DNA from: Brevundimonas abyssalis TAR-001
Lineage (GTDB): Bacteria; Pseudomonadota; Alphaproteobacteria; Caulobacterales; Caulobacteraceae
DNA length: 64,000 bases
Direction of reading: 5' to 3'
Assembly: GCF_000466985.1 (NCBI RefSeq)
Contig: NZ_BATC01000007.1
Coordinates: forward strand, 1-64,000
Shown here: piece by piece, positions 1-64,000 of the stretch
Layout: every line of letters starts with the position of its first letter
Numbering within the stretch: position 1 is the stretch's first letter
The notes under the pieces: generated by a model
The model's input: only the letters and a program-made list of their open reading frames with translations
The model's database searches: none
What the model was told of the DNA's origin: nothing
Made by a program: the position numbers and the translations under genes

Positions 1-14
1 GGCGAGGCATTTCC

Positions 15-911
15 TCAGCGATACAGAACCAGCTCGCCGTCCTCGTGGGGGGCGGTCAGGCGTCCGCTGCGGCCGCGGAAGATGGCCACGGCGTTTCCGC
101 CGGCGCGGTACAGGACCACCTGGCCGTCCTCATAGCCCCAGGACGACACGAACATCAGCGGGCCGAAACAGCCCGAGCTGGAGCCCGCATAGCGGCCGAA
201 GGCGGGGTTGGTGGTCAGGTTGACCGTGCACTGGCGGCGCATGCCGGTGTTGGAGACCTCGGTATGGCGCCAGGTTCCGGCGTAGTCCTCGGCCCAACGG
301 CCATAGCGTCCGCCCCGGCGGGGACCGTCGTCGTAGTCGCGATGATCGCCGGCCTCGGGCCCCGGGCCCGTATCGTCGAGGCGGCGCATGGTGATTCCGG
401 CGCCGACGAATCGGCCTTCCACAAACATCAGACGCGTGCCTTCGCTGTCGCCCGCGGTCCGGTACATGGCCAGCTCGCCGTTCTCGACCCGCCAGTTGGA
501 CAGGCGGCCGAGACGCGAGGGGCAGTCATGGGTCTCGATCCGGCGGATGCCGAGGAAGCCGTTTTCGCGCATGTCGAATCGACAGTCGCCCACATCACGG
601 CCGCCATCGGTCACGACCCAGTCGCCGAAAACGTCCTGGGGACGGGCCGGTTCGGCGCGGCGGCGCAGGCCCTGATCGGGATCGTCCCGTCGCTCGGCCA
701 TGCCCAGCAGGGCGTCGAAGGCGGCGTCGGCGTCGAAGGACACCTCGCCGCTGCGCGTGGTGGTGCGGGTCTCGGTGCGGGTGGTGTTCCCGTCCTGGGT
801 CGTGGTGGTCGTGGATCGCGTGGTCGAGCTGGAGCGGGACTGGGCCGTGGCGGCGTCGGCCGCGAGCAGGGCGGACACGGCCGCGACGACGGCGAGAACA
901 GACTTGGACAT
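15..911 (-). CDS. Secreted protein with two AprI/Inh-like (peptidase inhibitor I38-type) domains
   Basis: 298 aa. An N-terminal Sec signal (about residues 1-23, ending in ADAATAQ) is followed by a Ser/Thr/Arg-rich linker to about residue 85. Two similar beta-rich domains of about 85 residues follow (about 90-180 and 210-298). Each opens with a conserved Trp (FGDWVV, AGTWRH), has a pair of cysteines and ends in a short strand (LAMYR, LVLYR). That is the pattern of small periplasmic AprI/Inh metalloprotease inhibitors, here in tandem. The start at 911 is supported by a GGGGGAGG ribosome site 3-4 bases upstream. No partner protease is encoded nearby, so the inhibitor role is an inference from the fold pattern only. 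Confidence 0.6.
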   Translation of the reverse strand: MSKSVLAVVAAVSALLAADAATAQSRSSSTTRSTTTTTQDGNTTRTETRTTTRSGEVSFDADAAFDALLGMAERRDDPDQGLRRRAEPARPQDVFGDWVVTDGGRDVGDCRFDMRENGFLGIRRIETHDCPSRLGRLSNWRVENGELAMYRTAGDSEGTRLMFVEGRFVGAGITMRRLDDTGPGPEAGDHRDYDDGPRRGGRYGRWAEDYAGTWRHTEVSNTGMRRQCTVNLTTNPAFGRYAGSSSGCFGPLMFVSSWGYEDGQVVLYRAGGNAVAIFRGRSGRLTAPHEDGELVLYR

Positions 912-965
912 GGAACCTCCCCCGAGTTTTTAGGGGGCCCTTTCTAGGGTGGGTTAACGCCGTTA

Positions 966-1985
966 TCAATCGTCGCGGGCGCGGCCGGCCACCGCGTTCA
1001 GGTGCGCGCCGACGGCTTCGATAGGGCGTTGGCCCAGCGCCTTGCGGCGGGCCAGAAGCTCGGGTGATCCGGCGTCATAATCGGCCATGAGGCGGCGGAC
1101 GAAGGCGCCGTCCCGGACTTCGACCAGCACGTCGTCCATGGCCTTGCGCGAGGCGTCGTTGATGACGCGGGGGCCGGTGAGATAGGCCCCGTATTCGGCG
1201 GTGTTGGAGATGCGGGCGAAGGCGCCGGCGATGCCGCGCTCGAACATCAGGTCGGTCACCAGCTTGACCTCGTAGAAGCACTCGAACCACGCCACCTCGG
1301 GCGGATAGCCGGCGTCCACCAGCTTCATGAAGGCCTGATCGATCAGCTCGCCGACGCCGCCGCACAGGACCACCTGCTCGCCGAACAGGTCGCTTTCGCA
1401 CTCGTCCTTCATGGTGGTCTCGAGAATGCCCTTGCGGCCGCAGCCCAGCGCCGCGGCGTAGGACAGGCCCAGCCCCCTCGCCTGCCCCGTGGCGTCCTGA
1501 TGCACGGCGAACAGGCAGAAGACGCCGTCGCCCTGTTCGTAGATCTCGCGGATGCGCGGGCCGATTCCCTTGGGCGAGGCCAGGATCACGTCCACGTCCG
1601 GCGGCGGCTGGATCAGGCCGAATCGCACGGACAGGCCGTGAGCGAACACCAGCGCCGTGCCCGGCCGCACATGGGGCGCCAGCTCGTCGGCCCACAGGTC
1701 GCGGTGGGCCTCGTCCGAGACCATGATCGCCAGCACCTCGGCCCACCGGGCGGCCTCTGACGCCGTGACAACCTTGAAGCCGTCGGCCTCGGCATTCGCC
1801 CGCGTGGCGGAGTCGGGCTTCAGGGCCACGCGGATGTCGGCGACGCCGGAGTCGCGCAGGTTCAGGGCGTGGGTGCGCCCCTGACTGCCGTAGCCGATCA
1901 CGGCCACCTTGCGGGCGCGGATGATCGACAGGTCGCAGTCGCGGTCATGGAAAACGGGCAAAGGCGTGCTTAGGTGTTCAGTCAT
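966..1985 (-). CDS. ilvC: Ketol-acid reductoisomerase, divergent class I form
   Basis: 339 aa from the ATG at 1985, the usual class I length. It catalyses the isomerisation and NADPH reduction of acetolactate or acetohydroxybutyrate in branched-chain amino acid synthesis. Visible are the Rossmann motif GYGSQG (31-36), FAHG with His116, Lys139, the metal ligands Asp199 and Glu203 in ESDLFGEQ, Glu235/Glu239 and Ser260 in ISNTAEYG. It departs from usual sequences in the nucleotide-phosphate loop (LKPDSATR instead of an LR-G-S-x-S type loop) and at SPKGIGP (normally PKGPGH). No ilvB, ilvH or leu genes are adjacent. An ATG at 1997 with GGAAGG four bases upstream is an alternative start. The 5' end overlaps the divergent DUF924 gene. 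Confidence 0.85.
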   Translation of the reverse strand: MTEHLSTPLPVFHDRDCDLSIIRARKVAVIGYGSQGRTHALNLRDSGVADIRVALKPDSATRANAEADGFKVVTASEAARWAEVLAIMVSDEAHRDLWADELAPHVRPGTALVFAHGLSVRFGLIQPPPDVDVILASPKGIGPRIREIYEQGDGVFCLFAVHQDATGQARGLGLSYAAALGCGRKGILETTMKDECESDLFGEQVVLCGGVGELIDQAFMKLVDAGYPPEVAWFECFYEVKLVTDLMFERGIAGAFARISNTAEYGAYLTGPRVINDASRKAMDDVLVEVRDGAFVRRLMADYDAGSPELLARRKALGQRPIEAVGAHLNAVAGRARDD

Positions 1986-2526
1986 GAGCACAGACATAAC
2001 CCCTTCCGCCGTCGTCGCCTTCTGGAAAGAGGCCGGGCCCGCAAAGTGGTTCGCCAAGAACGACGCCTTCGACGCCGAATTCCGCCGCCGTTTCCATGAC
2101 GCCCACGTGGCCGCCGCCCGGCGTGAGCTGGACGACTGGATGGAGACGCCCGAGGGCGCTCTGGCCCTGCTGATCCTGCTGGACCAGTTCCCCCGCAACA
2201 GCTTCCGGGGCACCGCCCACGCCTTCGCCACCGACCCCCTGGCCCTGATGTTCGCCGAGGACGCGGTGGAGCGCGGGCATCACGAGGCGTTCGACTTCCC
2301 CCTTCGCAACTTCATGCTGCTGCCGTTCGAGCATTCCGAGCGGCTGGAGGACCAGGACCGTTACATGGCGCTGGCGGCCGGAGACGCCGAATCCTTGAAG
2401 TGGGGCCGAATCCATCGGGACATCATCGTCCGCTTCGGGCGTTTTCCTCATAGAAACCCGGAACTTGGCCGCAAGACCACACCCGAGGAACAAGCCTTCC
2501 TGGACGAGGGCGGCTTCGGCGGCTGA
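1984..2526 (+). CDS. DUF924 family protein
   Basis: 180 aa, the normal size of this family, which has a TPR-like all-alpha fold and no assigned reaction. Family features are the opening VVAFWKEAG…KWF, LLILLDQFPRNSFRGTAHAFATD near the middle and the FMLLPFEHSE block. The ATG at 1984 lies inside the palindrome CATG that is also the start codon of the reverse-strand ilvC gene. TAGGTG about nine bases upstream may serve as ribosome site. The stop codon at 2524-2526 directly abuts a duplicated repeat. DUF924 identity is confident; function is unknown. Confidence 0.85.
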   Translation: MSTDITPSAVVAFWKEAGPAKWFAKNDAFDAEFRRRFHDAHVAAARRELDDWMETPEGALALLILLDQFPRNSFRGTAHAFATDPLALMFAEDAVERGHHEAFDFPLRNFMLLPFEHSERLEDQDRYMALAAGDAESLKWGRIHRDIIVRFGRFPHRNPELGRKTTPEEQAFLDEGGFGG

Positions 2527-2880
2527 GTGAGACTCCGCGCGCGAAAAACAGTGCAATGGGAGTGCAACTTCCATCAGCCCAACCTTTCCTCCCGCTCACC
2601 CCAGCGAAGGCGGGGGTCCAGAGGGCGGGCGCCGGATTAGACGTTCGTACTGCGGCCTCCTGTCCGCCACCTGGCCTTATGATCTGGATCCCGGCCTTCG
2701 CCGGGATGAGCGGATGTGTATGTCCGGTGAGACTCCGGAAGCGAAAAACAGTGCAATGAGAGTCTCACTTCATCGTCCAGAGGGCGGGCGCCGGACTAGA
2801 CGGTCGTATCCGCGGGCTCATGTCCGCCACCTGGCTCTATGATCTGGATCCCAGCCTTCGCCGGGATGAGCGGATGTGTG
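2527..2880. repeat. Direct duplication of a composite repeat (two units)
   Basis: Unit A begins at 2527, the base after the DUF924 stop; unit B begins at 2727. Both start GTGAGACTCC, continue through GCGAAAAACAGTGCAATG, then GTCCAGAGGGCGGGCGCCGG, TGTCCGCCACCTGG and finally the arm ending CCGGGATGAGCGGATGTGT. Unit A carries an extra left inverted arm (2592-2621) that unit B lacks. In unit B the first block is itself an inverted repeat: GTGAGACTC (2727-2735) against GAGTCTCAC (2760-2768). Short frames inside it translate as PAKAGVQ and WIPAFAGM, typical translations of dispersed proteobacterial palindromes and not proteins. Confidence 0.8.
2592..2713. mobile_element. MITE-like element with 30-bp imperfect terminal inverted repeats
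   Basis: The left arm 2592-2621 and right arm 2684-2713 are inverted copies agreeing at about 25 of 30 positions; both contain the self-complementary core around CCAGCGAAGG/CCTTCGCCGG. The 62-bp centre has no coding capacity. A related right arm recurs at 2844-2873 in the neighbouring unit. Structure and composition fit small non-autonomous elements or REP-type palindromes spread by a transposase elsewhere. No target-site duplication could be fixed because the element is embedded in a larger duplication. Confidence 0.65.
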
Positions 2881-3140
2881 TGGCGCCCCCCTGCCTGGCC
2901 CCCGACGTTCGGAGGAAGTTTACGGCCTCCCCGGGGTGTGCGGAGAAAGTGCTCCGCAAAAGCTGGCAAAGCCTTTGTTCAAGGGGAACTGGCCTTGCGA
3001 AATGCGGGATTAACCGGCCCCTTTCCTCGCCAGCCAATCGGACCTGGAGGCTGACGAAGCCTGACAGTTGAGCGGCGCCCCATAGGCTGTTACGGCGATC
3101 AGCGTTAGGCGATTTCCACGATCTGACCGGGGAGGTTCAC
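2881..3140. other. Non-coding leader region of the CsgG-like gene
   Basis: About 260 bases without a convincing gene. Contains a small hairpin (CGGAG…CTCCG near 2940-2955) and an extended upstream region for the gene at 3141. The ribosome site GGGGAGG lies at about 3129-3135. No clear -35/-10 pair was recognised. Confidence 0.4.
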
Positions 3141-4105
3141 ATGGCTCGTTTCAAACTCATTCTCTGCGCCGCCGTCGCGAGCGCCACGGCCCTGGCGGGC
3201 GCCCTGCCCGCCGAGGCCCAGAACCGCCGATCGGGCGCCCAGCGCACCCAGGACGACATGATGGCCCAGATCCCGCGCTGCGCCCGCAATCTGGGCACCG
3301 TCGCCATCGCCGACGGCCAGGCGGACGTGTTCCGCGAGTTGCAGCTGTCGCCGCCCCAGAGCCTGTTGCGGGCGGTGATCCAGCGTTCGGGCTGCTTCAC
3401 CCTGCTGGACCGGGGCGCGGGCATGAGCGTGGCCCAGCGCGAGCGGGACCTGGCGGCGGGCGGCGACCTGCAGCGGGGCTCCAACGTGGGCGGCGGCCAG
3501 ATCCGCGCGGCGGACTATGTGCTGGTGGGCGAAGTGGCCAGCCAGAACTCCAACTCCGGCGGCAACGCCTGGCGGGCATCGCGGGCGGGCTTCTGGGCCG
3601 CCGCAACTCGACCCTGGGCGCCGTGGTCGGGGGCATCAGCACCCGGCGGTCGGAAGCCAACACGGTGCTGTCCCTGACCGACGTGCGCACCTCCGAGACG
3701 GTGATGGTCACCGAGGGCTACGCCTCGCGCAACGACATCAGCTGGGGCGCCGGCGGCGCGGCGGCGGGCGGCTCGGGCTTCGGCGGGGCGGTCGGCGGCG
3801 GCTACGAGAACACCGAGATCGGCCGCATGGTGGCCCAGGCCTTCATCCAGGCCTATGCGGACATGGTCACCCAGATGGGCGGCATGAGCGCTGACGCATC
3901 GGAAGCCGCACCGGTCCAGACCTTCGTGGTGCAGCAGGCCACCACCATGCGCTCGGCGCCCGAGACCGGCTCGGTGGTCCGCGCCCTGCCCGAGGGCCTG
4001 CGCGTCTATCCCACCGGCAACCGCGACGGCATGTGGTGGGAGATCATGGACGACAACGACAACATCGGCTGGGTCCAGAACGACCGGCTGGCGCCGGGAA
4101 CCTGA
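3141..4105 (+). CDS. Secreted CsgG-like protein with C-terminal SH3-like domain; frameshifted near 3569
   Basis: Starts at ATG 3141 after GGGGAGG. A signal peptide ends at PAEAQ (about residue 27). The first frame (to about 3569) holds a CsgG/LpoB-like region: SLLRAVIQRSGCFTLLDRG and AADYVLVGEVASQN. The second frame resumes as LAGIAGGLLGRRNSTLGAVV, ISTRRSEANTVLSLTDVRTS and continues to a C-terminal SH3-like module (about 55 residues, TTMRSAPETGSVVRALPEG and MWWEIMDDNDNIGWV). Restoring one C in GCCTGG at about 3569 joins both halves. CsgG-like proteins assemble at the outer membrane, but there is no lipobox and no curli gene here, so the precise role is open. Confidence 0.7.
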
Positions 4106-4129
4106 TCGACCTTCAAACGCGAACGGAAG

Positions 4130-4160
4130 ACGGCCTCTGAAGCGATTCAGAGGCCGTTTT
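4130..4160. terminator. Rho-independent terminator between convergent genes
   Basis: A perfect 12-bp stem ACGGCCTCTGAA (4130-4141) and its complement (4146-4157) enclose the loop GCGA and run into TTTT. It lies 25 bp after the stop at 4105. The stop codon of the reverse-strand gene (4147-4149) lies inside the stem, so the hairpin mainly serves the forward gene. Confidence 0.85.
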
Positions 4161-4526
4161 CGGAGGCCCAGCGGTCCACGGCGCGGCGGGCGGCGAACAG
4201 GCTCATGCCCGGATTGGCGGCGCGCACGGCGTCGGCGGCCTCGTTGCGGGCCCCTGGCGGGCATGGTGTTTGGCGGCGCCGGGCAGGTCGGCCTCCTCGA
4301 CGGCCACGCCGCCGGCTTCATAGCGGCGGGCCCGCTCCACCGTGTTGTCGGCGCGGATGTTGCGGCGTCGGCGGTTGCCGATGCGCTGGGGGTCCTTGCG
4401 GGTGTGGGATCGCCCCATCAGGTAGCCGAACAGGAACATGGCCGTCAGGGCGACGATCGACACCAGATTGATGTTCGCCGCCAGGGTTTCCAAAGCGTCC
4501 ACAAGCGCCTCCGTCATGTTGTGCAT
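4147..4526 (-). CDS. Small single-span membrane protein; frameshifted near 4253
   Basis: One N-terminal helix ([16 protein letters not shown], about residues 22-38) is followed by a basic cytoplasmic tail with [19 protein letters not shown]-like composition. After about 4253 the original frame degrades. Adding one base in GGGCCC restores a tail reading [20 protein letters not shown], ending [10 protein letters not shown] at the stop 4147-4149. The tail's AVR…[12 protein letters not shown] pattern faintly recalls L7/L12-like C-terminal domains, which I would not press. Start ATG 4526 or 4517; no strong ribosome site decides. Function unknown. Confidence 0.6.
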
Positions 4527-4579
4527 CAAGGGTACAGGAGGCTAACCCCCCACACCGCGAATCGGTTCTGTATGGCGTC

Positions 4580-5443
4580 ATGAACGCCCTGGCCGCCATC
4601 GCAGACCCTGAAGCCCGCACCGACGCGACGCCGGCGCCCGCCGACCATCCCGAGTTCCAGTATCTTGGCCTGCTGGCCGACATTCTGCAAAACGGCGTGG
4701 AGCGGGGCGACCGCACGGGCACCGGGACGCTGGGGGTGTTCGGCCGTCAGATGCGGTTCGACCTGTCCAGGGGCTTTCCCCTTCTGACCACCAAGAAGCT
4801 GCACCTGCGCTCGATCCTGGTGGAGCTGCTGTGGTTCCTGCGCGGCGAGACCAACATCGCCTGGCTGAAGGACAACGGGGTCAGCATCTGGGACGAATGG
4901 GCGGACGCCCAGGGCGAGCTGGGCCCGGTCTACGGCAAGCAGTGGCGGTCGTGGTCCGCGCCGGACGGACGGGTCATCGACCAGATCACCCGGGTGGTGG
5001 AGAGCCTGAAGACCAACCCCAACAGCCGCCGCCACATCGTCACCGCCTGGAACCCGGCGGATGTGGACGACATGGCCCTGCCGCCCTGTCACTGCCTGTT
5101 CCAGTTCTTTGTCGCCGACGGCAAGCTGAGCTGCCAGCTGTACCAGCGGTCGGCCGACGTGTTTTTGGGCGTGCCGTTCAACATCGCCTCCTACGCCCTG
5201 ATGACCCTGATGATGGCGCAGGTGACCGGGCTGAAGCCCGGCGAGTTCGTACACACCTTCGGCGACGCGCACCTGTATCTGAACCATCTGGATCAGGCGA
5301 AGCTGCAGCTGACCCGTGAGCCGCGCCCCCTGCCGACCATGACGATCGCCCCCCGGGACGACCTGTTCGCCTTCGGGCGGGAGGACTTCGTGCTCGAGGG
5401 TTATGACCCGTGGCCGCACATCAAGGCGGCGGTGGCGGTGTGA
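4580..5443 (+). CDS. thyA: Thymidylate synthase
   Basis: 287 aa. Makes dTMP from dUMP using methylene-tetrahydrofolate, giving dihydrofolate that FolA (5744) recycles. Diagnostic blocks: [37 protein letters not shown], the catalytic Cys170 in [31 protein letters not shown] and the C-terminal KAAVAV. It has about 22 extra N-terminal residues compared with the E. coli enzyme. It is first of a three-gene operon: its TGA overlaps the GTG of the next gene (GTGA at 5440-5443). Confidence 0.97.
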
Positions 5444-5742
5444 TCCTTTCCGAACTCTCAGCCTCGGTCCTGCGCATCTCCGACATCTACGCCCGGGAGC
5501 ACGGCATCGACCGCGACCGGGACTGGGCGCTGCTGAAGATGCAGGAGGAGCTGGGCGAGCTGACCGCCGAGCATCTGCGGATGAGCGGGCGGGCGCGGGG
5601 CGAGGCCGATCACGACAAGCTGGGCGACGAGGCGGCGGACGTGCTGGGCATGCTGCTGATCTATTGCGACCGGGCGGGCATCGACATCGAGGACGCCATG
5701 CGCCGCAAGTGGCTGAAATGGCTGGAACAGGACGCGGCCTGA
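5440..5742 (+). CDS. MazG-like nucleotide pyrophosphohydrolase
   Basis: 100 aa from a GTG that overlaps the thyA stop by four bases (GTGA), so translation is coupled. All-alpha NTP pyrophosphohydrolase signatures: [15 protein letters not shown] (the EExxE metal-binding helix) and [19 protein letters not shown] (the ExxD helix). Members hydrolyse (d)NTPs to monophosphates and PPi. Sitting between thyA and folA it may remove dUTP/dCTP or other unwanted nucleotides feeding the dTMP pool; that substrate is inferred from context only. Confidence 0.8.
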
Positions 5743-5743
5743 G

Positions 5744-6256
5744 ATGATTCCCCTGTCCCTCGTGGTGGCGCGCGCGCGAAACGGCGTGATCGGGCGTGAC
5801 GGCGATCTGCCGTGGCGACTGAGGTCCGACCTGAAGCGGTTCAAGCAGATCACCCTGTCCAAGCCCTGCATCATGGGGCGCAAGACGTGGGACAGCCTGC
5901 CGCTGCGGCCCCTGCCCGGCCGGCTGAATCTGGTGCTGACGCGGGATTCCTCGTTCGAGGCCACGGGGGCGGTGGCGTGCGAGAGCTTTTTCGAGGCGGT
6001 CGAGATCGCCGCCGAACAGGCCGAGGAGGAAGGCGCGGAAGAGATCTGCGTCATCGGCGGCGTGGCGCTGTTCGAACTGGCCCTGCCCCGGGCGAAGCGG
6101 CTGTACATCACCGAGGTGGACGCGGAGCCCGAGGGCGACGCGGTGTTCCCGGCCTTTGACGAGAGCGCTTTCGTGGAACTGGCGTCAGAGCGCCATGAGC
6201 CGGGCGAGGCGGACGATCACGCCTTCACCTTCAGGATTCTGGAAAAACGCGTTTAG
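5744..6256 (+). CDS. folA: Dihydrofolate reductase
   Basis: 170 aa, normal size. Reduces dihydrofolate to tetrahydrofolate with NADPH. Seen: LSLVVARARNGVIGRDGDLPWRL (substrate/NADPH loop with the acidic Asp27-equivalent in LRSDLKRFK), CIMGRKTWDSLP, GRLNLVLTRD, ICVIGGVALFELALPRAKRL and YITEVDAEPEGDAVFP. Starts one base after the previous stop, third in thyA-mazG-folA. Its TAG overlaps the TAA of the convergent gene at 6253 (TTAG). Confidence 0.96.
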   Translation: MIPLSLVVARARNGVIGRDGDLPWRLRSDLKRFKQITLSKPCIMGRKTWDSLPLRPLPGRLNLVLTRDSSFEATGAVACESFFEAVEIAAEQAEEEGAEEICVIGGVALFELALPRAKRLYITEVDAEPEGDAVFPAFDESAFVELASERHEPGEADDHAFTFRILEKRV

Positions 6257-6576
6257 GGACAGGGCGCCCAGCGGCGGCCCACGCGCGGCGCGTCTCCGCA
6301 GCGGGCGATCAGGGCGGCCTTGAGCTGGCCGGACAGCAGGCGCGCCAGAGAGCCGATGGCGAACATCATCAGGCCCATGAAGGCCAGCATGGCGCCCAGG
6401 GCGATGCGTCCGCCCAGATCATGACCGCCGACGCCGAACACGCCCAGGGCCACGGCCGCGCCGAGGAATCCCAGGGTTCCAGCCACGCCCACGAGCCAGG
6501 TCGCGCGCCACAGGAAGAGCGCCAGCATGCCGACGCGGGGCCGGTTCGCCAGGTTTTCGATCAATTTCGGGTCCAT
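6253..6576 (-). CDS. Small membrane protein of unknown function
   Basis: 107 aa from the ATG at 6576, chosen because AGGAGG lies six bases upstream. Two hydrophobic segments (about LVGVAGTLGFLGAAVALGVF and IALGAMLAFMGLMMFAIGS) follow a charged N-terminus (MDPKLIENLANRPR). The stop overlaps that of folA by four bases in convergent orientation. No family recognised. Confidence 0.7.
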   Translation of the reverse strand: MDPKLIENLANRPRVGMLALFLWRATWLVGVAGTLGFLGAAVALGVFGVGGHDLGGRIALGAMLAFMGLMMFAIGSLARLLSGQLKAALIARCGDAPRVGRRWAPCP

Positions 6577-6780
6577 GTCCGCCCTCCTGAAACGCAGGAT
6601 CACTCATGAACGAACAACGATCCATGAACGAAACCTGACGGCGCCTCATCCAGATAGGAAGCGGCGGAAGAAAGGCCAGAGGCTTAAGCTCTCGTAATGC
6701 GCGGAATTCCGGCCAGTCCCGGCGCGACTGTGGCACTGTGTCGGCAGGCCCGTTGACGGCCGGGGGTCGAGGGGACGGCG

Positions 6781-7293
6781 ATGGGTGTTTTCAGCTGGCT
6801 GACCGGCAGCCGGGCGGCGCTCCCGGGCGTGGCGCGCGAGTCGGCGGCGGCCCTGCGCGAGCGCCTGCTTGGCCTGAACCGGGACACCGCGCCCTGGACG
6901 GTCCGCGATGGCGCGCCGGAAGGCGTCGATCTGGTCGCCGAATGGCGGATCGTCGATGCCGAATGGTACGAAATCTTCGCCAAGGCCGGGACCCGGCGGG
7001 TCTTCAAGGTGCTGATGAAGTTCGACGAGGCGCAGGGTGTGGTGCGCTCGGCCGATCAGGAATGGTCGGTGGAATGGCGGGCTGGGACGCCGGACCTGAG
7101 TCTGGCGGGATCGGCGTTCCGGGGCCAGCAGTGGGAAATGAGCTTCGAGAGCGTCCATGCCTTCCGCGAGGACGGCTCGTGGGGCGAGGTCTACAGCTAC
7201 AAATTCAACACCGGCGAGCTCAAGGGACCGCTGCGCAAGGCGGTCGCCGAGGCGGGCTGGGGCTGGAAGGGCGTGGCGTTCGGCAGGCTGTGA
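6781..7293 (+). CDS. Conserved hypothetical protein, about 170 aa, cytoplasmic
   Basis: No signal or membrane segment. Tryptophan- and acid-rich: PEGVDLVAEWRIVDAEWYEI, KVLMKFDEAQGVVRSADQEW, EDGSWGEVYSYKFNTGELKG and a C-terminal AGWGWKGVAFGRL. The repeated strand-like E-W and Y-K motifs suggest a small beta fold, but I recognise no named family. Preceded by about 200 non-coding bases that include two copies of ATGAACGAA (about 6607 and 6624); followed by a perfect inverted repeat. Start ATG 6781 has only GAGGGGACGGCG upstream. Confidence 0.6.
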   Translation: MGVFSWLTGSRAALPGVARESAAALRERLLGLNRDTAPWTVRDGAPEGVDLVAEWRIVDAEWYEIFAKAGTRRVFKVLMKFDEAQGVVRSADQEWSVEWRAGTPDLSLAGSAFRGQQWEMSFESVHAFREDGSWGEVYSYKFNTGELKGPLRKAVAEAGWGWKGVAFGRL

Positions 7294-7316
7294 ACCCGGG
7301 TCTGCCCCTGTAAACC

Positions 7317-7347
7317 CGTCATCCTCGGGCTTGCCCCGAGGATGACG
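7317..7347. repeat. Perfect 13-bp palindrome (REP-like, possible terminator)
   Basis: CGTCATCCTCGGG (7317-7329) and its exact complement (7335-7347) around CTTGC. The sequence equals the outermost part of the arms of the 133-bp element at 27941-28073, so it is a short copy of the same dispersed family. It lies between two convergent genes and could end transcription of both. Confidence 0.8.
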
Positions 7348-7395
7348 GAATATTGAAATTGCTGAACGATCTGGCGCGGCTTGCCGGTCAACGAC

Positions 7396-8492
7396 CTAGC
7401 TCAGCGTCATCATCGCCGAGCGTTCGAAATCCTTCAGCTCGTCCAGCCGGCCGTCGCGGATCTTCTCGACCCAGTGCGGATCGGCCAGCAGGGCGCGACC
7501 GACGGCGACGAGGTCGAACTCGTCAGCCTCGAGCCGTTTGATCAGGCCGTCCAGCGAGGCCGGCTTGGAGCCGGCGCCGCCGAAGGCCGCGATGAACTCG
7601 CCGTCGAGACCCACCGAGCCGACGGTGATGGTCGGCAGGCCGGTGATCTTCTTCGTCCAGCCGGCGAAATTCAGGTCGGAGCCCTCGAACTCCGGCTCCC
7701 AGAAGCGACGCTGCGAGCAGTGGAAGACGTCGACGCCGGCCTCGATCAGGGGGGTGAGCCACTGTTCCAGTTCGGCCGGGTCGTGGGCGTTCTTCACCGT
7801 GAAGTCCTGCGACTTCCACTGCGACAGGCGCAGGATCAGGGCCATGTCCGGGCCGACGCCCTCGCGCACGGCCCGAACCACCTCGGCGCCGAAGCGGGCG
7901 CGGTCGGCGATGGTCCCGCCGCCCCAGCGGTCGTCACGGTCGTTGAGGGCGGACCAGAAGAACTGGTCGATCAGATAGCCGTGGGCGCCGTGGATCTCGA
8001 CGGCGTCGAAGCCGAGTTCGCGGGTGGCGCGGGCCGAGCGGCCGAAGGCGGCGATGGTGTCGGCGATGTCCTCGTCGGTCATCGGCTCCAGCTTGCGTTT
8101 GCCGGGGGCGGTGAAGCCCGAGGGGCTGTCGATCTTGCCGAGCGGGGTCCAGTCCTCACCCTGCCGCGGGCCGAGCCCACGTGCCAAAGCTGGGGCGCGA
8201 TCAGGCCGCCGGCGGCGTGGACCTCGTCGACCACCTTTTTCCATTCGGGCAGGGCCTCGCCGTGGAAAACCGGCACCTTCGGGTCATTGCGGGCGGCGGG
8301 ACGTTCGACGACCGTGCCCTCGGTGATGATCAGCCCGACCCCGCCCTCGGCCCGGCGGCGGTAGTAGCCGGCCACGTCGCTGGTGGGGACGCCGCCCGGC
8401 GAGAAGGACCGCGTCATCGGCGCCATGACGATGCGGTTGGGCATCTTCAGGGACTTGACCTGGAAGGGGCGGAACAGGGCGTCGACGGACAT
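7396..8492 (-). CDS. NADH:flavin oxidoreductase (Old Yellow Enzyme family); frameshifted near 8163
   Basis: From ATG 8492 (MSVDALFRPFQ). The N-terminal frame shows LKMPNRIVMAPMTRSFSPGG, AGYYRRRAEGGVGLIITEGT and GGLIAPQLWHVGSARG, the FMN-binding half of the TIM barrel. After about 8163 the frame changes to GEDWTPLGKIDSPSG and continues through EIHGAHGYLIDQFFWSALND (active-site H-x-x-H/N region) and a C-terminal FDLVAVGRALLADPHWVEK. One extra C in GGCAGG unites them into about 365 aa. These flavoenzymes reduce activated alkenes such as enones and nitro-esters; the physiological substrate is unknown. Confidence 0.85.
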
Positions 8493-8533
8493 GGGCGGCT
8501 CGAGCTGAGTGACTGGAACCGTCAAGGTGGCAA

Positions 8534-9625
8534 TTAGAGTTGCGTTTGGAAACCCTGGAGGTCGAGCTTTTTCGAAAGGGCTTCGGCAAGGCCTGAAAAT
8601 CGGCCTGCGATGTCGCCGTCGGGATCGCCGGCCACGACCGGCACGCCGGCGTCGGCGCCTTCGCGCAGGGCCGCGTCGAGCGGCAGGTCACCGAGGAAGT
8701 CCACGCCCAGTCGGGCGGCCTCGGCCTCGGCGCCGCCGCGGCCGAAGACGTCGCCGGACATGTTCTCGATCAGGCCGAGGGTGGGCACATTGACCCGGTC
8801 GAACAGGGTCTTGGCGCGGCGGGCGTCGGCAAGCGCCACTTCCTGCGGCGTGGAGACGATGACGGCGCCGTCCAGGGGCGTCTTCTGGATCAGGGTCAGC
8901 TGCACATCGCCGGTGCCGGGGGGCAGGTCCACCACCAGCACGTCCAGCGGTTCGTCTTCCGTACCCCAGCGGGTCTGGGTCAGCATCTGGGTGATGGCCT
9001 GACTGGCCATGGGGCCGCGCCAGATCATGGCGTCGTCGGCCTTCATCAGCAGGCCCACGGACATGGCCTTCAGACCCCAGGCCTCGTGCGGGACCATGGC
9101 GCCGTCCTCATAGGCGGGCTTGCCGGAAATCCCCAGCATGGTGGGGGCCGAGGGGCCGTAGACGTCGGCGTCCAGCAACCCCACACGCAGGCCCCGCGCG
9201 GCCAGGGCGCAGGCCAGGTTCACCGACACGGTGGACTTGCCCACCCCGCCCTTGCCGCTGGCCACCGCCAGCACGCGGCGCACATGGGCGGGCCGGTCGG
9301 TGGGGACCGGGGCCTTGGCCCGGCCCTGATCCACGGCCTGGGGCGACAGGCCCGCGGTGCGGCGGCGCGGCGGGGTCGCCACGGCCTCGGCGGTCAGGAC
9401 CACCGAGACGCGGGCCATGCCGGGGATGGCCTTCAGCGCCGCCTCGGCCGCGTCGCGGACGGGGGCGTAGAGCGCCGTGTCGCCGGCGGGGACCTCCAGG
9501 GCGAAGCCGGCGCGGTCGTCGGCCACCACCAGCCCCTGCACCAGCCCGGCGGCCATCAGCCCCTGCCCGCTTCTGGGGTCGATCACGGCGTCGAGGGCGG
9601 CGATGACGGCGGCGCGGTCGGGCAA
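8534..9625 (-). CDS. mrp: Mrp/ApbC/NBP35-type P-loop ATPase lacking the usual CxxC
   Basis: 363 aa, from TTG 9625 with GGAGA five bases upstream. N-terminal MIP18-like domain (about 1-80), then the deviant Walker A ASGKGGVGKST (122-132), DADVYGPSAP, the RGPMASQAI block and LVVDLPPGTGDVQLTL. Family members carry iron-sulfur clusters for assembly of other proteins. In most, ENMS is followed by a CxxC-containing insert before the FG-GG motif; here it reads IENMSGDVFGRGGAEAEA with about nine residues fewer and no cysteines. The frame is open and conserved on both sides, so the loss looks genuine. Scaffold function is therefore uncertain. Confidence 0.88.
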   Translation of the reverse strand: MPDRAAVIAALDAVIDPRSGQGLMAAGLVQGLVVADDRAGFALEVPAGDTALYAPVRDAAEAALKAIPGMARVSVVLTAEAVATPPRRRTAGLSPQAVDQGRAKAPVPTDRPAHVRRVLAVASGKGGVGKSTVSVNLACALAARGLRVGLLDADVYGPSAPTMLGISGKPAYEDGAMVPHEAWGLKAMSVGLLMKADDAMIWRGPMASQAITQMLTQTRWGTEDEPLDVLVVDLPPGTGDVQLTLIQKTPLDGAVIVSTPQEVALADARRAKTLFDRVNVPTLGLIENMSGDVFGRGGAEAEAARLGVDFLGDLPLDAALREGADAGVPVVAGDPDGDIAGRFSGLAEALSKKLDLQGFQTQL

Positions 9626-9677
9626 GGAGTCTCTCCGGCGGGTTGCTTAGGGGGCGTGCGTCGTCATATCGGGTGTC

Positions 9678-10574
9678 ATGGCCCAGAACCAAGCGCCGAT
9701 CGCCCCCGTCACCCTGATCGGGGGCGCCACCGCCTCGGGCAAGTCGCGCCTGGCGCTGGATCTGGCGCGGGCGAGCGGGGCGGTGATCATCAACGCCGAC
9801 AGCCAGCAACTGTATGCGGACCTGCGCGTGCTGACCGCCCGTCCGGGGCCGGACGAGGAGGCGCAGGCGGAGCATCGGCTGTACGGCGTGGCCGATGCGA
9901 CCGACGCCTGGTCGGTGGGCACATGGTTGCGGGCGGCGGAGGCGCTGCTGAATGACTATGGCCCCGCCCGGCGGCCGGTGATCTTCGTGGGCGGCACGGG
10001 GCTGTACTTCAACGCCCTGACGCGCGGCCTGGCCGACGTGCCGCCGGTGCCGCCGGAGGTGCGCGCCGGGCTCGACGCCCGGTTCCTGGCCGAGGGCGAG
10101 GCGGCGTTCCGGCGCGCGCTGGCCGAGGTCGACGCGCCCGCCGAGGCGGCCATCGAGGCGGGCGACCGGCAGAGGCTGGTGCGGGCGCTGGCTGTGGCGC
10201 AGGTGGCGGGGCGTCCCCTGTCCGCCCTGCGCGCCGACAGCCGGCCGATCCTGGCCCCCGGCAGCTATGAGGCCATGGTGGTGGAGCCGGAGCGAAAGGC
10301 GCTCTACGCCGCGTGCGACACGCGGGTGTCGGTGATGATGGCCAACGGAGCGCTGGAGGAAGTGCGCGCCCTGATGGCGCGGGACCTGCCCCATGGCCTG
10401 CCGATCATGAAGGCGGTCGGGGTGCGCGAACTGAGCGCCCATCTGCGGGGTGAGCTGTCGCTGGACGATGCGCTGGACATCATGCGCCAGGCCACCCGCA
10501 ACTACGCCAAGCGGCAGCTGACCTGGTTCCGGAACCAGACGCCGGACTGGCGCAGGGTGCTCCCGCCCGCCTGA
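9678..10574 (+). CDS. miaA: tRNA dimethylallyltransferase
   Basis: 298 aa. Adds dimethylallyl to N6 of A37 in tRNAs reading UNN codons. Seen: P-loop GGATASGKS (15-23), INADSQQLYADL, the RLYGVADATDAWSVGTW block, VGGTGLYFNALTRGL, and the C-terminal GLPIMKAVGVRELSAHLRG with QATRNYAKRQLTWFRNQ. ATG 9678 lies about 50 bp from the divergent mrp start. It is followed by a short AT-rich regulatory region. Confidence 0.96.
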   Translation: MAQNQAPIAPVTLIGGATASGKSRLALDLARASGAVIINADSQQLYADLRVLTARPGPDEEAQAEHRLYGVADATDAWSVGTWLRAAEALLNDYGPARRPVIFVGGTGLYFNALTRGLADVPPVPPEVRAGLDARFLAEGEAAFRRALAEVDAPAEAAIEAGDRQRLVRALAVAQVAGRPLSALRADSRPILAPGSYEAMVVEPERKALYAACDTRVSVMMANGALEEVRALMARDLPHGLPIMKAVGVRELSAHLRGELSLDDALDIMRQATRNYAKRQLTWFRNQTPDWRRVLPPA

Positions 10575-10625
10575 CGCCGGGAACGACCCCGCGATTGGTC
10601 GGTGGACGACGACGCGACAAGCCGG

Positions 10626-10656
10626 TTGACATATTTCGATGATTAGCTAATTATCG
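10626..10656 (+). promoter_or_regulatory. Promoter with overlapping palindromic operator of the ArsR gene
   Basis: TTGACA (10626-10631) and TAATTA (10648-10653), 16 bp apart, form a good sigma-70-type promoter. Over its -10 region lies the 20-bp near-perfect palindrome 10637-10656: CGAT-g-ATTAGCTAAT-t-ATCG, ending four bases before the ATG of the repressor gene. AT-rich dyads of this kind are typical ArsR-family operators, so autorepression is the natural reading. Confidence 0.75.
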
Positions 10657-10660
10657 ATTC

Positions 10661-10978
10661 ATGAGCTCAGTCTTCAAAGCCCTCGCAGACCCGACGCGCC
10701 GCAAGGTGCTGGAGCTGCTGCGCGCCAATCCCATGACGGCCGGAGAGCTGTGCGAACACTTCCCCGTGTCGAAGCCCACCATGTCGGCCCACTTCAACGT
10801 CCTGAAGGAAGCCGACCTGATCGACGCCAGCAAACAGGGCACGACCATCACCTACCGGATCAAGCTGTCGGTTCTGGAGGACGCCCTGCTGGGGTTCGCC
10901 CAGGCGCTGGGCATCGGCCCGGATGCTGACACCGCCAAGGCGGATCGAAACACGCCTGAACAAGGAACAGGATCATGA
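10661..10978 (+). CDS. ArsR/SdpR-family winged-helix repressor
   Basis: 105 aa. VFKALADPTRRKVLELLR, then the helix-turn-helix FPVSKPTMSAHFNVLKEADL and the wing SKQGTTITYRI mark an ArsR/SmtB fold. No metal-binding ELCVC motif is present (TAGELCEHFPVS instead), as in SdpR-type autorepressors. It lies downstream of its own likely operator and overlaps the next gene by ATGA at 10975-10978, so both are co-translated. The inducer is unknown. Confidence 0.88.
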   Translation: MSSVFKALADPTRRKVLELLRANPMTAGELCEHFPVSKPTMSAHFNVLKEADLIDASKQGTTITYRIKLSVLEDALLGFAQALGIGPDADTAKADRNTPEQGTGS

Positions 10979-11394
10979 AACGCCTTCTTCCCTCTATCGT
11001 GCTGACCATCGCCTTTCTGGCGGTGGCCGCGGGCCTGAAATACGCCGAGAGCGCCGGCCTGGTCGGCGACGACATGGCCCAGCGGGTCGTCCAGGTGATG
11101 ATCGGCCTGATGCTGGCCGGCTTCGCCAATGTCGCGCCCAAACGGATCGGTCCCCAGCGGATGTCGCGCGAGGCCGAGGCCCGGATGCAGACGGCCCGCC
11201 GGATCGGCGGCTGGTCCCTGACCCTGGCGGGGCTGGCCCACGCCGCACTGTGGGCCTTCGCCCCCGTCGACTTCGCCGTGACCGCCGCCATGATCGTGGT
11301 GGGATCCGGCCTCGCCATCGCCATCGGCTACGCCATCTGGGCCTGCCGCAAGCTGGGCGCACCGCCGGCGTCCGAAGCGACCAACGGCTCCTGA
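10975..11394 (+). CDS. Four-helix membrane protein, possible divergent SdpI-like protein
   Basis: 139 aa with about four hydrophobic segments (LLPSIVLTIAFLAVAAGL, MIGLMLAGFANVAP, WSLTLAGLAHAALWAFA, TAAMIVVGSGLAIAIGYAIW). It is translationally coupled to the ArsR gene. The stretch NVAPKRIGPQRMSREAEARM followed by RRIGGWSLTLAGL resembles the SdpI pattern in which N..pK, an Arg-rich loop and R..GW..AGL occur. In Bacillus, SdpI is an immunity protein that sequesters SdpR. Homology here is weak and the immune/sensor role is inference from gene order. Confidence 0.6.
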   Translation: MKRLLPSIVLTIAFLAVAAGLKYAESAGLVGDDMAQRVVQVMIGLMLAGFANVAPKRIGPQRMSREAEARMQTARRIGGWSLTLAGLAHAALWAFAPVDFAVTAAMIVVGSGLAIAIGYAIWACRKLGAPPASEATNGS

Positions 11395-11468
11395 GCCGCC
11401 GCCGTCGCTGACAGACGGCCCTCTCGGCGGCGCCCCGCCGCCTGAACCTCACCCACAGGATCATTTCC

Positions 11469-12443
11469 ATGACGCATCAACATCGCGGCGCAAGCCGTGC
11501 GCGCACCCGCATGTCCGCCGCCTGCCGACTGGCGTTGGCCGCGACCCTGACCATCGGCCTGTTTCAATCGCCCGTCGGGGCGGTCCCGGCCCAGACGCCC
11601 GCGCCCCGGGAAGCCTCATCGCCCATCCAGGCGTCGGCCCCAAACCCCGCCCTCTGGGTCGTTCGCGACGCCGATTCCACCCTCTACCTGTTCGGAACCG
11701 TGCATTTCCTGCGCCCGACGACGGAATGGGAATCGTCTCGCGTCACCGAGGCTTTCGACAGCGCCGGCCTGCTGGTGCTGGAAGTCGCCGATCCCAACGA
11801 TCAGGCCGCCCTTCTCCCGCTGATCCAGCGGCACGGCCTGGCGCCGGACACGCCCCTGTCCAGCCTGCTCACGGCGGAGGAGCTGGCCACCCTGGATGCT
11901 GCGGCGCGGACCATCGGCGCCAGCGCCGCAGCCCTGGACGGCCTGCGCCCCTGGCTGGCCGGCGTGACCCTGTCGGCCTCCAGCCTCGTCCGGGCGGGCT
12001 ATGATCCCGGATCGGGGGCGGACCTGATCCTGCGCGCCCGCGCCGAGGCCGCAGGAACACCGATCGCGGGCCTCGAGACGCCGGAAGACCAGATCCGGAT
12101 GCTGGCGGGCTTTCCCGAGGCGGGGCAATTGACCTTCCTGCGCCGCACACTGGCCGAGTTCGACAACGCCCTGACGATCCCGGACCAGCTGGTCGAGGCC
12201 TGGGCGACCGGCGACGTGGAAGCGATCCAGGCCCTCGCCGTCACGCCCATGCGTCTTGAGAGTGAGCTGATTTACCAGACCGTTCTTGTTGAGCGGAATC
12301 TCCGGTGGACGGACCGGATCGAGACCCTGCTGGAGGGATCAGGCACAACCTTCATCGCGGTCGGGGTGCTGCATCTGGTAGGCGACGACAGCGTGCCGGC
12401 CATCCTGCGTTCGCGCGGTGTGGACGTTGTGATCGCGCCCTAG
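11469..12443 (+). CDS. TraB/GumN family protein, secreted
   Basis: 324 aa. A hydrophobic signal around residues 18-40 ends near PVGAVPAQ. TraB/GumN (Tiki-like) features are LWVVRDADSTLYLFGTVHFL near residue 60-80 (the GxxH metal-site motif GTVH), GLETPEDQIRML, and the C-terminal FIAVGVLHLVGDDSVPAILR (second GxxH). The fold is related to erythromycin esterase and Tiki metalloproteases; activity in bacteria is mostly undefined. An in-frame ATG at 11511 would give a shorter, more standard signal peptide. It lies 74 bp after the membrane gene and may be the third cistron. Confidence 0.85.
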   Translation: MTHQHRGASRARTRMSAACRLALAATLTIGLFQSPVGAVPAQTPAPREASSPIQASAPNPALWVVRDADSTLYLFGTVHFLRPTTEWESSRVTEAFDSAGLLVLEVADPNDQAALLPLIQRHGLAPDTPLSSLLTAEELATLDAAARTIGASAAALDGLRPWLAGVTLSASSLVRAGYDPGSGADLILRARAEAAGTPIAGLETPEDQIRMLAGFPEAGQLTFLRRTLAEFDNALTIPDQLVEAWATGDVEAIQALAVTPMRLESELIYQTVLVERNLRWTDRIETLLEGSGTTFIAVGVLHLVGDDSVPAILRSRGVDVVIAP

Positions 12444-12479
12444 GAGGCGCGCCCTATTGGAACCCCGGCCCTGATCGCC

Positions 12480-12826
12480 TATATTGGGGGTGTCCGGGTT
12501 CGCCCGGACTATAGCGATAAACGCGCTTGTAATAAGCGGACCGGACCCGGGTGCGATTCCCGGCGGCTCCACCACCTTCTTCCCCGCGTTATCGGCGGAG
12601 GCAGCATGGGGCCGACTAGCATCGACGGACGTGTAAAGAAGATTGCTTTCGCTCGTCCTGGCCCACCGTATCGGGCCTTTATCTAAATGCGAACGATAAC
12701 TTCGCTGAGGAATACGCTGTCGCCGCGTAATGCGGTTCCGGCATTTCCGACCTAAGTCCTGAGGGTTCAGATCCTCAGGCGGGGCCCGGGAGGCGCCTGG
12801 CAACAGAAGCCTCCCACTTTGCCCTG
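12480..12826 (+). ncRNA. ssrA: Transfer-messenger RNA, circularly permuted two-piece form
   Basis: The acceptor piece comes first: hairpin 12491-12508 (GTCCGGG-TTCG-CCCGGAC), T-arm CCGGG-TGCGATT-CCCGG (12547-12563), acceptor strand CGGCTCC (12564-12570) and ACCA (12571-12574). After a spacer of about 33 bases the coding piece begins GGGGCCG (12608-12614), which pairs with all seven acceptor bases and has the G3-U70 wobble of alanine tRNAs. The tag frame reads ANDNFAEEYAVAA-stop, so with the charged alanine AANDNFAEEYAVAA. Permutation is the alphaproteobacterial arrangement. A hairpin at 12788-12815 (GGGAGGC…GCCTCCC) ends the gene. The outer ends given are approximate. Confidence 0.95.
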
Positions 12827-12909
12827 TTTTGAACTTTCGCCGCGCCGCCGCCGCCGCTATCACTCCGCCACACGGGTCAGGCGGACCCGATCGGGCTTGC
12901 GGAGACAAA

Positions 12910-13382
12910 ATGGCTGAGACGCCGGTGCGCGACGAGATGGGCTATGAGGCCATGGCCCAGAACGCCCTGAGGGGCGTCGTGCGCGCCGCGCTCGAGCGGG
13001 CCGCCATGCCCGAGGGCCTGCCCGGCGAGCACCATTTCTACATCACCTTCAGACCCGGGCGAAGGGCGTGTCCGTCCCGGCCGACGTGTCCGAAAAGTAC
13101 CCGGACGAGATCACCGTGGTGATGCAGCACCAGTACTGGGACCTGACCATCGACGATGAAGGGTTTTCGGTGCTGCTGAAGTTCGGCGGGCAGCCCAAGA
13201 AGCTGGTGACGCCGTGGAGCGCCGTGGTGCGGTTCTATGACCCCAGCGTGCAGTTCCTGCTGCAGTTCGAGGCGCCCGAGCTTCCCACCGAGCCGGAGCC
13301 GGAGGATGAGCCGGAGACGCCGGCCCCGCCCGTGGACGACGGACCCAAGGTCGTCTCTCTGGACCAGTTCCGCAAGAAATAG
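12910..13382 (+). CDS. sspB: SspB-type ClpXP adaptor; frameshifted near 13053
   Basis: From ATG 12910 after GGAGAC. The first frame gives MGYEAMAQNALRGVVRAALE and EHHFYITFR; the second continues GVSVPADVSEKYPDEITVVM, QHQYWDLTIDDEGFSVLLKF, LVTPWSAVVRFYDPSVQF, an acidic Pro-rich linker and the C-terminal VVSLDQFRKK, which fits the ClpX-binding tail. One added base at about 13053 makes an approximately 157-aa alpha-type SspB. SspB tethers ssrA-tagged proteins to ClpXP, and the gene lies directly after the tmRNA gene that makes those tags. Confidence 0.9.
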
Positions 13383-13463
13383 GCTGACGTCGCCTGACGC
13401 TCACGCTTCTCCCTCTTTTCATCCCGGCCGCCGTTGCTAGGGTGACGAGGCTGGAGGGATGGG

Positions 13464-14213
13464 ATGCGGGTGTTTCGCTGTCTTTCAATCGTCCTTTGCG
13501 TCCTGGGCCTGACCACGCCCAAGGCGATGGCGCAGTCGGGCGACTTCGACGGCTGGTCGGCCGTGGTCATCGCCGGAGACTGGACCGACAGTCGCGGACA
13601 GCCCATCCAGGCCTTCGACAACGCCGTGCGCGATCTGACCAGGTCCTTTCAGCGGGCCGGCTTCAATCCCGACCTGAGCGCCGCCTATTCGCTGCGGCCC
13701 GACGGCGGCGTCAGCACCCGAACCGCCATAGAGGGCGCGGCGGCGGTCGCGGGGCGGGGCGGCGACGGCTGTCTGGTCTATTTCACCTCTCACGGCGCGC
13801 CCGGCCGGATCGTGTTCGGGCCGGGTGAACAGCTGGAGCCCGGGCGCATGAACGCCCTGATCGGCGGCTGGTGCGGCCAGCGACCGACGGTGGTGGTGGT
13901 GTCAGCCTGCTATTCCGGCAGCTTCATGGGCGCCCTGTCCCGTCCGAACCGCATGATCGTCACGGCCGCGCGGGCTGATCGCAGTTCGTTCGGATGCAGC
14001 GCGGACGCCACCTATCCGTATTTCGACGACTGCGTGATCCAGAGCCTGGAGACGGCGAGCGACTTCATCGCCCTGGCCGGTCAGGCCCGGCGGTGCGTGG
14101 CCGAGCGCGAGCAGGCCGAGGGACTGACGCCGCCGTCGGAGCCGCAGGTCTTCATCGGCGGATCCATGCAGCTGCTGCTTCCCACCCTGCGGTTCGACCG
14201 GCCGTCGAAGTGA
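13464..14213 (+). CDS. Secreted C13-family (legumain-like) cysteine peptidase
   Basis: 249 aa. Signal peptide residues 1-23 ending KAMAQ. The caspase-like fold motifs are the strand VYFTSHGAPG with His110 and the strand VVVVSACYSGSF with Cys149, spaced as in clan CD. WSAVVIAGDWTDSRGQPIQA corresponds to the first strand of bacterial C13 proteins. It lacks any transmembrane anchor. Substrates are unknown; the clan cuts after Asn/Asp or basic residues, but the specificity pocket cannot be read from sequence alone. Confidence 0.8.
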   Translation: MRVFRCLSIVLCVLGLTTPKAMAQSGDFDGWSAVVIAGDWTDSRGQPIQAFDNAVRDLTRSFQRAGFNPDLSAAYSLRPDGGVSTRTAIEGAAAVAGRGGDGCLVYFTSHGAPGRIVFGPGEQLEPGRMNALIGGWCGQRPTVVVVSACYSGSFMGALSRPNRMIVTAARADRSSFGCSADATYPYFDDCVIQSLETASDFIALAGQARRCVAEREQAEGLTPPSEPQVFIGGSMQLLLPTLRFDRPSK

Positions 14214-14287
14214 CCGGAATTTCGCTGGCGTGATCGCGGCCCTCGCGCGAACATATCGGGAACATTGATCCAGCGGGAGGGATGACG

Positions 14288-14692
14288 ATGCCAAACGGCG
14301 GATGCCATTGCGGCGCGGTGCGCTACGAGATGACAGCGGAGGTGGCGCACCATGCGTTGTGTCACTGCACCGACTGCCGCAAGGCCAGCGGAGCGCCGGC
14401 GGTGGCCTGGGCCATGGCGGCGGCGGATCAGGTGACGATCACCGGCGAGCCCGTCACCTACGCCTCGTCGGAGCATGGCCGGCGGATGTTCTGCGGCGCC
14501 TGCGGGACCAGCCTGTTCTACACCAATGAGACGATCTTTCCGGGCATGATCGACGTGCAGAGTGCGACCCTGGATGATCCGGATGCGATTCCGCTGGGCG
14601 GCCAGATCCAGACGGCCGAGCGGATCGGCTGGATGGGCCATCTGGACGACCTGCCCAGCTTCGAGCGATATCCGGGGCCGCCGGAATCCTGA
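14288..14692 (+). CDS. GFA/CENP-V-fold zinc protein
   Basis: 134 aa. Zinc-binding cysteines of the family are all visible: GGCHCGAVRYE (CxC), ALCHCTDCRKASGAP (CxCxxC) and MFCGACGTSLFY (CxxC). The family includes proteins named glutathione-dependent formaldehyde-activating enzyme, but most members have no proven reaction. ATG 14288 is preferred over ATG 14282 because GGGAGG sits directly against the latter. An independent gene; no formaldehyde-oxidation genes nearby. Confidence 0.9.
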   Translation: MPNGGCHCGAVRYEMTAEVAHHALCHCTDCRKASGAPAVAWAMAAADQVTITGEPVTYASSEHGRRMFCGACGTSLFYTNETIFPGMIDVQSATLDDPDAIPLGGQIQTAERIGWMGHLDDLPSFERYPGPPES

Positions 14693-14699
14693 GGCCGGT

Positions 14700-15050
14700 T
14701 CAGCGGGGCCGCACGGCGATGGTGATGCGCTCGCGTTCGCCCTCGTGCCGCTCCACCAGCAGGCGGGCCACCTGGGCGTCGTCGTGGAACAGATAGCCCT
14801 TGATGGCGTCCAGCAGGGCCTTGGCCAGATTGTCCAGGTCGATGTGCGGCGGCTCGCCCACATGCTCCATGCGGATGTCCACGGCGAAATCGCCCCACGA
14901 CGGGCGCGACGACCATTCCTTGCGCATGAACTCATAGACCAGCGGCTTGTAGTATTTGGCCTGGGTGGTCAGGCCGTCGATCATGATCTCGACCGCGTCG
15001 CCCCGCTCGCGGGCGCGCACCTTGCCGGTTCCGATCCAGTCCTGATCCAT
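14700..15050 (-). CDS. RusA-family endodeoxyribonuclease-like protein
   Basis: 116 aa. The RusA signature is clear: [19 protein letters not shown] followed by [18 protein letters not shown], i.e. DxDNxxKxxxDxL and the paired Asp, which bind Mg2+ in the Holliday-junction resolvase. RusA genes are usually phage-borne; this copy lies between housekeeping genes with no phage gene close by. Cleavage of four-way junctions is inferred from the family. Confidence 0.85.
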
Positions 15051-15129
15051 GGCGCCCTCGGCTTGCCCCCTGCGGTCTGCGTGCTACACCGCCGCGCACC
15101 TTCCCGCCATGCCTGACCACGAGCGCATC

Positions 15130-16521
15130 ATGACCAAGACACGGACAGAATCCGACACCTTCGGCCCCATCGAGGTTCAGGCGGACCGCTACTGGGGCGC
15201 CCAGGCGCAGCGGTCGCTGGGCAATTTCAGGATCGGCTGGGAGAAGCAGCCCCTGCCGATCGTGCGGGCGCTGGGGATCGTCAAGCGCGGCGCCGCCGAG
15301 ACCAACATGGCGCTGGGCCGGCTGGACAAGGACCTGGGCAAGGCCATCGTCCAAGCCGCCGACGAGGTCATCGAGGGCAAGCTGAACGACCACTTCCCGC
15401 TGGTGGTCTGGCAGACCGGCTCGGGCACCCAGTCCAACATGAACGCCAATGAGGTGATCTCGAACCGCGCCATCGAGATCCTGGGCGGGGAGATGGGCTC
15501 GAAAAAGCCGGTCCACCCCAACGACCACGTCAACATGAGCCAGTCGTCCAACGACACCTATCCCACGGCCATGCACGTGGCCTGCGCCGAGGAAGTGGTG
15601 CACCGGCTGGTCCCGGCCCTGCAGACCCTGCGCAACGCCCTGAACGACAAGGCCGAAGCGTGGAAGGACATCATCAAGATCGGCCGCACCCACACCCAGG
15701 ACGCCACGCCCCTGACCTTGGGCCAGGAGTTCAGCGCCTATGTGCAGCAGGTGACCAAAGGCATTGAACGGATTGAGCAAACCCTGCCCGACCTGATGCA
15801 GCTGGCCCAGGGCGGCACCGCCGTGGGCACCGGCCTGAACGCGCCCATCGGCTTTGCTGAGGGCGTGGCGGACAAGATCGCCCAGATCACCGGCCTGCCC
15901 TTCACCACGGCCCCCAACAAGTTCGAGGCCCTCGCCGCCCACGACGCCATGGTCATGACCCACGGCGCCATCAACACGGTGGCCGCGTCCCTGTTCAAGA
16001 TCGCCAACGACATCCGCTTCCTGGGCTCGGGCCCCCGGGCGGGTCTGGGCGAGCTGGCCCTGCCGGAGAACGAGCCGGGCAGCTCCATCATGCCGGGCAA
16101 GGTCAATCCGACCCAGTGCGAGGCCCTGACCCAGGTGTGCGTGCAGGTGTTCGGCAACCATGCCGCCATCACCTTCGCCGGGTCGCAGGGGCATTTCGAG
16201 CTGAACGTGTTCAATCCGGTGATGGCCTACAACTTCCTGCAGTCGGTGCGCCTGATGGCCGACGCCGCGGTCAGCTTCACCGACAACTGCGTGGTGGGCA
16301 TCGAGCCGCGCCGGGACAACATCCAGAAGGGCGTGGAGAACAGCCTGATGCTGGTCACCGCGCTGAACGCAAAGCTGGGCTATGACGCCTGCGCGAAGAT
16401 CGCCAAGACGGCCCACAAGAACGGCACCACCCTGCGCGAGGAGGCCGTCGGCGGCGGCTATCTGACCAACGAGGAGTTCGACGAGTGGGTCCGGCCCGAG
16501 AAGATGATCGCGCCGGGCTGA
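15130..16521 (+). CDS. fumC: Class II fumarase
   Basis: 463 aa from ATG 15130 (ATG 15109 is in frame but gives an unusual extension). Hydrates fumarate to malate in the TCA cycle. Seen: [77 protein letters not shown], and the fumarase/aspartase signature [13 protein letters not shown]. Oxygen-stable, iron-free type. Single gene, 44 bp before the ccdA start. Confidence 0.97.
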
Positions 16522-16565
16522 GGGCGGTTGTAGCGGGCCGCGCCGTTTCGACGTAGTCTGGGCCC

Positions 16566-16814
16566 ATGGGCAAGGTGGACCTGAACATCGGCATCGACCC
16601 CGAACTGCTGGCCCAGGCCGAGCGGCTGGGCATCGACGTCGGCGGCATGGACGAGCGGACGCTGCGGCTGCACCTGCAGAAGGTGGACCCCGCCGGCGCC
16701 GAAGACCGCGCCCGGCGATGGGCCGACGAGAATGCCGAAGCGATCCGGGTGCACAACGAGTTCGTCCGCAAGCATGGGCTGTTGTCGGATCACTTTCGGC
16801 CCTGGTGGCTGTGA
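16566..16814 (+). CDS. ccdA: CcdA-family antitoxin
   Basis: 82 aa. The N-terminus (VDLNIGIDPELLAQAERLGI) fits the ribbon-helix-helix DNA-binding part. The C-terminal block ARRWADENAEAIRVHNEFV, then KHGLLSDHFRPW, matches the toxin-wrapping tail of F-plasmid CcdA (ERWKAEN…NGSFADENRDW). Such antitoxins bind CcdB and autorepress the operon. The stop overlaps the toxin start by GTGA. Confidence 0.88.
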   Translation: MGKVDLNIGIDPELLAQAERLGIDVGGMDERTLRLHLQKVDPAGAEDRARRWADENAEAIRVHNEFVRKHGLLSDHFRPWWL

Positions 16815-17119
16815 AACAGTTCGATCTTTATCGGAATCCGTCTGCGGCTCTTCAGGAAGTCGCACCCTATCTTGTTATCCTGTCCTCTCACTTGTTTGCG
16901 GACCTTACCGAGGTCGTCGTCGCCCCGGTGGTCCGGCATGGACAGTTGGAAGCCAGCAATTTCGACGTACCGGTTGAATGGAACTCCGAAGCTTTCAACG
17001 TCAGCGTCATTGGCCTGGCCGCAATTCGCAGCATTCATCTGAGAGACTGCGTCGGCAACCTTCTCGACCATGAGTTCGACATCCGCCGGGCGCTGGACCG
17101 GCTGTTCACGGGGTTCTGA
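16811..17119 (+). CDS. ccdB: CcdB-family toxin
   Basis: 102 aa from GTG 16811, which overlaps the ccdA stop by four bases. CcdB features: the opening KQFDLYRNP, PYLVILSSHLFADLTEVVVA, VRHGQLEASNFDVPVEWN, VIGLAAIRSIHLRDCVGNLL and the end ALDRLFTGF. F-plasmid CcdB poisons DNA gyrase using a C-terminal Trp-Gly-Ile; here the end is Thr-Gly-Phe, so target or potency may differ. Codon use is visibly less GC-extreme than the flanks (TCTTTATCGGAATCCG), suggesting acquisition. Frame longer upstream is only read-through into ccdA. Confidence 0.88.
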   Translation: MKQFDLYRNPSAALQEVAPYLVILSSHLFADLTEVVVAPVVRHGQLEASNFDVPVEWNSEAFNVSVIGLAAIRSIHLRDCVGNLLDHEFDIRRALDRLFTGF

Positions 17120-17123
17120 GGCG

Positions 17124-17306
17124 ATGGCGGGCGAGATCATCAATCTGAACAAGGCGCGCAAGGATCGGGCGCGGGCGGAGGCCAAGGCGACGGCCGCCGC
17201 CAACCGGGCTGCATTCGGGCGCACCAGAGGCCAGAAGGACGCCGCGCGGCTCGAGGCCGAGCGGCTGAAGCGCGATCTGGACGGGGCGAAGCGCGACGAC
17301 GATTAG
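17124..17306 (+). CDS. DUF4169 family protein
   Basis: 60 aa, highly charged. AGEIINLNKARKDRARAEAK and AAANRAAFGRTRGQKDAARL are the hallmark of this short alphaproteobacterial family. Begins four bases after ccdB but is an ordinary chromosomal gene in relatives, so ccdAB probably inserted beside it. Function unknown. Its TAG overlaps the convergent stop at 17303. Confidence 0.8.
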   Translation: MAGEIINLNKARKDRARAEAKATAAANRAAFGRTRGQKDAARLEAERLKRDLDGAKRDDD

Positions 17307-18196
17307 GCGGCGGACACCCGCGGGGCCTTGATCAGCAGCATCTGGCCAGCCAGCACCAGCGCCAGCCCGGCGAAGGCGGCGAGGCCGAAGGTGGCGCCCT
17401 CGAACAGGACCGACACCAGCATGGCCACCGGCGGCGTCAGGGCCGAGATGTAGGACGCCAGGGCATAGCCCCGCGCCCGCGCCAGGGTGAAATACAGCAG
17501 GAACGCCACCACCGAGCCCAGCATCGACAGGTGCAGCAGGGACAGCACGTAACGGGGGGTGAACTCGAACGTCCACTCCACCCCGATGGCGAGGCCGAAC
17601 AGGGCCAGGAAGGCCGTGCCGTAGGCCATGGCCCAGGCGGTGGCGGGAATGACCGGTGCGGCGGCCGTCTGAACCTTCCAGGCGAACACATTGCCCACGG
17701 CGGAGGCGCTGACGGCGATCAGGGCGAAGGTCAGGCCGATCAGGGCGCGCTGGTCCATGCCGGCGCGCAGCAGCTCCGACGCGAACAGCACCCCGACGCC
17801 CAGAATGCCCAGCCCGGCGCCGGCCCACGACAGCCGCGCGGCCTTCTGGCGGGCAACCACGCGGAAGATCACCAGATTGAGGAAGGCCAGGGCGGCGAAG
17901 ATCACCGCCACCACGGCGGAGGCCACCCGCTCCTCGGCCCAGTAGACGAAGGCGTAGCCGATGGTGAAGACGAACAGCCCCTGCCCCATCAGCGCCAGAT
18001 GCTGGGCCCGGGTCATCTTCAGGGAGCGGCCGGTGAGCAGGCACCCGGCGAAGATCACCGCCGCCGCGAGGCCGAAGCGATAGGTCACCGAGGCCACCGG
18101 ATCGACCGTCCCCAGCTGAAGGGTGATCGCATACCAGGTCGTGCCCCAGATCAGGGCGCAGATGAGCACGCAAGCGAGGGCGACGGGGCGGGACAC
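17303..18196 (-). CDS. DMT-superfamily (EamA) permease
   Basis: 297 aa with about ten helices in two EamA halves. Typical motifs: LICALIWGTTWYAI at the N-terminus, ASVTYRFGLAAAVIF, a second half GNVFAWKVQ and the conserved ALTPPVAMLVSVLFEG in the ninth helix. Inner-membrane exporter of amino acids or other metabolites; substrate not predictable. Start GTG 18196 is the only nearby in-frame choice and has no good ribosome site. Stop overlaps the DUF4169 gene (TTAG). Confidence 0.88.
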   Translation of the reverse strand: MSRPVALACVLICALIWGTTWYAITLQLGTVDPVASVTYRFGLAAAVIFAGCLLTGRSLKMTRAQHLALMGQGLFVFTIGYAFVYWAEERVASAVVAVIFAALAFLNLVIFRVVARQKAARLSWAGAGLGILGVGVLFASELLRAGMDQRALIGLTFALIAVSASAVGNVFAWKVQTAAAPVIPATAWAMAYGTAFLALFGLAIGVEWTFEFTPRYVLSLLHLSMLGSVVAFLLYFTLARARGYALASYISALTPPVAMLVSVLFEGATFGLAAFAGLALVLAGQMLLIKAPRVSAA

Positions 18197-18307
18197 GGAG
18201 GGCGATCTCGAGCGTTTCAGGGGGACGGGGACGCTGCGATAACACCCCTGCCCCGCCGCGTCCCATCACAAGCGGAACCGGAATGTATCCGGCGTCCGAT
18301 TACGGCC

Positions 18308-19035
18308 TCAGATGCCGCTGCCGGCCGCCTCGGTCGGGGGCGGGATGCCCAGCAGGAAGGCGCGGATCCAGGCGGTCATCAGGGCGCGGTCGTTGGGATG
18401 GCGCAGGGTCTCCAGCGCCTGATCCGCCACCGCATCGGGGATGCGGCCTCGCCGCAGCTCCACCAGGGCGGCGGCGTAGTCGGGCTGGAACTCCGGATGG
18501 CACTGGAAGGACACCGCGTCCTCGCCCCAGGCGAGACCCGCGTGGGGGGTGAAGTCGCTGGCGATGGTGACCCGGGCGTCGGAGGAGACGGCCACCACCT
18601 GATCCTGATGGGACACCGGAACGGCCACGCTGTCCGCTTTCGGGAACATCCAGGGCTCGTGGCGGAGGACATCATAGCGATGCAGACCGACGCCCCAGCC
18701 TTGTTCGACTTCTCGACGTGCCCGCCGAAGGCCTGGGCCATGGCCTGATGCCCGAAACAGATGCCCAGAATGCGGGTGCGGCCCCGCGCGGCGCGCAGCC
18801 AGTCCAGCAACTGCGGAATCCAGAAATGATCCTCATAGACCCCAGCCGCCGAGCCGGTGACCACCACCCCCTCGAAGGCGGACGGATCGTCGGGCAGACG
18901 GCCCTCCTGGACATTGAACCGCGTGGTGGGCACGCCGTCGCCCAGCAGCGCCCGGAAGCGCGCGGGATAGTCGTCGAAGTCGTCGCGCAGCGCCTCGGGC
19001 GGGACGCCGGTCTCAAGGATGGCGATGCGGGTCAT
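18308..19035 (-). CDS. Class I glutamine amidotransferase-like protein; frameshifted near 18698
   Basis: From ATG 19035 (GGAG six bases upstream). The first frame holds VVVTGSAAGVYEDHFWIP and ILGICFGHQAMAQAFGG with the nucleophile Cys. After about 18698 the protein continues as WGVGLHRYDVLRHEPWM, SFQCHPEFQPDYAAAL (His and Glu of the triad). Restoring GGCCTGG gives about 242 aa. Stand-alone GATases of this kind resemble GuaA N-domains but act on varied substrates. It overlaps the upstream cca gene by ATGA (19032-19035). Confidence 0.85.
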
Positions 19036-20246
19036 GGTTTGCTCCGGGGAAGGAAGCGGCCCAGCATGGCGGCGTGATCGCCGTCGGGAAAGTCCTGCTC
19101 CACCCACCAGTCCTCGAACGCCCCCAGGGTCCGGCCCACCGCCGGGCCGGACGCGCCGGCCCGCGCCGCGTCGTGGCCGTCCACCGGCAGGCGCGGGATG
19201 GGCCAGGCGGCGGCCTGATCCAGCAGGCGCCGCGCCTCAACTTCCCGTACCGGCGCCGCAGCCCAGGCGCGCAGGACCTGATCCTCGAACCGACGGCGGC
19301 CGAGCCGGTACAGGGCCGCGCGTCCGGCGCGTTCGTCCATGGCCACGCTGACCGCGGGCTCTGCCGGCAGGGCCAGCACCAGCCGCTCCTTCTGGGCGTT
19401 GGACAGACGGAGGGCCCGCGCCGACGCCCGCACCCTGTCCGCATCGGCCGGGAGCAGGGCCGACAGACGCAGCAAGGCATCCGGAGAGACCCGGACCATG
19501 GACTCGAACAGGCTCAGACCGGCGTGATCGGGCAGCACCCGGTCCAGCACCCCGCTTTCGGCCATCAGGCGCAGGGCGGGCGCCGGGCCCGGCGCGGCCA
19601 GCAGCTTGAGCAGTTCCTTCGACACCCGCTCGGCCGACAGGCGGACCATGCCGTCCTTCAGGTCCGCGCACGCCTTCAGCCCCGCCGCGTCGGCCGGTCC
19701 GCGCCCGTACCAAGCGTGAAAACGGAAGAATCGCAGGATCCGCAGATAGTCCTCGCGAATGCGGGTCTCAGGCTCGCCCACAAAGACGATGCGGCCCGAC
19801 AGGGCGTCATCGACCCCCTGCCCCGTCGGATCGAACACCTCGCCGTCCGGCGCGGCGTAAAGCGCGTTCAGGCGGAAGTCGCGCCGCCCCGCGTCCTCGG
19901 CCCAGTCGCTGGTGAAGGCCACGGTGGCGTTGCGCCCGTCGGTGGAGACGTCCCGGCGCAGGGTGGTGACCTCGTGAGGCTGACCGCCCGAGATCGCCGT
20001 CACCGTGCCGTGCGCCAGCCCCGTGGGCGCGGCCTTCAGCCCAGCGGTCTTGATCGCCGCCATGACCGCCTCGGGCGCCAGGGTGGTGGCGATGTCGATG
20101 TCATCCACCGGCTGGCCGATCAGGGCGTTGCGGACGCAGCCGCCGACGAAGCGGGCGCAGCCGGGTCCGCCCGCCGCCTCCAGCGCCGCGATCACCGCCC
20201 GCGTTTGCGGCGCCGTCAGCCAGGACTGATCGCTCAGGCGCGTCAC
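19032..20246 (-). CDS. cca: CCA tRNA nucleotidyltransferase / poly(A) polymerase family
   Basis: 404 aa from GTG 20246, overlapping the Nudix stop by GTGA. Nucleotidyltransferase motif ARFVGGCVRNALIGQPVDDI and DIATT (catalytic carboxylates), the RRDFRLNALYA block, VGEPETRIREDYLRILRFFR, and ERVSKELLKLL in the neck. Adds or repairs the 3' CCA end of tRNAs. Central member of a tightly overlapped four-gene cluster. Confidence 0.94.
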   Translation of the reverse strand: MTRLSDQSWLTAPQTRAVIAALEAAGGPGCARFVGGCVRNALIGQPVDDIDIATTLAPEAVMAAIKTAGLKAAPTGLAHGTVTAISGGQPHEVTTLRRDVSTDGRNATVAFTSDWAEDAGRRDFRLNALYAAPDGEVFDPTGQGVDDALSGRIVFVGEPETRIREDYLRILRFFRFHAWYGRGPADAAGLKACADLKDGMVRLSAERVSKELLKLLAAPGPAPALRLMAESGVLDRVLPDHAGLSLFESMVRVSPDALLRLSALLPADADRVRASARALRLSNAQKERLVLALPAEPAVSVAMDERAGRAALYRLGRRRFEDQVLRAWAAAPVREVEARRLLDQAAAWPIPRLPVDGHDAARAGASGPAVGRTLGAFEDWWVEQDFPDGDHAAMLGRFLPRSKP

Positions 20247-20872
20247 GCCACCGCCTCGCGCGCCGGGTCGTGCAGACGGCCCCAGAGCGACCGCAGCATC
20301 CCCGCCGTGGCGCCCCAGATATAGCGCTCGCCCCACGGCATGGCCCAGAACCAACGCCGCGTGCCGTCGGGGGCGTCATAGAACTCGCGCCGGTGATTGG
20401 CGTCATCCATGAGGAAATCCCACGGCGTTTCGAAGGCGTCGGCCACCTCGCGCGGGTCGGTGGTCAGGGTGAAGCCCGGCCGCACCCAGGCCACCACCGG
20501 CGTGACCAGAAATCCGGTCACCGTCTCATAGGCGTCGGACAGGCCCAGCGGCTCCACATGGTCGGGGGAGAGCCCCACCTCCTCCACCGCCTCGCGCAAG
20601 GCGGCCTGCACCACCGTCTCGCCGGGATCGAGCCGCCCGCCGGGAAAGGCGATCTGGCCGGTGTGGCTGGCCAGGGAATCCGAACGCCGGGTCAGCAAAA
20701 GAGTCGGTCCATCCCCGTGGTCCACCACCGGAATCAGCACCGCCGCCGGACGCAAGGGCCGGTCCAGACGCGGCGCATCGGGGTTCAGATCGAAATCGGA
20801 GAACCGCGCCCGGCCGGAGGTCGCGTCCAGCGGGTCCAAGGCTACAATCAACTGTTGACGCAAGCCGCTCAC
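20243..20872 (-). CDS. CoA-pyrophosphatase-type Nudix hydrolase
   Basis: 209 aa from GTG 20872 (overlaps previous stop by GTGA). It has the CoA-specific motif LLLTRRSDSLASHTGQIAFP followed by the Nudix box GGRLDPGETVVQAALREAVEEVGL-like (GX5EX7REUXEEXGU fits). Family members split CoA and acyl-CoA into phosphopantetheine and 3',5'-ADP. Also present: YETVTGFLVTPVVAWV and FWAMPWGERYIWGATAGML. Confidence 0.9.
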   Translation of the reverse strand: MSGLRQQLIVALDPLDATSGRARFSDFDLNPDAPRLDRPLRPAAVLIPVVDHGDGPTLLLTRRSDSLASHTGQIAFPGGRLDPGETVVQAALREAVEEVGLSPDHVEPLGLSDAYETVTGFLVTPVVAWVRPGFTLTTDPREVADAFETPWDFLMDDANHRREFYDAPDGTRRWFWAMPWGERYIWGATAGMLRSLWGRLHDPAREAVA

Positions 20873-21411
20873 GTCACGGCGCCCAGGGCGAAATCGATCC
20901 CGCCCGACCGCACCGTCATGCGGCCGTCCGCCAGAGCCGCCATCTCCACCAATTCATAGAAGACCGACCGTTCTATGCGAGCCTCAAGGTCGCCGCGCAC
21001 ATGCACATAGGGCGTCGGCTCGCCGGTGGCGGAATCCGTCTCGACGCGCACGGGGTGCTCGGCGCCGGCCGCGACCCGCTCGCCCATATCCGTGGTGAAG
21101 ACCAGATCGTCGCCCTCGCGGTCCACCCGCACGGCGCGGAAGGGCACATCCTCCACCGTGATCTTCAGCTTCTCGACCGGCGTGACCAGATAATAGCCGT
21201 CCGGGTCCTTGCGCAGCACCGTGGCCAGCAGTCGCACCAGCTGGGGACGGCCGATGGGCGAGCCCTCGTGCATCCAGACGCCGTCGGCGCGGATGACCAG
21301 ATCCATCTCGCCGCAGTTGTCGGGATTCCACAGATGCACCGGCGCAGGGCCGCGCCCGTCCTCCGCGTGTCCGGCGACCGACTGGATGAGGCTGAGGGTG
21401 TCTGGGGTCAT
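20869..21411 (-). CDS. DUF1285 domain protein
   Basis: 180 aa. Family blocks: PVHLWNPDNCGEMDLVIRAD, GVWMHEGSPIGRPQLVRLLA, DPDGYYLVTPVEKLKITVED and VPFRAVRV. Two repeated beta domains of unknown role. First gene of the cluster DUF1285-Nudix-cca-GATase, every junction overlapping by four bases, which implies one transcript and coupled translation. The same cluster order is known from other Alphaproteobacteria in general terms. Confidence 0.85.
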   Translation of the reverse strand: MTPDTLSLIQSVAGHAEDGRGPAPVHLWNPDNCGEMDLVIRADGVWMHEGSPIGRPQLVRLLATVLRKDPDGYYLVTPVEKLKITVEDVPFRAVRVDREGDDLVFTTDMGERVAAGAEHPVRVETDSATGEPTPYVHVRGDLEARIERSVFYELVEMAALADGRMTVRSGGIDFALGAVT

Positions 21412-21479
21412 GCCCTGATGGTAGGCGCCGCAGGTCTCATCGGAAAGGGGCCTCGCCGGAAAGGGCCCGCCGGAAAACG

Positions 21480-21971
21480 TCAGTCGGCGCGAACCGGACC
21501 GCCGGGCGCCGCGGCCGCTTCCAGCGCCAGCCACAACAGGCGCGCTGGATCGACCGGGCCGGGCATGACCGCGCCATCGATGCGCTGGAACCCGAAGCGT
21601 TCGAAATAGGGAGGATCACCCACCAGCAGGACACCCGCCGCCTGGGCCTCCCGGGCCCAGTTCACGCAGGTGGCGACCAACTCCGCGCCGATGCCGGCGT
21701 TGCGCTCGGTCCGCTCCACGGCGATAGGGCCGAGGAAAAGCGCAGGGGCGCCGCCGATGGTGATGGTCCACAGCCGCACGGACCCGATGATCCGGCCGTC
21801 CTGTCGCGCCACGTAGCCCACCGCCGGATCGCGGCCTTCGCGCAGCCGCTCGGCGGTCTTGGCCAGACGTCCGGGACCAAAGGCGGCCTCGACCACGCGC
21901 GCCACCGCCGCCGCGTCGAACACGGTTTCGGCCTGGATGACCGCGGGCTGGGGCGAAAGGGCGATGGTCAT
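21480..21971 (-). CDS. GNAT N-acetyltransferase (YhbS-like)
   Basis: 163 aa from ATG 21971. GNAT motif A is seen as FLGPIAVERTERNAGIGAEL (R/Q-x-x-G-x-G/A acetyl-CoA loop), and the YhbS-type end VLLVGDPPYFERFGFQR. Preceded by DAAAVARVVEAAFGPGR. Acceptor unknown. An alternative upstream start would add about 33 residues with no conserved look. Confidence 0.85.
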   Translation of the reverse strand: MTIALSPQPAVIQAETVFDAAAVARVVEAAFGPGRLAKTAERLREGRDPAVGYVARQDGRIIGSVRLWTITIGGAPALFLGPIAVERTERNAGIGAELVATCVNWAREAQAAGVLLVGDPPYFERFGFQRIDGAVMPGPVDPARLLWLALEAAAAPGGPVRAD

Positions 21972-22181
21972 GGTGCGGCCAGGTTCGGAGGGACCGCGCA
22001 TCTGCGGCCCGCGCCCCCGCCCGTCAAGGAAAATTGGGCGCGCACGAATCCACTTACGCGACAGTCGCACCGCTTATAGTTGTCCGCGAGCGCTGACCGG
22101 CCGTGTCATCACACCTATCAGGCATTGTGTCCCTAGGCGATCAGACGCAACCTACCCGACACGGAACGGGGAGAGGCGAAA

Positions 22182-23018
22182 ATGGGCTGGCTGTTTTTAG
22201 CGCCTGCGTTGTTCGGAATCTGGAAGTATCGATACTTCGCCTATTGGCGTTGGGTGCTTTGGGTTGGCCTAACCCTCTACGTGTTCGCCGCTCTTTTTTG
22301 GTCGGGCGGAACTATGAATGATCCTACTGGGGACGGATTGATCACAGGCGCTATTCGACAAGCGAGCAACGATGGTCCCGAGGTTCTTTGGGGTCTTTTA
22401 GCGCTTGTACTCACGGTGGTGATTTGTGTGCTTCTGCTGAAGAGGGCGCATCGAACTACCAAGTCGCCTTACCCGGGTGGCGATGCGGCTAAGTCCGCCT
22501 CATGGCCACGTAAGCTGGCAGAAAGTGTCGGCCTAATAGCAGCAGTCTTCTTCGCAAATCTGCTCTTAGGGGGATTTCTGGCTTATACCCAAACGCAGTT
22601 CTATGAAGTGGGGCCTGATATCGTCCACCAAGACAGCTTTCTTTCTCATCTTGAGAGCGATGTTTTGTCGTCAGCAGCCCAAATAAACAGCAGCGTACCG
22701 ACGCAAATAGACGAAATAACGGTTCTAGAGAGAGCGAGCGCCGAGGGAACTACGCTTGTTTATCACTACAATATTGAAAGCAGCGCCTCACCGAGAGATA
22801 TTGAAGCAGCAATGGCTCCTCGTATTTTTCAAGGGGTTTGTTCGGACATCACCATGACTGCTGCGATGCGCGACGGCGCTTCCTTCCGATACGAGTACAC
22901 CAACACCCGAGCGGAATTGGCCTCAGTCGAAATTTCAGAATCGAACTGCCACCCAGAAATGCCGATCATTCCAAACGGAGCATCGGCTAGTTTAGCTCCG
23001 TCCCCAAATCATGAATAG
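22182..23018 (+). CDS. Orphan membrane protein with periplasmic two-cysteine domain, AT-richer than its surroundings
   Basis: 278 aa; ATG 22182 follows GGGGAGAGG. Three membrane segments (about residues 22-42, 68-86, 113-136), then a C-terminal periplasmic domain. That domain reads SSVPTQIDEITVLERASAEG, TLVYHYNIE, VCSDITMTAAMRDGASFRYE and ISESNCHPE: a V-P-x-x-V/I-D-x-x-T start, an alternating Y-x-Y strand and two Cys. The layout recalls a widespread uncharacterised bacterial periplasmic domain, not one I can name. Base and codon use (TTTAGC, AATATTGAAAGC) differs sharply from neighbours, so recent transfer is likely. Confidence 0.75.
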   Translation: MGWLFLAPALFGIWKYRYFAYWRWVLWVGLTLYVFAALFWSGGTMNDPTGDGLITGAIRQASNDGPEVLWGLLALVLTVVICVLLLKRAHRTTKSPYPGGDAAKSASWPRKLAESVGLIAAVFFANLLLGGFLAYTQTQFYEVGPDIVHQDSFLSHLESDVLSSAAQINSSVPTQIDEITVLERASAEGTTLVYHYNIESSASPRDIEAAMAPRIFQGVCSDITMTAAMRDGASFRYEYTNTRAELASVEISESNCHPEMPIIPNGASASLAPSPNHE

Positions 23019-23050
23019 TTGGAGCAAACCCGAAGTCTTGTACCCACCAA

Positions 23051-23824
23051 CTAGCCGGCTCTGGAGAAGTCGGGCGCGCGCCTCTGGCTGAAGGCCATGA
23101 AGGCCTCCATGGCTTCGGGGCTCTTCATCTGGGCGCCGAACGCCTCGCCCTCGGCCAGCATCAGGGCCCAGATCGCCTCGGCGTCGCGCATCAGGCGCTT
23201 GGTCGAGCGGATGGAGTTGGGGGCCCGCGCCGCCAGCAGGGCCGCGAGGCGCCGGGCCTCCTCATCGACCTGACCGGCCGGAACCGCCCGGTTGGCCAGG
23301 CCCCAATCCAGCGCCTGACGCCCCGTGATGGGCTCGCCCAGGGCGAACAGTTCGAAGGCCCGCTGGTGGCCGATGACGGCGGGCAGCAGCGCCGTGGACG
23401 CCGCCTCCGGGGCCAGCGCCAGATTGACGAACGGAACCGACAGCAGGGCGTCGTCCGCCACCACCACCATGTCGCAGTGGAGCAGCAGGGTCAGACCGAT
23501 GCCCACCGCCCGGCCCCTCACCGCCGCCACGGCGGGGCGGTCCAGCTCGGCCAGGGCCTTCAGGAATCGGAACACCGACATGTCCAGCGGCTCATCGGTC
23601 TGCGACCCGATGGCGATGAAATCGCCGATGTCGTTGCCGGCGCAGAAGCTGTCGCCCTCGGCGCGGAACAGGATCACGCGCACGTCGGGATCGGTCTTCG
23701 CCCGCTCGGTGGCTTCGGCCAGCACCGTGTACATGGCCTGGGTGATGGCGTTCTTCTTGTCGGGCCGGGCCAGGGTGACGGTGAGCACGCCTTGCTCAAG
23801 CGCGACGTGAACATGCTCGCTCAT
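23051..23824 (-). CDS. Enoyl-CoA hydratase/isomerase family protein
   Basis: 257 aa. Crotonase-fold features: LARPDKKNAITQAMYTVLAE, FRAEGDSFCAGNDIGDF (oxyanion-hole strand) and AAVRGRAVGIGLTLLLHCDM. At the position of the hydratase Glu pair the sequence is SVPFVNLALAPEAASTALLP, with an acidic residue only at the second site, as in isomerase-like members. Acts on acyl-CoA esters; ATG 23824 overlaps the stop of the hydrolase gene upstream by ATGA. Confidence 0.88.
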   Translation of the reverse strand: MSEHVHVALEQGVLTVTLARPDKKNAITQAMYTVLAEATERAKTDPDVRVILFRAEGDSFCAGNDIGDFIAIGSQTDEPLDMSVFRFLKALAELDRPAVAAVRGRAVGIGLTLLLHCDMVVVADDALLSVPFVNLALAPEAASTALLPAVIGHQRAFELFALGEPITGRQALDWGLANRAVPAGQVDEEARRLAALLAARAPNSIRSTKRLMRDAEAIWALMLAEGEAFGAQMKSPEAMEAFMAFSQRRAPDFSRAG

Positions 23825-24915
23825 GCGGGTTCTCCAGTTTCGATTCGGGTCCACCAGTCCACGCCGTCCGCGTCGCGATCGCGGCCGATACGGCCCTGGG
23901 CCTCCAGATAGTTCAGGTGGGCGATGGCCTCGCCCGTGGCCATGCCCAGCACGCCCTCGCCAACCGCGCGGCCGAACAGGGAGGGAAAGACATCCACCGC
24001 CCGCTTCGGCTCGGCCAGGGTGCGCTCCAGCCGCCGCAGGGCCACGTCATGGCCGCGCAGCAGGGCCTCCAGCCGGGCGTGAGCGCCCCGGAAGGGTTCG
24101 CCGTGGGAAGGCAGCACCAGGGCGTTTTCGGGAATGCGGCCCTTCAGGGCCTCCAGCGAGTCCAGCCAGTCCTTCAGCGGATCCGACTGCGGCTCGGTCG
24201 GCCAGACCGAGATGTTGGACGAGATGCGCGGCAACAGCTGATCGCCCGAGATGAACAGGTCATCCCGCTCGCGCAGCAGACAGACGTGCTCCGGCGAGTG
24301 CCCCGTGCCGACGATGATGCGCCAGGCGTCGCCGTCGATCTCGATCCCGTCCCCGTCGCTGAGGCGGGTGAACTCCGGCGGCATGGGCCGCACCGCCTTG
24401 CCGAACATGCCGTAACGGGTGCGATAGCCCTCGATCTGTTCGTCCGACCAGCCGGCGGCGCGATAGAAGGCCGCGCCCGACTCCGGCGCCGGGCCGGTGT
24501 CGGCCAGCAGCATGCGCCCGGTCACATACTCCAGCCGCGACATGAACAGGGGCGCGCCCGACCGCTCGCACAGCCAGCCCGCCAGACCGATGTGGTCCGG
24601 GTGCATGTGGGTGCAGATCAGGCGGGTGACCGGCCGGCCTTCGAGCGGTCCGGCGAGGGCCGTCTCCCAGGCGTCGATGGTGTCCGGCAGGCCCAGTCCG
24701 GTGTCGACGATGACCCAGCCCTCGCCGTCGCGGATGGCCCAGACGTTCACATGGTCCAGCGCCATGGGCAGGGAGAAACGCAGCCACAGGACGCCCTCGG
24801 CGACCTGGACCGCCTCACCCGGCGCCGGGATGTCCAGCGCCGGATAGTCCGGCCCGGCCGCGCCCTTGCGGGGCTCCGGTGCATTGGCCTGGCCGTCGGG
24901 CAAGCGCGTCTCCAT
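23821..24915 (-). CDS. Metallo-beta-lactamase-fold hydrolase
   Basis: 364 aa from ATG 24915. The zinc motif THMHPDHIGLAGWL (HxHxDH), the GTGHSPEHVCLL histidine, FISGDQLLPRISSN and a C-terminal VLPSHGEPFRGAHARLEALL are complete. The long C-terminal helical part (IAHLNYLEAQGRI) resembles LACTB2-like or hydroxyacyl-hydrolase proteins. Coupled by ATGA to the enoyl-CoA hydratase gene, so a role with acyl thioesters is plausible. A start at 24966 would add a Cys-containing segment and cannot be ruled out. Confidence 0.85.
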   Translation of the reverse strand: METRLPDGQANAPEPRKGAAGPDYPALDIPAPGEAVQVAEGVLWLRFSLPMALDHVNVWAIRDGEGWVIVDTGLGLPDTIDAWETALAGPLEGRPVTRLICTHMHPDHIGLAGWLCERSGAPLFMSRLEYVTGRMLLADTGPAPESGAAFYRAAGWSDEQIEGYRTRYGMFGKAVRPMPPEFTRLSDGDGIEIDGDAWRIIVGTGHSPEHVCLLRERDDLFISGDQLLPRISSNISVWPTEPQSDPLKDWLDSLEALKGRIPENALVLPSHGEPFRGAHARLEALLRGHDVALRRLERTLAEPKRAVDVFPSLFGRAVGEGVLGMATGEAIAHLNYLEAQGRIGRDRDADGVDWWTRIETGEPA

Positions 24916-25068
24916 TAAAAACTCATTGCCACTTTGCCCTCCGCATGATCGCGCGTCAAAGGTCATCTGAGCGCCACAGACGGAACACATGCCGCCGTTA
25001 GGACTTGACCCAACAATCAGAGCGGGCGAAGCGTCCGCCAACGTGTAAAGCTAGGTGAGGATAGCCCT

Positions 25069-26481
25069 TTGAAGCTGCGTAATTCCCTGCTCGCCCGGTC
25101 CGCCGTCGTGCTGACCGTCGTCGGATTCAGCCCCCTTCCCGCCGCTGCGGCGGCGGACTCGGCCCCTATGGCCGGCGTCGCCACGACCGCCGCTGCGGCG
25201 GCCATGCAGTCCCGCACCCGTCGAGGGGCTCAGTCGCAGGCGGCGCCCGAAGTCCGCACCGGTCCCGAGGTTCTGGCCGAGGCCCAGGCGGTCGTGACCG
25301 CCACCAATACTGTCTGCGACGTCGTCAACGCCGTCAGCCCGGGCCGCAACGGCGATATCAACATCTACGAGGTCGCCTGCGCCACCGGCCTGGGCCACAT
25401 CCTCACCGACGGCGCACAGCCCGCGTCGCGGAACTGCATCATCGTCGCCCAGCAGGCCGAGGAATACGCGCTTGAAAACCCCGACGCGCCCGCCCAGGTG
25501 ACCTGCACCCTGCCCGAGAACGCCAACGCCGAACAGATCATGGCGGGCTACATCCAGTCCGCCGGCGTCACCTGCCAGGTGGACCAGACCCGCTGGGTCG
25601 GCCGCACGCAATCGGGCGAGGAACGCTACGAAGTCGGCTGCGCCGGCGTGGACGGTTACTGGCTTCGCGTGAACCCCGCCGGTGAATACCTGGATCGGCT
25701 GGAGTGCATCGAGGTCACGGCCGCGGGCGGCGAGTGCACCTTCACCACGAACGAAGAGCAGCTGGCCGGCTTCCAGGCGCGTTTCGCGTCGGTCGCGCCC
25801 CAGGCCTGCACGCCCGAAGCGGGCCGCTTCGTGGGCGCCAACGCGGATTTTCGCTTCTATGAAGTGAAGTGCAGCGAGGGCTTCGGCTTCATCGCCCAGA
25901 CCAACCCGGCCGGTGAACCGCAGGGCGCCCGTGACTGCAGCCGTCCCCAGCTCGTGCCCGGCGGCTGCACCCTGACCGACAGCGCGGCGGCCCAAGGCGC
26001 CGCTGCTGAGCAGCGGGCCGCCGCCCTGGCCCAGATCGGCCGCACCTGCTCGGTCAACGAAGAGCGCATCGTCGCGGTGGAGAGCCCGGCGGACGGATCT
26101 CCGGGCCGCGAAATCTACGAGTTCGAATGCGCCGATCAGCCTTTTGGCCTGACCGGCTTCTTCCCGGTCGCGGGCGGTTCGGGCGAGGTCGAGGCGTTCG
26201 ACTGTTTCACCATGGATGCGCGCGGTCTGGAGTGCCAGTTCGTCTCCCGTGACACGATCAGCAACGAGTTGACCCGCATGGTCACGGCCAGCCAGCGCAA
26301 CTGCAATGTGGTCGACTATCGCGTGGTCGCCCGTATGGCGAACCTCGAGGGCGACGTGGCCGAGGTCAAGTGCGACGACGGCCGCGGCTGGTTCGGCGAG
26401 TTCCCGGACGACCGTCAGGCCGCCGGGCAGTTGGTGCCCTGCGCCGCCGCCGCCCGTCAGGGCGACGAGTGCGTGCTGTAA
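25069..26481 (+). CDS. Secreted protein of five tandem four-cysteine repeats
   Basis: 470 aa from TTG 25069 (GAGG eight bases upstream; the signal peptide KLRNSLLARSAVVLTVVGF…AAAAA supports this start). After an Ala-rich linker come five modules of about 65-75 residues starting near residues 80, 175, 245, 325 and 405. Each has the same Cys order: TxC, then I/R-YEVxC, then xDC or xxC, then xxCxL/F. Examples: TCQVDQTRWVG, RYEVGCAGVDGYWLRVNP, RFYEVKCSEGFGFIAQTNP, EIYEFECADQPFGLTGFFP. Even Cys numbers suggest two disulfides per module. No known family recognised. Confidence 0.85.
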   Translation: MKLRNSLLARSAVVLTVVGFSPLPAAAAADSAPMAGVATTAAAAAMQSRTRRGAQSQAAPEVRTGPEVLAEAQAVVTATNTVCDVVNAVSPGRNGDINIYEVACATGLGHILTDGAQPASRNCIIVAQQAEEYALENPDAPAQVTCTLPENANAEQIMAGYIQSAGVTCQVDQTRWVGRTQSGEERYEVGCAGVDGYWLRVNPAGEYLDRLECIEVTAAGGECTFTTNEEQLAGFQARFASVAPQACTPEAGRFVGANADFRFYEVKCSEGFGFIAQTNPAGEPQGARDCSRPQLVPGGCTLTDSAAAQGAAAEQRAAALAQIGRTCSVNEERIVAVESPADGSPGREIYEFECADQPFGLTGFFPVAGGSGEVEAFDCFTMDARGLECQFVSRDTISNELTRMVTASQRNCNVVDYRVVARMANLEGDVAEVKCDDGRGWFGEFPDDRQAAGQLVPCAAAARQGDECVL

Positions 26482-26507
26482 GCTCCACCTCTCCATCCAA
26501 CGGAAAG

Positions 26508-26534
26508 GCCCGTCGCGCTCGCGGCGGGCTTTTT
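26508..26534 (+). terminator. Rho-independent terminator
   Basis: GCCCGTCGCG (26508-26517) pairs with CGCGGCGGGC (26520-26529), one G-T wobble, loop CT, followed by TTTTTCTTTT. It lies 26 bp after the stop of the cysteine-repeat gene. Confidence 0.9.
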
Positions 26535-26592
26535 CTTTTGCGCGGGTCCGCTGTGCGTTAGCGTGGCCCCGTCCTGAACCGCTGAGTCCCTG

Positions 26593-27395
26593 ATGCGCAT
26601 CGCCACCTGGAACGTGAACTCCGTCAACGCCCGCCTGCCCACCGTGCTGGACTGGTTCAGCGAGGCCCAGCCGGACGTGGCCTGCCTGCAGGAGATCAAG
26701 TGCGTGGACGAGAAGTTCCCGCGGGAGGCGTTCGAGGACCTGGGCTACAACGTCGAGACCCACGGCCAGAAAACCTACAACGGCGTGGCCCTGCTTTCGA
26801 AATTCCCCCTGTCCGATGTGCGGCGCGGCTTGCCCGGCGACGATTCGGACGATCAGGCCCGCTACATAGAGGCGCTGGTGGAGGCGCCGGCGCCGGTGCG
26901 GGTGGCGTCCATCTACCTGCCCAACGGCAATCCGCTGGGCACCGAGAAGTTCGACTACAAGCTGGCGTGGTTCGAGCGCCTCCGGCTGCACGCGTCGGAC
27001 CTGCTGACCCATGAGGAGGCCGTCGCCCTGTGCGGCGACTTCAACGTCATCCCCACGCCCGAGGACGCGAAGAACCCCGAGGCCTGGGTGACAGACGCCC
27101 TGTTTCAGCCCGAGAGCCGCGAGGCGTTCCGGGCCCTGAAATGGCTGGCTTCGCCGACAGCCACGAACTGGGTGATGAGCCGGCGGGGACCTGGACCTTC
27201 TGGGACTATCAGGCCGGAGCCTGGCGGCGGGACCACGGCATCCGCATCGACTTCGCCCTGCTGTCCGCCCTGGCGGCCGACCGCTTCCGGGGCATCGAGA
27301 CCCACCGCGACGCCCGCGACATGGAGAAGCCCAGCGATCACGTACCCGTCGTCGTCGATCTGGATCCGGAGCCGCCCGCGTGGTCGATGCGCTGA
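26593..27395 (+). CDS. xth: Exodeoxyribonuclease III; frameshifted near 27148
   Basis: Start MRIATWNVNSVNARLPTVLD at ATG 26593. Further family blocks: ACLQEIKCVDEKFP (catalytic Glu), HGQKTYNGVALLSK, VASIYLPNGNP, and CGDFNVIPTPEDAKNPEAW (Asp/Asn). At about 27148 the frame slips; the rest reads GFADSHELGDEPAGTWTFWD, YQAGAWRRDHGIRIDFALLS and KPSDHVPVVVDLD (catalytic His). Adding one G in TGGCTTC gives a full-length Xth of about 267 aa. AP endonuclease and 3'-5' exonuclease in base-excision repair. Its 3' end overlaps the next gene by 16 bases. Confidence 0.93.
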
Positions 27396-27891
27396 GGATC
27401 ATTCTGCTGGTGGCCCTGGCCGCCGCCGCCCTGACCACGGCGGGCCTGACCCTGGCCTGGTGGATGGAGCCCCGGCGGCGCCTGCACCGGGCCCTGGACA
27501 AGACCCTGGGCGGCTCGCCCGAGGTCGAGGCGGTCTCTCCCGCCGAAGGCGCGCCTGCGCCCTGGATTTCGACAGCGCACAGGCGGCCGTGCTGTGGGAT
27601 CGGGGCGCCAACGGCCTGGTCTATGACTTCGACGAGATCGACGGCGCCGAGATGATCGTGGACGGCCATGTGCTGGCCCGCGTGCGCCGGGGCGAGGCGC
27701 GCCGGGCGCTGGACGTGATGGCGCCGGACGCCGGTCAGGTGGTGCTGCGGCTGATGTTCGCCGACCCGCGCCATCCCGAATTCGAGCTGGACCTGTGGAA
27801 TGTCTCGACGGGGGCCTCGACCGGCTCACCGCCGGAAGCGCTCAGGCTGGGGCGCCGCTGGCTGTCTCATGTGGAAGCCCTGATGAAATAG
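27380..27891 (+). CDS. Membrane-anchored hypothetical protein; frameshifted near 27556
   Basis: GTG 27380 lies within the end of xth. N-terminal helix LRIILLVALAAAALTTAGLT (about residues 5-24), then a short basic stretch (EPRRRLHRALDKTLGG). From about 27556 the protein continues in another frame: ALDFDSAQAAVLWDRGANGL, VYDFDEIDGAEMIVDGHV, VVLRLMFADPRHPEFELDLW and a terminal RRWLSHVEALMK. One added base joins them to about 171 aa. The soluble half looks like a compact beta domain sensing or scaffolding at the membrane; no family name can be given. Confidence 0.7.
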
Positions 27892-27940
27892 GCGCGCCGC
27901 GCCCTTTCGACATGTCGCCCGAAAGGCTAGAATCAAACCT

Positions 27941-28073
27941 CGTCATCCTCGGGCCTGTCCCGAGGACCCACGCGTCCGCCGCACGTTCATGAGATGTGTC
28001 AGCGGGATGGGCCATCCATCCGCTGTTCCCGCGACCTCATGCATGGGTCCTCGGGACAAGCCCGAGGATGACG
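27941..28073. mobile_element. 133-bp inverted-repeat element (MITE/REP-like)
   Basis: The outer 30 bases (27941-27970) and inner-facing 30 bases at the right end (28044-28073) are inverted copies with 29 of 30 matches: the arm begins CGTCATCCTCGGG and ends CGAGGACCCA. The 73-bp centre is non-coding. The arm's outer 13 bases equal the palindrome at 7317-7347. It sits between a stop at 27891 and a GTG at 28105 and is probably a dispersed, non-autonomous element. Confidence 0.8.
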
Positions 28074-28104
28074 GATTTCTGTAATTTCACCCGCGAGTTT
28101 TCCC

Positions 28105-29010
28105 GTGCCCCGCCTGTTCGACGCCTATGTCATCGCCAACTGGACCGCCGCCGAGGGCAAGAAGCTGGGCGAGCAGTCGCTGTGGATCGCCGTGGCCAAG
28201 CGCGACGTGCGCATGCGGCTGAAGGTCGAGACCCACAACGCCGCCACGCGCGCCGACGGCGAAAAGCTGCTGGCCGACATCCTGGGCGACCTGAACAAGC
28301 GCGGCGACCGGGCCCTGATCGGTCTGGACGCGCCGCTGGGCTTCCCCGTCGGCACGGCCGCCCGGCTGTCCCTGAAGGATCCGACCTGGTCCGGCCTGTG
28401 GGCCTTTCTGGCCGACAATGTGCGGGACAAGCCCGACAACACCAACAACCGCTATCAGGTGGCGGCCAAGATGAACCGGCTGATGACCGACGAGGCGCGG
28501 CCGTTCTGGGGCGCCCCGGCCAGTCAGGCCCAGCGCTGGCTGACCACCACCAAGCCCGAGGGCGGCTACGGCGACATCCCAGAACTGCGCGCCACCGAAG
28601 TCGCGGCCAAACAGGGCAAGCTGCAGCCCAAGACCGTGTGGCAGATGCACGGCGCGGGCGCGGTCGGCGGCCACGCCCTGATCGGCATTCCCACCGTGCG
28701 TCGCGTGGTTGAGCGGCTGGGGTCCGCCGCCGCCGTCTGGCCGTTCGGCACGGGCTGGCGCGCCTTGACGCCCGAGGACGTGGCGCCCCTGTCGGCGCTG
28801 GTGGTCGAGGTCTGGCCCGCCATGTTCGGCGGCGCGCCCGAACCGGGTGAGTTCAAGAGCCAGGCCCAGGTCCGCGTCGCCGCCGAGACCTTCGCGCGTA
28901 TGGACGAGAAGAACGAGCTGGCCGCCGCCTTCGCCCCGCCCAAGGGCGCGTCGGACGACCTGATCCGTCAGGTCGAGACGGAAGAAGGCTGGATCCTCGG
29001 CGTCCGTTAA
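28105..29010 (+). CDS. Conserved protein of unknown function (possible RNase H-fold, DUF429-like)
   Basis: 301 aa from GTG 28105. Starts with a strand carrying an early acidic residue (LFDAYVIANWTAAEGKKLGE), then RALIGLDAPLGFPVGTAARL, which resembles the I-D-x-P-x-G-F-P block of DUF429-type RNase H-like proteins. Later blocks: WQMHGAGAVGGHALIGIPTV and LVVEVWPAMFGG (a carboxylate in a Pro/Trp-rich strand). Alphaproteobacterial relatives are sometimes labelled as molybdopterin or cobalamin proteins without proof, as far as I recall. Its TAA overlaps the convergent MATE stop. Confidence 0.6.
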   Translation: MPRLFDAYVIANWTAAEGKKLGEQSLWIAVAKRDVRMRLKVETHNAATRADGEKLLADILGDLNKRGDRALIGLDAPLGFPVGTAARLSLKDPTWSGLWAFLADNVRDKPDNTNNRYQVAAKMNRLMTDEARPFWGAPASQAQRWLTTTKPEGGYGDIPELRATEVAAKQGKLQPKTVWQMHGAGAVGGHALIGIPTVRRVVERLGSAAAVWPFGTGWRALTPEDVAPLSALVVEVWPAMFGGAPEPGEFKSQAQVRVAAETFARMDEKNELAAAFAPPKGASDDLIRQVETEEGWILGVR

Positions 29011-30355
29011 GCCGGCATCCGCCGCGCCACCCGCACAAACCGGCCGGTCAGCAGGGCCGCCGACACCAGGCTGGCCACGATCACGCCCCAGACGATGCCG
29101 TCCACGCCCATGCCCATGGGGAGCGCGAACAGCCACGACAGCGGCATCATCACCACCCCGTAGCTGAACACATGCATGGCCGTGGGCCACCACACGTCGG
29201 CGGCGGAGCGCAGGGCCTGGGCCGCCACCACCTGGATGCCGTCGGCCACGAAGAACAGGGTCGCCAGGATCAGGGCCGGGACCGCGATGGCCACCAGCGC
29301 CGGGTCGTGGTGTAGACGCCGATGATCACCTCCGCCCCCGGCCACACCACCAGGGCGATGACCAGCGCCAGCAGTCCCGTGACGCTCAACCCCAGCACGC
29401 CCGCGCGGATCAGGCCCGCCCGGTCGTTGGCCCCATAGGCCCGGCTGACCAGCACGCCGGTCGCCGCCGACAGGCCCATGGGGTTCATGAAGACGATGGC
29501 CGACAGGTTCAGCACGATGGCCCAGGCCGCCACCTCCAGCCCGCCCAGCCAGCCGGCCACGATGCTCATGGCCGCGAAGGCGCTAACCTCGATGAAGTAG
29601 GACGCGCCGGCGCCCACCCCCACCTTGTACTGCTCGCGCTCGACCACGCGGTCGCGGCGCGGCTTGCGGAAGATCCCCAGCGCCCGCGCATCGGGCATGC
29701 GCACGATATAGACCAGCAGAAACACCACCAGCGCCAGCCGCGCGGCGAAGGTGGCCCAGCAGGCCGCCACCGCCCCGTCCACCGGCAGGCCCGAGGTTCC
29801 CGGCACCAGCCACAGGTTCATCAGCAGGTTCAGCCCGTTGGCGATCCACATGGCCCACATGCCCGGCCGGGGCCGCGACAGGGCCTCGAGGAACAGCTGG
29901 GCCGCCACCGAGATCAGATAGAACGGCAGCGACAGGGCCAGCACCATCAACGGCGCCGCCGCATCCTGCCCCAGCCCGTCCTCCAGCCCCACGCGCACCA
30001 GCGCCCAGGGCCCCGCAAGGATCAAAGCGAGCGCTGAAATGAGACCAAGCTGAACCGAATAGACCAGGCCGCGCCGGAACACCGCCCCGGCCTCCTCCCG
30101 CCGCCCCTGGCCGATCAGGCGCGCGGTCATGACCTGGGTTCCCATCAGCAGGCCCACCGCCGTGGTCACGAACACCGACGACGGCGCCCAGGCCAGCGAA
30201 TGAAGGGCCAGCTCGCGCGCCGCGTACTGGCCCACCACGATGGCGTCGGTCAGGCCCATGGTCATTATGCCCACGCGCGCCAGAACCACCGGCCAGGCCA
30301 GGGTCAGAAGTTCGCGCAGATCGGCGCGCATTTCGGGGCGGAGAGCGGCGGTCAT
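29007..30355 (-). CDS. MATE-family efflux transporter; frameshifted near 29307
   Basis: ATG 30355 (MTAALRPEMRADLRELLTLA). Twelve-helix layout with the typical helix 1 ending GLTDAIVVGQY and the internal repeat around FVTTAVGLLMGTQVMTARLIG and AIVFMNPMGLSAATGVLVSR. At about 29307 the frame slips after VYTT; it continues DPALVAIAVPALILATLFFV, ADGIQVVAAQALRSAADVWW and ends RFVRVARRMPA. One added G (ACGGACCC) restores about 450 aa. Na+- or H+-driven exporter of cationic drugs or metabolites. Confidence 0.9.
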
Positions 30356-30500
30356 CGAAGGGTCAGGTCAGGGCTTTGAGCAAAAGGGCGCGGAACCTGA
30401 CGCCGCGGCCCCGGCTTGGCAATAGCGCCCCCGCCACACACTCTGATGAAACCGAACGCCGGGTGAGGGATTGGCAAAGGGAGACGACAGGGAGAGACAG

Positions 30501-30935
30501 ATGGCGGGCTACAGAAACTGGTGCGGAATCCTGCACCCCCTTCACGCGATCCTGCTGGCCTTTCCCATCGCCCTGTTCAGCTTCGCGGTCGCCACCGACA
30601 TCGCCTATCTGAACACGGCCCAGATCCAGTGGTCGAACTTCTCGGCATGGTCGATCACCCTGGCCTTGTTCTTCAACGGCCTCGTTGTGGCCTGGGCGAT
30701 CGTCGAGGCGGTCATGGCCCGGCGCTCGCCCGGCCTGACGCGTAGCCTGATCTATCTGGCCGTCCTGGTGGTCATGTTCATCGTCGGCTTGATCAACATC
30801 TTCCGGCACAGCCAGGACGGCTGGGCCTCGGTCGGCGCGCCCGGCCTGATCATGTCCATCATCTGCGCCCTGCTGGCCCTGATCGCCGGCTGGATGCTCC
30901 ATTCCAGATCCACCGTTCGGGAGGTCGTCCAATGA
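30501..30935 (+). CDS. DUF2231-like four-helix membrane protein
   Basis: 144 aa from ATG 30501 (GGGAGAG upstream; a farther in-frame start at 30471 is less likely). LHPLHAILLAFPIALFSFAV at the start is the DUF2231 mark (HPxHxxxVxFPI). Four helices: ILLAFPIALFSFAVATDI, FSAWSITLALFFNGLVVAWA, SLIYLAVLVVMFIVGLINIF and LIMSIICALLALIAGWML. Overlaps the following dehydrogenase gene by ATGA, so it probably forms its membrane or electron partner. Confidence 0.8.
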   Translation: MAGYRNWCGILHPLHAILLAFPIALFSFAVATDIAYLNTAQIQWSNFSAWSITLALFFNGLVVAWAIVEAVMARRSPGLTRSLIYLAVLVVMFIVGLINIFRHSQDGWASVGAPGLIMSIICALLALIAGWMLHSRSTVREVVQ

Positions 30936-32257
30936 GGATGCGGCTCGTCAGCATCGCGGCCCTGTCCCTGGCCCTCGCCGGCTGCGGCGGGTCCAGCGAC
31001 CCGGAGGTTCAGGAAACCGGCGCCACGCCGGACCTGCCCGAGCTGGACCAGAGCCTGATCCCGTCCATGCACATCGCCCCGCCCGGCGAATGGAACGGCG
31101 ACCTGCCCACCGTGCCCGAAGGCTTCACCATCAGCATCGTCGCCGACGATCTGAGGATCCCGCGCCAGATGCTGATGCTGCCAAACGGCGACCTGCTGAT
31201 CGCCGAAGGCTCAGGCGGCGGCGCGCCCGCGCTGCGGCCCAAGGATGTGCTGGCCGGGCTGATCAAGGCCCGGGGCCGCTCGTCGGTCGAAGGCGGCGAC
31301 CGCATCACCCTGATCCGCGACGCCGACGGCGACGGCGTGCCCGAGCTGCGCACCGTCCTGATCGACGATCTGAACGCGCCCTACGGCATGGCCTTCGTGG
31401 ACGGCAATCTCTACGTGGCCAATCAGGACGCGGTCATGCGCTTCCCCTATCAGGAGGGCCAGACCGAGATCACGGCGCCGGGCGAGGCGCTGACCCCCCT
31501 GCCCGCCGAACTCAACCACCACTGGACCAAGGCCATGACGGCCAGCGCCGACGGCCGCTTCCTGTATGTGGGCATCGGCTCCAACAGCAATGCAGGCGAG
31601 CGGGGCATGGCGGTGGAGGAAGAACGCGCGGTGGTCTGGGAGATCGACCGCGAGACCGGCGCCCGCCGCACCATCGCCCGAGGCATCCGCAACCCGACCG
31701 CCCTCGCCATCGAGCCCACGACCAACCAGCTCTGGTCCGTGGTCAACGAGCGGGACGAACTGGGTCCGCAACTGGTCCCCGACTATCTGACCCAGGTCCG
31801 CGACGGGGCCTTCTATGGCTGGCCCTACAGCTACTGGGGCCAGAACCTGGACCCCCGCGTCCGGCCGCAGGATCCCGATCTGGTCGCCACCGCCATCGCG
31901 CCGGACTATGCGCTTGGCAATCACGTGGCGGCTCTGGGTCTGGACTTCGCCGTCGACGGCGGTTTCGGCGGGACGTTCGCCAGCGGCGCCTTCATCGGCG
32001 AGCACGGCAGCTGGAACCGGCAGGACCTGTCCGGCTACAAGGTGTCCTGGGTCCCCTTCACGGGCGGTCGTCCGTCCGGCCCGCCCGTGGACTTCGTCAC
32101 CGGCTTCCTGAACGATGACGACGAGGCCCGGGGCCGCCCGGTCGGCGTTCTGTTCGACCCGCGCACCCGCGCCCTGTTCATCGCCGACGACATGGCCAAT
32201 GTGGTGTGGCGGGTCGCCCCGACGGCGTCACGCGGGAGCCAGTCGCCTCGGGAATAG
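30932..32257 (+). CDS. PQQ-type sugar (L-sorbosone-like) dehydrogenase, lipoprotein
   Basis: 441 aa. Lipobox LALAGCGGSS (Cys18), so anchored after export. Six-bladed propeller features of the sorbosone/glucose dehydrogenase family: IVADDLRIPRQMLMLPNGDL, ITLIRDADGDGVPELRTVLI, YGMAFVDGNLYVANQDAVM, IGSNSNAGERGMAVEEER, ARGIRNPTALAIEP and LFIADDMANVVWRVAP. Co-translated with the DUF2231 membrane protein upstream. Whether PQQ is bound and which sugar is oxidised cannot be told; no pqq genes are in the window. Confidence 0.85.
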   Translation: MRMRLVSIAALSLALAGCGGSSDPEVQETGATPDLPELDQSLIPSMHIAPPGEWNGDLPTVPEGFTISIVADDLRIPRQMLMLPNGDLLIAEGSGGGAPALRPKDVLAGLIKARGRSSVEGGDRITLIRDADGDGVPELRTVLIDDLNAPYGMAFVDGNLYVANQDAVMRFPYQEGQTEITAPGEALTPLPAELNHHWTKAMTASADGRFLYVGIGSNSNAGERGMAVEEERAVVWEIDRETGARRTIARGIRNPTALAIEPTTNQLWSVVNERDELGPQLVPDYLTQVRDGAFYGWPYSYWGQNLDPRVRPQDPDLVATAIAPDYALGNHVAALGLDFAVDGGFGGTFASGAFIGEHGSWNRQDLSGYKVSWVPFTGGRPSGPPVDFVTGFLNDDDEARGRPVGVLFDPRTRALFIADDMANVVWRVAPTASRGSQSPRE

Positions 32258-32321
32258 TCTGACAATTGACTTTCCCACGCCGGGCGACCAACGTCTGATC
32301 AAATTTGCCGGGGAGGCGAAC

Positions 32322-33233
32322 ATGGTCCGGACGTTAAAGGTGCTTTTCCTCGTCGCCGTTGTTGCGGCGGCGGCCCCCGCAGTGGCGCAGCAGGCGCCCA
32401 TGACGGCCATGGATGCGCCGGCGGAGCCGAACGCCCTCCCCCTCGACACAGGCGGCGTCGAGGGCTCCGAAGCCCCCGAGAGCTGGTTCAGCCAGTGGGG
32501 CGACACCTTCGTCCGCAACGTGACCGTGGCCACCCTGACCCCGGTCCTGCCCGAGCCGGGCACGGCCAACGGCGCAGCGGTGATCTTGGCGCCGGGCGGC
32601 GGCTTCATGTTCCTGTCCATGAGCAACGAGGGCTGGGAGGTGGCTCAGGCCCTGGCGGATCAGGGCGTGGCCGCCTTCGTGCTGAAGTACCGCGTCCGCC
32701 CGACGCCGGCGGACCTGGGCGAATTCGAGCAATCGGTGACCGCCATGTTCGCCGGGGCCGGCCCACGGCCCGCAAGGCCCGGTGGCTTTTCGCTGGCCGA
32801 TCCGGTCGAGGACGCCACGGCGGCCTTCGCACTCGTCCGTTCGCGCGCCGATGAGTGGGGTGTCGACCCCGACCGCATCGGCATGGTCGGCTTTTCGGCC
32901 GGGGCCGGAACGACCCTGGCGACTACGCTCACCGCCCCCGAGACGCGCCCCGCCTTCATCGCCCCCATCTACGGCGCCATGACTGCGGTCGAGGTCCCCG
33001 AGACCGCGCCGCCCATGTTCGTGGTCCTGGCGGCCGACGACCCCCTGTTCGCCAACAGCGGATTCGGCCTGGTGGAGTCGTGGCGCACCGCGGGACGCCC
33101 GGTGGAGTTCCACCTCTATCAGAACGGCGGCCACGGCTTCGGCCTGGGCAATCCGGGCATGACCAGCCTGGGCTGGTTCGACGGTTTCATGCGCTGGCTG
33201 GAGCTGAACGGATTCCTGCAGGCCGGGCCCTGA
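32322..33233 (+). CDS. Secreted alpha/beta-hydrolase (esterase, BD-FAE/acetyl-xylan esterase-like)
   Basis: 303 aa from ATG 32322 (GGGGAGG six bases upstream). Signal peptide ends at APAVAQQ. The oxyanion region AVILAPGGGFMFLSMSNEG, nucleophile elbow IGMVGFSAGAG (G-F-S-A-G), acid in VVLAADDPLFANSG and the catalytic His in YQNGGHGFGLG are in order. This set is typical of acyl-glycoside and feruloyl-type esterases. Follows the dehydrogenase after about 64 bp, so possibly part of a periplasmic sugar-processing group. Confidence 0.88.
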   Translation: MVRTLKVLFLVAVVAAAAPAVAQQAPMTAMDAPAEPNALPLDTGGVEGSEAPESWFSQWGDTFVRNVTVATLTPVLPEPGTANGAAVILAPGGGFMFLSMSNEGWEVAQALADQGVAAFVLKYRVRPTPADLGEFEQSVTAMFAGAGPRPARPGGFSLADPVEDATAAFALVRSRADEWGVDPDRIGMVGFSAGAGTTLATTLTAPETRPAFIAPIYGAMTAVEVPETAPPMFVVLAADDPLFANSGFGLVESWRTAGRPVEFHLYQNGGHGFGLGNPGMTSLGWFDGFMRWLELNGFLQAGP

Positions 33234-33249
33234 ACTTTTGCAACCGTGA

Positions 33250-34241
33250 TCACCCCGACGCCGTCGGGGCGGCGGCGTCACGCGTCTTCCACAGCGACCA
33301 GAACACCCCGGCCGCCAGGATCGCGGCCGTGATCGCCAGCGACCACTCGGGCGGGATCTTGCCCAGTCCAAGCAGATCCGCCGCGAACACCTTGCCGCCG
33401 ATGAACACCAGCAGCACCGCCAGCGCCTGTTTCAGATAGGCGAAGCGGTGGATCACCGCCGCCAGGGCGAAATACAGCGCGCGCAGGCCCAGGATGGCGA
33501 AGATGTTGGAGGTGTAGACGATGTACGGATCGGTCGTGATGGCGAAGATCGCCGGCACCGAGTCCACCGCGAAGATCACGTCCGCAATCTCGATCATAAC
33601 CAGCGCCAGGAACAGGGGCGTGGCCGACAGCACCATGCGGCCGCTCGAATTAGGCTGACGCACGAAGAACTTCTGACCGTGGAGCTGGTCCGTCACCCTC
33701 AGGTGACGCCGCATCCACTTCACCAGCGGGTTCTTGCCGATGTCGGAATGCCCGTCCCCGGCGAAGAACATCTTCACCCCGGTCAGGATCAGGAACGCCG
33801 CGAAGATGTAGAGCACCCAGCCGTACTGGCTGACCAGGGCCGCGCCCGCGCCGATCATGATGGCGCGCAGAACGATCACCCCCAGGATGCCCCAGAACAG
33901 CACCCGGTGCTGAAGCGCGCGTGGAATGGCGAAATAGCCGAAGATCAGGGCGATGACGAAGACATTGTCCATCGCCAGGCTCTTCTCGACCGCGAAGCCG
34001 GTGAGATACTCCACGCCTGACTGCTGGCCGAGCTCCCACCAGACCCAGCCGCCGAAGATCAGGGCCACGGCGATGTACATGCTGGACAGCAGCAGGCTCT
34101 CGCGCACGCCGATCTCATGCTGGTCGCGGTGCAGCACGCCCAGATCCAGCACCAGCAGCGCCAGAACCACGCCCATGAAGGCCAGCCACATCCAGGCGGG
34201 CTTGCCCACCATTCGGCGGCGAAAAACGTCATCAGGTCCAT
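33250..34241 (-). CDS. TerC-family integral membrane protein; frameshifted near 34211
   Basis: ATG 34241 (GGGGAGTCCTG upstream) reads MDLMTFFAAEW, then the frame slips and continues GKPAWMWLAFMGVVLALLVL, DLGVLHRDQHEIG. Family motifs follow: VEKSLAMDNVFVIALIFGYF (acidic metal-site helix 2), MIEIADVIFAVDSVPAIFAI (helix with the second acidic pair) and FAILGLRALYFALAAVIHRF. One C restored in TGGTGGG gives about 331 aa. TerC/Alx proteins export Mn2+; the substrate here is inferred from the family. Confidence 0.93.
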
Positions 34242-34429
34242 CAGGACTCCCCTGTCTCATGGAGCGGCCCGCGGCGCGCGCATGTAGGGATCGGCCGGAC
34301 AGGCCGTCGCGCACCGAGCTCGCTCGATGCGGTCCGACATCACGTCTGCCATCAGACGCCAGAGGGGCCCGGCCCGCCGGCGCGCAGATAGGCGAAACCG
34401 CGTCGCCATTCAAGCCGGGGGCTCGCCGC

Positions 34430-36575
34430 TCAGTCGGCCACATCCAGTTGCAGGGCCGGTCCGCCCTGGTGGCGCGGCCAGACCGCGACCCGGCTTCCAA
34501 CGCGCTGGAAGATCAGGTCCAGCCGCGTTTCGCCCACGGCCAGCCCGGCCACGGTCAGACGGTCCAGGCCGGCCGGCAGGCAGGGCCGGTCGATGCGGAT
34601 GGTCCTCGCCAGGGCGTCGATGGACAGGCCCAGGCTGGCCTGCAGCATCAGAAACACCGACCCGGCGGCCCAGGCCTGGGGCATGCAGGCCACGGGATAG
34701 GGAATGGGCGGCTCGCCGGTCTGGCGATTGAAGCCGCAGAACAGCTCGGGCAGCCGCATCTCGAAATGGGCGGCCGAGGCGTAGAGTTCGCCCAGCATCA
34801 GGGCCACGGCGTCGCGCTCGCCGTAATGCGCCATGCCCGCCACGCCCAGGGCGGTGTCGTGGGGCCAGACCGAGCCGTTGTGATAGGACATGGGATTGAA
34901 GCGCGGCTGGCGGCTGGCCAGGGTCCGCAGGCCCCAGCCCGTCCTGAACCGCCCTGACAGCAGCCGTTCGGTCACCCGTCCGGCCCGCTCCGCCGAAGGC
35001 AGGCCGCTGAACAACAGGTGCCCCGCGTTGGAGCCCAGCACCCGGCACGGCGCGCCCTCCCCATCCACGGCGATGGCGTAGAACCCCCGATCCTCCATCC
35101 AGAAACGGTCCTCCACCAGCGCGCGCAGGCGCTCGGCGCGGTCGCTCCACGCCGCCGGGCTCCCCTCTCCCAGCAGGGCCGACAGGTCGGCCAGCGCCCG
35201 CCAGGCGGAATAGGCGTAGCCTGGACCTCAAGCAGGGCGATCGGCCCCTTCGGATAGGCGCCGTCGGCGTGGAAGATGGAGTCCTCGCTGTCCTTCCAGC
35301 CCTGATTGGAGAGGCCGGTGTCCTCGGCGCGGGCGTAGTCGATCAGGCCGTCGCCGTTGGAGTCCCCGTGATCCGTCATCCATCCGGCGGCGGCCAGAAG
35401 GTTGGGCCAGATCTTGCGGATGAACGCCAGATCACCGGTCCGCCGGGCATAGGCGCCGGCCAGGGCCACGAACAGGCAGGTGGTGTCGACGCCGCCGTAA
35501 TAGAGACCGAACGGAACCTCCTTCAGGGCCGACATCTCGCCCTGTCGGGTCTCGTGCATGATCTTGCCGGGCGCGGAGTCCTGGAAGGTGGAGGTTTCAT
35601 CCGCCTGACGCGCCGCCAGATAGGTCAGGACGCCCCTGGCCAGGCTGGGATCCAGCCACAGCATCTGCCATGCGGTGATGATCCCGTCGCGCCCGAACGG
35701 CGTGGAGAACCAGGGCACCCCCGCATAGGGGTACGGGCCGGTGGGCAGGTCGGTGGTCAGCAGGGCCACGTCCGCCCGGGACTGGTCCAGCCACTGGTTG
35801 AAGCGCGGACTGTGGGCGCCCCGCACCGTGGCGCCGCGCCGCCGTTTGGCCCGCATGGCCAGACGGGCCTGCAGCGCGGCCACCCGCCACCGGTCCCGGC
35901 CCGGCGTCTCGCCGCCTTCGACGCCCGCCTCCATGAACAGGTCGAACTGCTCCCCGCGCGACAGGCGGATCCGGAAATCCGCGCGCTCGGTCGACAGGGC
36001 CGCCGGCGGTTCGGAGAACGACAGCCAGGTCTGGCGCTCCACAGTGTCCAGGCCTCATAGCCGAACTGAACCCGCCCCCCATCCGCCACCGGGGGCCTGG
36101 TCCTGCCGCGCCGTTCACGCCGCGTGCCGCGCACCTCGAAGATGTCTCGGAAATCGGCGCCGTATTCAAAGGACAGGGGCGCCACGATCGGGTCCACCCC
36201 GTGATTGGTCAGGCGCACCCGCTCGTACAGCCGCCGGTCCCACAGAAAGCGCCGCCGCTCCACATGGATCACGCCGCCCGGCGCGGAGCGTCCCCCCATG
36301 GGCGGCAGGGGCCGGTTGGTGGCGTGGCAGGTGAAAAAGACATTGTCGTCCGACACCGCCGAACTCAGGCGCGAGGGCCGGTCATGGCCCACCAGAAGCA
36401 CCAGCCGCGACAGGATGCGGGAGTCCCGGTCAAACAGGCCGTCGGCCCCGCCGCGCAGGTCGCCCCATGGATCAGCCACCAGGAAGGTGTCGCCTTCCTT
36501 GAGCGCCAGCAGGCGATCCAGCACGACACCCTCGGTCACCAGATCGGCTGCGGGAATCGCCGTTGCATCGTCCAT
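34430..36575 (-). CDS. Glycogen-debranching-like amylo-alpha-1,6-glucosidase; frameshifted near 36043 and 35222
   Basis: ATG 36575 (GGAG six bases upstream). Three frames join into about 716 aa. First: DTFLVADPWGDLRGGADGLF, DRDSRILSRLVLLV and FEYGADFRDIFEVRG, the N-terminal glycogen-debranching domain. Second: GVPWFSTPFGRDGIITAWQM, YYGGVDTTCLFVALAGAYAR and DTGLSNQGWKDSEDSIFHAD, the (alpha/alpha)6 barrel with the likely catalytic acids. Third: YAYSAWRALADL, SYHNGSVWPHDTALGVAGMA, ELFCGFNRQTGEPP. It acts on alpha-glucans or glucosyl products; it follows the GT4 gene on the same strand. Confidence 0.9.
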
Positions 36576-36669
36576 GTCGCGCTCCAGACTTGTGGCGATC
36601 AGGCCAGGGGCGCGAAGGCCCGCTCTTCGCCGATGGCGCGCCGCACGTCGGGGATGATGAGGGGATCGA

Positions 36670-37719
36670 TCACCTCGGCAGAACGATGTCGACGCGCGCC
36701 TGAAGCTGGGCATAGACCTCAAGATAGCGCCGAGCCATGGCGGCGGCCGAAAAGCGCTGCTCGAACCGCGCCCGGATCGCTCCGCGGTCCAGCAGAACGG
36801 CCCGCCCGGCGGCCTCCACGGCTTCGTCCACCGTCTCCACCAGATAGCCGGTCACCCCGTCCTCGATGATCTCGGACGTGGAGCCGCAGCGGAACGCCAC
36901 CACCGGCGTGCCGCAGGCCATGGCCTCGATCATCACCAGGCCGAACGGCTCGGGCCAGTCGATGGGGAACAGCAGCGCCTCGGCGCCGCCCAGGAAGGCG
37001 GACTTCTGCGGGTCGTTGATCTCGCCCACGAACTCCACCAGGGGATTGTCCAGCAGAGGCCGGATGTGGCTATCGAAATAGACCCGGTCAGCCGGGTCCA
37101 CCTTGGCCGCCATCTTCAGGGGCCGGCCCAGGCGGGTGGCGATCTCGATGGCCCGGTCCGGCCGCTTCTCCGGCGACATGCGGCCGAGGAAGGCCAGATA
37201 GCCGCTGGACTTCGGCGAGAACTCATACAGTTCCGACGGCATCCCGTGCTGGACCGTGGCCTCCCAGTTGGCGGCCGGGATCGGGCGGCGTTGATCGTCC
37301 GAGATGGACACCAGCGGGAACTGGGGCCAGCGGGCATACACCTCGGGCAGGTCCTTCAGGTCCAGACGCCCGTGCAGGGTCGTCACCGTCCGCCCTGCCC
37401 GGTCCGCGAAGAACGGGAAGTGCAGCATATCGGTGTGGAAATGGATGATGTCGAAATCGTCCGCCCGCTTCAGCACCTCGGCCAGAAGCGTCAGGTGTGC
37501 GGCCAGATCCGACTTCAACGGCGCGGGGTCCAGGCGGATAGGCTGGTCGCGGACGACCACAAGCTTCGCCCGGGTGCGCGCATCGGCGGTGGAGAACAGG
37601 GTCACCTCATGACCCAGTTCAACCAGGGCGTCGGTCAGGTGCGCCGCCACCCGCTCGGTGCCGCCGTACAGGACAGGAGGCACGGCCTCATACAGGGGCG
37701 CGACCTGGGCGATCCTCAT
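36670..37719 (-). CDS. Glycosyltransferase family 4
   Basis: 349 aa from ATG 37719 (GGAG upstream). N-terminal MRIAQVAPLYEAVPPVLYGG and TERVAAHLTDALVELGHEVT, then HGMPSELYEFSPKSSGYLAF, LGRMSPEKRPDRAIEIATRL and the GT-B donor motif PFGLVMIEAMACGTPVVAFR. Transfers a sugar from a nucleotide donor. Between its stop and the next gene one frame reads on as VIDPLIIPDVRRAIGEERAF and stops near 36597. That may be its true C-terminus cut off by one more missing base near 36672. It precedes the debranching-type gene, implying a joint role in a glucan. Confidence 0.88.
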   Translation of the reverse strand: MRIAQVAPLYEAVPPVLYGGTERVAAHLTDALVELGHEVTLFSTADARTRAKLVVVRDQPIRLDPAPLKSDLAAHLTLLAEVLKRADDFDIIHFHTDMLHFPFFADRAGRTVTTLHGRLDLKDLPEVYARWPQFPLVSISDDQRRPIPAANWEATVQHGMPSELYEFSPKSSGYLAFLGRMSPEKRPDRAIEIATRLGRPLKMAAKVDPADRVYFDSHIRPLLDNPLVEFVGEINDPQKSAFLGGAEALLFPIDWPEPFGLVMIEAMACGTPVVAFRCGSTSEIIEDGVTGYLVETVDEAVEAAGRAVLLDRGAIRARFEQRFSAAAMARRYLEVYAQLQARVDIVLPR

Positions 37720-37945
37720 CAAGTTCTCCGATGCGTAAAATGCGGCGACGGGACAGTTACCGGCGGCTGAGCCGTTTGGTTCCCGGGCGCCGCGCCTGCC
37801 CCGCCGTTTCGTCGGCGAACAGACGCGTGGCCACCATACGCTCTTTTCGGCTCCGGGACTAATCGAGTGAGCGCGTGCATCCCCTTGCAAGGCAACCGTT
37901 TCAGCCGGATCTGCGTTCAACAGTCCAGCTGAAGCGAGAAAGCGC

Positions 37946-39445
37946 ATGCCGTCACCTGCCGACCCTTCCAAGACACAGGCCGAGTTCGGAATCCCCGGAC
38001 TGGACGACGTCCTGTCCGGCGGGCTGGACCGGGACCGGGTGTATCTTCTGGAGGGCAATCCGGGGACCGGAAAGACGACAGCGGCGCTGCGTTTCCTGAT
38101 CGAGGGCGCCGGCGAGGGCGAGCCGACCCTCTACATCACCCTGTCGGAAACGGAGGCGGAGCTGCGCAGCACGGCGCAGTCCCACGGCTGGTCCCTGAAC
38201 GGGGTGGAGATCTTCGAGCTCGTGCCGCCCGAGAACCTTCTGGACGAGGATCAGCAGCAGAGCCTGCTATATTCGTCGGACCTCGAACTCGGTGAAACCA
38301 CGCGTCTGATCCTGGACGCCGTGGAGCGGGTGAAGCCCACACGGGTCGTTATCGACAGCCTCTCGGAAATCCGGCTGCTGGCGCAGGGTTCGCTGCGCTA
38401 TCGGCGTCAGGTTCTGGCGCTGAAGCACTATTTCGCCAGACACGGCGCGACCGTGCTGCTGCTGGATGACCTCACCACCGATGTGAACGACAAGACCGTC
38501 CACAGCGTCGCGCACGGCGTGATCCAGCTGGATGAACTGGCGCCCGAGTACGGCTCCGAGCGCCGCCGGCTTCGCATCATCAAATACCGCGCCCGAAAAT
38601 ATCGGGGCGGCTACCACGACTTCGTCATCCGCAGCGGCGGTCTCGAAGTCTTTCCCCGCATCGTCGCCGCCGAGCACCGCATCGGTTTCGACCGCGTTGC
38701 AGTCTCCAGCGGGATTGTCGAGCTGGACACCCTTCTGGGAGGCGGGATCGAGCGTGGTTCGAGCGCGCTGATCCTCGGACCGGCCGGAACTGGCAAATCC
38801 CTGTTCGCCATCCATTTCGCCGTGGCGGCGATCGCGCGGGGCGAAAGGGCGGCCCTGTTCCTGTTCGACGAGGAGATCGGCCTGCTGTTCGACAGGATGC
38901 TCGGCATGGGCATTGATCTGGCCGCCCTGCAGCGTGATGGGAACCTGGTCGTGGAACAGGTCGACGCCGGGGAGATGTCGCCCGGAGAGTTCGCCACACG
39001 GGTCAAGCGCTATGTCAGCGAGCAGAATATCCAGACGGTGGTGATCGACAGCCTGAACGGCTACCGGGTCGCCATGCCCGAGGAACAGTTCCTGATCCTC
39101 CACATCCGCGAACTGCTGCAATATCTGAACCGCCAGGGGGCCTCGACCTTCCTGACGGTCGCCCAGCATGGCCTGGTGGGCAGCCTGTCGGCGCCGGTGG
39201 ACGTGACCTATCTGGCCGACACGGTCGTCCTGCTGCGCTATTTCGAGTCAGCCGGAACGGTGCGGCGTGCGGCGTCGGTGATCAAGAAACGCGCGGGCCA
39301 GCATGAGAAAGCCATCCGCGAGTACACCATCACGGATGACGGCCTGACCCTGGGCGAGCCCCTCACCGGTCTGCACGGAATTCTCCGGGGCGTGCCGGAC
39401 GTGGTCGGGTCCGGAACGCCGCTGATGGAGAATTCCCCCGCATGA
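37946..39445 (+). CDS. KaiC-like double-domain RecA-family ATPase
   Basis: 499 aa. Two KaiC domains: GIPGLDDVLSGGLDRDRVYL with Walker A GNPGTGKTT (37-45), Walker B RVVIDSLSEIR; then GIVELDTLLGGGIERGSSAL with Walker A GPAGTGKSL (278-286) and TVVIDSLNGYRV. Catalytic Glu pair present in the second (LFDEEIG). Such proteins are common outside cyanobacteria, often next to histidine kinases. The CII phosphosite region of true clock KaiC is not recognisable, and no kaiA or kaiB is present. ATGA overlap with the kinase gene at 39442. Confidence 0.9.
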   Translation: MPSPADPSKTQAEFGIPGLDDVLSGGLDRDRVYLLEGNPGTGKTTAALRFLIEGAGEGEPTLYITLSETEAELRSTAQSHGWSLNGVEIFELVPPENLLDEDQQQSLLYSSDLELGETTRLILDAVERVKPTRVVIDSLSEIRLLAQGSLRYRRQVLALKHYFARHGATVLLLDDLTTDVNDKTVHSVAHGVIQLDELAPEYGSERRRLRIIKYRARKYRGGYHDFVIRSGGLEVFPRIVAAEHRIGFDRVAVSSGIVELDTLLGGGIERGSSALILGPAGTGKSLFAIHFAVAAIARGERAALFLFDEEIGLLFDRMLGMGIDLAALQRDGNLVVEQVDAGEMSPGEFATRVKRYVSEQNIQTVVIDSLNGYRVAMPEEQFLILHIRELLQYLNRQGASTFLTVAQHGLVGSLSAPVDVTYLADTVVLLRYFESAGTVRRAASVIKKRAGQHEKAIREYTITDDGLTLGEPLTGLHGILRGVPDVVGSGTPLMENSPA

Positions 39446-41114
39446 GTCCGCCAGCGCTTTCGGAGCGCGCCCTGATCCTGGCGCCCAGGGGGCGAGACGC
39501 GGATATCGCGGGGGCGATCTTGCGCGAGGCAGGCGTGTCGGCCCGGATCTGCGGCGGCCTCCCGGACCTGATCGCGCAGATGAACAGGGAGGCGGGCGTC
39601 GCCGTGGTCGCGGACGAAGGCCTGCACAGGGCCGACCTGACCCCGCTGGTGCGATGGATCGACGATCAGCCGCCCTGGTCCGATTTTCCGTTCATTCTGC
39701 TGACCGTCCGCGGCGGCGGCATCGAGCGCAATCCTGCCGCGCAACGGGTGTCGGCCCTGCTGGGCAATGTGGCCTTTCTGGAGCGGCCGTTTCATCCCAC
39801 CACCCTTGTCAGCGCGGTCCAGACGGCGCTGCGCGGCCGTCGACGTCAGTATGAGGCGCGCGAGCGCATGGAGCAGATACGCCGCGCGGAATCCCTGCTG
39901 GAGCGGCGCGTCCGGGACCGCACCGCCGAGCTGGAATCCGCAAACCGGCAACTGGCCTCGCAGATCGTCGAGCGAGAAAGGGTGGAGACCGCCCTGCGGC
40001 AGGCACAGCGCCTCGAGGCTGTCGGCCAGCTGACATCAGGCGTGGCGCATGACTTCAACAATCTGCTCACGGTCGTGCTCGGCAATGTGGAGCAGATGAA
40101 GAAGAAGGTCTCGGATCCCGCCCTCACCCGACGCCTGGAGATGATGGCGGAGGCCTCGCGGCGTGGCGCCACCCTGACCGCCCAGATGCTGGCTTTCTCC
40201 CGCCGTCAGAAGCTTGAGCTGCGGCCCGTGGACCTCAACGAGACGGTGATGGGCATGCGGGACCTGCTGGCCAGTTCGATCGGCGGCAGCGTCCAGATTC
40301 AGCCCCCGGATCTGGCCGATGATCTGTGGCCCGCCATGATCGATCCGACCCAGATCGAATTGGTGATCCTCAACCTGGCCATCAACGCCCGCGACGCCAT
40401 GGATGTGGGCGGCTCCCTCACGATCACCACCCGTAATGTTGAGGTCGAAGAGGCGCAGGACGACCTGCCCGCCGGCCAATTCGTGATGGTCTCGGTGACG
40501 GACACCGGCTCGGGCATGAGCGAGGACGTGCTGGCCAAGGCGTTCGAGCCGTTCTTCACCACCAAGGCGGTCGGCCAGGGATCCGGGCTGGGCCTCAGTC
40601 AGGTCTTTGGACTGGCGAATCAGGCCGGGGGCGGGGTCAGGATCACCTCGCAGTCGGCGAAGGCACGACCATCGAGGTTTACCTGCCGCGGGCCAAAGGT
40701 GTGATCGAAGCCGCCCGGCCTTCGTCCGAGCGGCATACGGCGCGCCAGGGCGAACAGCGTCGGGTGCTGGTCGTTGATGACGACGACGCAGTCCGCGAAG
40801 TGGCCGCCGGCTATCTTGACGACCTGGGCTATGAGGTGGTCGAGGCCGGCAGCGGCGGCGCGGCGCTGGAGCATTTCGAGAACGGCTGCGAACCGACCGC
40901 CGTGCTGATGGACTTCGCCATGCCGGGCATGAATGGTCGCGAACTGGCTCGCGAGATCGGCAAGCGCCGCCCGGGCGTTCCGGTGGTCTTCGTCACCGGC
41001 TACGCCGACGCGGAAGCCTTTTCTGACACGGACCCCGCGTCCATCCTGCACAAACCCTACACCCGCAGCGAGCTGGCTGCGGCGCTGGATCGCTGCCTGG
41101 AGGGCGTCCGCTAG
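39442..41114 (+). CDS. Hybrid sensor histidine kinase with receiver domain; frameshifted near 40653
   Basis: ATG 39442 overlaps the kaiC-like stop. An N-terminal receiver-like domain (about 1-130, ALILAPRGRDADIAGAILRE) has no clear phospho-Asp. A coiled coil (about 140-190) leads to HisKA with QLTSGVAHDFNNLLTVVLGN (phospho-His) and HATPase boxes NLAINARDAM, DTGSGMSEDV and FEPFFTTKAVGQGSGLGLS. The frame breaks in ITSQ; restored by one G it continues GEGTTIEVYLPRAKG into a C-terminal receiver (RRVLVVDDDDAVREVAAGYL, Asp in AVLMDFAMPGMNG, Lys in LHKPYTRSEL). Cytoplasmic, no input PAS; the KaiC-like ATPase is the likely partner. Confidence 0.9.
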
Positions 41115-41306
41115 GCCCGCCGACGCCGCGCGCGCCTTGCCACCCCCCGGCTTTTGCCCTATAGGCCGCCGCTTTCCAGGGCTTCGGTCCTGGCGTGGAG
41201 TTCCAAAGGGTTCGGGAAGTCATTCCGGCCGCCGCGTCAGGATCCATCGTGGGATTGGACTTTACCCGGTCCACCTGCGCCGGCGCCCATCAAGGGAGAC
41301 GACTGC

Positions 41307-41699
41307 ATGGCTCTTTACGAGCACACGGTCATGTCGCGCCAGGACATCAGCGCGCAACAGGCCGAACAACTCAACGACACCATCAAGGGCTTGATCGAGG
41401 AAGCCGGCGGCACCGTCGCCAAGATCGAGTACTGGGGTCTGAGGAACCTGACCTACCGGGTCAAGAAGAACCGCAAGGCGCACTATTCGCTGCTCGCCGT
41501 CGACGCGCCGCCGGCCGCCATGGCCGAGGTCGAGCGCCAGCTGTCCATCAACGAGGACGTGCTGCGCTGGCTGACCGTTCGCGTGGAAGAGCTGGACCTG
41601 GAGCTGTCGCCCCTGCTGGCCCGCCGCGAGCGTGAGCGCGAGCGCTCCACGCCTCGCTCCGACGACAACGCCGCGCCCGCCGCGGCGTCGGCTGAATAA
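41307..41699 (+). CDS. rpsF: Ribosomal protein S6
   Basis: 130 aa from ATG 41307. Blocks [54 protein letters not shown] and [18 protein letters not shown] fit S6 of the small subunit platform, which binds S18. The C-terminal charged/Ala tail is of alphaproteobacterial type. First of rpsF-rpsR-rplI. Confidence 0.98.
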
Positions 41700-41710
41700 G
41701 GAACCGGATC

Positions 41711-41986
41711 ATGACCGATACGACTGCCCCCTCCCCGGGCGCTCCGGCCGGCTCCGGCCCCGCCCGCCGCCCCTTCAATCGTCGCCGCAAGGTCTGCCCG
41801 TTCTCGGGCGATAACGCGCCGAAGATCGACTACAAGGACGTGAAACTGCTCCAGCGTTACGTCTCCGAACGCGGCAAGATCGTGCCCTCGCGCATCACCG
41901 CCGTCTCTCAGAAGAAGCAGCGCGAACTGGCCAAGGCCATCAAGCGCGCCCGCTATCTGGCCCTCCTGCCCTACGTGGTGAAGTAA
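41711..41986 (+). CDS. rpsR: Ribosomal protein S18
   Basis: 91 aa. N-terminal Pro/Ala extension, then [59 protein letters not shown] and [11 protein letters not shown]. Partner of S6 in 16S rRNA binding. Starts 11 bp after rpsF. Confidence 0.98.
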
Positions 41987-41987
41987 G

Positions 41988-42575
41988 ATGAAGGTCGTTC
42001 TGCTTGAACGCGTCGAGAACCTCGGCGCCATCGGCGACGTCGTCACCGTCAAGGACGGCTTCGCCCGTAATTTCCTGCTGCCCCGCGACAAGGCTCGTCG
42101 GGCGACGGAAGCCAACCTGAAGGCCTTTGAAGTCGAACGCGCCGCCATCGAGGCCCGCAACGACAAGAACAAGGCCGAGGCCCAGAAGACCGCCGACAAG
42201 ATCGACGGTCAGACCTACGTCATGATCCGCCAGGCGGGTGAGACGGGCCAGCTGTACGGCTCGGTCGCCGGTCGCGACGTGGCCGAAACGGTCCAGGCCG
42301 CAGGCTCGAAGATCGAGAAGTCGCAGGTCGTCCTGCACGTCCCGATCAAGACCCTGGGCGTCCACGAAGTGCAGGTCCGCCTGCACGCCGAGGTCCGCGC
42401 GACGGTCAAGATCAACGTGGCCCGCTCGGCCGACGAAGCCGAGCGTCAGGCCAAGGGCGAGGACGTGATCGCCAGCCAGTTCGATGACGAGCGTCAAGCC
42501 GCCAGCGACCAGGCCAAGGATCTGCTGGACGGCGGCGCCGGCCAGCACGAGGTCTCCTACGTCGAAGAGGTCTGA
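41988..42575 (+). CDS. rplI: Ribosomal protein L9
   Basis: 195 aa; MKVVLLERVENLGAIGDVVT, VKDGFARNFLLPRDKARRAT (L9 signature) and the long central helix (about 40-75). C-terminal extension (SDEAERQAKGEDVIASQF) makes it longer than the E. coli protein (about 149), usual for the Alphaproteobacteria. Starts one base after the rpsR stop. An intrinsic terminator follows at 42602. Confidence 0.98.
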   Translation: MKVVLLERVENLGAIGDVVTVKDGFARNFLLPRDKARRATEANLKAFEVERAAIEARNDKNKAEAQKTADKIDGQTYVMIRQAGETGQLYGSVAGRDVAETVQAAGSKIEKSQVVLHVPIKTLGVHEVQVRLHAEVRATVKINVARSADEAERQAKGEDVIASQFDDERQAASDQAKDLLDGGAGQHEVSYVEEV

Positions 42576-42601
42576 TCCTTCTCGACCGGGTTATCGAAAC
42601 G

Positions 42602-42633
42602 ACGGCGCGGAGAGCCTTCTCCGCGCCGTTTTT
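42602..42633 (+). terminator. Rho-independent terminator of the rpsF-rpsR-rplI operon
   Basis: ACGGCGCGGAG (42602-42612), loop AGCCTT, CTCCGCGCCGT (42619-42629), then TTTT. An 11-bp perfect stem just downstream of rplI. Confidence 0.93.
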
Positions 42634-42672
42634 CGTGGACTATGCTCAAGCGTCACCATTCAGGAGCAGGCC

Positions 42673-43053
42673 ATGCGCCGTACCGCCCTCGTTGCCGCCG
42701 CCTTCGCCGTCAGCCTAGTCGCCCTGCCCGCATCGGCCCAGGACGGCCGCATGACCGTGGCCGCGTTCCTGGACACAGCGGACGACATCCCGCGCAATGC
42801 CACGGCCCTGCTTCGGGCCGACACCCGCCGGCTGTTGTCCGAGGTCCGGACCGCCACACGAACGATCCGCGCCGAGCAGGACGCCGCCGAGGCCGCCGGA
42901 CGCACCCCGCGCACATGCATGCCCGAACGGGTCAGCATGGACGCCGACAGTCTGCTGTCGCGCTTCAACGCCATCCCCGCGGCCCGCCGCAACATCACCG
43001 TGACCCAGGCCCTGCGGGAATGGATGGCCGAGGAGCACCCCTGCCCGCGCTGA
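42673..43053 (+). CDS. Small secreted hypothetical protein
   Basis: 126 aa. Signal peptide residues 1-22 ending PASAQ. The mature part is helical and charged: MTVAAFLDTADDIPRNATAL, RADTRRLLSEVRTATRTIRA, a Cys in PRTCMPERVSMDADSLLSRF and a C-terminal ITVTQALREWMAEEHPCPR. Two cysteines could form a disulfide. The look recalls small Rap1a/Tai-like immunity proteins (C…L…Y/W-x-x-x-x-P-C), but the match is loose. Expressed after the rplI terminator from its own promoter. Confidence 0.65.
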   Translation: MRRTALVAAAFAVSLVALPASAQDGRMTVAAFLDTADDIPRNATALLRADTRRLLSEVRTATRTIRAEQDAAEAAGRTPRTCMPERVSMDADSLLSRFNAIPAARRNITVTQALREWMAEEHPCPR

Positions 43054-43160
43054 CCGGAAAGACGAAATCCGGGCCGTCCACAGGCGGGCCGGACTCATCC
43101 CCCGTCTTCTGGACGTCCGCCCCTGACGCAGGGACGTGCGACGGCTAGACCCGTCAGTCC

Positions 43161-44633
43161 ATGAACGCGCTCAGCCCCATCTCCACCGACGCCCGGCCCG
43201 TGGCCGCCCTGCCTCACAATCTGGAGGCCGAACAGGCGCTGCTGGGTTCGCTGATGTTCGACAATGCGGTGTTCGAACGCCTGTCAGACCGGCTGCGCGG
43301 CAGCCATTTCTACGAGCCGTTCCACCAGCGCCTGTTCGACGCCATCGAGGATCATGTGCGCCAGGGCATGCTGGCCGAGCCCACCATCCTGATGGAGCGG
43401 TTCAAGACCGACCCGGCGTTCCAGGAGTTCGGCGGGCTGCGCTATCTGGCCGATCTGGTGGACCGGGCCCCGCCCGGCGCCAACGCCCCCGACTATGCCC
43501 GTCTGGTCTATGACCTGGCCCTGCGCCGCGACCTGATCCGCATCGGCGGCGACATCATCAAGGAGGCCCCGGATCCCGAGACGGCCGCCCTCGAACAGAT
43601 CGAACAGGCCGAACAGTCGCTCTACAATCTGGCCGAGACGGGTCAGCCGTCGTCGGGCTTCGTCAGCTTCGGCCACGCCCTGGCCGGGGCGGTGGAGATG
43701 GCCAGCGAGGCCTATCAGCGCGACGGCAAGCTGGCCGGTCTGGCCACCTACCTTGATGATCTCGACCAGAAGCTGGGCGGGCTGCACCCGTCCGACCTGC
43801 TGATCCTCGCGGGCCGCCCGTCCATGGGCAAGACGGCCCTGGCCACCAACATCGCCTTCAATGTGGCGCGCAACTACCGTTGGGAGCCCACCCCCGAGGG
43901 CCGCAAGACGGTGGAGGGCGGGGTCGTCGCCTTCTACTCGCTGGAAATGAGCGCCGAGCAGCTGGCCATGCGGATCCTGGCCGACGCCTCGGGGGTGTCG
44001 TCCGACCGCCTGAGAAAAGGCGAGATCGACGCCTCGGACTTCGGCCGCATCCGCGACGCCGCCGCCGAGATCGGCGAGGCGCCCCTGTACATCGACGCCA
44101 CCGGCGGCCTGTCCCTGTCCAAGCTGGCGGCCCGCGCGCGGCGCCTGAAGCGCATGGAGCACGGTTTGGACCTGATCGTCGTCGACTACCTCCAGCTGAT
44201 CACCGTCGGCGAGGGCAACGGCCAGAAGAACCGGGTGCAGGAGGTCTCCGAGATCACCGGCGGACTGAAGGCCCTGGCCAAGGAGCTGTCGGTGCCGATC
44301 CTGGCCCTGTCCCAGCTGTCCCGCCAGGTGGAGTCCCGCGAGGACAAGCGGCCCCAGCTGTCCGATCTGCGCGAATCCGGCTCGATCGAACAGGACGCCG
44401 ACGCCGTCATGTTCGTCTATCGCGAAAGCTATTACCTGGGCCGCACCGAGCCCCGCGAGGGCACCGAAGAGCATCTGAAGTGGCAGGAGGACATGGACCG
44501 CCTGCGCCACCAGGCCGAGGTGGTCATCGGCAAGCAGCGCCACGGTCCCATCGGCATCGTCAAGCTGTCCTTCGACGAGGACACCACCCGCTTCGGCAAC
44601 CTGGCCCAGCCGGGCCGCTACGAGCCGAACTAG
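43161..44633 (+). CDS. dnaB: Replicative DNA helicase
   Basis: 490 aa. N-terminal domain PHNLEAEQALLGSLMFDNAV, then the RecA-type domain: LGGLHPSDLLILAGRPSMGK with Walker A GRPSMGKTA, FYSLEMSAEQLAMRILADAS, DLIVVDYLQLIT, SQLSRQVESREDKRPQLSDL and DLRESGSIEQDADAVMFVYR. Hexameric 5'-3' helicase loaded at oriC. Alone on the strand between the hypothetical and alr. Confidence 0.98.
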   Translation: MNALSPISTDARPVAALPHNLEAEQALLGSLMFDNAVFERLSDRLRGSHFYEPFHQRLFDAIEDHVRQGMLAEPTILMERFKTDPAFQEFGGLRYLADLVDRAPPGANAPDYARLVYDLALRRDLIRIGGDIIKEAPDPETAALEQIEQAEQSLYNLAETGQPSSGFVSFGHALAGAVEMASEAYQRDGKLAGLATYLDDLDQKLGGLHPSDLLILAGRPSMGKTALATNIAFNVARNYRWEPTPEGRKTVEGGVVAFYSLEMSAEQLAMRILADASGVSSDRLRKGEIDASDFGRIRDAAAEIGEAPLYIDATGGLSLSKLAARARRLKRMEHGLDLIVVDYLQLITVGEGNGQKNRVQEVSEITGGLKALAKELSVPILALSQLSRQVESREDKRPQLSDLRESGSIEQDADAVMFVYRESYYLGRTEPREGTEEHLKWQEDMDRLRHQAEVVIGKQRHGPIGIVKLSFDEDTTRFGNLAQPGRYEPN

Positions 44634-44710
44634 GGGCGTCGGCGAAAGAAAATCCGCGTAAATGGCAGACTTCCCCTTCAAACGCAGGATTCTTGCGTCA
44701 TAAGGGGCGT

Positions 44711-45747
44711 ATGCCCTCCCCCGCCAGCCTGACCGTCGACCTGAACGCCCTCGCGCACAATTTTCATGCGCTGGAGGCCGCGTCCGGCGCGCCCGTGCAT
44801 CCGGTGGTCAAGGCCGACAGCTACGGCCTGGGCGCGACGCCGGTGGCCCGACGGCTGATGGCCGAGGGGGCGCGCACCTTCTTCGTGGCGCGGGCGGCGG
44901 AAGGCGTGGCTCTGCGCGCGGCGCTGGGGCCCGACCCCGCCCTCTATGTGCTGGACGGCTGTCACGGCGATGCGGCGGGCGACCTGAAAGCCGCCGACCT
45001 GCGGCCCATCCTCAACCAGCCCGTCCAGCTCGAGACCTGGCGCGCGGCGGGCGGCGGGGCCTGCGGCCTGCAGATCGACACGGGCATGAGCCGTCTGGGC
45101 TTCCGGCCCGAGGACGCGCCCGAACCCTTCGAGGGGCTGGATCTGGTCATGAGCCACCTGGCCTGCGCCGACGCCCCCGCCGACTCCCTGAACCGGCGCC
45201 AGCGCGACGCCTTCGCCGGGATCAGCGCCAAATACCCGGGCGCATCCGTTCGTTCTCCAACTCCGGCGGCTGCTTCATGGGGGCGGACTTCGCCTTCGAC
45301 GCCGTGCGGCCGGGCATCTGCCTGTACGGCGGCGGTCCGGAGGGCCGGCCCGACGACCGCATCAAGCCCGTGGCCACCCTCAGCGCCGAGGTGGTGCAGG
45401 TGCGCCTCGTGCCCAAGGGCGAGACCGTGGGCTACTCCGCCGGCTGGACCGCCCCGCGCGACAGCACCATCGCCATCGTCGCGGCGGGTTACGCCGACGG
45501 CGTGCTGCGGGCCTATTCGCCCAGGGGCAAGGTCTGGCTGGCCGACGCCCTGCGGCCCATCGTCGGGCGGGTGTCCATGGACGTGATCGCCGTGGACGTG
45601 ACGGACGCCGACGTCGCCGTCGGCGACCTGTGCGAAATCTATGGCCCCAACCGCAACATCGACGATCAGGCGACGGCGGCCGGGACTATCGCCTATGAAC
45701 TGCTGACGTCCATCAACCCGCGCGTGCCGAGGGTCTACGTCGGCTGA
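44711..45747 (+). CDS. alr: Alanine racemase; frameshifted near 45241
   Basis: ATG 44711. PLP lysine Lys34 in VHPVVKADSYGLGA, GLQIDTGMSRLGFRPEDAPE, then the frame slips within AKYPG. The rest reads IRSFSNSGGCFMGADFAFDA, VRPGICLYGG, GYSAGWTAP with the catalytic Tyr, and GRVSMDVIAVDVTDADVAVG. One added base restores about 346 aa. Converts L- to D-alanine for peptidoglycan. dnaB-alr-radA is an order seen in Alphaproteobacteria. Confidence 0.93.
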
Positions 45748-45818
45748 GCACGTCAGGATCGGACGCACCCCCGCCGGCCTCATCTATCCCTGACCGCGAT
45801 TCCTGCTAGACCCGGCCC

Positions 45819-47184
45819 ATGGCCAGGGACGGTGCGATCTATGTCTGTCAGTCCTGCGGGGCGGTCCACGGCAAGTGGTCCGGCCAGTGCGGCGCGTGCG
45901 GCCAGTGGAACTGCATCGTCGAGGAAAGCCAGTCGGCCCCGCCCGGCGCCCTGAAGCCGGCCTCCACGGCGCGCGGGCGCGGCGTAGTGTTCGAGACCCT
46001 GCAATCCGACACCCCCGAACCGCCGCGCATCACCACAGGGGTCGGCGAGTTCGACCGGGTCTGCGGCGGCGGCGTGGTGCCGGGCTCGGCCATCCTGCTG
46101 GGGGGCGACCCCGGCGTGGGCAAGTCCACCCTGCTGCTCGAGGTCACGGCGAAAGCGGCCCTGGGCGGCGCACGCGTGGCCTACATCTCCGGCGAGGAGG
46201 CGGTGGAGCAGATCCGCGCCCGCGCCCGGCGCATGGGCTTCGCCGACGCCCCGGTGAACCTGGCCTCGGCCACCGCCCTGCGCGAGATCGTCTCGACCCT
46301 GAAGCGCGACAAGTTCGACATCGTCATCATCGATTCCATCCAGACCCTGTGGTCCGACGCCATGAGGCGGGGCCGGGTTCGGTCACCCAGGTGCGCGCCT
46401 GTGCGGGCGAACTGGTGCGACTGGCCAAGCGTCGGGGATGGCGGTGGTGCTGGTGGGCCATGTGACCAAGGACGGCCAGATCGCCGGGCCGCGCGTGGTT
46501 GAGCACATGGTGGACGCGGTCCTCTCCTTCGAGGGCGAGCGCGGCTATCCGTTCCGCATTCTGCGCGCAGCCAAGAACCGCTTCGGCGCCACCGACGAGA
46601 TCGGCGTGTTCGAAATGACCGACGCGGGCCTGTCCGAGGTGTCCAATCCCTCGGCCCTGTTCCTGGGCGAGGGCGGCGAGCGGGCGGCGGGCGCGGCGGT
46701 GTTCGCGGGCATCGAGGGCTCGCGCCCGGTGCTGGTGGAGTTTCAGGCCCTGGTGGCCCCCAGCGCCTACGGCACCCCGCGCCGCGCGGTGGTGGGCTGG
46801 GATTCGGGGCGGCTGGCCATGCTGCTCGCGGTGCTGGAGGCGCGCTGCGGCATCGGCTTCGGAGATCGGGACGTCTATCTGAATGTGGCGGGCGGCCTGC
46901 GGGTCTCGGAGCCGGCGGCGGATCTGGCGGCGGCGGCGGCGCTGATCTCCTCGGCCGTGGACGTGCCCCTGCCCCAGCGGGCCGTGGTGTTCGGCGAAAT
47001 CAGCCTGTCGGGCGAGGTGCGCGCCGTGGGCCGGGCCGAGGTGCGCCTGCGCGAGGCGGCCAAGCTGGGCTTCGATCAGGCCATCGCGCCGGAAAGCGCG
47101 GCGAACGGCGGAAAGAATGTTAAGGTCATGGGGCTATCTCGACTCGCAGAGGCGGTCGAGCGTATCTCGCAAAGCACGTTCTGA
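45819..47184 (+). CDS. radA: DNA repair protein RadA; frameshifted near 46358 and 46436
   Basis: ATG 45819. Zinc finger CQSC…CGAC (Cys10, 13, 24, 27), Walker A GGDPGVGKST (95-104), ISGEEAVEQIRARARRMG, DIVIIDSIQTLWSDA. Two single-base losses follow: the middle frame holds HEAGPGSVTQVRACAGELVR and the final frame MAVVLVGHVTKDGQIAGPRV, then RAAKNRFGATDEIGVFEM (KNRFG motif) and a Lon-like domain ending VERISQSTF. Rejoined length about 455 aa. Branch-migration factor in recombination. Confidence 0.95.
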
Positions 47185-47216
47185 TTTTCACCGCGCTCCA
47201 GGGACCCTCGCCGACC

Positions 47217-47807
47217 GTGACTGGCTACGACCTGTTCGCCATCGTCGTCATCCTCGCCTCGGGCGCAGCCGGATGGATTCGCGGAGGCCTGCGGGAGCTG
47301 ATCACCCTGGCCGCCTTCGCGGTGGCGGCGATCCTCTCCCTGCTGGCCCTGCCCCTGTCCGGCCCCGTGGGACGCGCCGTGGTCGATCCCGACTGGGCCG
47401 GGTCCATCGCCGCGGCGATCGTGGTGTTCCTGATCGTCTATTTCGGCATCCGCATCACCGGCACGATCATGAGCCGCCGCCTGCGCGACCACAAACAGCT
47501 GGGCGGCGTCGACCGCTTGCTGGGCGCGGGTGTGGGGGGCGTACGGGCGCTGGTGCTGCTCGGCGCCATCCATCTGGTGTTTCACGCCGCCACACCCGCG
47601 GACCAGACGCCAGACTGGTTCCGCGAGGCCGCCGTCTTCCCGCTGGGCCACGCCTCCGCCCGTGTCATCCAGACCGTACTGCCGACCCTGGGTCGCGGCG
47701 CGGACGCCCTTTCACCGGTCATCGGATCGTCCGTGCGCGACGGTTTTTCCGACGATGACACAGCCACGCCCCAATCCGACGCTAGCGCGGCGCCGGACTC
47801 GCCCTAA
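47217..47807 (+). CDS. cvpA: CvpA-family membrane protein
   Basis: 196 aa from GTG 47217. YDLFAIVVILASGAAGWIRG, GLRELITLAAFAVAAILSLL and a four-helix layout with the GVDRLLGAGVGGVRALVLLG segment fit CvpA (colicin V production). A hydrophilic C-terminal tail (about 150-196) is rich in Asp/Ser. In E. coli cvpA lies just before purF, as it does here (33 bp). Exact function unclear; linked to envelope and biofilm phenotypes elsewhere. Confidence 0.88.
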   Translation: MTGYDLFAIVVILASGAAGWIRGGLRELITLAAFAVAAILSLLALPLSGPVGRAVVDPDWAGSIAAAIVVFLIVYFGIRITGTIMSRRLRDHKQLGGVDRLLGAGVGGVRALVLLGAIHLVFHAATPADQTPDWFREAAVFPLGHASARVIQTVLPTLGRGADALSPVIGSSVRDGFSDDDTATPQSDASAAPDSP

Positions 47808-47839
47808 GTAAGCTTCCCGCCGTCATCGGAGCCTCCACG

Positions 47840-49342
47840 ATGAGCAGCCACCAGATCAACGACGTCGTCGTCCACCGTGAACACTGGCGGGACGTCGATG
47901 ACGACCGCCCCCGTCTGGAGTGCGGGGTCTGCGGGGTCTGGGGGGTTCAGGACGCCTCGGCGGTGGTGGCGCTGGGCCTGCACGCCCTGCAGCACCGGGG
48001 GCAGGAAGCCTGCGGCATCGCCTCGGTCACCAAGACGCGCTTTCACACCGAACGACACATGGGCCTGGTGGGCGACGCCTTTTCCGGGGCCGAGCTGGTC
48101 ACCCGCATGCCCGGCCGGGCGGCGGTGGGCCACACCCGCTACTCCACCGCGGGCGGCAGCTTCCTGCGCAACATCCAGCCCATGTTCGCGGATCTGGATT
48201 CCGGCGGCATCGCCATCGCCCACAACGGCAACCTGACCAATTTCCTGGCCCTGCGGAACGAGCTGGTGGACCAGGGCTCGATCTTCCAGTCCACCTCGGA
48301 CTCCGAGGTCATCCTGCACCTGATCGCCCGCTCGCGGAAATCGCGCATCGTGGACCGCTTCATCGACGCCATGATGCAGATCGAGGGCGGCTACGCCCTG
48401 GTGGCCCAGACCCGCAAGAAGATGATCGGCGCCCGCGACCCGCTGGGCATCCGTCCGCTGGTGCTGGGTCAGCTGGGCGACGCCTGGGTGCTGGCGTCCG
48501 AGACCTGCGCCCTGGACATGATCGGCGCGGTCTTCGTACGCGATGTGGAGAACGGCGAGGTCGTGGTCATCGACGAGGACGGCCTGCGCTCCATCAAGCC
48601 CTTCCCCGACAAGGCCGCCCGTCCCTGCCTGTTCGAATATGTCTATTTCGCGCGGCCCGACAGCGTGGTGAACGGCAAGGCGGTCTATGAGGTCCGCAAG
48701 GCCATGGGCGCCCAGCTGTCGCGCGAGCACGGCGTCGAGGCCGACGTGGTGGTGCCGGTGCCGGACTCCGGCGTGCCGGCGGCCCTGGGCTATGCGCAGG
48801 AAAGCGGCATTCCCTTCGAGATGGGCATCATCCGCAGCCACTATCTGGGCCGCACCTTCATCCAGCCCAGCCAGGGCGTGCGCGAACTGGGCGTGCGCAT
48901 GAAGCACAGCCCCAACCGCGGGGTTCTGGCGGGCAAGCGGGTCGTGCTGATCGACGACTCCATCGTGCGCGGCACCACCTCGGTGAAGCTGGTGCGCGCC
49001 GTGCGCGCGGCGGGCGCCAAGGAAGTCCACCTGCGTTCAGCCAGCCCGCCGATCATGTGGCCGGACTTCTACGGCATCGACATGCCCGAACGGTCCCAGC
49101 TGATGGCCGCCAACCTGTCGCTGGAGGAGATGCGCGCGCGGCTGGAGGTGGACAGCCTGGGCTTCCTGTCCGTCGACGGCCTGTATCAGGCCATGGGCGC
49201 GGGCCCCCGCGATCCCGTCAATCCGCAGTTCACCGACCATTATTTCACCGGCGACTACCCCACCCGCCTGCTGGACCGCGAAATCGAGGAAAACGGTCGG
49301 GACGTCTCGTCGAGGCAACTTTCCCTGCTCGTCAGCGCTTAA
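47840..49342 (+). CDS. purF: Amidophosphoribosyltransferase
   Basis: 500 aa. First committed step of purine synthesis: PRPP plus glutamine to phosphoribosylamine. A propeptide (1-27) precedes the N-terminal nucleophile Cys28 in LECGVCGVWG. Then ALQHRGQEACGIASV, GHTRYSTAGGSFLRNIQPM, IAHNGNLTNFLALRNEL, and the PRPP motif RVVLIDDSIVRGTTSVKLVR. No Cys cluster for an iron-sulfur center of the Bacillus type is evident beyond the usual Cys set. Follows cvpA. Confidence 0.97.
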   Translation: MSSHQINDVVVHREHWRDVDDDRPRLECGVCGVWGVQDASAVVALGLHALQHRGQEACGIASVTKTRFHTERHMGLVGDAFSGAELVTRMPGRAAVGHTRYSTAGGSFLRNIQPMFADLDSGGIAIAHNGNLTNFLALRNELVDQGSIFQSTSDSEVILHLIARSRKSRIVDRFIDAMMQIEGGYALVAQTRKKMIGARDPLGIRPLVLGQLGDAWVLASETCALDMIGAVFVRDVENGEVVVIDEDGLRSIKPFPDKAARPCLFEYVYFARPDSVVNGKAVYEVRKAMGAQLSREHGVEADVVVPVPDSGVPAALGYAQESGIPFEMGIIRSHYLGRTFIQPSQGVRELGVRMKHSPNRGVLAGKRVVLIDDSIVRGTTSVKLVRAVRAAGAKEVHLRSASPPIMWPDFYGIDMPERSQLMAANLSLEEMRARLEVDSLGFLSVDGLYQAMGAGPRDPVNPQFTDHYFTGDYPTRLLDREIEENGRDVSSRQLSLLVSA

Positions 49343-49348
49343 GGGCGC

Positions 49349-49684
49349 ATGAGCACGGAACTCGGCTACTTCACCCTCGACACGCCCGACATCGACAGGG
49401 CGCGCGCCTTCTACGGCGGCCTGTTCGGCTGGACCTTCGATGACGCGGCCTCACACGAGACCTACGCCCATGTGGCCGACGCGGGCATCCCGTTCGGCTT
49501 CGTGAAGGGCGAGCACAGGGACTATTCCCACCTGTATTTCCGGGTCGACGACATCGACGCCGTCTGTGCGCAGATCGTCGATCTGGGCGGCAAGTGCGCG
49601 GTTCCCGCCTCCAGCAAGTCAGGCCGCAGCGTGAAAGCCAGTGACGACCAGGGCGTCAGCTTCAGCCTGTGGGAGCCCGCCTAG
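49349..49684 (+). CDS. VOC/glyoxalase-fold protein
   Basis: 111 aa. Two beta-alpha-beta-beta-beta halves: LGYFTLDTPDIDRARAFYGG and FGWTFDD, then HLYFRVDDIDAVCAQIVDLG, SDDQGVSFSLWEPA. Similar to small CFP32-like or glyoxalase/bleomycin-resistance proteins; metal and substrate unknown. Begins six bases after purF, so probably co-transcribed. Confidence 0.8.
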   Translation: MSTELGYFTLDTPDIDRARAFYGGLFGWTFDDAASHETYAHVADAGIPFGFVKGEHRDYSHLYFRVDDIDAVCAQIVDLGGKCAVPASSKSGRSVKASDDQGVSFSLWEPA

Positions 49685-49767
49685 GGCCTGGCCCTCTGGA
49701 CAGTTTTATATTTGTCTGAGTTAATCACCCCGCCCTGACACCCCAACGATCAGGGAGGGAGGATCTC

Positions 49768-50370
49768 ATGGCCAGAACCGCATGGATCGCCGCCGCGGCG
49801 GCCCTCGTCTCGATCTTCGCGTCATTCGCCTCGGCCCAGAGCGGCGATGAGGACGACATCCTCGATCAGGTCATCAACAGCCCGCCGGTCCAGTCCTGGC
49901 AGGTGACCGGCCTGCGCGCCACGCCCCGACCGGTCCGGGCCCAGGGCGTGCTCGGCGATCAGGCGATCCGCGTCGCCGTCCCCCGCCCCGGCGCCAATCC
50001 GTGGGACATCGCGGGCCGGATGAGCATCGCAGGGGAAATCAGCCAGGGCGACACCATCCTGCTGGCCGTCTGGGCGCGGACGCACACCCCGCCGGACGGC
50101 CAGCGCTTCGGCGTGCTTTCGGGCATACGGGTTGAACAGAGCGTTGCCCCCTACACTGCCATCGCCCAGGATTCGGCCGTCGTTCCGTCGGAATGGACCA
50201 TGGTCTATGCCTCCGGCGTGGCGCAGCAGGACTATCCCGGCGGCTCCACCAACGTCTCGGTGCATCTGGCGAGCGCGGCCCAGACCATCGAGCTGGGACC
50301 GGCCTTCGTACTGAACCTGGGACAGGACTATGACCCCGCCCAACTGCCCCGGAACGTCGCGCCGGAATAG
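49768..50370 (+). CDS. Secreted carbohydrate-binding-module-like beta-sandwich protein
   Basis: 200 aa. Signal 1-23 ending SFASAQ. The mature part, GDQAIRVAVPRPGANPWDIA, GDTILLAVWARTHTPPDG, SVAPYTAIAQDSAVVPSEW, VYASGVAQQDYPGGSTNVSV and IELGPAFVLNLGQDYDP, is the jelly-roll pattern of CBM-like domains that precede xylanase or beta-xylosidase catalytic domains in Caulobacterales. Here it stands alone without a catalytic domain. Ligand unknown. Own promoter region 49685-49767. Confidence 0.7.
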   Translation: MARTAWIAAAAALVSIFASFASAQSGDEDDILDQVINSPPVQSWQVTGLRATPRPVRAQGVLGDQAIRVAVPRPGANPWDIAGRMSIAGEISQGDTILLAVWARTHTPPDGQRFGVLSGIRVEQSVAPYTAIAQDSAVVPSEWTMVYASGVAQQDYPGGSTNVSVHLASAAQTIELGPAFVLNLGQDYDPAQLPRNVAPE

Positions 50371-50424
50371 GGCTGCGGCGCTCCGCCTCTTTCACCGCCG
50401 CCCCGGCGCGCGTAAGCAGGCGCC

Positions 50425-51183
50425 ATGACGGATCAGCTTCCCCTGAAGGACCGCGTCGCCCTTGTGGTCGGCGCCTCGCGCGGCATCGGATACGAAAGCG
50501 CCATCGCCCTGGCCAAGGCCGGCGCCCACGTGATCGCCACGGCGCGCACCGAGGGCGGGCTCGAGGAACTGGACGACGCCATCTTCGCCGCCACCGGACA
50601 ACACGCCACCCTGATCCCGTTCGATCTGGTGGACGGCGGGGCCATCGACCGCATGGGCGGCGCCCTGTTCGAGCGCTTCGGCAAGCTGGACATCTGGGTC
50701 CACACCGCCGCCACCATGGGGCCCGAAGGCCTGGTGCCCGTCAGCCACGCCGACCCGCGCCAGTTCGCCAAGATCGAGAAGGTCAACTTCACCGCCGTCT
50801 ATCGCCTGATCCGCTCTCTCGAGCCTTTGCTGCGCGCGTCCGACGCGGGCCGGGCCGTCTATCTGACCTCATCCCTGGCGTGGGAGCCGCGCGCCTTCTG
50901 GGGCGCCTATGCGGCCACCAAGGCGGCGGGGCAGAATCTGGTCCAGTGCTGGGCCGACGAGATCGAGTCCACCAACATCCGGGTCGCCGTCCTCGACCCC
51001 GGCCGGATGCAGACCCGCCTGCGCGCCCAGGCCTATCCGGGCGAGGATCCCTCCGCCCTGCCCCACCCGTCCGAGATCGCGCCGCTGATTGTGGACCTGT
51101 GCCGCCCCGACCGCGAACCGCCCGGCGGCATCATCTCGTTCCGCGAATGGAAGGACGGCCCGCCGGTGTCGGCGCTGGTCTAG
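50425..51183 (+). CDS. Short-chain dehydrogenase/reductase
   Basis: 252 aa. Rossmann G-loop VALVVGASRGIGYESAIALA, the inner strand DIWVHTAATMGPEG (NAAG-like), the catalytic YLTSSLAWEPRAFWGAYAAT K (Ser, then Tyr-x-x-x-Lys as YAATK) and a typical C-terminal RVAVLDPGRMQTRLRAQAYP. Arg in TARTEGG suggests NADP(H). Substrate unknown. Stop overlaps the convergent gene (CTAG). Confidence 0.88.
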   Translation: MTDQLPLKDRVALVVGASRGIGYESAIALAKAGAHVIATARTEGGLEELDDAIFAATGQHATLIPFDLVDGGAIDRMGGALFERFGKLDIWVHTAATMGPEGLVPVSHADPRQFAKIEKVNFTAVYRLIRSLEPLLRASDAGRAVYLTSSLAWEPRAFWGAYAATKAAGQNLVQCWADEIESTNIRVAVLDPGRMQTRLRAQAYPGEDPSALPHPSEIAPLIVDLCRPDREPPGGIISFREWKDGPPVSALV

Positions 51184-51809
51184 GGCAGTTTGAGAAGGAC
51201 GTGCAGCCACCCCGTGGCCTGTAGCGCGTCGAAAGACTCAAACACCGGCACGGCGAGGAAGAACACCAGACCGTCCCGCAGGGTCAGCAGGAAAAATGCA
51301 GGCCGGACGGCCAGCTCCCCCTCGTCCCGCCAAAGCGAGAAATTGGGGATGAAGCGGGGTGTTCGCTCGCGATAGGCGCTGTAGTCGGCCCCGAAAACAT
51401 TCTGCAGCCAGGCTTCTTCGCGCCGGACCGTCAGCGAGAAAACGACCCAGGTGGCCACGGCGAAAAGGGCGGCGATGGTCACGCTGCCGGTCTGTGCGCC
51501 AACCCCGAATGCGCCGATGAAGCTGAAGACATAAAGCGGATTTCGCGTGATCGAATACGGCCCCCGCGAAACGATTTCGGCTTTCTTCCGTCCGCCGATG
51601 TAAAGCGAGCACCAGGCGCGGCCGATGATGGCCAGAACGATGGCCGCCAGCCCGAACGCCTCCACACCCTCATGGAGGGTGCTGTGAAGTCCGCTGGCCG
51701 ACTGGGAAATCAGGCTCAACCCGATCAGGGCGACAAGGGCGACCAGAATAACCGCCTTTCGCACCTTCTGGACGGCCTGAAGGTCGAAGGGTTGTTGCGC
51801 TGCTTGCAT
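51180..51809 (-). CDS. ICMT/PEMT-like membrane methyltransferase
   Basis: 209 aa with about five helices. The methyltransferase signature GPYSITRNPLYVFSFIGAFG, then RREEAWLQNVFGADYSAYRE (E-x-x-L…FG-x-x-Y-x-x-Y), is that of isoprenylcysteine-carboxyl-methyltransferase-like and phospholipid methyltransferases. It is SAM-dependent in the family. Substrate in bacteria is generally unknown. ATG 51809; stop shared with the SDR gene end. Confidence 0.83.
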   Translation of the reverse strand: MQAAQQPFDLQAVQKVRKAVILVALVALIGLSLISQSASGLHSTLHEGVEAFGLAAIVLAIIGRAWCSLYIGGRKKAEIVSRGPYSITRNPLYVFSFIGAFGVGAQTGSVTIAALFAVATWVVFSLTVRREEAWLQNVFGADYSAYRERTPRFIPNFSLWRDEGELAVRPAFFLLTLRDGLVFFLAVPVFESFDALQATGWLHVLLKLP

Positions 51810-51918
51810 GTCGAGGCCGCCTGCTCAGCACCCTGCATGGCGCGGGGCCTGACAGGTTGCGCCGGGGATGATGGCGGCCTTATGGCCAGGCACGCGACAG
51901 GCGCTCAAGCGCCCGCCG

Positions 51919-53535
51919 TCACCGCTTCGGCTTCGACGGTCCGCCGGTGCGGATGCGGCCCGAGCGGGACACCTGACGGGCCCCGCCCCGCGCGCGCTTG
52001 CCGGGGATGGACGCGGCCTTGGCCTTTGAGGCCGCGCGCTGCTTGGCCTTGAGCACCGTGGGCCTCGGCGGGGCGGCCTTCTTGGCCGGCGCATTGCCGG
52101 GCAGGCCCCTGGCGGACTCCTTCGCCTCCTCGGCCTTCTGGGCCTTGGTCACGCGGCGCGGCGCGGTCTTGGCGTCGCCCTTGGGCCGGCTCGGTCCGCC
52201 TGAGCCGTCCACGAACGGATTGGCGCCCGACTTGGCGGTCAGCCGCATGGGCGTGCCGGGCAGGTCGAAGCTCTCGCGCAGGCTGTTGATCAGATAGCGC
52301 TTGTACTGCTCCGGCATCTGCGACGCCCGGTTCGCGAACATGACGAAGGTGGGCGGGCGCGCCTTGGTCTGGGCGATGTATTTGGGCTTGATGCGGCGGC
52401 CGTCCACGGCGGGCGGCGGGTGGCGCTGCACGGCCAGGGCCAGCCAGTCGTTCAGATCCCGCGTCTTGACCTTCACCGACCAGGTGTCGTGGGCCTTCAG
52501 GATGGCGGGCATCAGCCGCTCCACCCCGCGCCCGTTGTGCGCCGACAGGGCCACGAAGGGCGCGCCCTTCAGCTGGGGCAGCATGCGGTCGGCGGTTTCC
52601 TTCAGCGACGCCATGCGGGACTGGGGCTCTTCCTCCAGATCCCATTTGGAGATCACATAGATCAGCGCCCGACCCTCGCGCTCGACCAGGTCGGCCAGCT
52701 GCAGGTCCTGGGTGTCGAAGGCGTTCTCCCGGTCCATGACCAGCACCACCACCTCGGCGAAGGTGATGGCGCGGATGGTGTCGGCCACCGACAGCTTCTC
52801 CAGCTTCTCCTGCACCCGCGCCTTGCGCCGCATGCCTGCGGTGTCCACCAGGCGGATATTACGGCCCTCGTAGGTCCAGTCCACCGAGATGGAGTCGCGG
52901 GTGATCCCCGCCTCCGGTCCCGTCAGCAGACGATCCTCGCCCAGCAGGCGGTTGATCAGGGTGGACTTGCCGGCATTGGGTCGGCCGATGATGGCCACGC
53001 GGATGGGCTTTTCGGCCTCTTCCTGCTCGGCCACCTCGATATCGCGGCTGGCCTTGACGATCGCGGCGTACAGATCGGCCATGCCCTCGCCGTGCTCGGC
53101 GGAGATGGCCACGGGCTCGCCGAAGCCCAGCCCATGGGCCTCGCCCACGCCGCCGCCGCTCTCGCGGCTTTCGGACTTGTTGGCCAGAAGCACGACCGGC
53201 GTCTCGTGACGCCTCAGATGGTCGGCGAAGATGCGGTCGAGCGCGGTGACCCCCTCGCGGGCGTCCATCATGAACAGGATCAGCTCGGCGTCATCCAGCG
53301 CCGCCTCGGTCTGTTCGCGCATGCGCGATTCCAGACTGTCGTCGGTGACGTCCTCATAGCCCGCCGTGTCGATCAGGGTCAGATCGATGTCGCCGATGTT
53401 GCCGTCCGCATAGCGACGGTCGCGCGTCACCCCCGGCCGGTCATCGACCAGGGCGAGCCGCTTTCCCACCAGCCTGTTGAACAGGGTGGACTTGCCCACA
53501 TTGGGGCGACCGACGATAGCGACCTTGAGGGCCAT
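51919..53535 (-). CDS. der: GTPase Der (EngA)
   Basis: 538 aa. Two GTPase domains: GRPNVGKST (9-17), DDRPGVTRD, DTAGYED, NKSE; and GRPNAGKST (about 186), GPEAGITRD, DTAGMRRKARV, SKWD; then the KH-like domain to about residue 445. A long basic Lys/Arg/Ala tail follows (about 450-538, KAEEAKESARG, GKRARGGAR, ending GGPSKPKR) that is longer than in E. coli Der. Needed for 50S ribosome assembly. Same strand and order as yfgM-bamB-der in other proteobacteria. Confidence 0.97.
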   Translation of the reverse strand: MALKVAIVGRPNVGKSTLFNRLVGKRLALVDDRPGVTRDRRYADGNIGDIDLTLIDTAGYEDVTDDSLESRMREQTEAALDDAELILFMMDAREGVTALDRIFADHLRRHETPVVLLANKSESRESGGGVGEAHGLGFGEPVAISAEHGEGMADLYAAIVKASRDIEVAEQEEAEKPIRVAIIGRPNAGKSTLINRLLGEDRLLTGPEAGITRDSISVDWTYEGRNIRLVDTAGMRRKARVQEKLEKLSVADTIRAITFAEVVVLVMDRENAFDTQDLQLADLVEREGRALIYVISKWDLEEEPQSRMASLKETADRMLPQLKGAPFVALSAHNGRGVERLMPAILKAHDTWSVKVKTRDLNDWLALAVQRHPPPAVDGRRIKPKYIAQTKARPPTFVMFANRASQMPEQYKRYLINSLRESFDLPGTPMRLTAKSGANPFVDGSGGPSRPKGDAKTAPRRVTKAQKAEEAKESARGLPGNAPAKKAAPPRPTVLKAKQRAASKAKAASIPGKRARGGARQVSRSGRIRTGGPSKPKR

Positions 53536-53560
53536 GAGAACGTTATAGGCCCTTTTCAGG

Positions 53561-54940
53561 TCAGCGGATGCTGACCAGCTGACCGTTGTCGGTCACGACA
53601 TAGAGAGCGCCGTTGTAGGCGATGGGGGCGATATAGGCCGGCGCGCCCAGGTTCAGACTGGCGACCTCCTGGCCCGTCTTGTGGTCATAGGCCACGGCCT
53701 GGCCGTCGGAGTTGACCAGGATCAGACGGTTGGACGCCAGGATCGGTCCGCTCCACACCGGACGAACCGTGCGCTTGCCCACGCCGAAGAACAGACCGCC
53801 CTCGGTGCGCGTGCGGCCCTCGTTGATGTCGCGGATCCAGTAGACCTGGCCGTCCTGGCGGTTGATGACGGTCAGTTCGCCGGCCTTGGAGACCGCATAG
53901 ACCACATCGCCCGCCACCCAGGGCGCGTTGACGCCGGTCAGGGGCAGTTGCCAGGCGGGCTGGCCGGTGCGCACGTCCATGGCGCTGATCAGGCCGGAGT
54001 GGCTGACCGCATAGACCACGCCGCGGCTGATGGCCGGACGTCCGGCGATGTCGCGGATCTCCGACAGGGCGTTGGTGCGGCTGGTGCGCGACAGGACCTG
54101 GGTCCACAGTTCCTGGCCGTTGGCGGCGCGAAGGGCCACCACCTCGCCGGAGGAGAACGGCGCGATGACCGTGTCGCCCGTCACCGCCGGGCTCGAGGCC
54201 CGCATCAGGCGCGCGGGCTCGGAAATGGCCTGATAGGACCACGTCATGGCGCCCGTCGCCGCGTCCATGGCCACGACCTGATTGTCCACGTCCACGGCGA
54301 AGACGCGGCCGCCCGACACGGTCGGAGCGCCGTGAATGGGCGCGTCGAACTGGGTGGTCCACTCGACGGCGCCCGTGCGGGCGTTCAGGCCCGCCGCCAG
54401 GCGGTAGCCCGAGGTCACGAAGACCCGATCGCCGGAGACGGCCACGCCGCCGCCGAACGCCCGGTCACGCCCCTCGGGACGAAGATTGGTCTGCCACAGG
54501 ATCTGGCCGGTGTTCGCATCGACGGCGCTGACCCGGGCCTCGCCGTCCATGACATAGATGCGGCCGTCCGCGGCCACGGGCGTCGCCGTCACCTGGGTCG
54601 TCCGCGACGCACCCTGACCGATGTCGCGACGCCAGGCGACGGTGAACTCCGGCGCGGCGATCACATGCTCCAGCGACTGCTCGACATTGCCCCCGGGGAC
54701 GGGCCAGGCGTTGATGGCCTGGGGTCCCGGCACGAAAAAATCACGCCCGGACAGGGCGGTGCTGGGCGAGAGCCTCTGCTCGAACTCGAGGATCGACACG
54801 CGCTCGCCCGCCGAAGCGACCGATGAGGGGGCGTCGTCGCCGCCGAACGGCCAGAGGCGCTGTGCGGTCGAGCAGGAGGCCACCGTCACGGCCAGGCCGC
54901 AGACCAGGGCGATCTTCAGGGGTTGGGACATGGAGCGCAT
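53561..54940 (-). CDS. bamB: Outer-membrane assembly lipoprotein BamB
   Basis: 459 aa from ATG 54940 (MRSMSQPLK; ATG 54931 also possible). Lipobox VTVASCSTA. An eight-bladed PQQ-like propeller with repeating strands such as ARVSAVDANTGQILWQTNL, AGLNARTGAVEWTTQFDAPI, VVAMDAATGAMTWSYQAI, ISAMDVRTGQPAWQLPLTG and AVAYDHKTGQEVASLNLG. Component of the Bam beta-barrel insertion machine. Flanked by yfgM-like and der genes. Confidence 0.93.
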   Translation of the reverse strand: MRSMSQPLKIALVCGLAVTVASCSTAQRLWPFGGDDAPSSVASAGERVSILEFEQRLSPSTALSGRDFFVPGPQAINAWPVPGGNVEQSLEHVIAAPEFTVAWRRDIGQGASRTTQVTATPVAADGRIYVMDGEARVSAVDANTGQILWQTNLRPEGRDRAFGGGVAVSGDRVFVTSGYRLAAGLNARTGAVEWTTQFDAPIHGAPTVSGGRVFAVDVDNQVVAMDAATGAMTWSYQAISEPARLMRASSPAVTGDTVIAPFSSGEVVALRAANGQELWTQVLSRTSRTNALSEIRDIAGRPAISRGVVYAVSHSGLISAMDVRTGQPAWQLPLTGVNAPWVAGDVVYAVSKAGELTVINRQDGQVYWIRDINEGRTRTEGGLFFGVGKRTVRPVWSGPILASNRLILVNSDGQAVAYDHKTGQEVASLNLGAPAYIAPIAYNGALYVVTDNGQLVSIR

Positions 54941-54959
54941 GCTGGATTTCGATCCTGGA

Positions 54960-55736
54960 TTACGGCTGAACGGCCGGTTGTTCGGGAGCGCCCTGGGCCT
55001 GACCTTGGGCCTGGGCCTGCGCTTGAACCTGACCGACATCGGGCTGGGGCATTTCCGCCTGGGCCCGGACGATTTCCGCCAGGGAGGCGGCGACGCCCGA
55101 ATCGATGGCGTCCTGGACCAGCTGGGCGCGCTGACGCACCACGTCCGGCACATCCTGGCCGAGCGCCAGAAGGGCGAACACCGGGCGCGCCTCGGCGACC
55201 TGACCGTGCTGGATGCGGGCCAGCCCCTGGGCCTCACGGGCATAGGCGCTGAACGGACGATTCTCTTCGGCGATGGGGGCCAGACGCTCCTCGATCTCTT
55301 CCAGGGGCGCGCTGTCCATCAGCAGGTAGACGGCCTTGAGGCGCGCCAGGTCCGAGATCAGCGGCTGGCCAGAGGCGCCGGCGGCTTCATCGAACAGGGC
55401 CACGGCCTCGTCGGTCTCGCCGTTGCCGAGCGCGATGCCCGCCCGCTGCTGCAGGGCCAGGGCCTTGTAGCCGCCCGATCCCGTATCGACCGCCTCGATG
55501 AAGGCGGCGTCGGCGGCGGCGGCGTCGCCCTCGCTCAGGGCCTGCATGCCGCGGTCATAATGCGTGGCCGCGGTTTCCGCGCGGCCGGTCTGCCAGGACT
55601 GCCAGCCCCACCAGGCCAGGGCGGCGACCAGCGCCAGCACCAGAGCCCCGGCCACCCACGGACCCCAGGTCCGGACCAGGCGGCGGTATCGTTCGGAGCG
55701 GAGCTCCTCCTCGACCTCTTCGAAGACATCGACCAC
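54960..55736 (-). CDS. YfgM-like TPR membrane protein
   Basis: 258 aa from GTG 55736 (VVDVFEEVEEELRSERYRR). One N-terminal helix (ALVLALVAALAWWGW, about 33-48) anchors a periplasmic TPR-like domain: RGMQALSEGDAAAADAAFIE, YKALALQQRAGIALGNGETD and LARLKAVYLLMDSAP. C-terminal Gln/Ala tail. YfgM homologues cooperate with SecYEG and periplasmic chaperones; gene order with bamB and der supports the assignment. Confidence 0.87.
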   Translation of the reverse strand: MVDVFEEVEEELRSERYRRLVRTWGPWVAGALVLALVAALAWWGWQSWQTGRAETAATHYDRGMQALSEGDAAAADAAFIEAVDTGSGGYKALALQQRAGIALGNGETDEAVALFDEAAGASGQPLISDLARLKAVYLLMDSAPLEEIEERLAPIAEENRPFSAYAREAQGLARIQHGQVAEARPVFALLALGQDVPDVVRQRAQLVQDAIDSGVAASLAEIVRAQAEMPQPDVGQVQAQAQAQGQAQGAPEQPAVQP

Positions 55737-55855
55737 TTAAAGACAGGCTCCCCGGGACACGCTGGCTGTGCGGTCCGCGTGAAAGCGCGGCCGCTGACAA
55801 TTTCGGCGCGACCCTAAAGGCTTGGCGCGCCGCCCGCAACGCGGACGAACCGGGT

Positions 55856-56686
55856 TCAGACCGGCTTTTTGGAGAAGTAGGTCTCGACTTGGGCGGGAAA
55901 ACGGCGCGCCCTGACATCTTCGGCGTAGCTTTTCGCCGCGCGGGTGATTTCACCGCGCAGATCGGCGTAGCGGCGCACGAACTTCGGCGACCAGTCGAAC
56001 ATGCCCAGCATGTCGTTGACCACCAGGATCTGGCCGTCGCAGGCGGCGGAGGCGCCGATGCCGATGGTGGGCTTGTCGATGGCCAGGGTGATCTCGGCGG
56101 CAAGCCCCTCGGCCACGCCTTCAATGACCACGGCGAAGGCCCCGGCGTCGGCGGTGGCCTCGGCCTCGCTCATGACCCGGAGGCGCTCGTCCTCGGTCTT
56201 GCCCTTGGCCTTGAAGCCGCCCTCGTTCAGCACGGCCTGCGGCCGCAGGCCCACGTGGCCCATGACCGGAATGCCCCGCTGGACCAGATATTCGATGGTC
56301 TGGGGCACGGTGGGGCCGCTTTCCAGCTTCACCCCCTGGGCGCCCGTCTCCTTCATCACGCGGGCGCAGTTCTGATAGGCGAGCTCCTTGCCGCCCTCAT
56401 AGCTGCCGAAGGGCATGTCGATGACCACCATGGCCTGACGAGCGCCCCGCATCACCGCCTGGCCGTGCAGGATCATCATGTCCAGCGTCACGCCGACCGT
56501 ATTGGGCAGGCCGTGCACCACCATGCCCACGCTGTCGCCCACCAGCAGCAGGTCGCAGTGAGAATCCAGCAGCTCGGCCGTCGGCGCGTCATAGGCGGTC
56601 AGGCAGACGATCGGCTCCCCGCCCTTGCGCGCAAGGATGTCGGGGGCGTGCAGCCGCTTGACCGGCTCCTGCTTTTGAGAAGACAT
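55856..56686 (-). CDS. panB: 3-methyl-2-oxobutanoate hydroxymethyltransferase
   Basis: 276 aa. First step of pantoate synthesis: methylene-THF plus ketoisovalerate. Seen: [67 protein letters not shown] and the Glu-containing [37 protein letters not shown]. Its ATG overlaps the stop of the upstream sigma-partner gene by one base (TGATG at 56684-56688), an unexpected coupling of a vitamin gene to a sigma module. Confidence 0.96.
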
Positions 56687-57140
56687 CAGACCTCGTTCGC
56701 CAGCTTCATGCCCGCCATGACCGCCGCCGCGATCAGCAGCGCCGCCATGGCCCAGAACATCTGCATACCCCCTAGGGCGGCGAAATCGAAATTGACACCC
56801 AGATCATTCAGCCCGCTCTGGGCTGCCTGGGCCTGGGCGGTCAGGGCGCCGACGCCGGCGCCATCAATCCGGGGTTTTCGGGCAGCGAGGCGGCGGCGGC
56901 CGAAAACCCCGTGGTCGTCGGCTCGCTGCCGGCGTTGAAGCTCAGATTGGACCCGAGCGTCTCCCGCACGGCCACCACCCCGCCGATCAGACCCGCCGCG
57001 CCGATGACCACCGTGCGCATGCGCGACCCGGACGCCAGGCGCTTCTCCACGCCCCGCGCGAAGTCGGCGGAGTCGGACATCGGCGGCGTCTCGCGGAACA
57101 GCCGCTCGATGAAAGGGTCGAATTCGTCAGGCGCGGACAT
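56686..57140 (-). CDS. Sigma-module membrane protein, possible anti-sigma-like partner; frameshifted near 56860
   Basis: ATG 57140 lies 14 bases inside the sigma gene end. N-terminal cytoplasmic part [40 protein letters not shown], first helix [15 protein letters not shown]. After about 56860 the frame slips; adding one base gives [20 protein letters not shown] and a second helix [18 protein letters not shown], ending KLANEV. The layout (short acidic cytosolic part, then membrane helices) and operon position suggest an anti-sigma role, but no zinc-anti-sigma motif is present. Confidence 0.65.
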
Positions 57141-57687
57141 CAGCCGCCCTCCCGAGGTTGTCCGGTTCCGGCGAAAGCCGGGCGCGGAGTTTATCCAGAC
57201 CACGTTTGACATGTGATTTCACGGTCCCAAGTGGCGTATTCAAGGCGGCGGCGATCTCGGGGTGCGAGAGACCGGCGCCGTGACACAGTGAGACACACAG
57301 TCTCTCGATGTCGGTGAGGCCTTTCAGCGCCTCGTCCAGGTCCATGCGACTGGCCTGATCGGCGTGGATCGGCTCTTCCGCAGGCGCTTCGGTTTCAGAG
57401 ACATAGCGCGCCTCCTTCGCCTTGCGCTTGAGATAGAGCCGCGCCGCGATCCGCTTGACCCAGGCTCCGAAGGCGCCCTCGCCCCGGAACTCGGCGCATT
57501 TCTCGAACGCCTGGATGAAGGCGTCCTGCGCGACGTCGTCGGCGGTGGCCGGATCGGCGCCCATGCGGCGCAGCAGCGCCCGGACCGCCGAGCCGTGCCT
57601 GCGCACCAGCTCGCCGAACTCCCGACGTCCGCCGGCCGCCGCCAGTGCGGCCAGCTCCACGTCGTGAAGGTCGATTGGATTGGACAT
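57127..57687 (-). CDS. ECF RNA polymerase sigma factor (module 1)
   Basis: 186 aa. Region 2: GRREFGELVRRHGSAVRALL, TADDVAQDAFIQAFEKC (core-binding) and GAFGAWVKRIAARLYLKRK. Region 4: LTDIERLCVSLCHGAGLSHP and the helix-turn-helix NTPLGTVKSHVKRGLDKLRA. ECF sigma factors direct RNA polymerase to stress-specific promoters. Same gene order as module 2 (59579): DUF6249-like gene, sigma, membrane partner. Confidence 0.93.
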   Translation of the reverse strand: MSNPIDLHDVELAALAAAGGRREFGELVRRHGSAVRALLRRMGADPATADDVAQDAFIQAFEKCAEFRGEGAFGAWVKRIAARLYLKRKAKEARYVSETEAPAEEPIHADQASRMDLDEALKGLTDIERLCVSLCHGAGLSHPEIAAALNTPLGTVKSHVKRGLDKLRARLSPEPDNLGRAADVRA

Positions 57688-57714
57688 GGCGTTCCCCTGT
57701 CTTCAGACGCCGGT

Positions 57715-58104
57715 TCAGCCCTTGTTCTTGTTGAAGAAGCTCAGGATGATGAACGCCAGGCCGATGAAGCCGGGGATCGCGCAGAGCCCGCCCATGACAT
57801 AGAAGATCTCGCTGTCGCCGTCGGCGTAGCTGAGGCCCCAGCCAGCGGCCGCGATGCCGACGGCCACCGCCAGCCAGATCACCCCCACCCGCAGGTCGCG
57901 CGCCGCCGACGGCACGGTCTTGGCCGCGTCCTGGCTGAGGGCGTCGATGACCTCGGGCGGCAGCGCCTGTCCCTTTTCGATGGCGGTCCGCAGCGTCTGT
58001 TGCATTTCACGCCGGTCGCGGCTCTTCAGCCAGGCGGGGATGGCGATGATGGCGACGACCATGAGGAAAGGCGCCAGGGGGATGAGTATCTCGAAACCTT
58101 GCAT
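57715..58104 (-). CDS. DUF6249-like membrane protein (module 1)
   Basis: 129 aa. Three helices: IPLAPFLMVVAIIAIPAWL, VIWLAVAVGIAAAGWGLSY and LCAIPGFIGLAFIILSFF. Between the first two lies MQQTLRTAIEKGQALPPEVI followed by DAL, matching DIVRRYADSGKEVPPELMKV in the module 2 protein (60140). This loop (helix, Gly, PPE) is the family mark. Precedes the sigma gene by 27 bp. Confidence 0.78.
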   Translation of the reverse strand: MQGFEILIPLAPFLMVVAIIAIPAWLKSRDRREMQQTLRTAIEKGQALPPEVIDALSQDAAKTVPSAARDLRVGVIWLAVAVGIAAAGWGLSYADGDSEIFYVMGGLCAIPGFIGLAFIILSFFNKNKG

Positions 58105-58468
58105 GGCTTGGTCCTTCTTGAAGCGGGAGCGACCTCTCGCCGCGCCCTTCTGATCACAGGAGGCGGCAGCCGAAGCGAACGGATGCGCGAACCGACGTGA
58201 AATCTTCGTAAGGTGACGGGGTCATCAGGCGTCCCTCCCCGGAACCTTGACCGTCGTTCATATCCCGATCCGGCCGTGTTGAGGATTTTTTCGCGCCCGC
58301 CTTTCCACACGGGTTAGTCTCAACGTCACCCCCAACCGAGGCGGCGGCGCGATTTCAGACAATTCAGACTATTCAGACCCTGTTTTTTCGCCCCGGAGTC
58401 TGAAAACAGGCTCATCCGGATCGCACGCCGCCCCGCCACGCTCGTCCCTGCCTGCTTTCGGATCGATC
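58105..58468. promoter_or_regulatory. Divergent regulatory region with triple TTCAGAC repeat
   Basis: 364 bases separate the module 1 genes from the EEP gene. TTCAGAC occurs at 58354, 58363 and 58372 with exact 9-bp spacing. It is followed by the inverted pairs CCTGTTTT (58379-58386)/AAAACAGG (58403-58410) and GTCTGA (58398-58403), the complement of the repeat core. These could be repressor/activator sites for the EEP gene. No -35/-10 pair was fixed. Rest of the region shows nothing coding. Confidence 0.5.
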
Positions 58469-59284
58469 ATGCCCAACCGTCGCCGCCTCCTGGTCCTCGC
58501 CGCCGCCCTGCCCCTCGCCGCCTGCGTCTCGGTCCCTGCCGCCGACAGCACCGCCGAATTGACGGTGGTCACCTTCAACATCTGGCACGACATGGGCGAC
58601 TGGCCGGAGCGGCGGCCCCTTGTCATCGCGGCCCTGCGCGACGTGGACGCCGACGTCATCGCGCTGCAGGAGGTCCTGCAGGACGCCGATCTGCCCAATC
58701 AGGCCGAGGACATCGCCCGGGCTCTTGGCGGCTATTCGGTCCACTTCGTCTCGGTCGATCCGCCGGGACAGGCGCGCCGCTACGGCAACGCCGTCCTCAC
58801 TCGCCTGCCCGTGCTGGAGACCGGTGAACGACGGCTGCGCCCGCTCGAGGACTCGCGCACCCTGGCCACCGTGCGGGTCTCGGTGAACGGCCGGCCGGTC
58901 CGGATCGCGGCCACCCACCTGCACCACACCCCTGAGGGCGGCGCCCTGCGGGACAGCCAGGTCACCGACGTGCTGGCGGCGATCGGGCCGCAGAACGAGG
59001 CCCCCATCATCCTTCTGGGTGACTTCAATGCTCCCGCAGAAGCACCTGAATTCAAAAGCATCCGCGATGGATTTACTGACGCCCTGCAAAGCGCCGACCC
59101 GGCCGCCGCCGCCCGCTCCACCCTGGTCACGGACCACGGCCACCGGTCCAAGCGCATCGACCACATCTTCGTTCAGCGTGGACGGTTCGACATCCTGTCC
59201 GCGCGCCTGGCCGCCGACCAGCCCGTGGCCGGTGTCTGGCCCTCCGACCATGTGGCGGTCGTCGCGCGCCTGCGCGTGCGCTAG
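58469..59284 (+). CDS. Endonuclease/exonuclease/phosphatase-family lipoprotein
   Basis: 271 aa. Lipobox LPLAACVSV (Cys19). EEP motifs in order: LTVVTFNIWHDMGDW, VIALQEVLQDADLP (catalytic Glu), RRYGNAVLTRLPV, VRIAATHLHHTPEGGALRDS, IILLGDFNAPAEAPEF (Asp/Asn) and the C-terminal WPSDHVAVVARLRVR (His). Membrane-anchored on the periplasmic side. Family members are sphingomyelinases, nucleases or inositol phosphatases; substrate not predictable. Its stop overlaps the convergent module 2 gene. Confidence 0.87.
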   Translation: MPNRRRLLVLAAALPLAACVSVPAADSTAELTVVTFNIWHDMGDWPERRPLVIAALRDVDADVIALQEVLQDADLPNQAEDIARALGGYSVHFVSVDPPGQARRYGNAVLTRLPVLETGERRLRPLEDSRTLATVRVSVNGRPVRIAATHLHHTPEGGALRDSQVTDVLAAIGPQNEAPIILLGDFNAPAEAPEFKSIRDGFTDALQSADPAAAARSTLVTDHGHRSKRIDHIFVQRGRFDILSARLAADQPVAGVWPSDHVAVVARLRVR

Positions 59285-59586
59285 CGGGCCAGCCGCCGCG
59301 CGCCCATCAGGCTGACCGCCAGCAGGATCGCCGTCCCGCCGAGTATCGCGGCGGGAAGGACCAGGCTGTCCGCCAGGTCCGCCACGGACGGGCCCAGCAC
59401 CGGCTGGAGCGCCCAGGCCAGCAGCCCGGCCACCCCCGCCCAGGGCGCCGCCGCCCCGACCCGCGCCCAGGCCCGGCGGCGGGCCACGCGCTGCATGACC
59501 TCGGCTGAGAACACGGGGTCGCGGGCAGGCGGCGCCTGGTCCGCGAACAGGGCGGCCAGTTTCTGTTCCGGGGTCAACTCAGCCAT
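59281..59586 (-). CDS. Sigma-module membrane protein (module 2), possible anti-sigma-like partner
   Basis: 101 aa from ATG 59586. Short cytosolic part ELTPEQKLAALFADQAPPAR and PVFSAEVMQRVARRRAWARV, then two helices (PWAGVAGLLAWALQPVLG, LVLPAAILGGTAILLAVSL). Corresponds in position to the gene at 56686. Overlaps the sigma gene by eight bases. No zinc-finger anti-sigma motif; role inferred from operon. Confidence 0.65.
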   Translation of the reverse strand: MAELTPEQKLAALFADQAPPARDPVFSAEVMQRVARRRAWARVGAAAPWAGVAGLLAWALQPVLGPSVADLADSLVLPAAILGGTAILLAVSLMGARRLAR

Positions 59587-60112
59587 CCGATCCTCCGAGC
59601 GCCTGAAGCAGTTTCGCGCGCCCACGCCCCACATGGGACTTCACCGTGCCCAGGGGCAAGCCCAGGGCCGTCGCCGCCTCGCCGTGCGACCAGCCCTCGG
59701 CCAGGCACAGGGCGACGCAGGCGCGTTCGTCCGGGGCCAGGGCGGTCATGGCGGTCTCCATGGCCATGCGATCCTCCGGGGCCACGCCCGGCGGCGGCGC
59801 GCTCGCCTCCAGCCACGCCGCATCTCGCGCCTCGGCCCGGCGCCGGCCCCGCATCCGGTCCCGCGCCTTGCGCCAGGCGATGCCGCACAGCCACGGACGA
59901 ACCCCGGCCGCGTCGTTCAGCGACCGCAGCGACGTCCAGGCGGTGAGGAACACCTCCTGCGCCACATCGTCCGCCTCGGCCCGGTCGCCGTTCAGAACAC
60001 GCCTCAGAAAGCCGCGCACCACGCCCTGATGCCTGGCCACGAGACGCGCGAAGGCGGCGTCCGACCCCGCGCGGGCCGCCGCCACCAACTCGGTGTCGTT
60101 GTCGAACGCCAT
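59579..60112 (-). CDS. ECF RNA polymerase sigma factor (module 2)
   Basis: 177 aa. Region 2: DAAFARLVARHQGVVRGFLR, RAEADDVAQEVFLTAWTSLR and GVRPWLCGIAWRKARDRMRG. Region 4: TALAPDERACVALCLAEGWS, HGEAATALGLPLGTVKSHVG. Related to module 1 factor but not identical (GTVKSHV shared). Order DUF6249-like, sigma, membrane partner is the same. Confidence 0.92.
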   Translation of the reverse strand: MAFDNDTELVAAARAGSDAAFARLVARHQGVVRGFLRRVLNGDRAEADDVAQEVFLTAWTSLRSLNDAAGVRPWLCGIAWRKARDRMRGRRRAEARDAAWLEASAPPPGVAPEDRMAMETAMTALAPDERACVALCLAEGWSHGEAATALGLPLGTVKSHVGRGRAKLLQALGGSDG

Positions 60113-60139
60113 CTCGCCCCCGCGCCGTGACCGCGACCG

Positions 60140-60565
60140 TCAGGAGCCGCCTCGCCGCGTGGTCAGGGCCGAGATCAGGGCCCAGACCGCCACCGCCGCC
60201 ATGGTCAGGGCGACGATCGTGAAAGGGAAACGGACTCCCATGTCGGCGCCGAACACCTGGGGCATGTAGGCCGCGATGCCGAAGCCCGCACCGATCACGC
60301 CGAACAGACCGACCAGTGACCAGTAGTTCGTGGGATTGGCCGAACCATACGAGGCGCTGCCCCACATCTCCGCGTCGGAATCGATGGGCTTGTCCAGCAC
60401 CTTCATCAGTTCGGGCGGCACTTCCTTGCCGCTGTCGGCATAGCGGCGAACGATATCCAGGGTCGCGCGCTGACGCCGGTAGTTGAGCCAGCTGGACCAG
60501 CCCGAATAGGCGAACCAGCCCAGGGGAAACAGCAGCCACCAGTAGCTGCGGAACAGGTCTTCCAT
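60140..60565 (-). CDS. DUF6249-like membrane protein (module 2)
   Basis: 141 aa. Helices WWLLFPLGWFAYSGW, YWSLVGLFGVIGAGFGIAAY and FTIVALTMAAVAVWALISAL. The cytosolic loop YRRQRATLDIVRRYADSGKE then VPPELMKVLDKPID parallels the module 1 protein. First gene of module 2, 28 bp before the sigma gene, the same spacing as in module 1. Confidence 0.75.
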   Translation of the reverse strand: MEDLFRSYWWLLFPLGWFAYSGWSSWLNYRRQRATLDIVRRYADSGKEVPPELMKVLDKPIDSDAEMWGSASYGSANPTNYWSLVGLFGVIGAGFGIAAYMPQVFGADMGVRFPFTIVALTMAAVAVWALISALTTRRGGS

Positions 60566-60671
60566 CTCTCATCCCTCCGATTGCGCGGCGATCATCGCCC
60601 GCTTTCCCCCCGTAGTCGCCGCCGATATGCTGGATGGATGCACGAACCGATGATTATTCCGAGAGGCGCCC

Positions 60672-60869
60672 GTGAACCCCGCTGAACGCCGCCGCCTGAT
60701 GTATCGCGGCTTCGGCCTGTTCGCCGTCATCCTGGGCCTGTCGGGCGCCACCAATGCGTCGGTGATGCTGGTCTCTGGCGCGCCGCTGGTCGATGAGGCG
60801 CAATTGCTGGTCCCTGCCCTGCTCCTGGTGGGTCTGGGCGGATGGCTGTGGTGGAAGTCCCGGGCCTGA
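60672..60869 (+). CDS. Small two-helix membrane protein
   Basis: 65 aa from GTG 60672. MYRGFGLFAVILGLSGATNA and QLLVPALLLVGLGGWLWWK are the two helices; ends in a basic KSRA. No family recognised. Codon bias is like other genes here, supporting that it is real. Ends ten bases before the convergent ArsC-type gene. Confidence 0.5.
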   Translation: MNPAERRRLMYRGFGLFAVILGLSGATNASVMLVSGAPLVDEAQLLVPALLLVGLGGWLWWKSRA

Positions 60870-60878
60870 GCCCGGCGC

Positions 60879-61232
60879 TCAAGCCGTGGCGAACGCCGCT
60901 TCATAGATCTCGGGCTTGAAGCCCACGATGCGGCGGTCGCCCAGGTCCAGCACCGGGCGCTTGATCATGGACGGCTGGGCCAGCATCAGGGCGATGGCCC
61001 GGTCCTGATCCAGATCCGCCCGGTCCGCCTCCGGCAACTTGCGGAAGGTGGTCCCGGCGCGGTTCAGCACCGTCTCCCACCCATGCTCGTCGCACCACCG
61101 TTCCAGCGACGCGCGGTCGATCCCGACCTTCTTGTAGTCGTGGAAGACGTAGTCCACGCCCCGGCCCTCAAGCCAGGTGCGCGCCTTCTTGACCGTGTCG
61201 CAGTTGGGAATGCCGTAGAGGGTCGGGGTCAT
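60879..61232 (-). CDS. ArsC/Spx/YffB-family thioredoxin-fold protein
   Basis: 117 aa. LYGIPNCDTVKKARTWLEGR (single Cys at the redox helix, no CxxC), VDYVFHDYKKVGIDRASLER, AGTTFRKLPEADR and SMIKRPVLDLGDRRIVGFKP (cis-Pro region). YffB-like proteins have this single-Cys form; true arsenate reductases need further Cys or Arg residues not clearly set here, so arsenate reduction is uncertain. Confidence 0.85.
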   Translation of the reverse strand: MTPTLYGIPNCDTVKKARTWLEGRGVDYVFHDYKKVGIDRASLERWCDEHGWETVLNRAGTTFRKLPEADRADLDQDRAIALMLAQPSMIKRPVLDLGDRRIVGFKPEIYEAAFATA

Positions 61233-61269
61233 CTGGGCTCCTGAGGAAAGACTCGCCCCGAACGACTAA

Positions 61270-61298
61270 GGGGTCCGGCCACCGCGTGGCCAGACCCC
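61270..61298 (-). terminator. Stem-loop downstream of the TonB-dependent receptor gene
   Basis: GGGGTC-c-GGCCAC (61270-61282) with GTGGCC-a-GACCCC (61286-61298), loop CGC, one C-A mismatch. It lies 30 bp past the receptor stop. T-rich tail on the reverse strand is short, so strength is uncertain. Confidence 0.6.
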
Positions 61299-61327
61299 CC
61301 GGTCTCAATTCCCGATGATCGCGTGGA

Positions 61328-63508
61328 TCAGAAGTCCACGTTCACCGACAGCCACAGGCGCCGCGGCTCCTGATTGTTGGCGTACAGATTCGTGTAGCTG
61401 ATCGCCCCGGTGCCGGTGTTGCTGACATAGGACCCGTAGCTGACGAAGTCCTCGTCCAGCAGGTTGTAGATCGTGGCGTTGACCGACACGCTGTCCGTCA
61501 CCCGGTACGAACCGCCCAGGTGGAACACCTCATAGGCCCGGTAGTCGCCCCAGGTGGCCTTGGCCGTGCTGGTGGCGCTGTCCTCGCTGCGATAGCGGTC
61601 GCTGCGGTACTCGCCCCGCAGCCACAGGTTCAGGCGGTCCGTGGCGCGCCAGCGCAGGGCCGCGTTCACCATGTGCTCCGGCGTATTGTAGAGGGGCAGG
61701 CCCGCGCCCTCACCGCTCTTCTGCTCGCTGTCGGTGTAGGTGTAGTTGCCGTTCAGCGACCAGGCGTCGGCGATGTTCCAGCGGAACGACGCCTCCACGC
61801 CCCGGGTCACGGCCTCGTCCACATTGATCGACTGGCCATAGGTCTCCACCGCCGGCCAGTAGCCGTAGTCCGAGCAATCCGGGAAGGCGGTGACGCCGGC
61901 GTTGTAGTCCGCCTCGCTCAGCCCGAACGAGCAGTTCAGCAGGCCCGGACCGCTGGCGATCTTGTCGTCAAAGCTGTTGTGGAAGATCACCACATTGGCG
62001 CGGAAATTGTCGCGATTGTCGTAGAACACCCCGAACTCGCTCGAGGTCGAGGTTTCAGGCTGCAGCGACGGCGTGCCGATGGTGGGACGGGTGCCCTGGC
62101 CGGTGAAACCGGTGATTCCCTCGGCGATCTGATCCAGCCGCGGCGTCTTGAAGCCCTGGCTGACCCCGCCCTTGAGGGTCCAGTTGTCGGTGGCGTTCCA
62201 CACCACATAGGCGCGCGGGCTGACCTGGTCGCCGAAGGTGGAGTGGTCGTCGTAGCGAACCCCCAGCGTCAGGGCCAGGTTGTCGGCGAACCGCCACTCG
62301 TCCTCGGCGAACAGGGCCCATTGCTCGTGGGTGTAGGGCGCGGGCGCCACGCCGTCGACCATCTCGGCGTCCCAGAACTGACCGCCCACGGTCGTGGTGT
62401 GGTTGCGCCAGCGGGTGAACAGCTTGGTGTCGAAGAGGGTGTTGGTCGCTTCAAGCACACGCGGGTCGCCCGCCTCGCGGTCCGTGCCCGGCACGTCGTC
62501 CGGCAGGATCCGGCCGAGGGTCTCGCGGGTGCTGCGCGACAGGGTGCTCTGGAGCTCGCCGAACGGCAGCCGCCAGTCGTGGGCCAGCACGAATTCCTCC
62601 TGGTTGAACCGCTGCTCCGGGCCGTAGCCGCGCGTGCCCAGGGTGCCCAGCTGGGCGTTGCTGTTGTCGTACCACTGACGCTGGATGTCGGCGTCGAGAT
62701 AGAGCTCATGGTCCGGATGGGGCGTGACGTTCAGCCGGGCGCCCAGCGACCAGATCTCGTTCTCCACCGGGCTCGGCCCGCGCTCGCTGACGATGGCCGT
62801 GCCGCCGTCGTCCAGTTCATAGGTCAGGCTGGACGCCTCACGTGTCGAATAGCGACCGCGCAGGGCCAGGCCGAGCAGGTCCGTGACGACCGGCCCCTGG
62901 GCGTAGAAATTGGCGCCGTAGATATTGCCGAACTGGCTGTCGCTCTGGAACGTGCCGTCTGCGGCGAACGAGCCCGCCCATTCGCCGCCCGTGCGGCGGG
63001 TGATGATGTTGACCACGCCGCCCATGGCGTCCGAGCCATACAGGGTCGACACCGGTCCCCGCACCACCTCGATGCGCTCGATGGCCGACATGGGCGGGAT
63101 GAAGCTGGACGAGGTCTCGCCGAATCCGTTGGGCGTCACATTGCCGGCCGCGTTCTGGCGACGACCGTCCACCAGCACCAGGGTGTAGTCGCTGGGCATG
63201 CCGCGGATGGAGATGTTCAGCCCGCCGGTCTTGCCGGCGGCGGCGCCCACATCGACGCCCTCCACATTCGCCAGGGCCTCGGCCAGACTCTGGTAGCGGG
63301 TTTCCTGCAGCTGCGCGCGTGACAGCACGCTGATCGAGGCCGGAGCCTGCTCCACCCGTTGCTCGAAGCCCGAGGCGGTCACCACCACCGCATCCACCTC
63401 GGTCACCGGCGCGTCCGACGCCTCGTCCGCCAGCGCCAGACCGGGCGCCGAGACGACGGCGGCCGCCGTCATCAGAAGGGTTCGAGACGAGAAACGGCGG
63501 TTGAACAT
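61328..63508 (-). CDS. TonB-dependent outer-membrane receptor (iron/siderophore type)
   Basis: 726 aa. Signal 1-27 (ending ALADEASD), TonB-box-like EVDAVVVTASGF near 38-48, plug with IRGMPSDYTLVLVDGRRQNA, AIERIEVVRGPVSTLYGSDA and MGGVVNIITRRTGGEW, then a 22-strand barrel ending NNQEPRRLWLSVNVDF. FepA/CirA-like, so probably ferric catecholate or similar; the ligand is not known. Preceded by several Fur-like boxes and divergent from a PepSY gene. Confidence 0.92.
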   Translation of the reverse strand: MFNRRFSSRTLLMTAAAVVSAPGLALADEASDAPVTEVDAVVVTASGFEQRVEQAPASISVLSRAQLQETRYQSLAEALANVEGVDVGAAAGKTGGLNISIRGMPSDYTLVLVDGRRQNAAGNVTPNGFGETSSSFIPPMSAIERIEVVRGPVSTLYGSDAMGGVVNIITRRTGGEWAGSFAADGTFQSDSQFGNIYGANFYAQGPVVTDLLGLALRGRYSTREASSLTYELDDGGTAIVSERGPSPVENEIWSLGARLNVTPHPDHELYLDADIQRQWYDNSNAQLGTLGTRGYGPEQRFNQEEFVLAHDWRLPFGELQSTLSRSTRETLGRILPDDVPGTDREAGDPRVLEATNTLFDTKLFTRWRNHTTTVGGQFWDAEMVDGVAPAPYTHEQWALFAEDEWRFADNLALTLGVRYDDHSTFGDQVSPRAYVVWNATDNWTLKGGVSQGFKTPRLDQIAEGITGFTGQGTRPTIGTPSLQPETSTSSEFGVFYDNRDNFRANVVIFHNSFDDKIASGPGLLNCSFGLSEADYNAGVTAFPDCSDYGYWPAVETYGQSINVDEAVTRGVEASFRWNIADAWSLNGNYTYTDSEQKSGEGAGLPLYNTPEHMVNAALRWRATDRLNLWLRGEYRSDRYRSEDSATSTAKATWGDYRAYEVFHLGGSYRVTDSVSVNATIYNLLDEDFVSYGSYVSNTGTGAISYTNLYANNQEPRRLWLSVNVDF

Positions 63509-63532
63509 GGTGGAGCGCCCCTGGGAGTGAGT

Positions 63533-63655
63533 TGAGAACGGCTCTCATAAACAGGTGCGAACGAGACGCAACAAAATTGATAACGATTATCATATGAACT
63601 TTTGCAACAGCGTTCCGCATTGCAAAAAAACCGCTCTTGCAAATCGTTATCACTT
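63533..63655. promoter_or_regulatory. Fur-like boxes between the receptor and the PepSY gene
   Basis: GATAACGATTATC (63579-63591) matches the Fur consensus half-sites well. A second site ATCGTTATCACTT (about 63643-63655) faces the PepSY gene, and the dyad TGAGA-ACGGC-TCTCA (63533-63547) lies 25 bp upstream of the receptor start. Iron-dependent repression of both genes is expected. Confidence 0.75.
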
Positions 63656-63702
63656 CATGCCAATGCCGGAGACCCTGTTCCCGCTTCGGATTCCCCGCCT
63701 TC

Positions 63703-64000
63703 ATGTCGACCTCTGCCACAGCCGCGCGGCCCGCCGCCGCCCTGAACGCCCGACGGTCGTTCTGGCTGAAGCAGCTGCACCAGTGGCACTGGATCAGCGC
63801 GGGCCTCAGCCTGGTGGGCATGATCCTCTTCGCGGTCACGGGGATCACCCTGAACCATGCGGCCCAGATCCCCGCCGAGCCCGTGACGGTGGAACAGACC
63901 GCCGTCCTGCCCGCGCCCATGCTGTCGCGACTGGAAGCCTTGGGCGCGGAGACCACCGATCCCCTGCCCGGCGCCGTGGCGCGCTGGCTCGACGGGGAAC
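63703..64000 (+). CDS. PepSY-associated TM helix protein (iron-uptake linked), cut by the window end
   Basis: N-terminal 99 aa visible, open at the 3' edge. NARRSFWLKQLHQWHWISAG, LSLVGMILFAVTGITLNHAA is the hallmark first helix of PepSY/PiuB-type inner-membrane proteins (WLKxLHxWHWISAG). Transcribed divergently from the receptor across shared Fur-like boxes. This family is often an iron-reductase-like helper for siderophore uptake. Confidence 0.85.
   Translation, partial: MSTSATAARPAAALNARRSFWLKQLHQWHWISAGLSLVGMILFAVTGITLNHAAQIPAEPVTVEQTAVLPAPMLSRLEALGAETTDPLPGAVARWLDGE

Follow-up and report, generated by a model that had tools for sequence, protein, structure and literature searches.

The window (the whole 64,000-nucleotide stretch of DNA analysed) carries on its plus strand a gene for a secreted-type protein that is comprised of a signal peptide and five cysteine-bearing modules. 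The gene lies between a divergent gene for a metallo-beta-lactamase-fold protein and a downstream exonuclease III-like gene. The features of the locus are as follows.

22182-23018: nearby open reading frame without a Pfam match
23821..25041, minus strand: metallo-beta-lactamase-fold protein, divergent neighbour (Pfam PF00753)
25053..25061, plus strand: ribosome-binding-like AGGTGAGGA, 7 nt 5' of the TTG, found by eye
25069..26481, plus strand: five-module protein coding sequence, 470 aa, TTG start, TAA stop
25069..25152, plus strand: signal peptide, found by eye, cleavage point approximate
25315..25506, plus strand: module 1, Cys83-Cys146, with a longer C3-C4 stretch
25573..25737, plus strand: module 2, Cys169-Cys223
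25807..25968, plus strand: module 3, Cys247-Cys300
26047..26235, plus strand: module 4, Cys327-Cys389, best matched by the position-4 profile of other genera (55.4 bits)
26302..26472, plus strand: module 5, Cys412-Cys468, best matched by the position-5 profile of other genera (49.5 bits)
26593..27395, plus strand: exonuclease III-like gene, downstream (Pfam PF03372, Exo_endo_phos)
28105-29010: nearby open reading frame without a Pfam match, found in 52 of 63 contig loci

The coordinates, frame and TTG start given by the original prediction were confirmed by reading the open reading frame, and its signal peptide was recognized by eye, with an n-region (KLRNSLLAR) followed by a hydrophobic core and an Ala-rich cleavage region. 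By the same visual inspection, no lipobox Cys was seen in the signal peptide of the window protein or in those of its relatives (whose start codons were picked by a script rule before their export signals were judged), and no transmembrane segment was seen in the five-module protein. The metallo-beta-lactamase-fold gene probably has its real start near 24915. An antisense open frame of 907 aa (25051-27774, minus strand) spans both the module gene and the exonuclease gene and is most likely a G+C-rich shadow frame.

The metallo-beta-lactamase-fold gene adjoins the module gene in 60 of 63 contig loci and in 14 of 20 loci from other genera, while the exonuclease III-like gene does so in 58/63 and 0/20, respectively; the other-genus loci span only about 3.2 kb each. 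Four wider stretches from other genera (L155-L158) contained the metallo-beta-lactamase-fold gene in two cases and an enoyl-CoA hydratase gene beyond it in three, and inspection of L155 and L158 by eye revealed no neighbour suggestive of a pathway. Neighbours vary between the genera examined. More than one module-bearing frame was found in 8 of the 63 loci, one of which (L110) is a single broken gene. In the window, the Exo_endo_phos match stops at residue 192 (about 27,170) and what would be the usual C-terminal part seems to be in a different frame. The gene thus seems to shift frame near this residue, through either a real frameshift or an assembly error. The corresponding frames of relatives seem uninterrupted.

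Homology and conservation of the modules

The window protein contains exactly 20 Cys residues, all of them inside the modules and arranged as five sets of four. The first Cys of each module (residues 83, 169, 247, 327 and 412) recurs at a spacing of 78 to 86 aa, slightly larger than the modules of about 70 residues originally described. The Y/F-E-V/F-x-C core strand named in the same description is present in modules 1 to 4 (YEVAC, YEVGC, YEVKC and YEFEC), whereas module 5 (AEVKC) lacks the aromatic residue.

That the five modules are homologous and share one cysteine order, as the original prediction held, was borne out by two kinds of comparison. When modules were compared pairwise against shuffled sequences with the Cys residues kept in place, no more than 2 of 300 shuffles attained the real score for 5 of the 10 pairs, and 3 of 300 did so for a sixth; for the weaker pairs 1-2, 1-4, 2-5 and 3-4 the numbers were 33, 7, 70 and 68 of 300. 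Stronger evidence, and independent of these shuffles, is given by profiles of modules 1, 2 and 3 from 31 relatives, which were built without the window protein and each of which matched all five window modules (15/15 combinations). E was at most 4e-4 in 14 combinations and 0.03 in that of profile 3 with module 4 (5 sequences searched). Cys spacing hardly varies among the relatives except in module 1, where the C3-C4 stretch ranges from 10 to 40, and in module 2, whose C1-C2 stretch is shorter in one subgroup.

We defined the family by the pattern C-x(n)-E-x2-C-x(n)-C-x(n)-C together with a module profile, and all five window modules agree with both; this profile includes the window and Brevundimonas modules, and window-free profiles match the window modules too. 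Among 25 five-module proteins, all 20 Cys residues and five Glu residues, each located three residues before the second Cys of its module, were invariant (25/25), and in the 127 frames with four Cys per module this Glu was found in 417 of 418 modules; since the Cys and Glu residues are part of the profile by which both sets were collected, these figures are biased upward. Conservation is otherwise even across the modules (the mean share of the commonest letter is 0.46-0.52, and none stands out much). The other residues conserved in at least 75% of the 25 proteins are mostly Gly, hydrophobic or small, and single conserved polar residues (N151, R253, D304, D378 and R418) are scattered over modules and links. 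Inspection of the 25 proteins by eye revealed no repeated catalytic-looking residue set. The net charge of the window protein is about -31, which makes it the most acidic of the 25, the other 24 ranging from -19 to +7. Since net charge is unconserved, it does not favour one charged ligand shared by the family.

The natural loss of a Cys pair was sought as a clue to disulfide pairing among 133 distinct module-bearing frames and was found only in truncated or broken ones. DsbA-like and DsbB-like genes are present in the same genome. These genes, the signal peptide and the occurrence of the cysteines in fours all agree with the earlier suggestion that the modules are linked by disulfides and lie in the periplasm or at the surface.

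Searches of the window protein against Pfam and NCBIfam (E limit of 10, with matches above about 0.1 mostly filtered out) returned no family, no enzyme domain in either collection and no peptidoglycan-binding domain in Pfam. The statement that no named domain is recognizable therefore stands, and the clear match of all modules to a characterised domain family that was named as refuting it was not found. When 35 sequences (the window protein and 34 from Brevundimonas) were searched against Pfam, scattered weak names were obtained, the best with an E of 0.016. Ten proteins from other genera had no Pfam match at a limit of E 0.1 and, at the same limit, gave two NCBIfam names that were far below the cut-off. 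There was no Pfam match to BLIP or to cystatins in any of these sets, and none to the PepSY profile in the window protein or its relatives. Among the sequences of the PDB nothing convincing was found (the protein gave a single row, at E 0.78, and the module profile four, with E of at least 0.13). No title or opening of an abstract in the literature searched describes such a protein, and mention of an orthologue inside a paper or table is possible. Judged by these comparisons, the module is a true domain family that has neither a Pfam nor an NCBIfam entry.

Distribution and ancestry

An initial search for relatives gave matches in 38 of 61 genomes: all 37 of Brevundimonas, counting the source genome, and 1 of the remaining 24. 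The single match outside Brevundimonas (G055, E 7e-4) was false, the frame having one Cys. With the module profile, matches were obtained in 295 of 299 genomes of a Caulobacteraceae sample, covering 22 of 22 genera, and in 266 of the 267 good-quality genomes. Three of the four genomes without a match (G123, G165 and G179) are 63-85% complete, and the fourth (G210) is 99% complete. The unannotated relatives within the family share with the window protein its architecture of a signal peptide plus modules, the cysteine order and the Y-E-V-x-C strand.

Outside the family, matches were few. All 51 matching genomes of an order-level sample of 249 belong to the Caulobacteraceae, as do 4 of the 7 matches at E <= 0.01 in a class-level sample of 385 and 11 of the 13 in a phylum-level sample of 398. 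The other two phylum-level matches (G1140 and G926) were judged spurious by eye, each lying in a short frame overlapped by a longer one on the opposite strand. In the class-level sample, the matching frame of G872 resembles by eye the shadow of another gene, and that of G687 (E 0.006) has two stops within the matched stretch. The one outsider that looks real is G835, from another alphaproteobacterial family, with a 361-aa frame containing modules (L144:206-1267); none of four other genomes of its family carries a relative, so transfer, loss and contamination are all possible. The contig of G835 also bears hopanoid-type genes, as read from their translations.

From this distribution, the module protein seems to belong to the core of the Caulobacteraceae and to be almost confined to them. 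As relatives occur throughout that family but hardly ever outside it, the protein may be a signature component of the Caulobacteraceae cell envelope. A mobile or phage origin was considered and rejected: a scan of viral contigs found no relative, plasmid records gave no tblastn match, and the neighbours are kept across Brevundimonas loci. Among predicted viral structures, the best match to the module had an E of 0.03.

The number of modules differs between copies. Of the 20 genomes examined from outside Brevundimonas (15 genera), 19 encode five modules in a single frame and one (G075) encodes four, whereas most of the Brevundimonas copies retrieved have three and the window copy has five. The 133 frames, a convenience sample biased to Brevundimonas, comprise 99 with three modules, 25 with five, 5 with one, 3 with two and 1 with four. 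Counted from the first module on, four Cys per module are present in 127 of them. Of the six exceptions, L147, L062 and L160 (the gene of L144) arise where the cutting of the frame missed the first Cys, L142 lies at a contig edge, L049 has broken frames, and the divergent tail of L023 contains an additional Cys. Three single-module frames (L040:1376-1606, L040:1932-2162 and L048:1632-1862), which range from 162 to 247 aa, hold only the N-terminal region and module 1, and the two in L040 adjoin each other.

To place the window modules, position profiles were derived from the 19 five-module proteins of other genera. Modules 1 to 5 scored 49.1, 58.5, 55.9, 55.4 and 49.5 bits, respectively, against the profile of the same position. 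This was the best profile for modules 1, 3, 4 and 5, while module 2 scored 61.1 with position 3, so that positions 2 and 3 are tied for it. All five modules of L090, a five-module protein of Brevundimonas sp. UBA7664, likewise match the position profiles in order. A tree of modules 1-3 was built from 62 sequences: 37 three-module Brevundimonas proteins (thinned from 67 distinct ones), six five-module Brevundimonas proteins and 19 from other genera. In this tree, all 37 three-module proteins fall into a single clade (98/90), which sits inside the five-module proteins. The window protein is the sister of this clade, weakly (87/57), followed by L090 and the four other five-module Brevundimonas proteins; the proteins of other genera lie on the opposite side (95/99). 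On this branching and these profiles, the five-module form is the older and the three-module form is a derived state, and a recent amplification of modules in the window was therefore rejected. Most simply, the ancestral protein had five modules, and two of them were lost once within Brevundimonas. The identity of the lost pair is uncertain, because module 3 of the short forms splits among positions, with its best match to position 3 in 22 of 31 proteins, to position 5 in 5 and to position 2 in 4. In Brevundimonas sp. UBA7664, a three-module and a five-module gene lie in tandem between the usual neighbours (L090:5713-8220).

Predicted fold and candidate functions

The structure of the whole window protein was predicted with AlphaFold2 using 46 relatives (mean pLDDT 91.2, pTM 0.77); modules 4 and 5 were covered by only one relative, L090. 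Prediction of a single repeat, which had been proposed earlier as a check, was carried out for module 2 (25507-25764, with 66 other module sequences) and gave a pLDDT of 88.1 and a pTM of 0.77. Each predicted module has a helix, a four-stranded antiparallel sheet and, in most, a short helix, and helices join the modules in the whole-protein model. In the model of module 2, Cys1 precedes strand 1, the conserved Glu lies in strand 2, Cys2 ends strand 2, Cys3 begins the helix after strand 4, and Cys4 follows that helix. From this order of elements, the four Cys residues would lie toward one end of the sheet.

Structure searches with the single module gave at best a Foldseek E of 0.3 and a Z of 5.2. 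The matching chains include PepSY-like, BLIP-like, cystatin-like and kinase chains, all of them weak; as a Z below 8 may mean only a common arrangement, no fold family was assigned. The top Foldseek matches, 4poi and 4dsd (E 0.3), are presumably PepSY-like periplasmic proteins of Bacteroides, and 5boi (the YpeB C-terminal domain) was matched at a Z of 4.8. PepSY domains are small periplasmic alpha/beta domains that often occur in tandem; unlike them, the module lacks a match to the Pfam PepSY profile. BLIP is a secreted, sheet-bearing protein of alpha/beta domains with disulfides, and the BLIP-like 4fr9 was matched at a Foldseek E of 1.4 and a TMq of 0.43. BLIP is described as a tandem repeat (PMC8363833). 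The window protein differs in having five modules rather than two, in the four fixed Cys and one Glu of each module, and in the lack of a sequence match. The module and the cystatin fold both have one helix and a four-stranded antiparallel sheet, with no sequence match, and Z values of 4.4 to 5.1, below the level of trust, were obtained for chains that we take to be cystatin-like (4r80, a designed cystatin fold; Affimer/Adhiron scaffolds; and an amine oxidase N-terminal domain). The likeness of the predicted module to BLIP, PepSY and cystatin may be only a common arrangement.

Our best explanation, to which we give about even chances, is that the protein is a soluble, Sec-exported, periplasmic multivalent binding or scaffold protein built of disulfide-stapled alpha/beta modules. 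The signal peptide suggests that it would be exported via the Sec pathway to the periplasm. There, each module would probably acquire two internal disulfides formed by DsbA/DsbB after export, and the five tandem modules could then present similar domains to partners, by analogy with BLIP or multi-PepSY proteins. Given the lack of an enzyme domain or of a repeated catalytic-looking residue set, together with the export signal, the Dsb genes and the repetition of small modules, a role in multivalent binding or scaffolding is the most economical. Against it, the three-module Brevundimonas relatives listed manage without the extra two modules, and the genomic context gives no pathway.

The near universality of the protein in the Caulobacteraceae sample and the helices between its modules in the model would also suit a structural component of the envelope whose modules act as rigid spacers and which links the outer membrane, peptidoglycan or a surface layer. 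We consider this unlikely: neither a lipobox nor a transmembrane segment was evident by eye, Pfam gave no peptidoglycan-binding domain, and a module number that varies from 1 to 5 among the frames is odd for a fixed spacer. More doubtful is a multi-headed inhibitor in which each module blocks a protease or lytic enzyme located at or near the envelope, as tandem inhibitor domains do. The helix and four-stranded sheet of the module, and its weak matches to 4fr9, 4r80, the Affimer/Adhiron scaffolds and the amine oxidase N-terminal domain, point in this direction, but the structural matches do not exceed a Z of 5.1 or improve on an E of 0.3, Pfam gave no cystatin or BLIP match, and the most strongly shared residue other than Cys is a Glu inside a strand rather than in an exposed variable loop.

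It is very unlikely that the modules are the blades of a beta-propeller-like lectin or scaffold. Many of the best Foldseek matches of the whole model (E 2e-5 to 6e-4) are, as we recognize from their titles, propeller proteins, including fucose-binding lectins, and a second structure search gave blade-sized matches with a best Z of 5.6. However, the TM-score by query length of the Foldseek matches listed is 0.10-0.15 and their rmsd is 19-31 A, values that do not support a closed propeller as the overall arrangement, and a helix precedes the sheet in every predicted module. Least probable of all is a store or chaperone for a metal or small cation that binds through the near-invariant Glu of each module: there is one such Glu per module, no second acidic or His ligand is repeated in all modules, and a buried structural Glu would explain the conservation equally well.

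A broader reading is offered tentatively, as possible though clearly less probable than the multivalent binding or scaffold role. In it, the domain and its architecture arose with the Caulobacteraceae and were almost never lost, and a five-module, disulfide-stapled envelope protein, probably also present in Caulobacter crescentus, would perform an essential or near-essential job specific to the lineage by way of a single near-invariant Glu site in each module. Such a job might be, for instance, to keep the periplasm together or to police it. That an exported protein occurs in nearly every good-quality genome of the Caulobacteraceae sample and yet lacks a Pfam or NCBIfam model is a gap in the knowledge of a well-studied family. 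We infer that Caulobacter is among the 22 matched genera; if C. crescentus is included, the genetic tools already available for it would allow the role to be tested. Brevundimonas, in which two modules were apparently lost on one occasion, in turn offers a natural truncation experiment.
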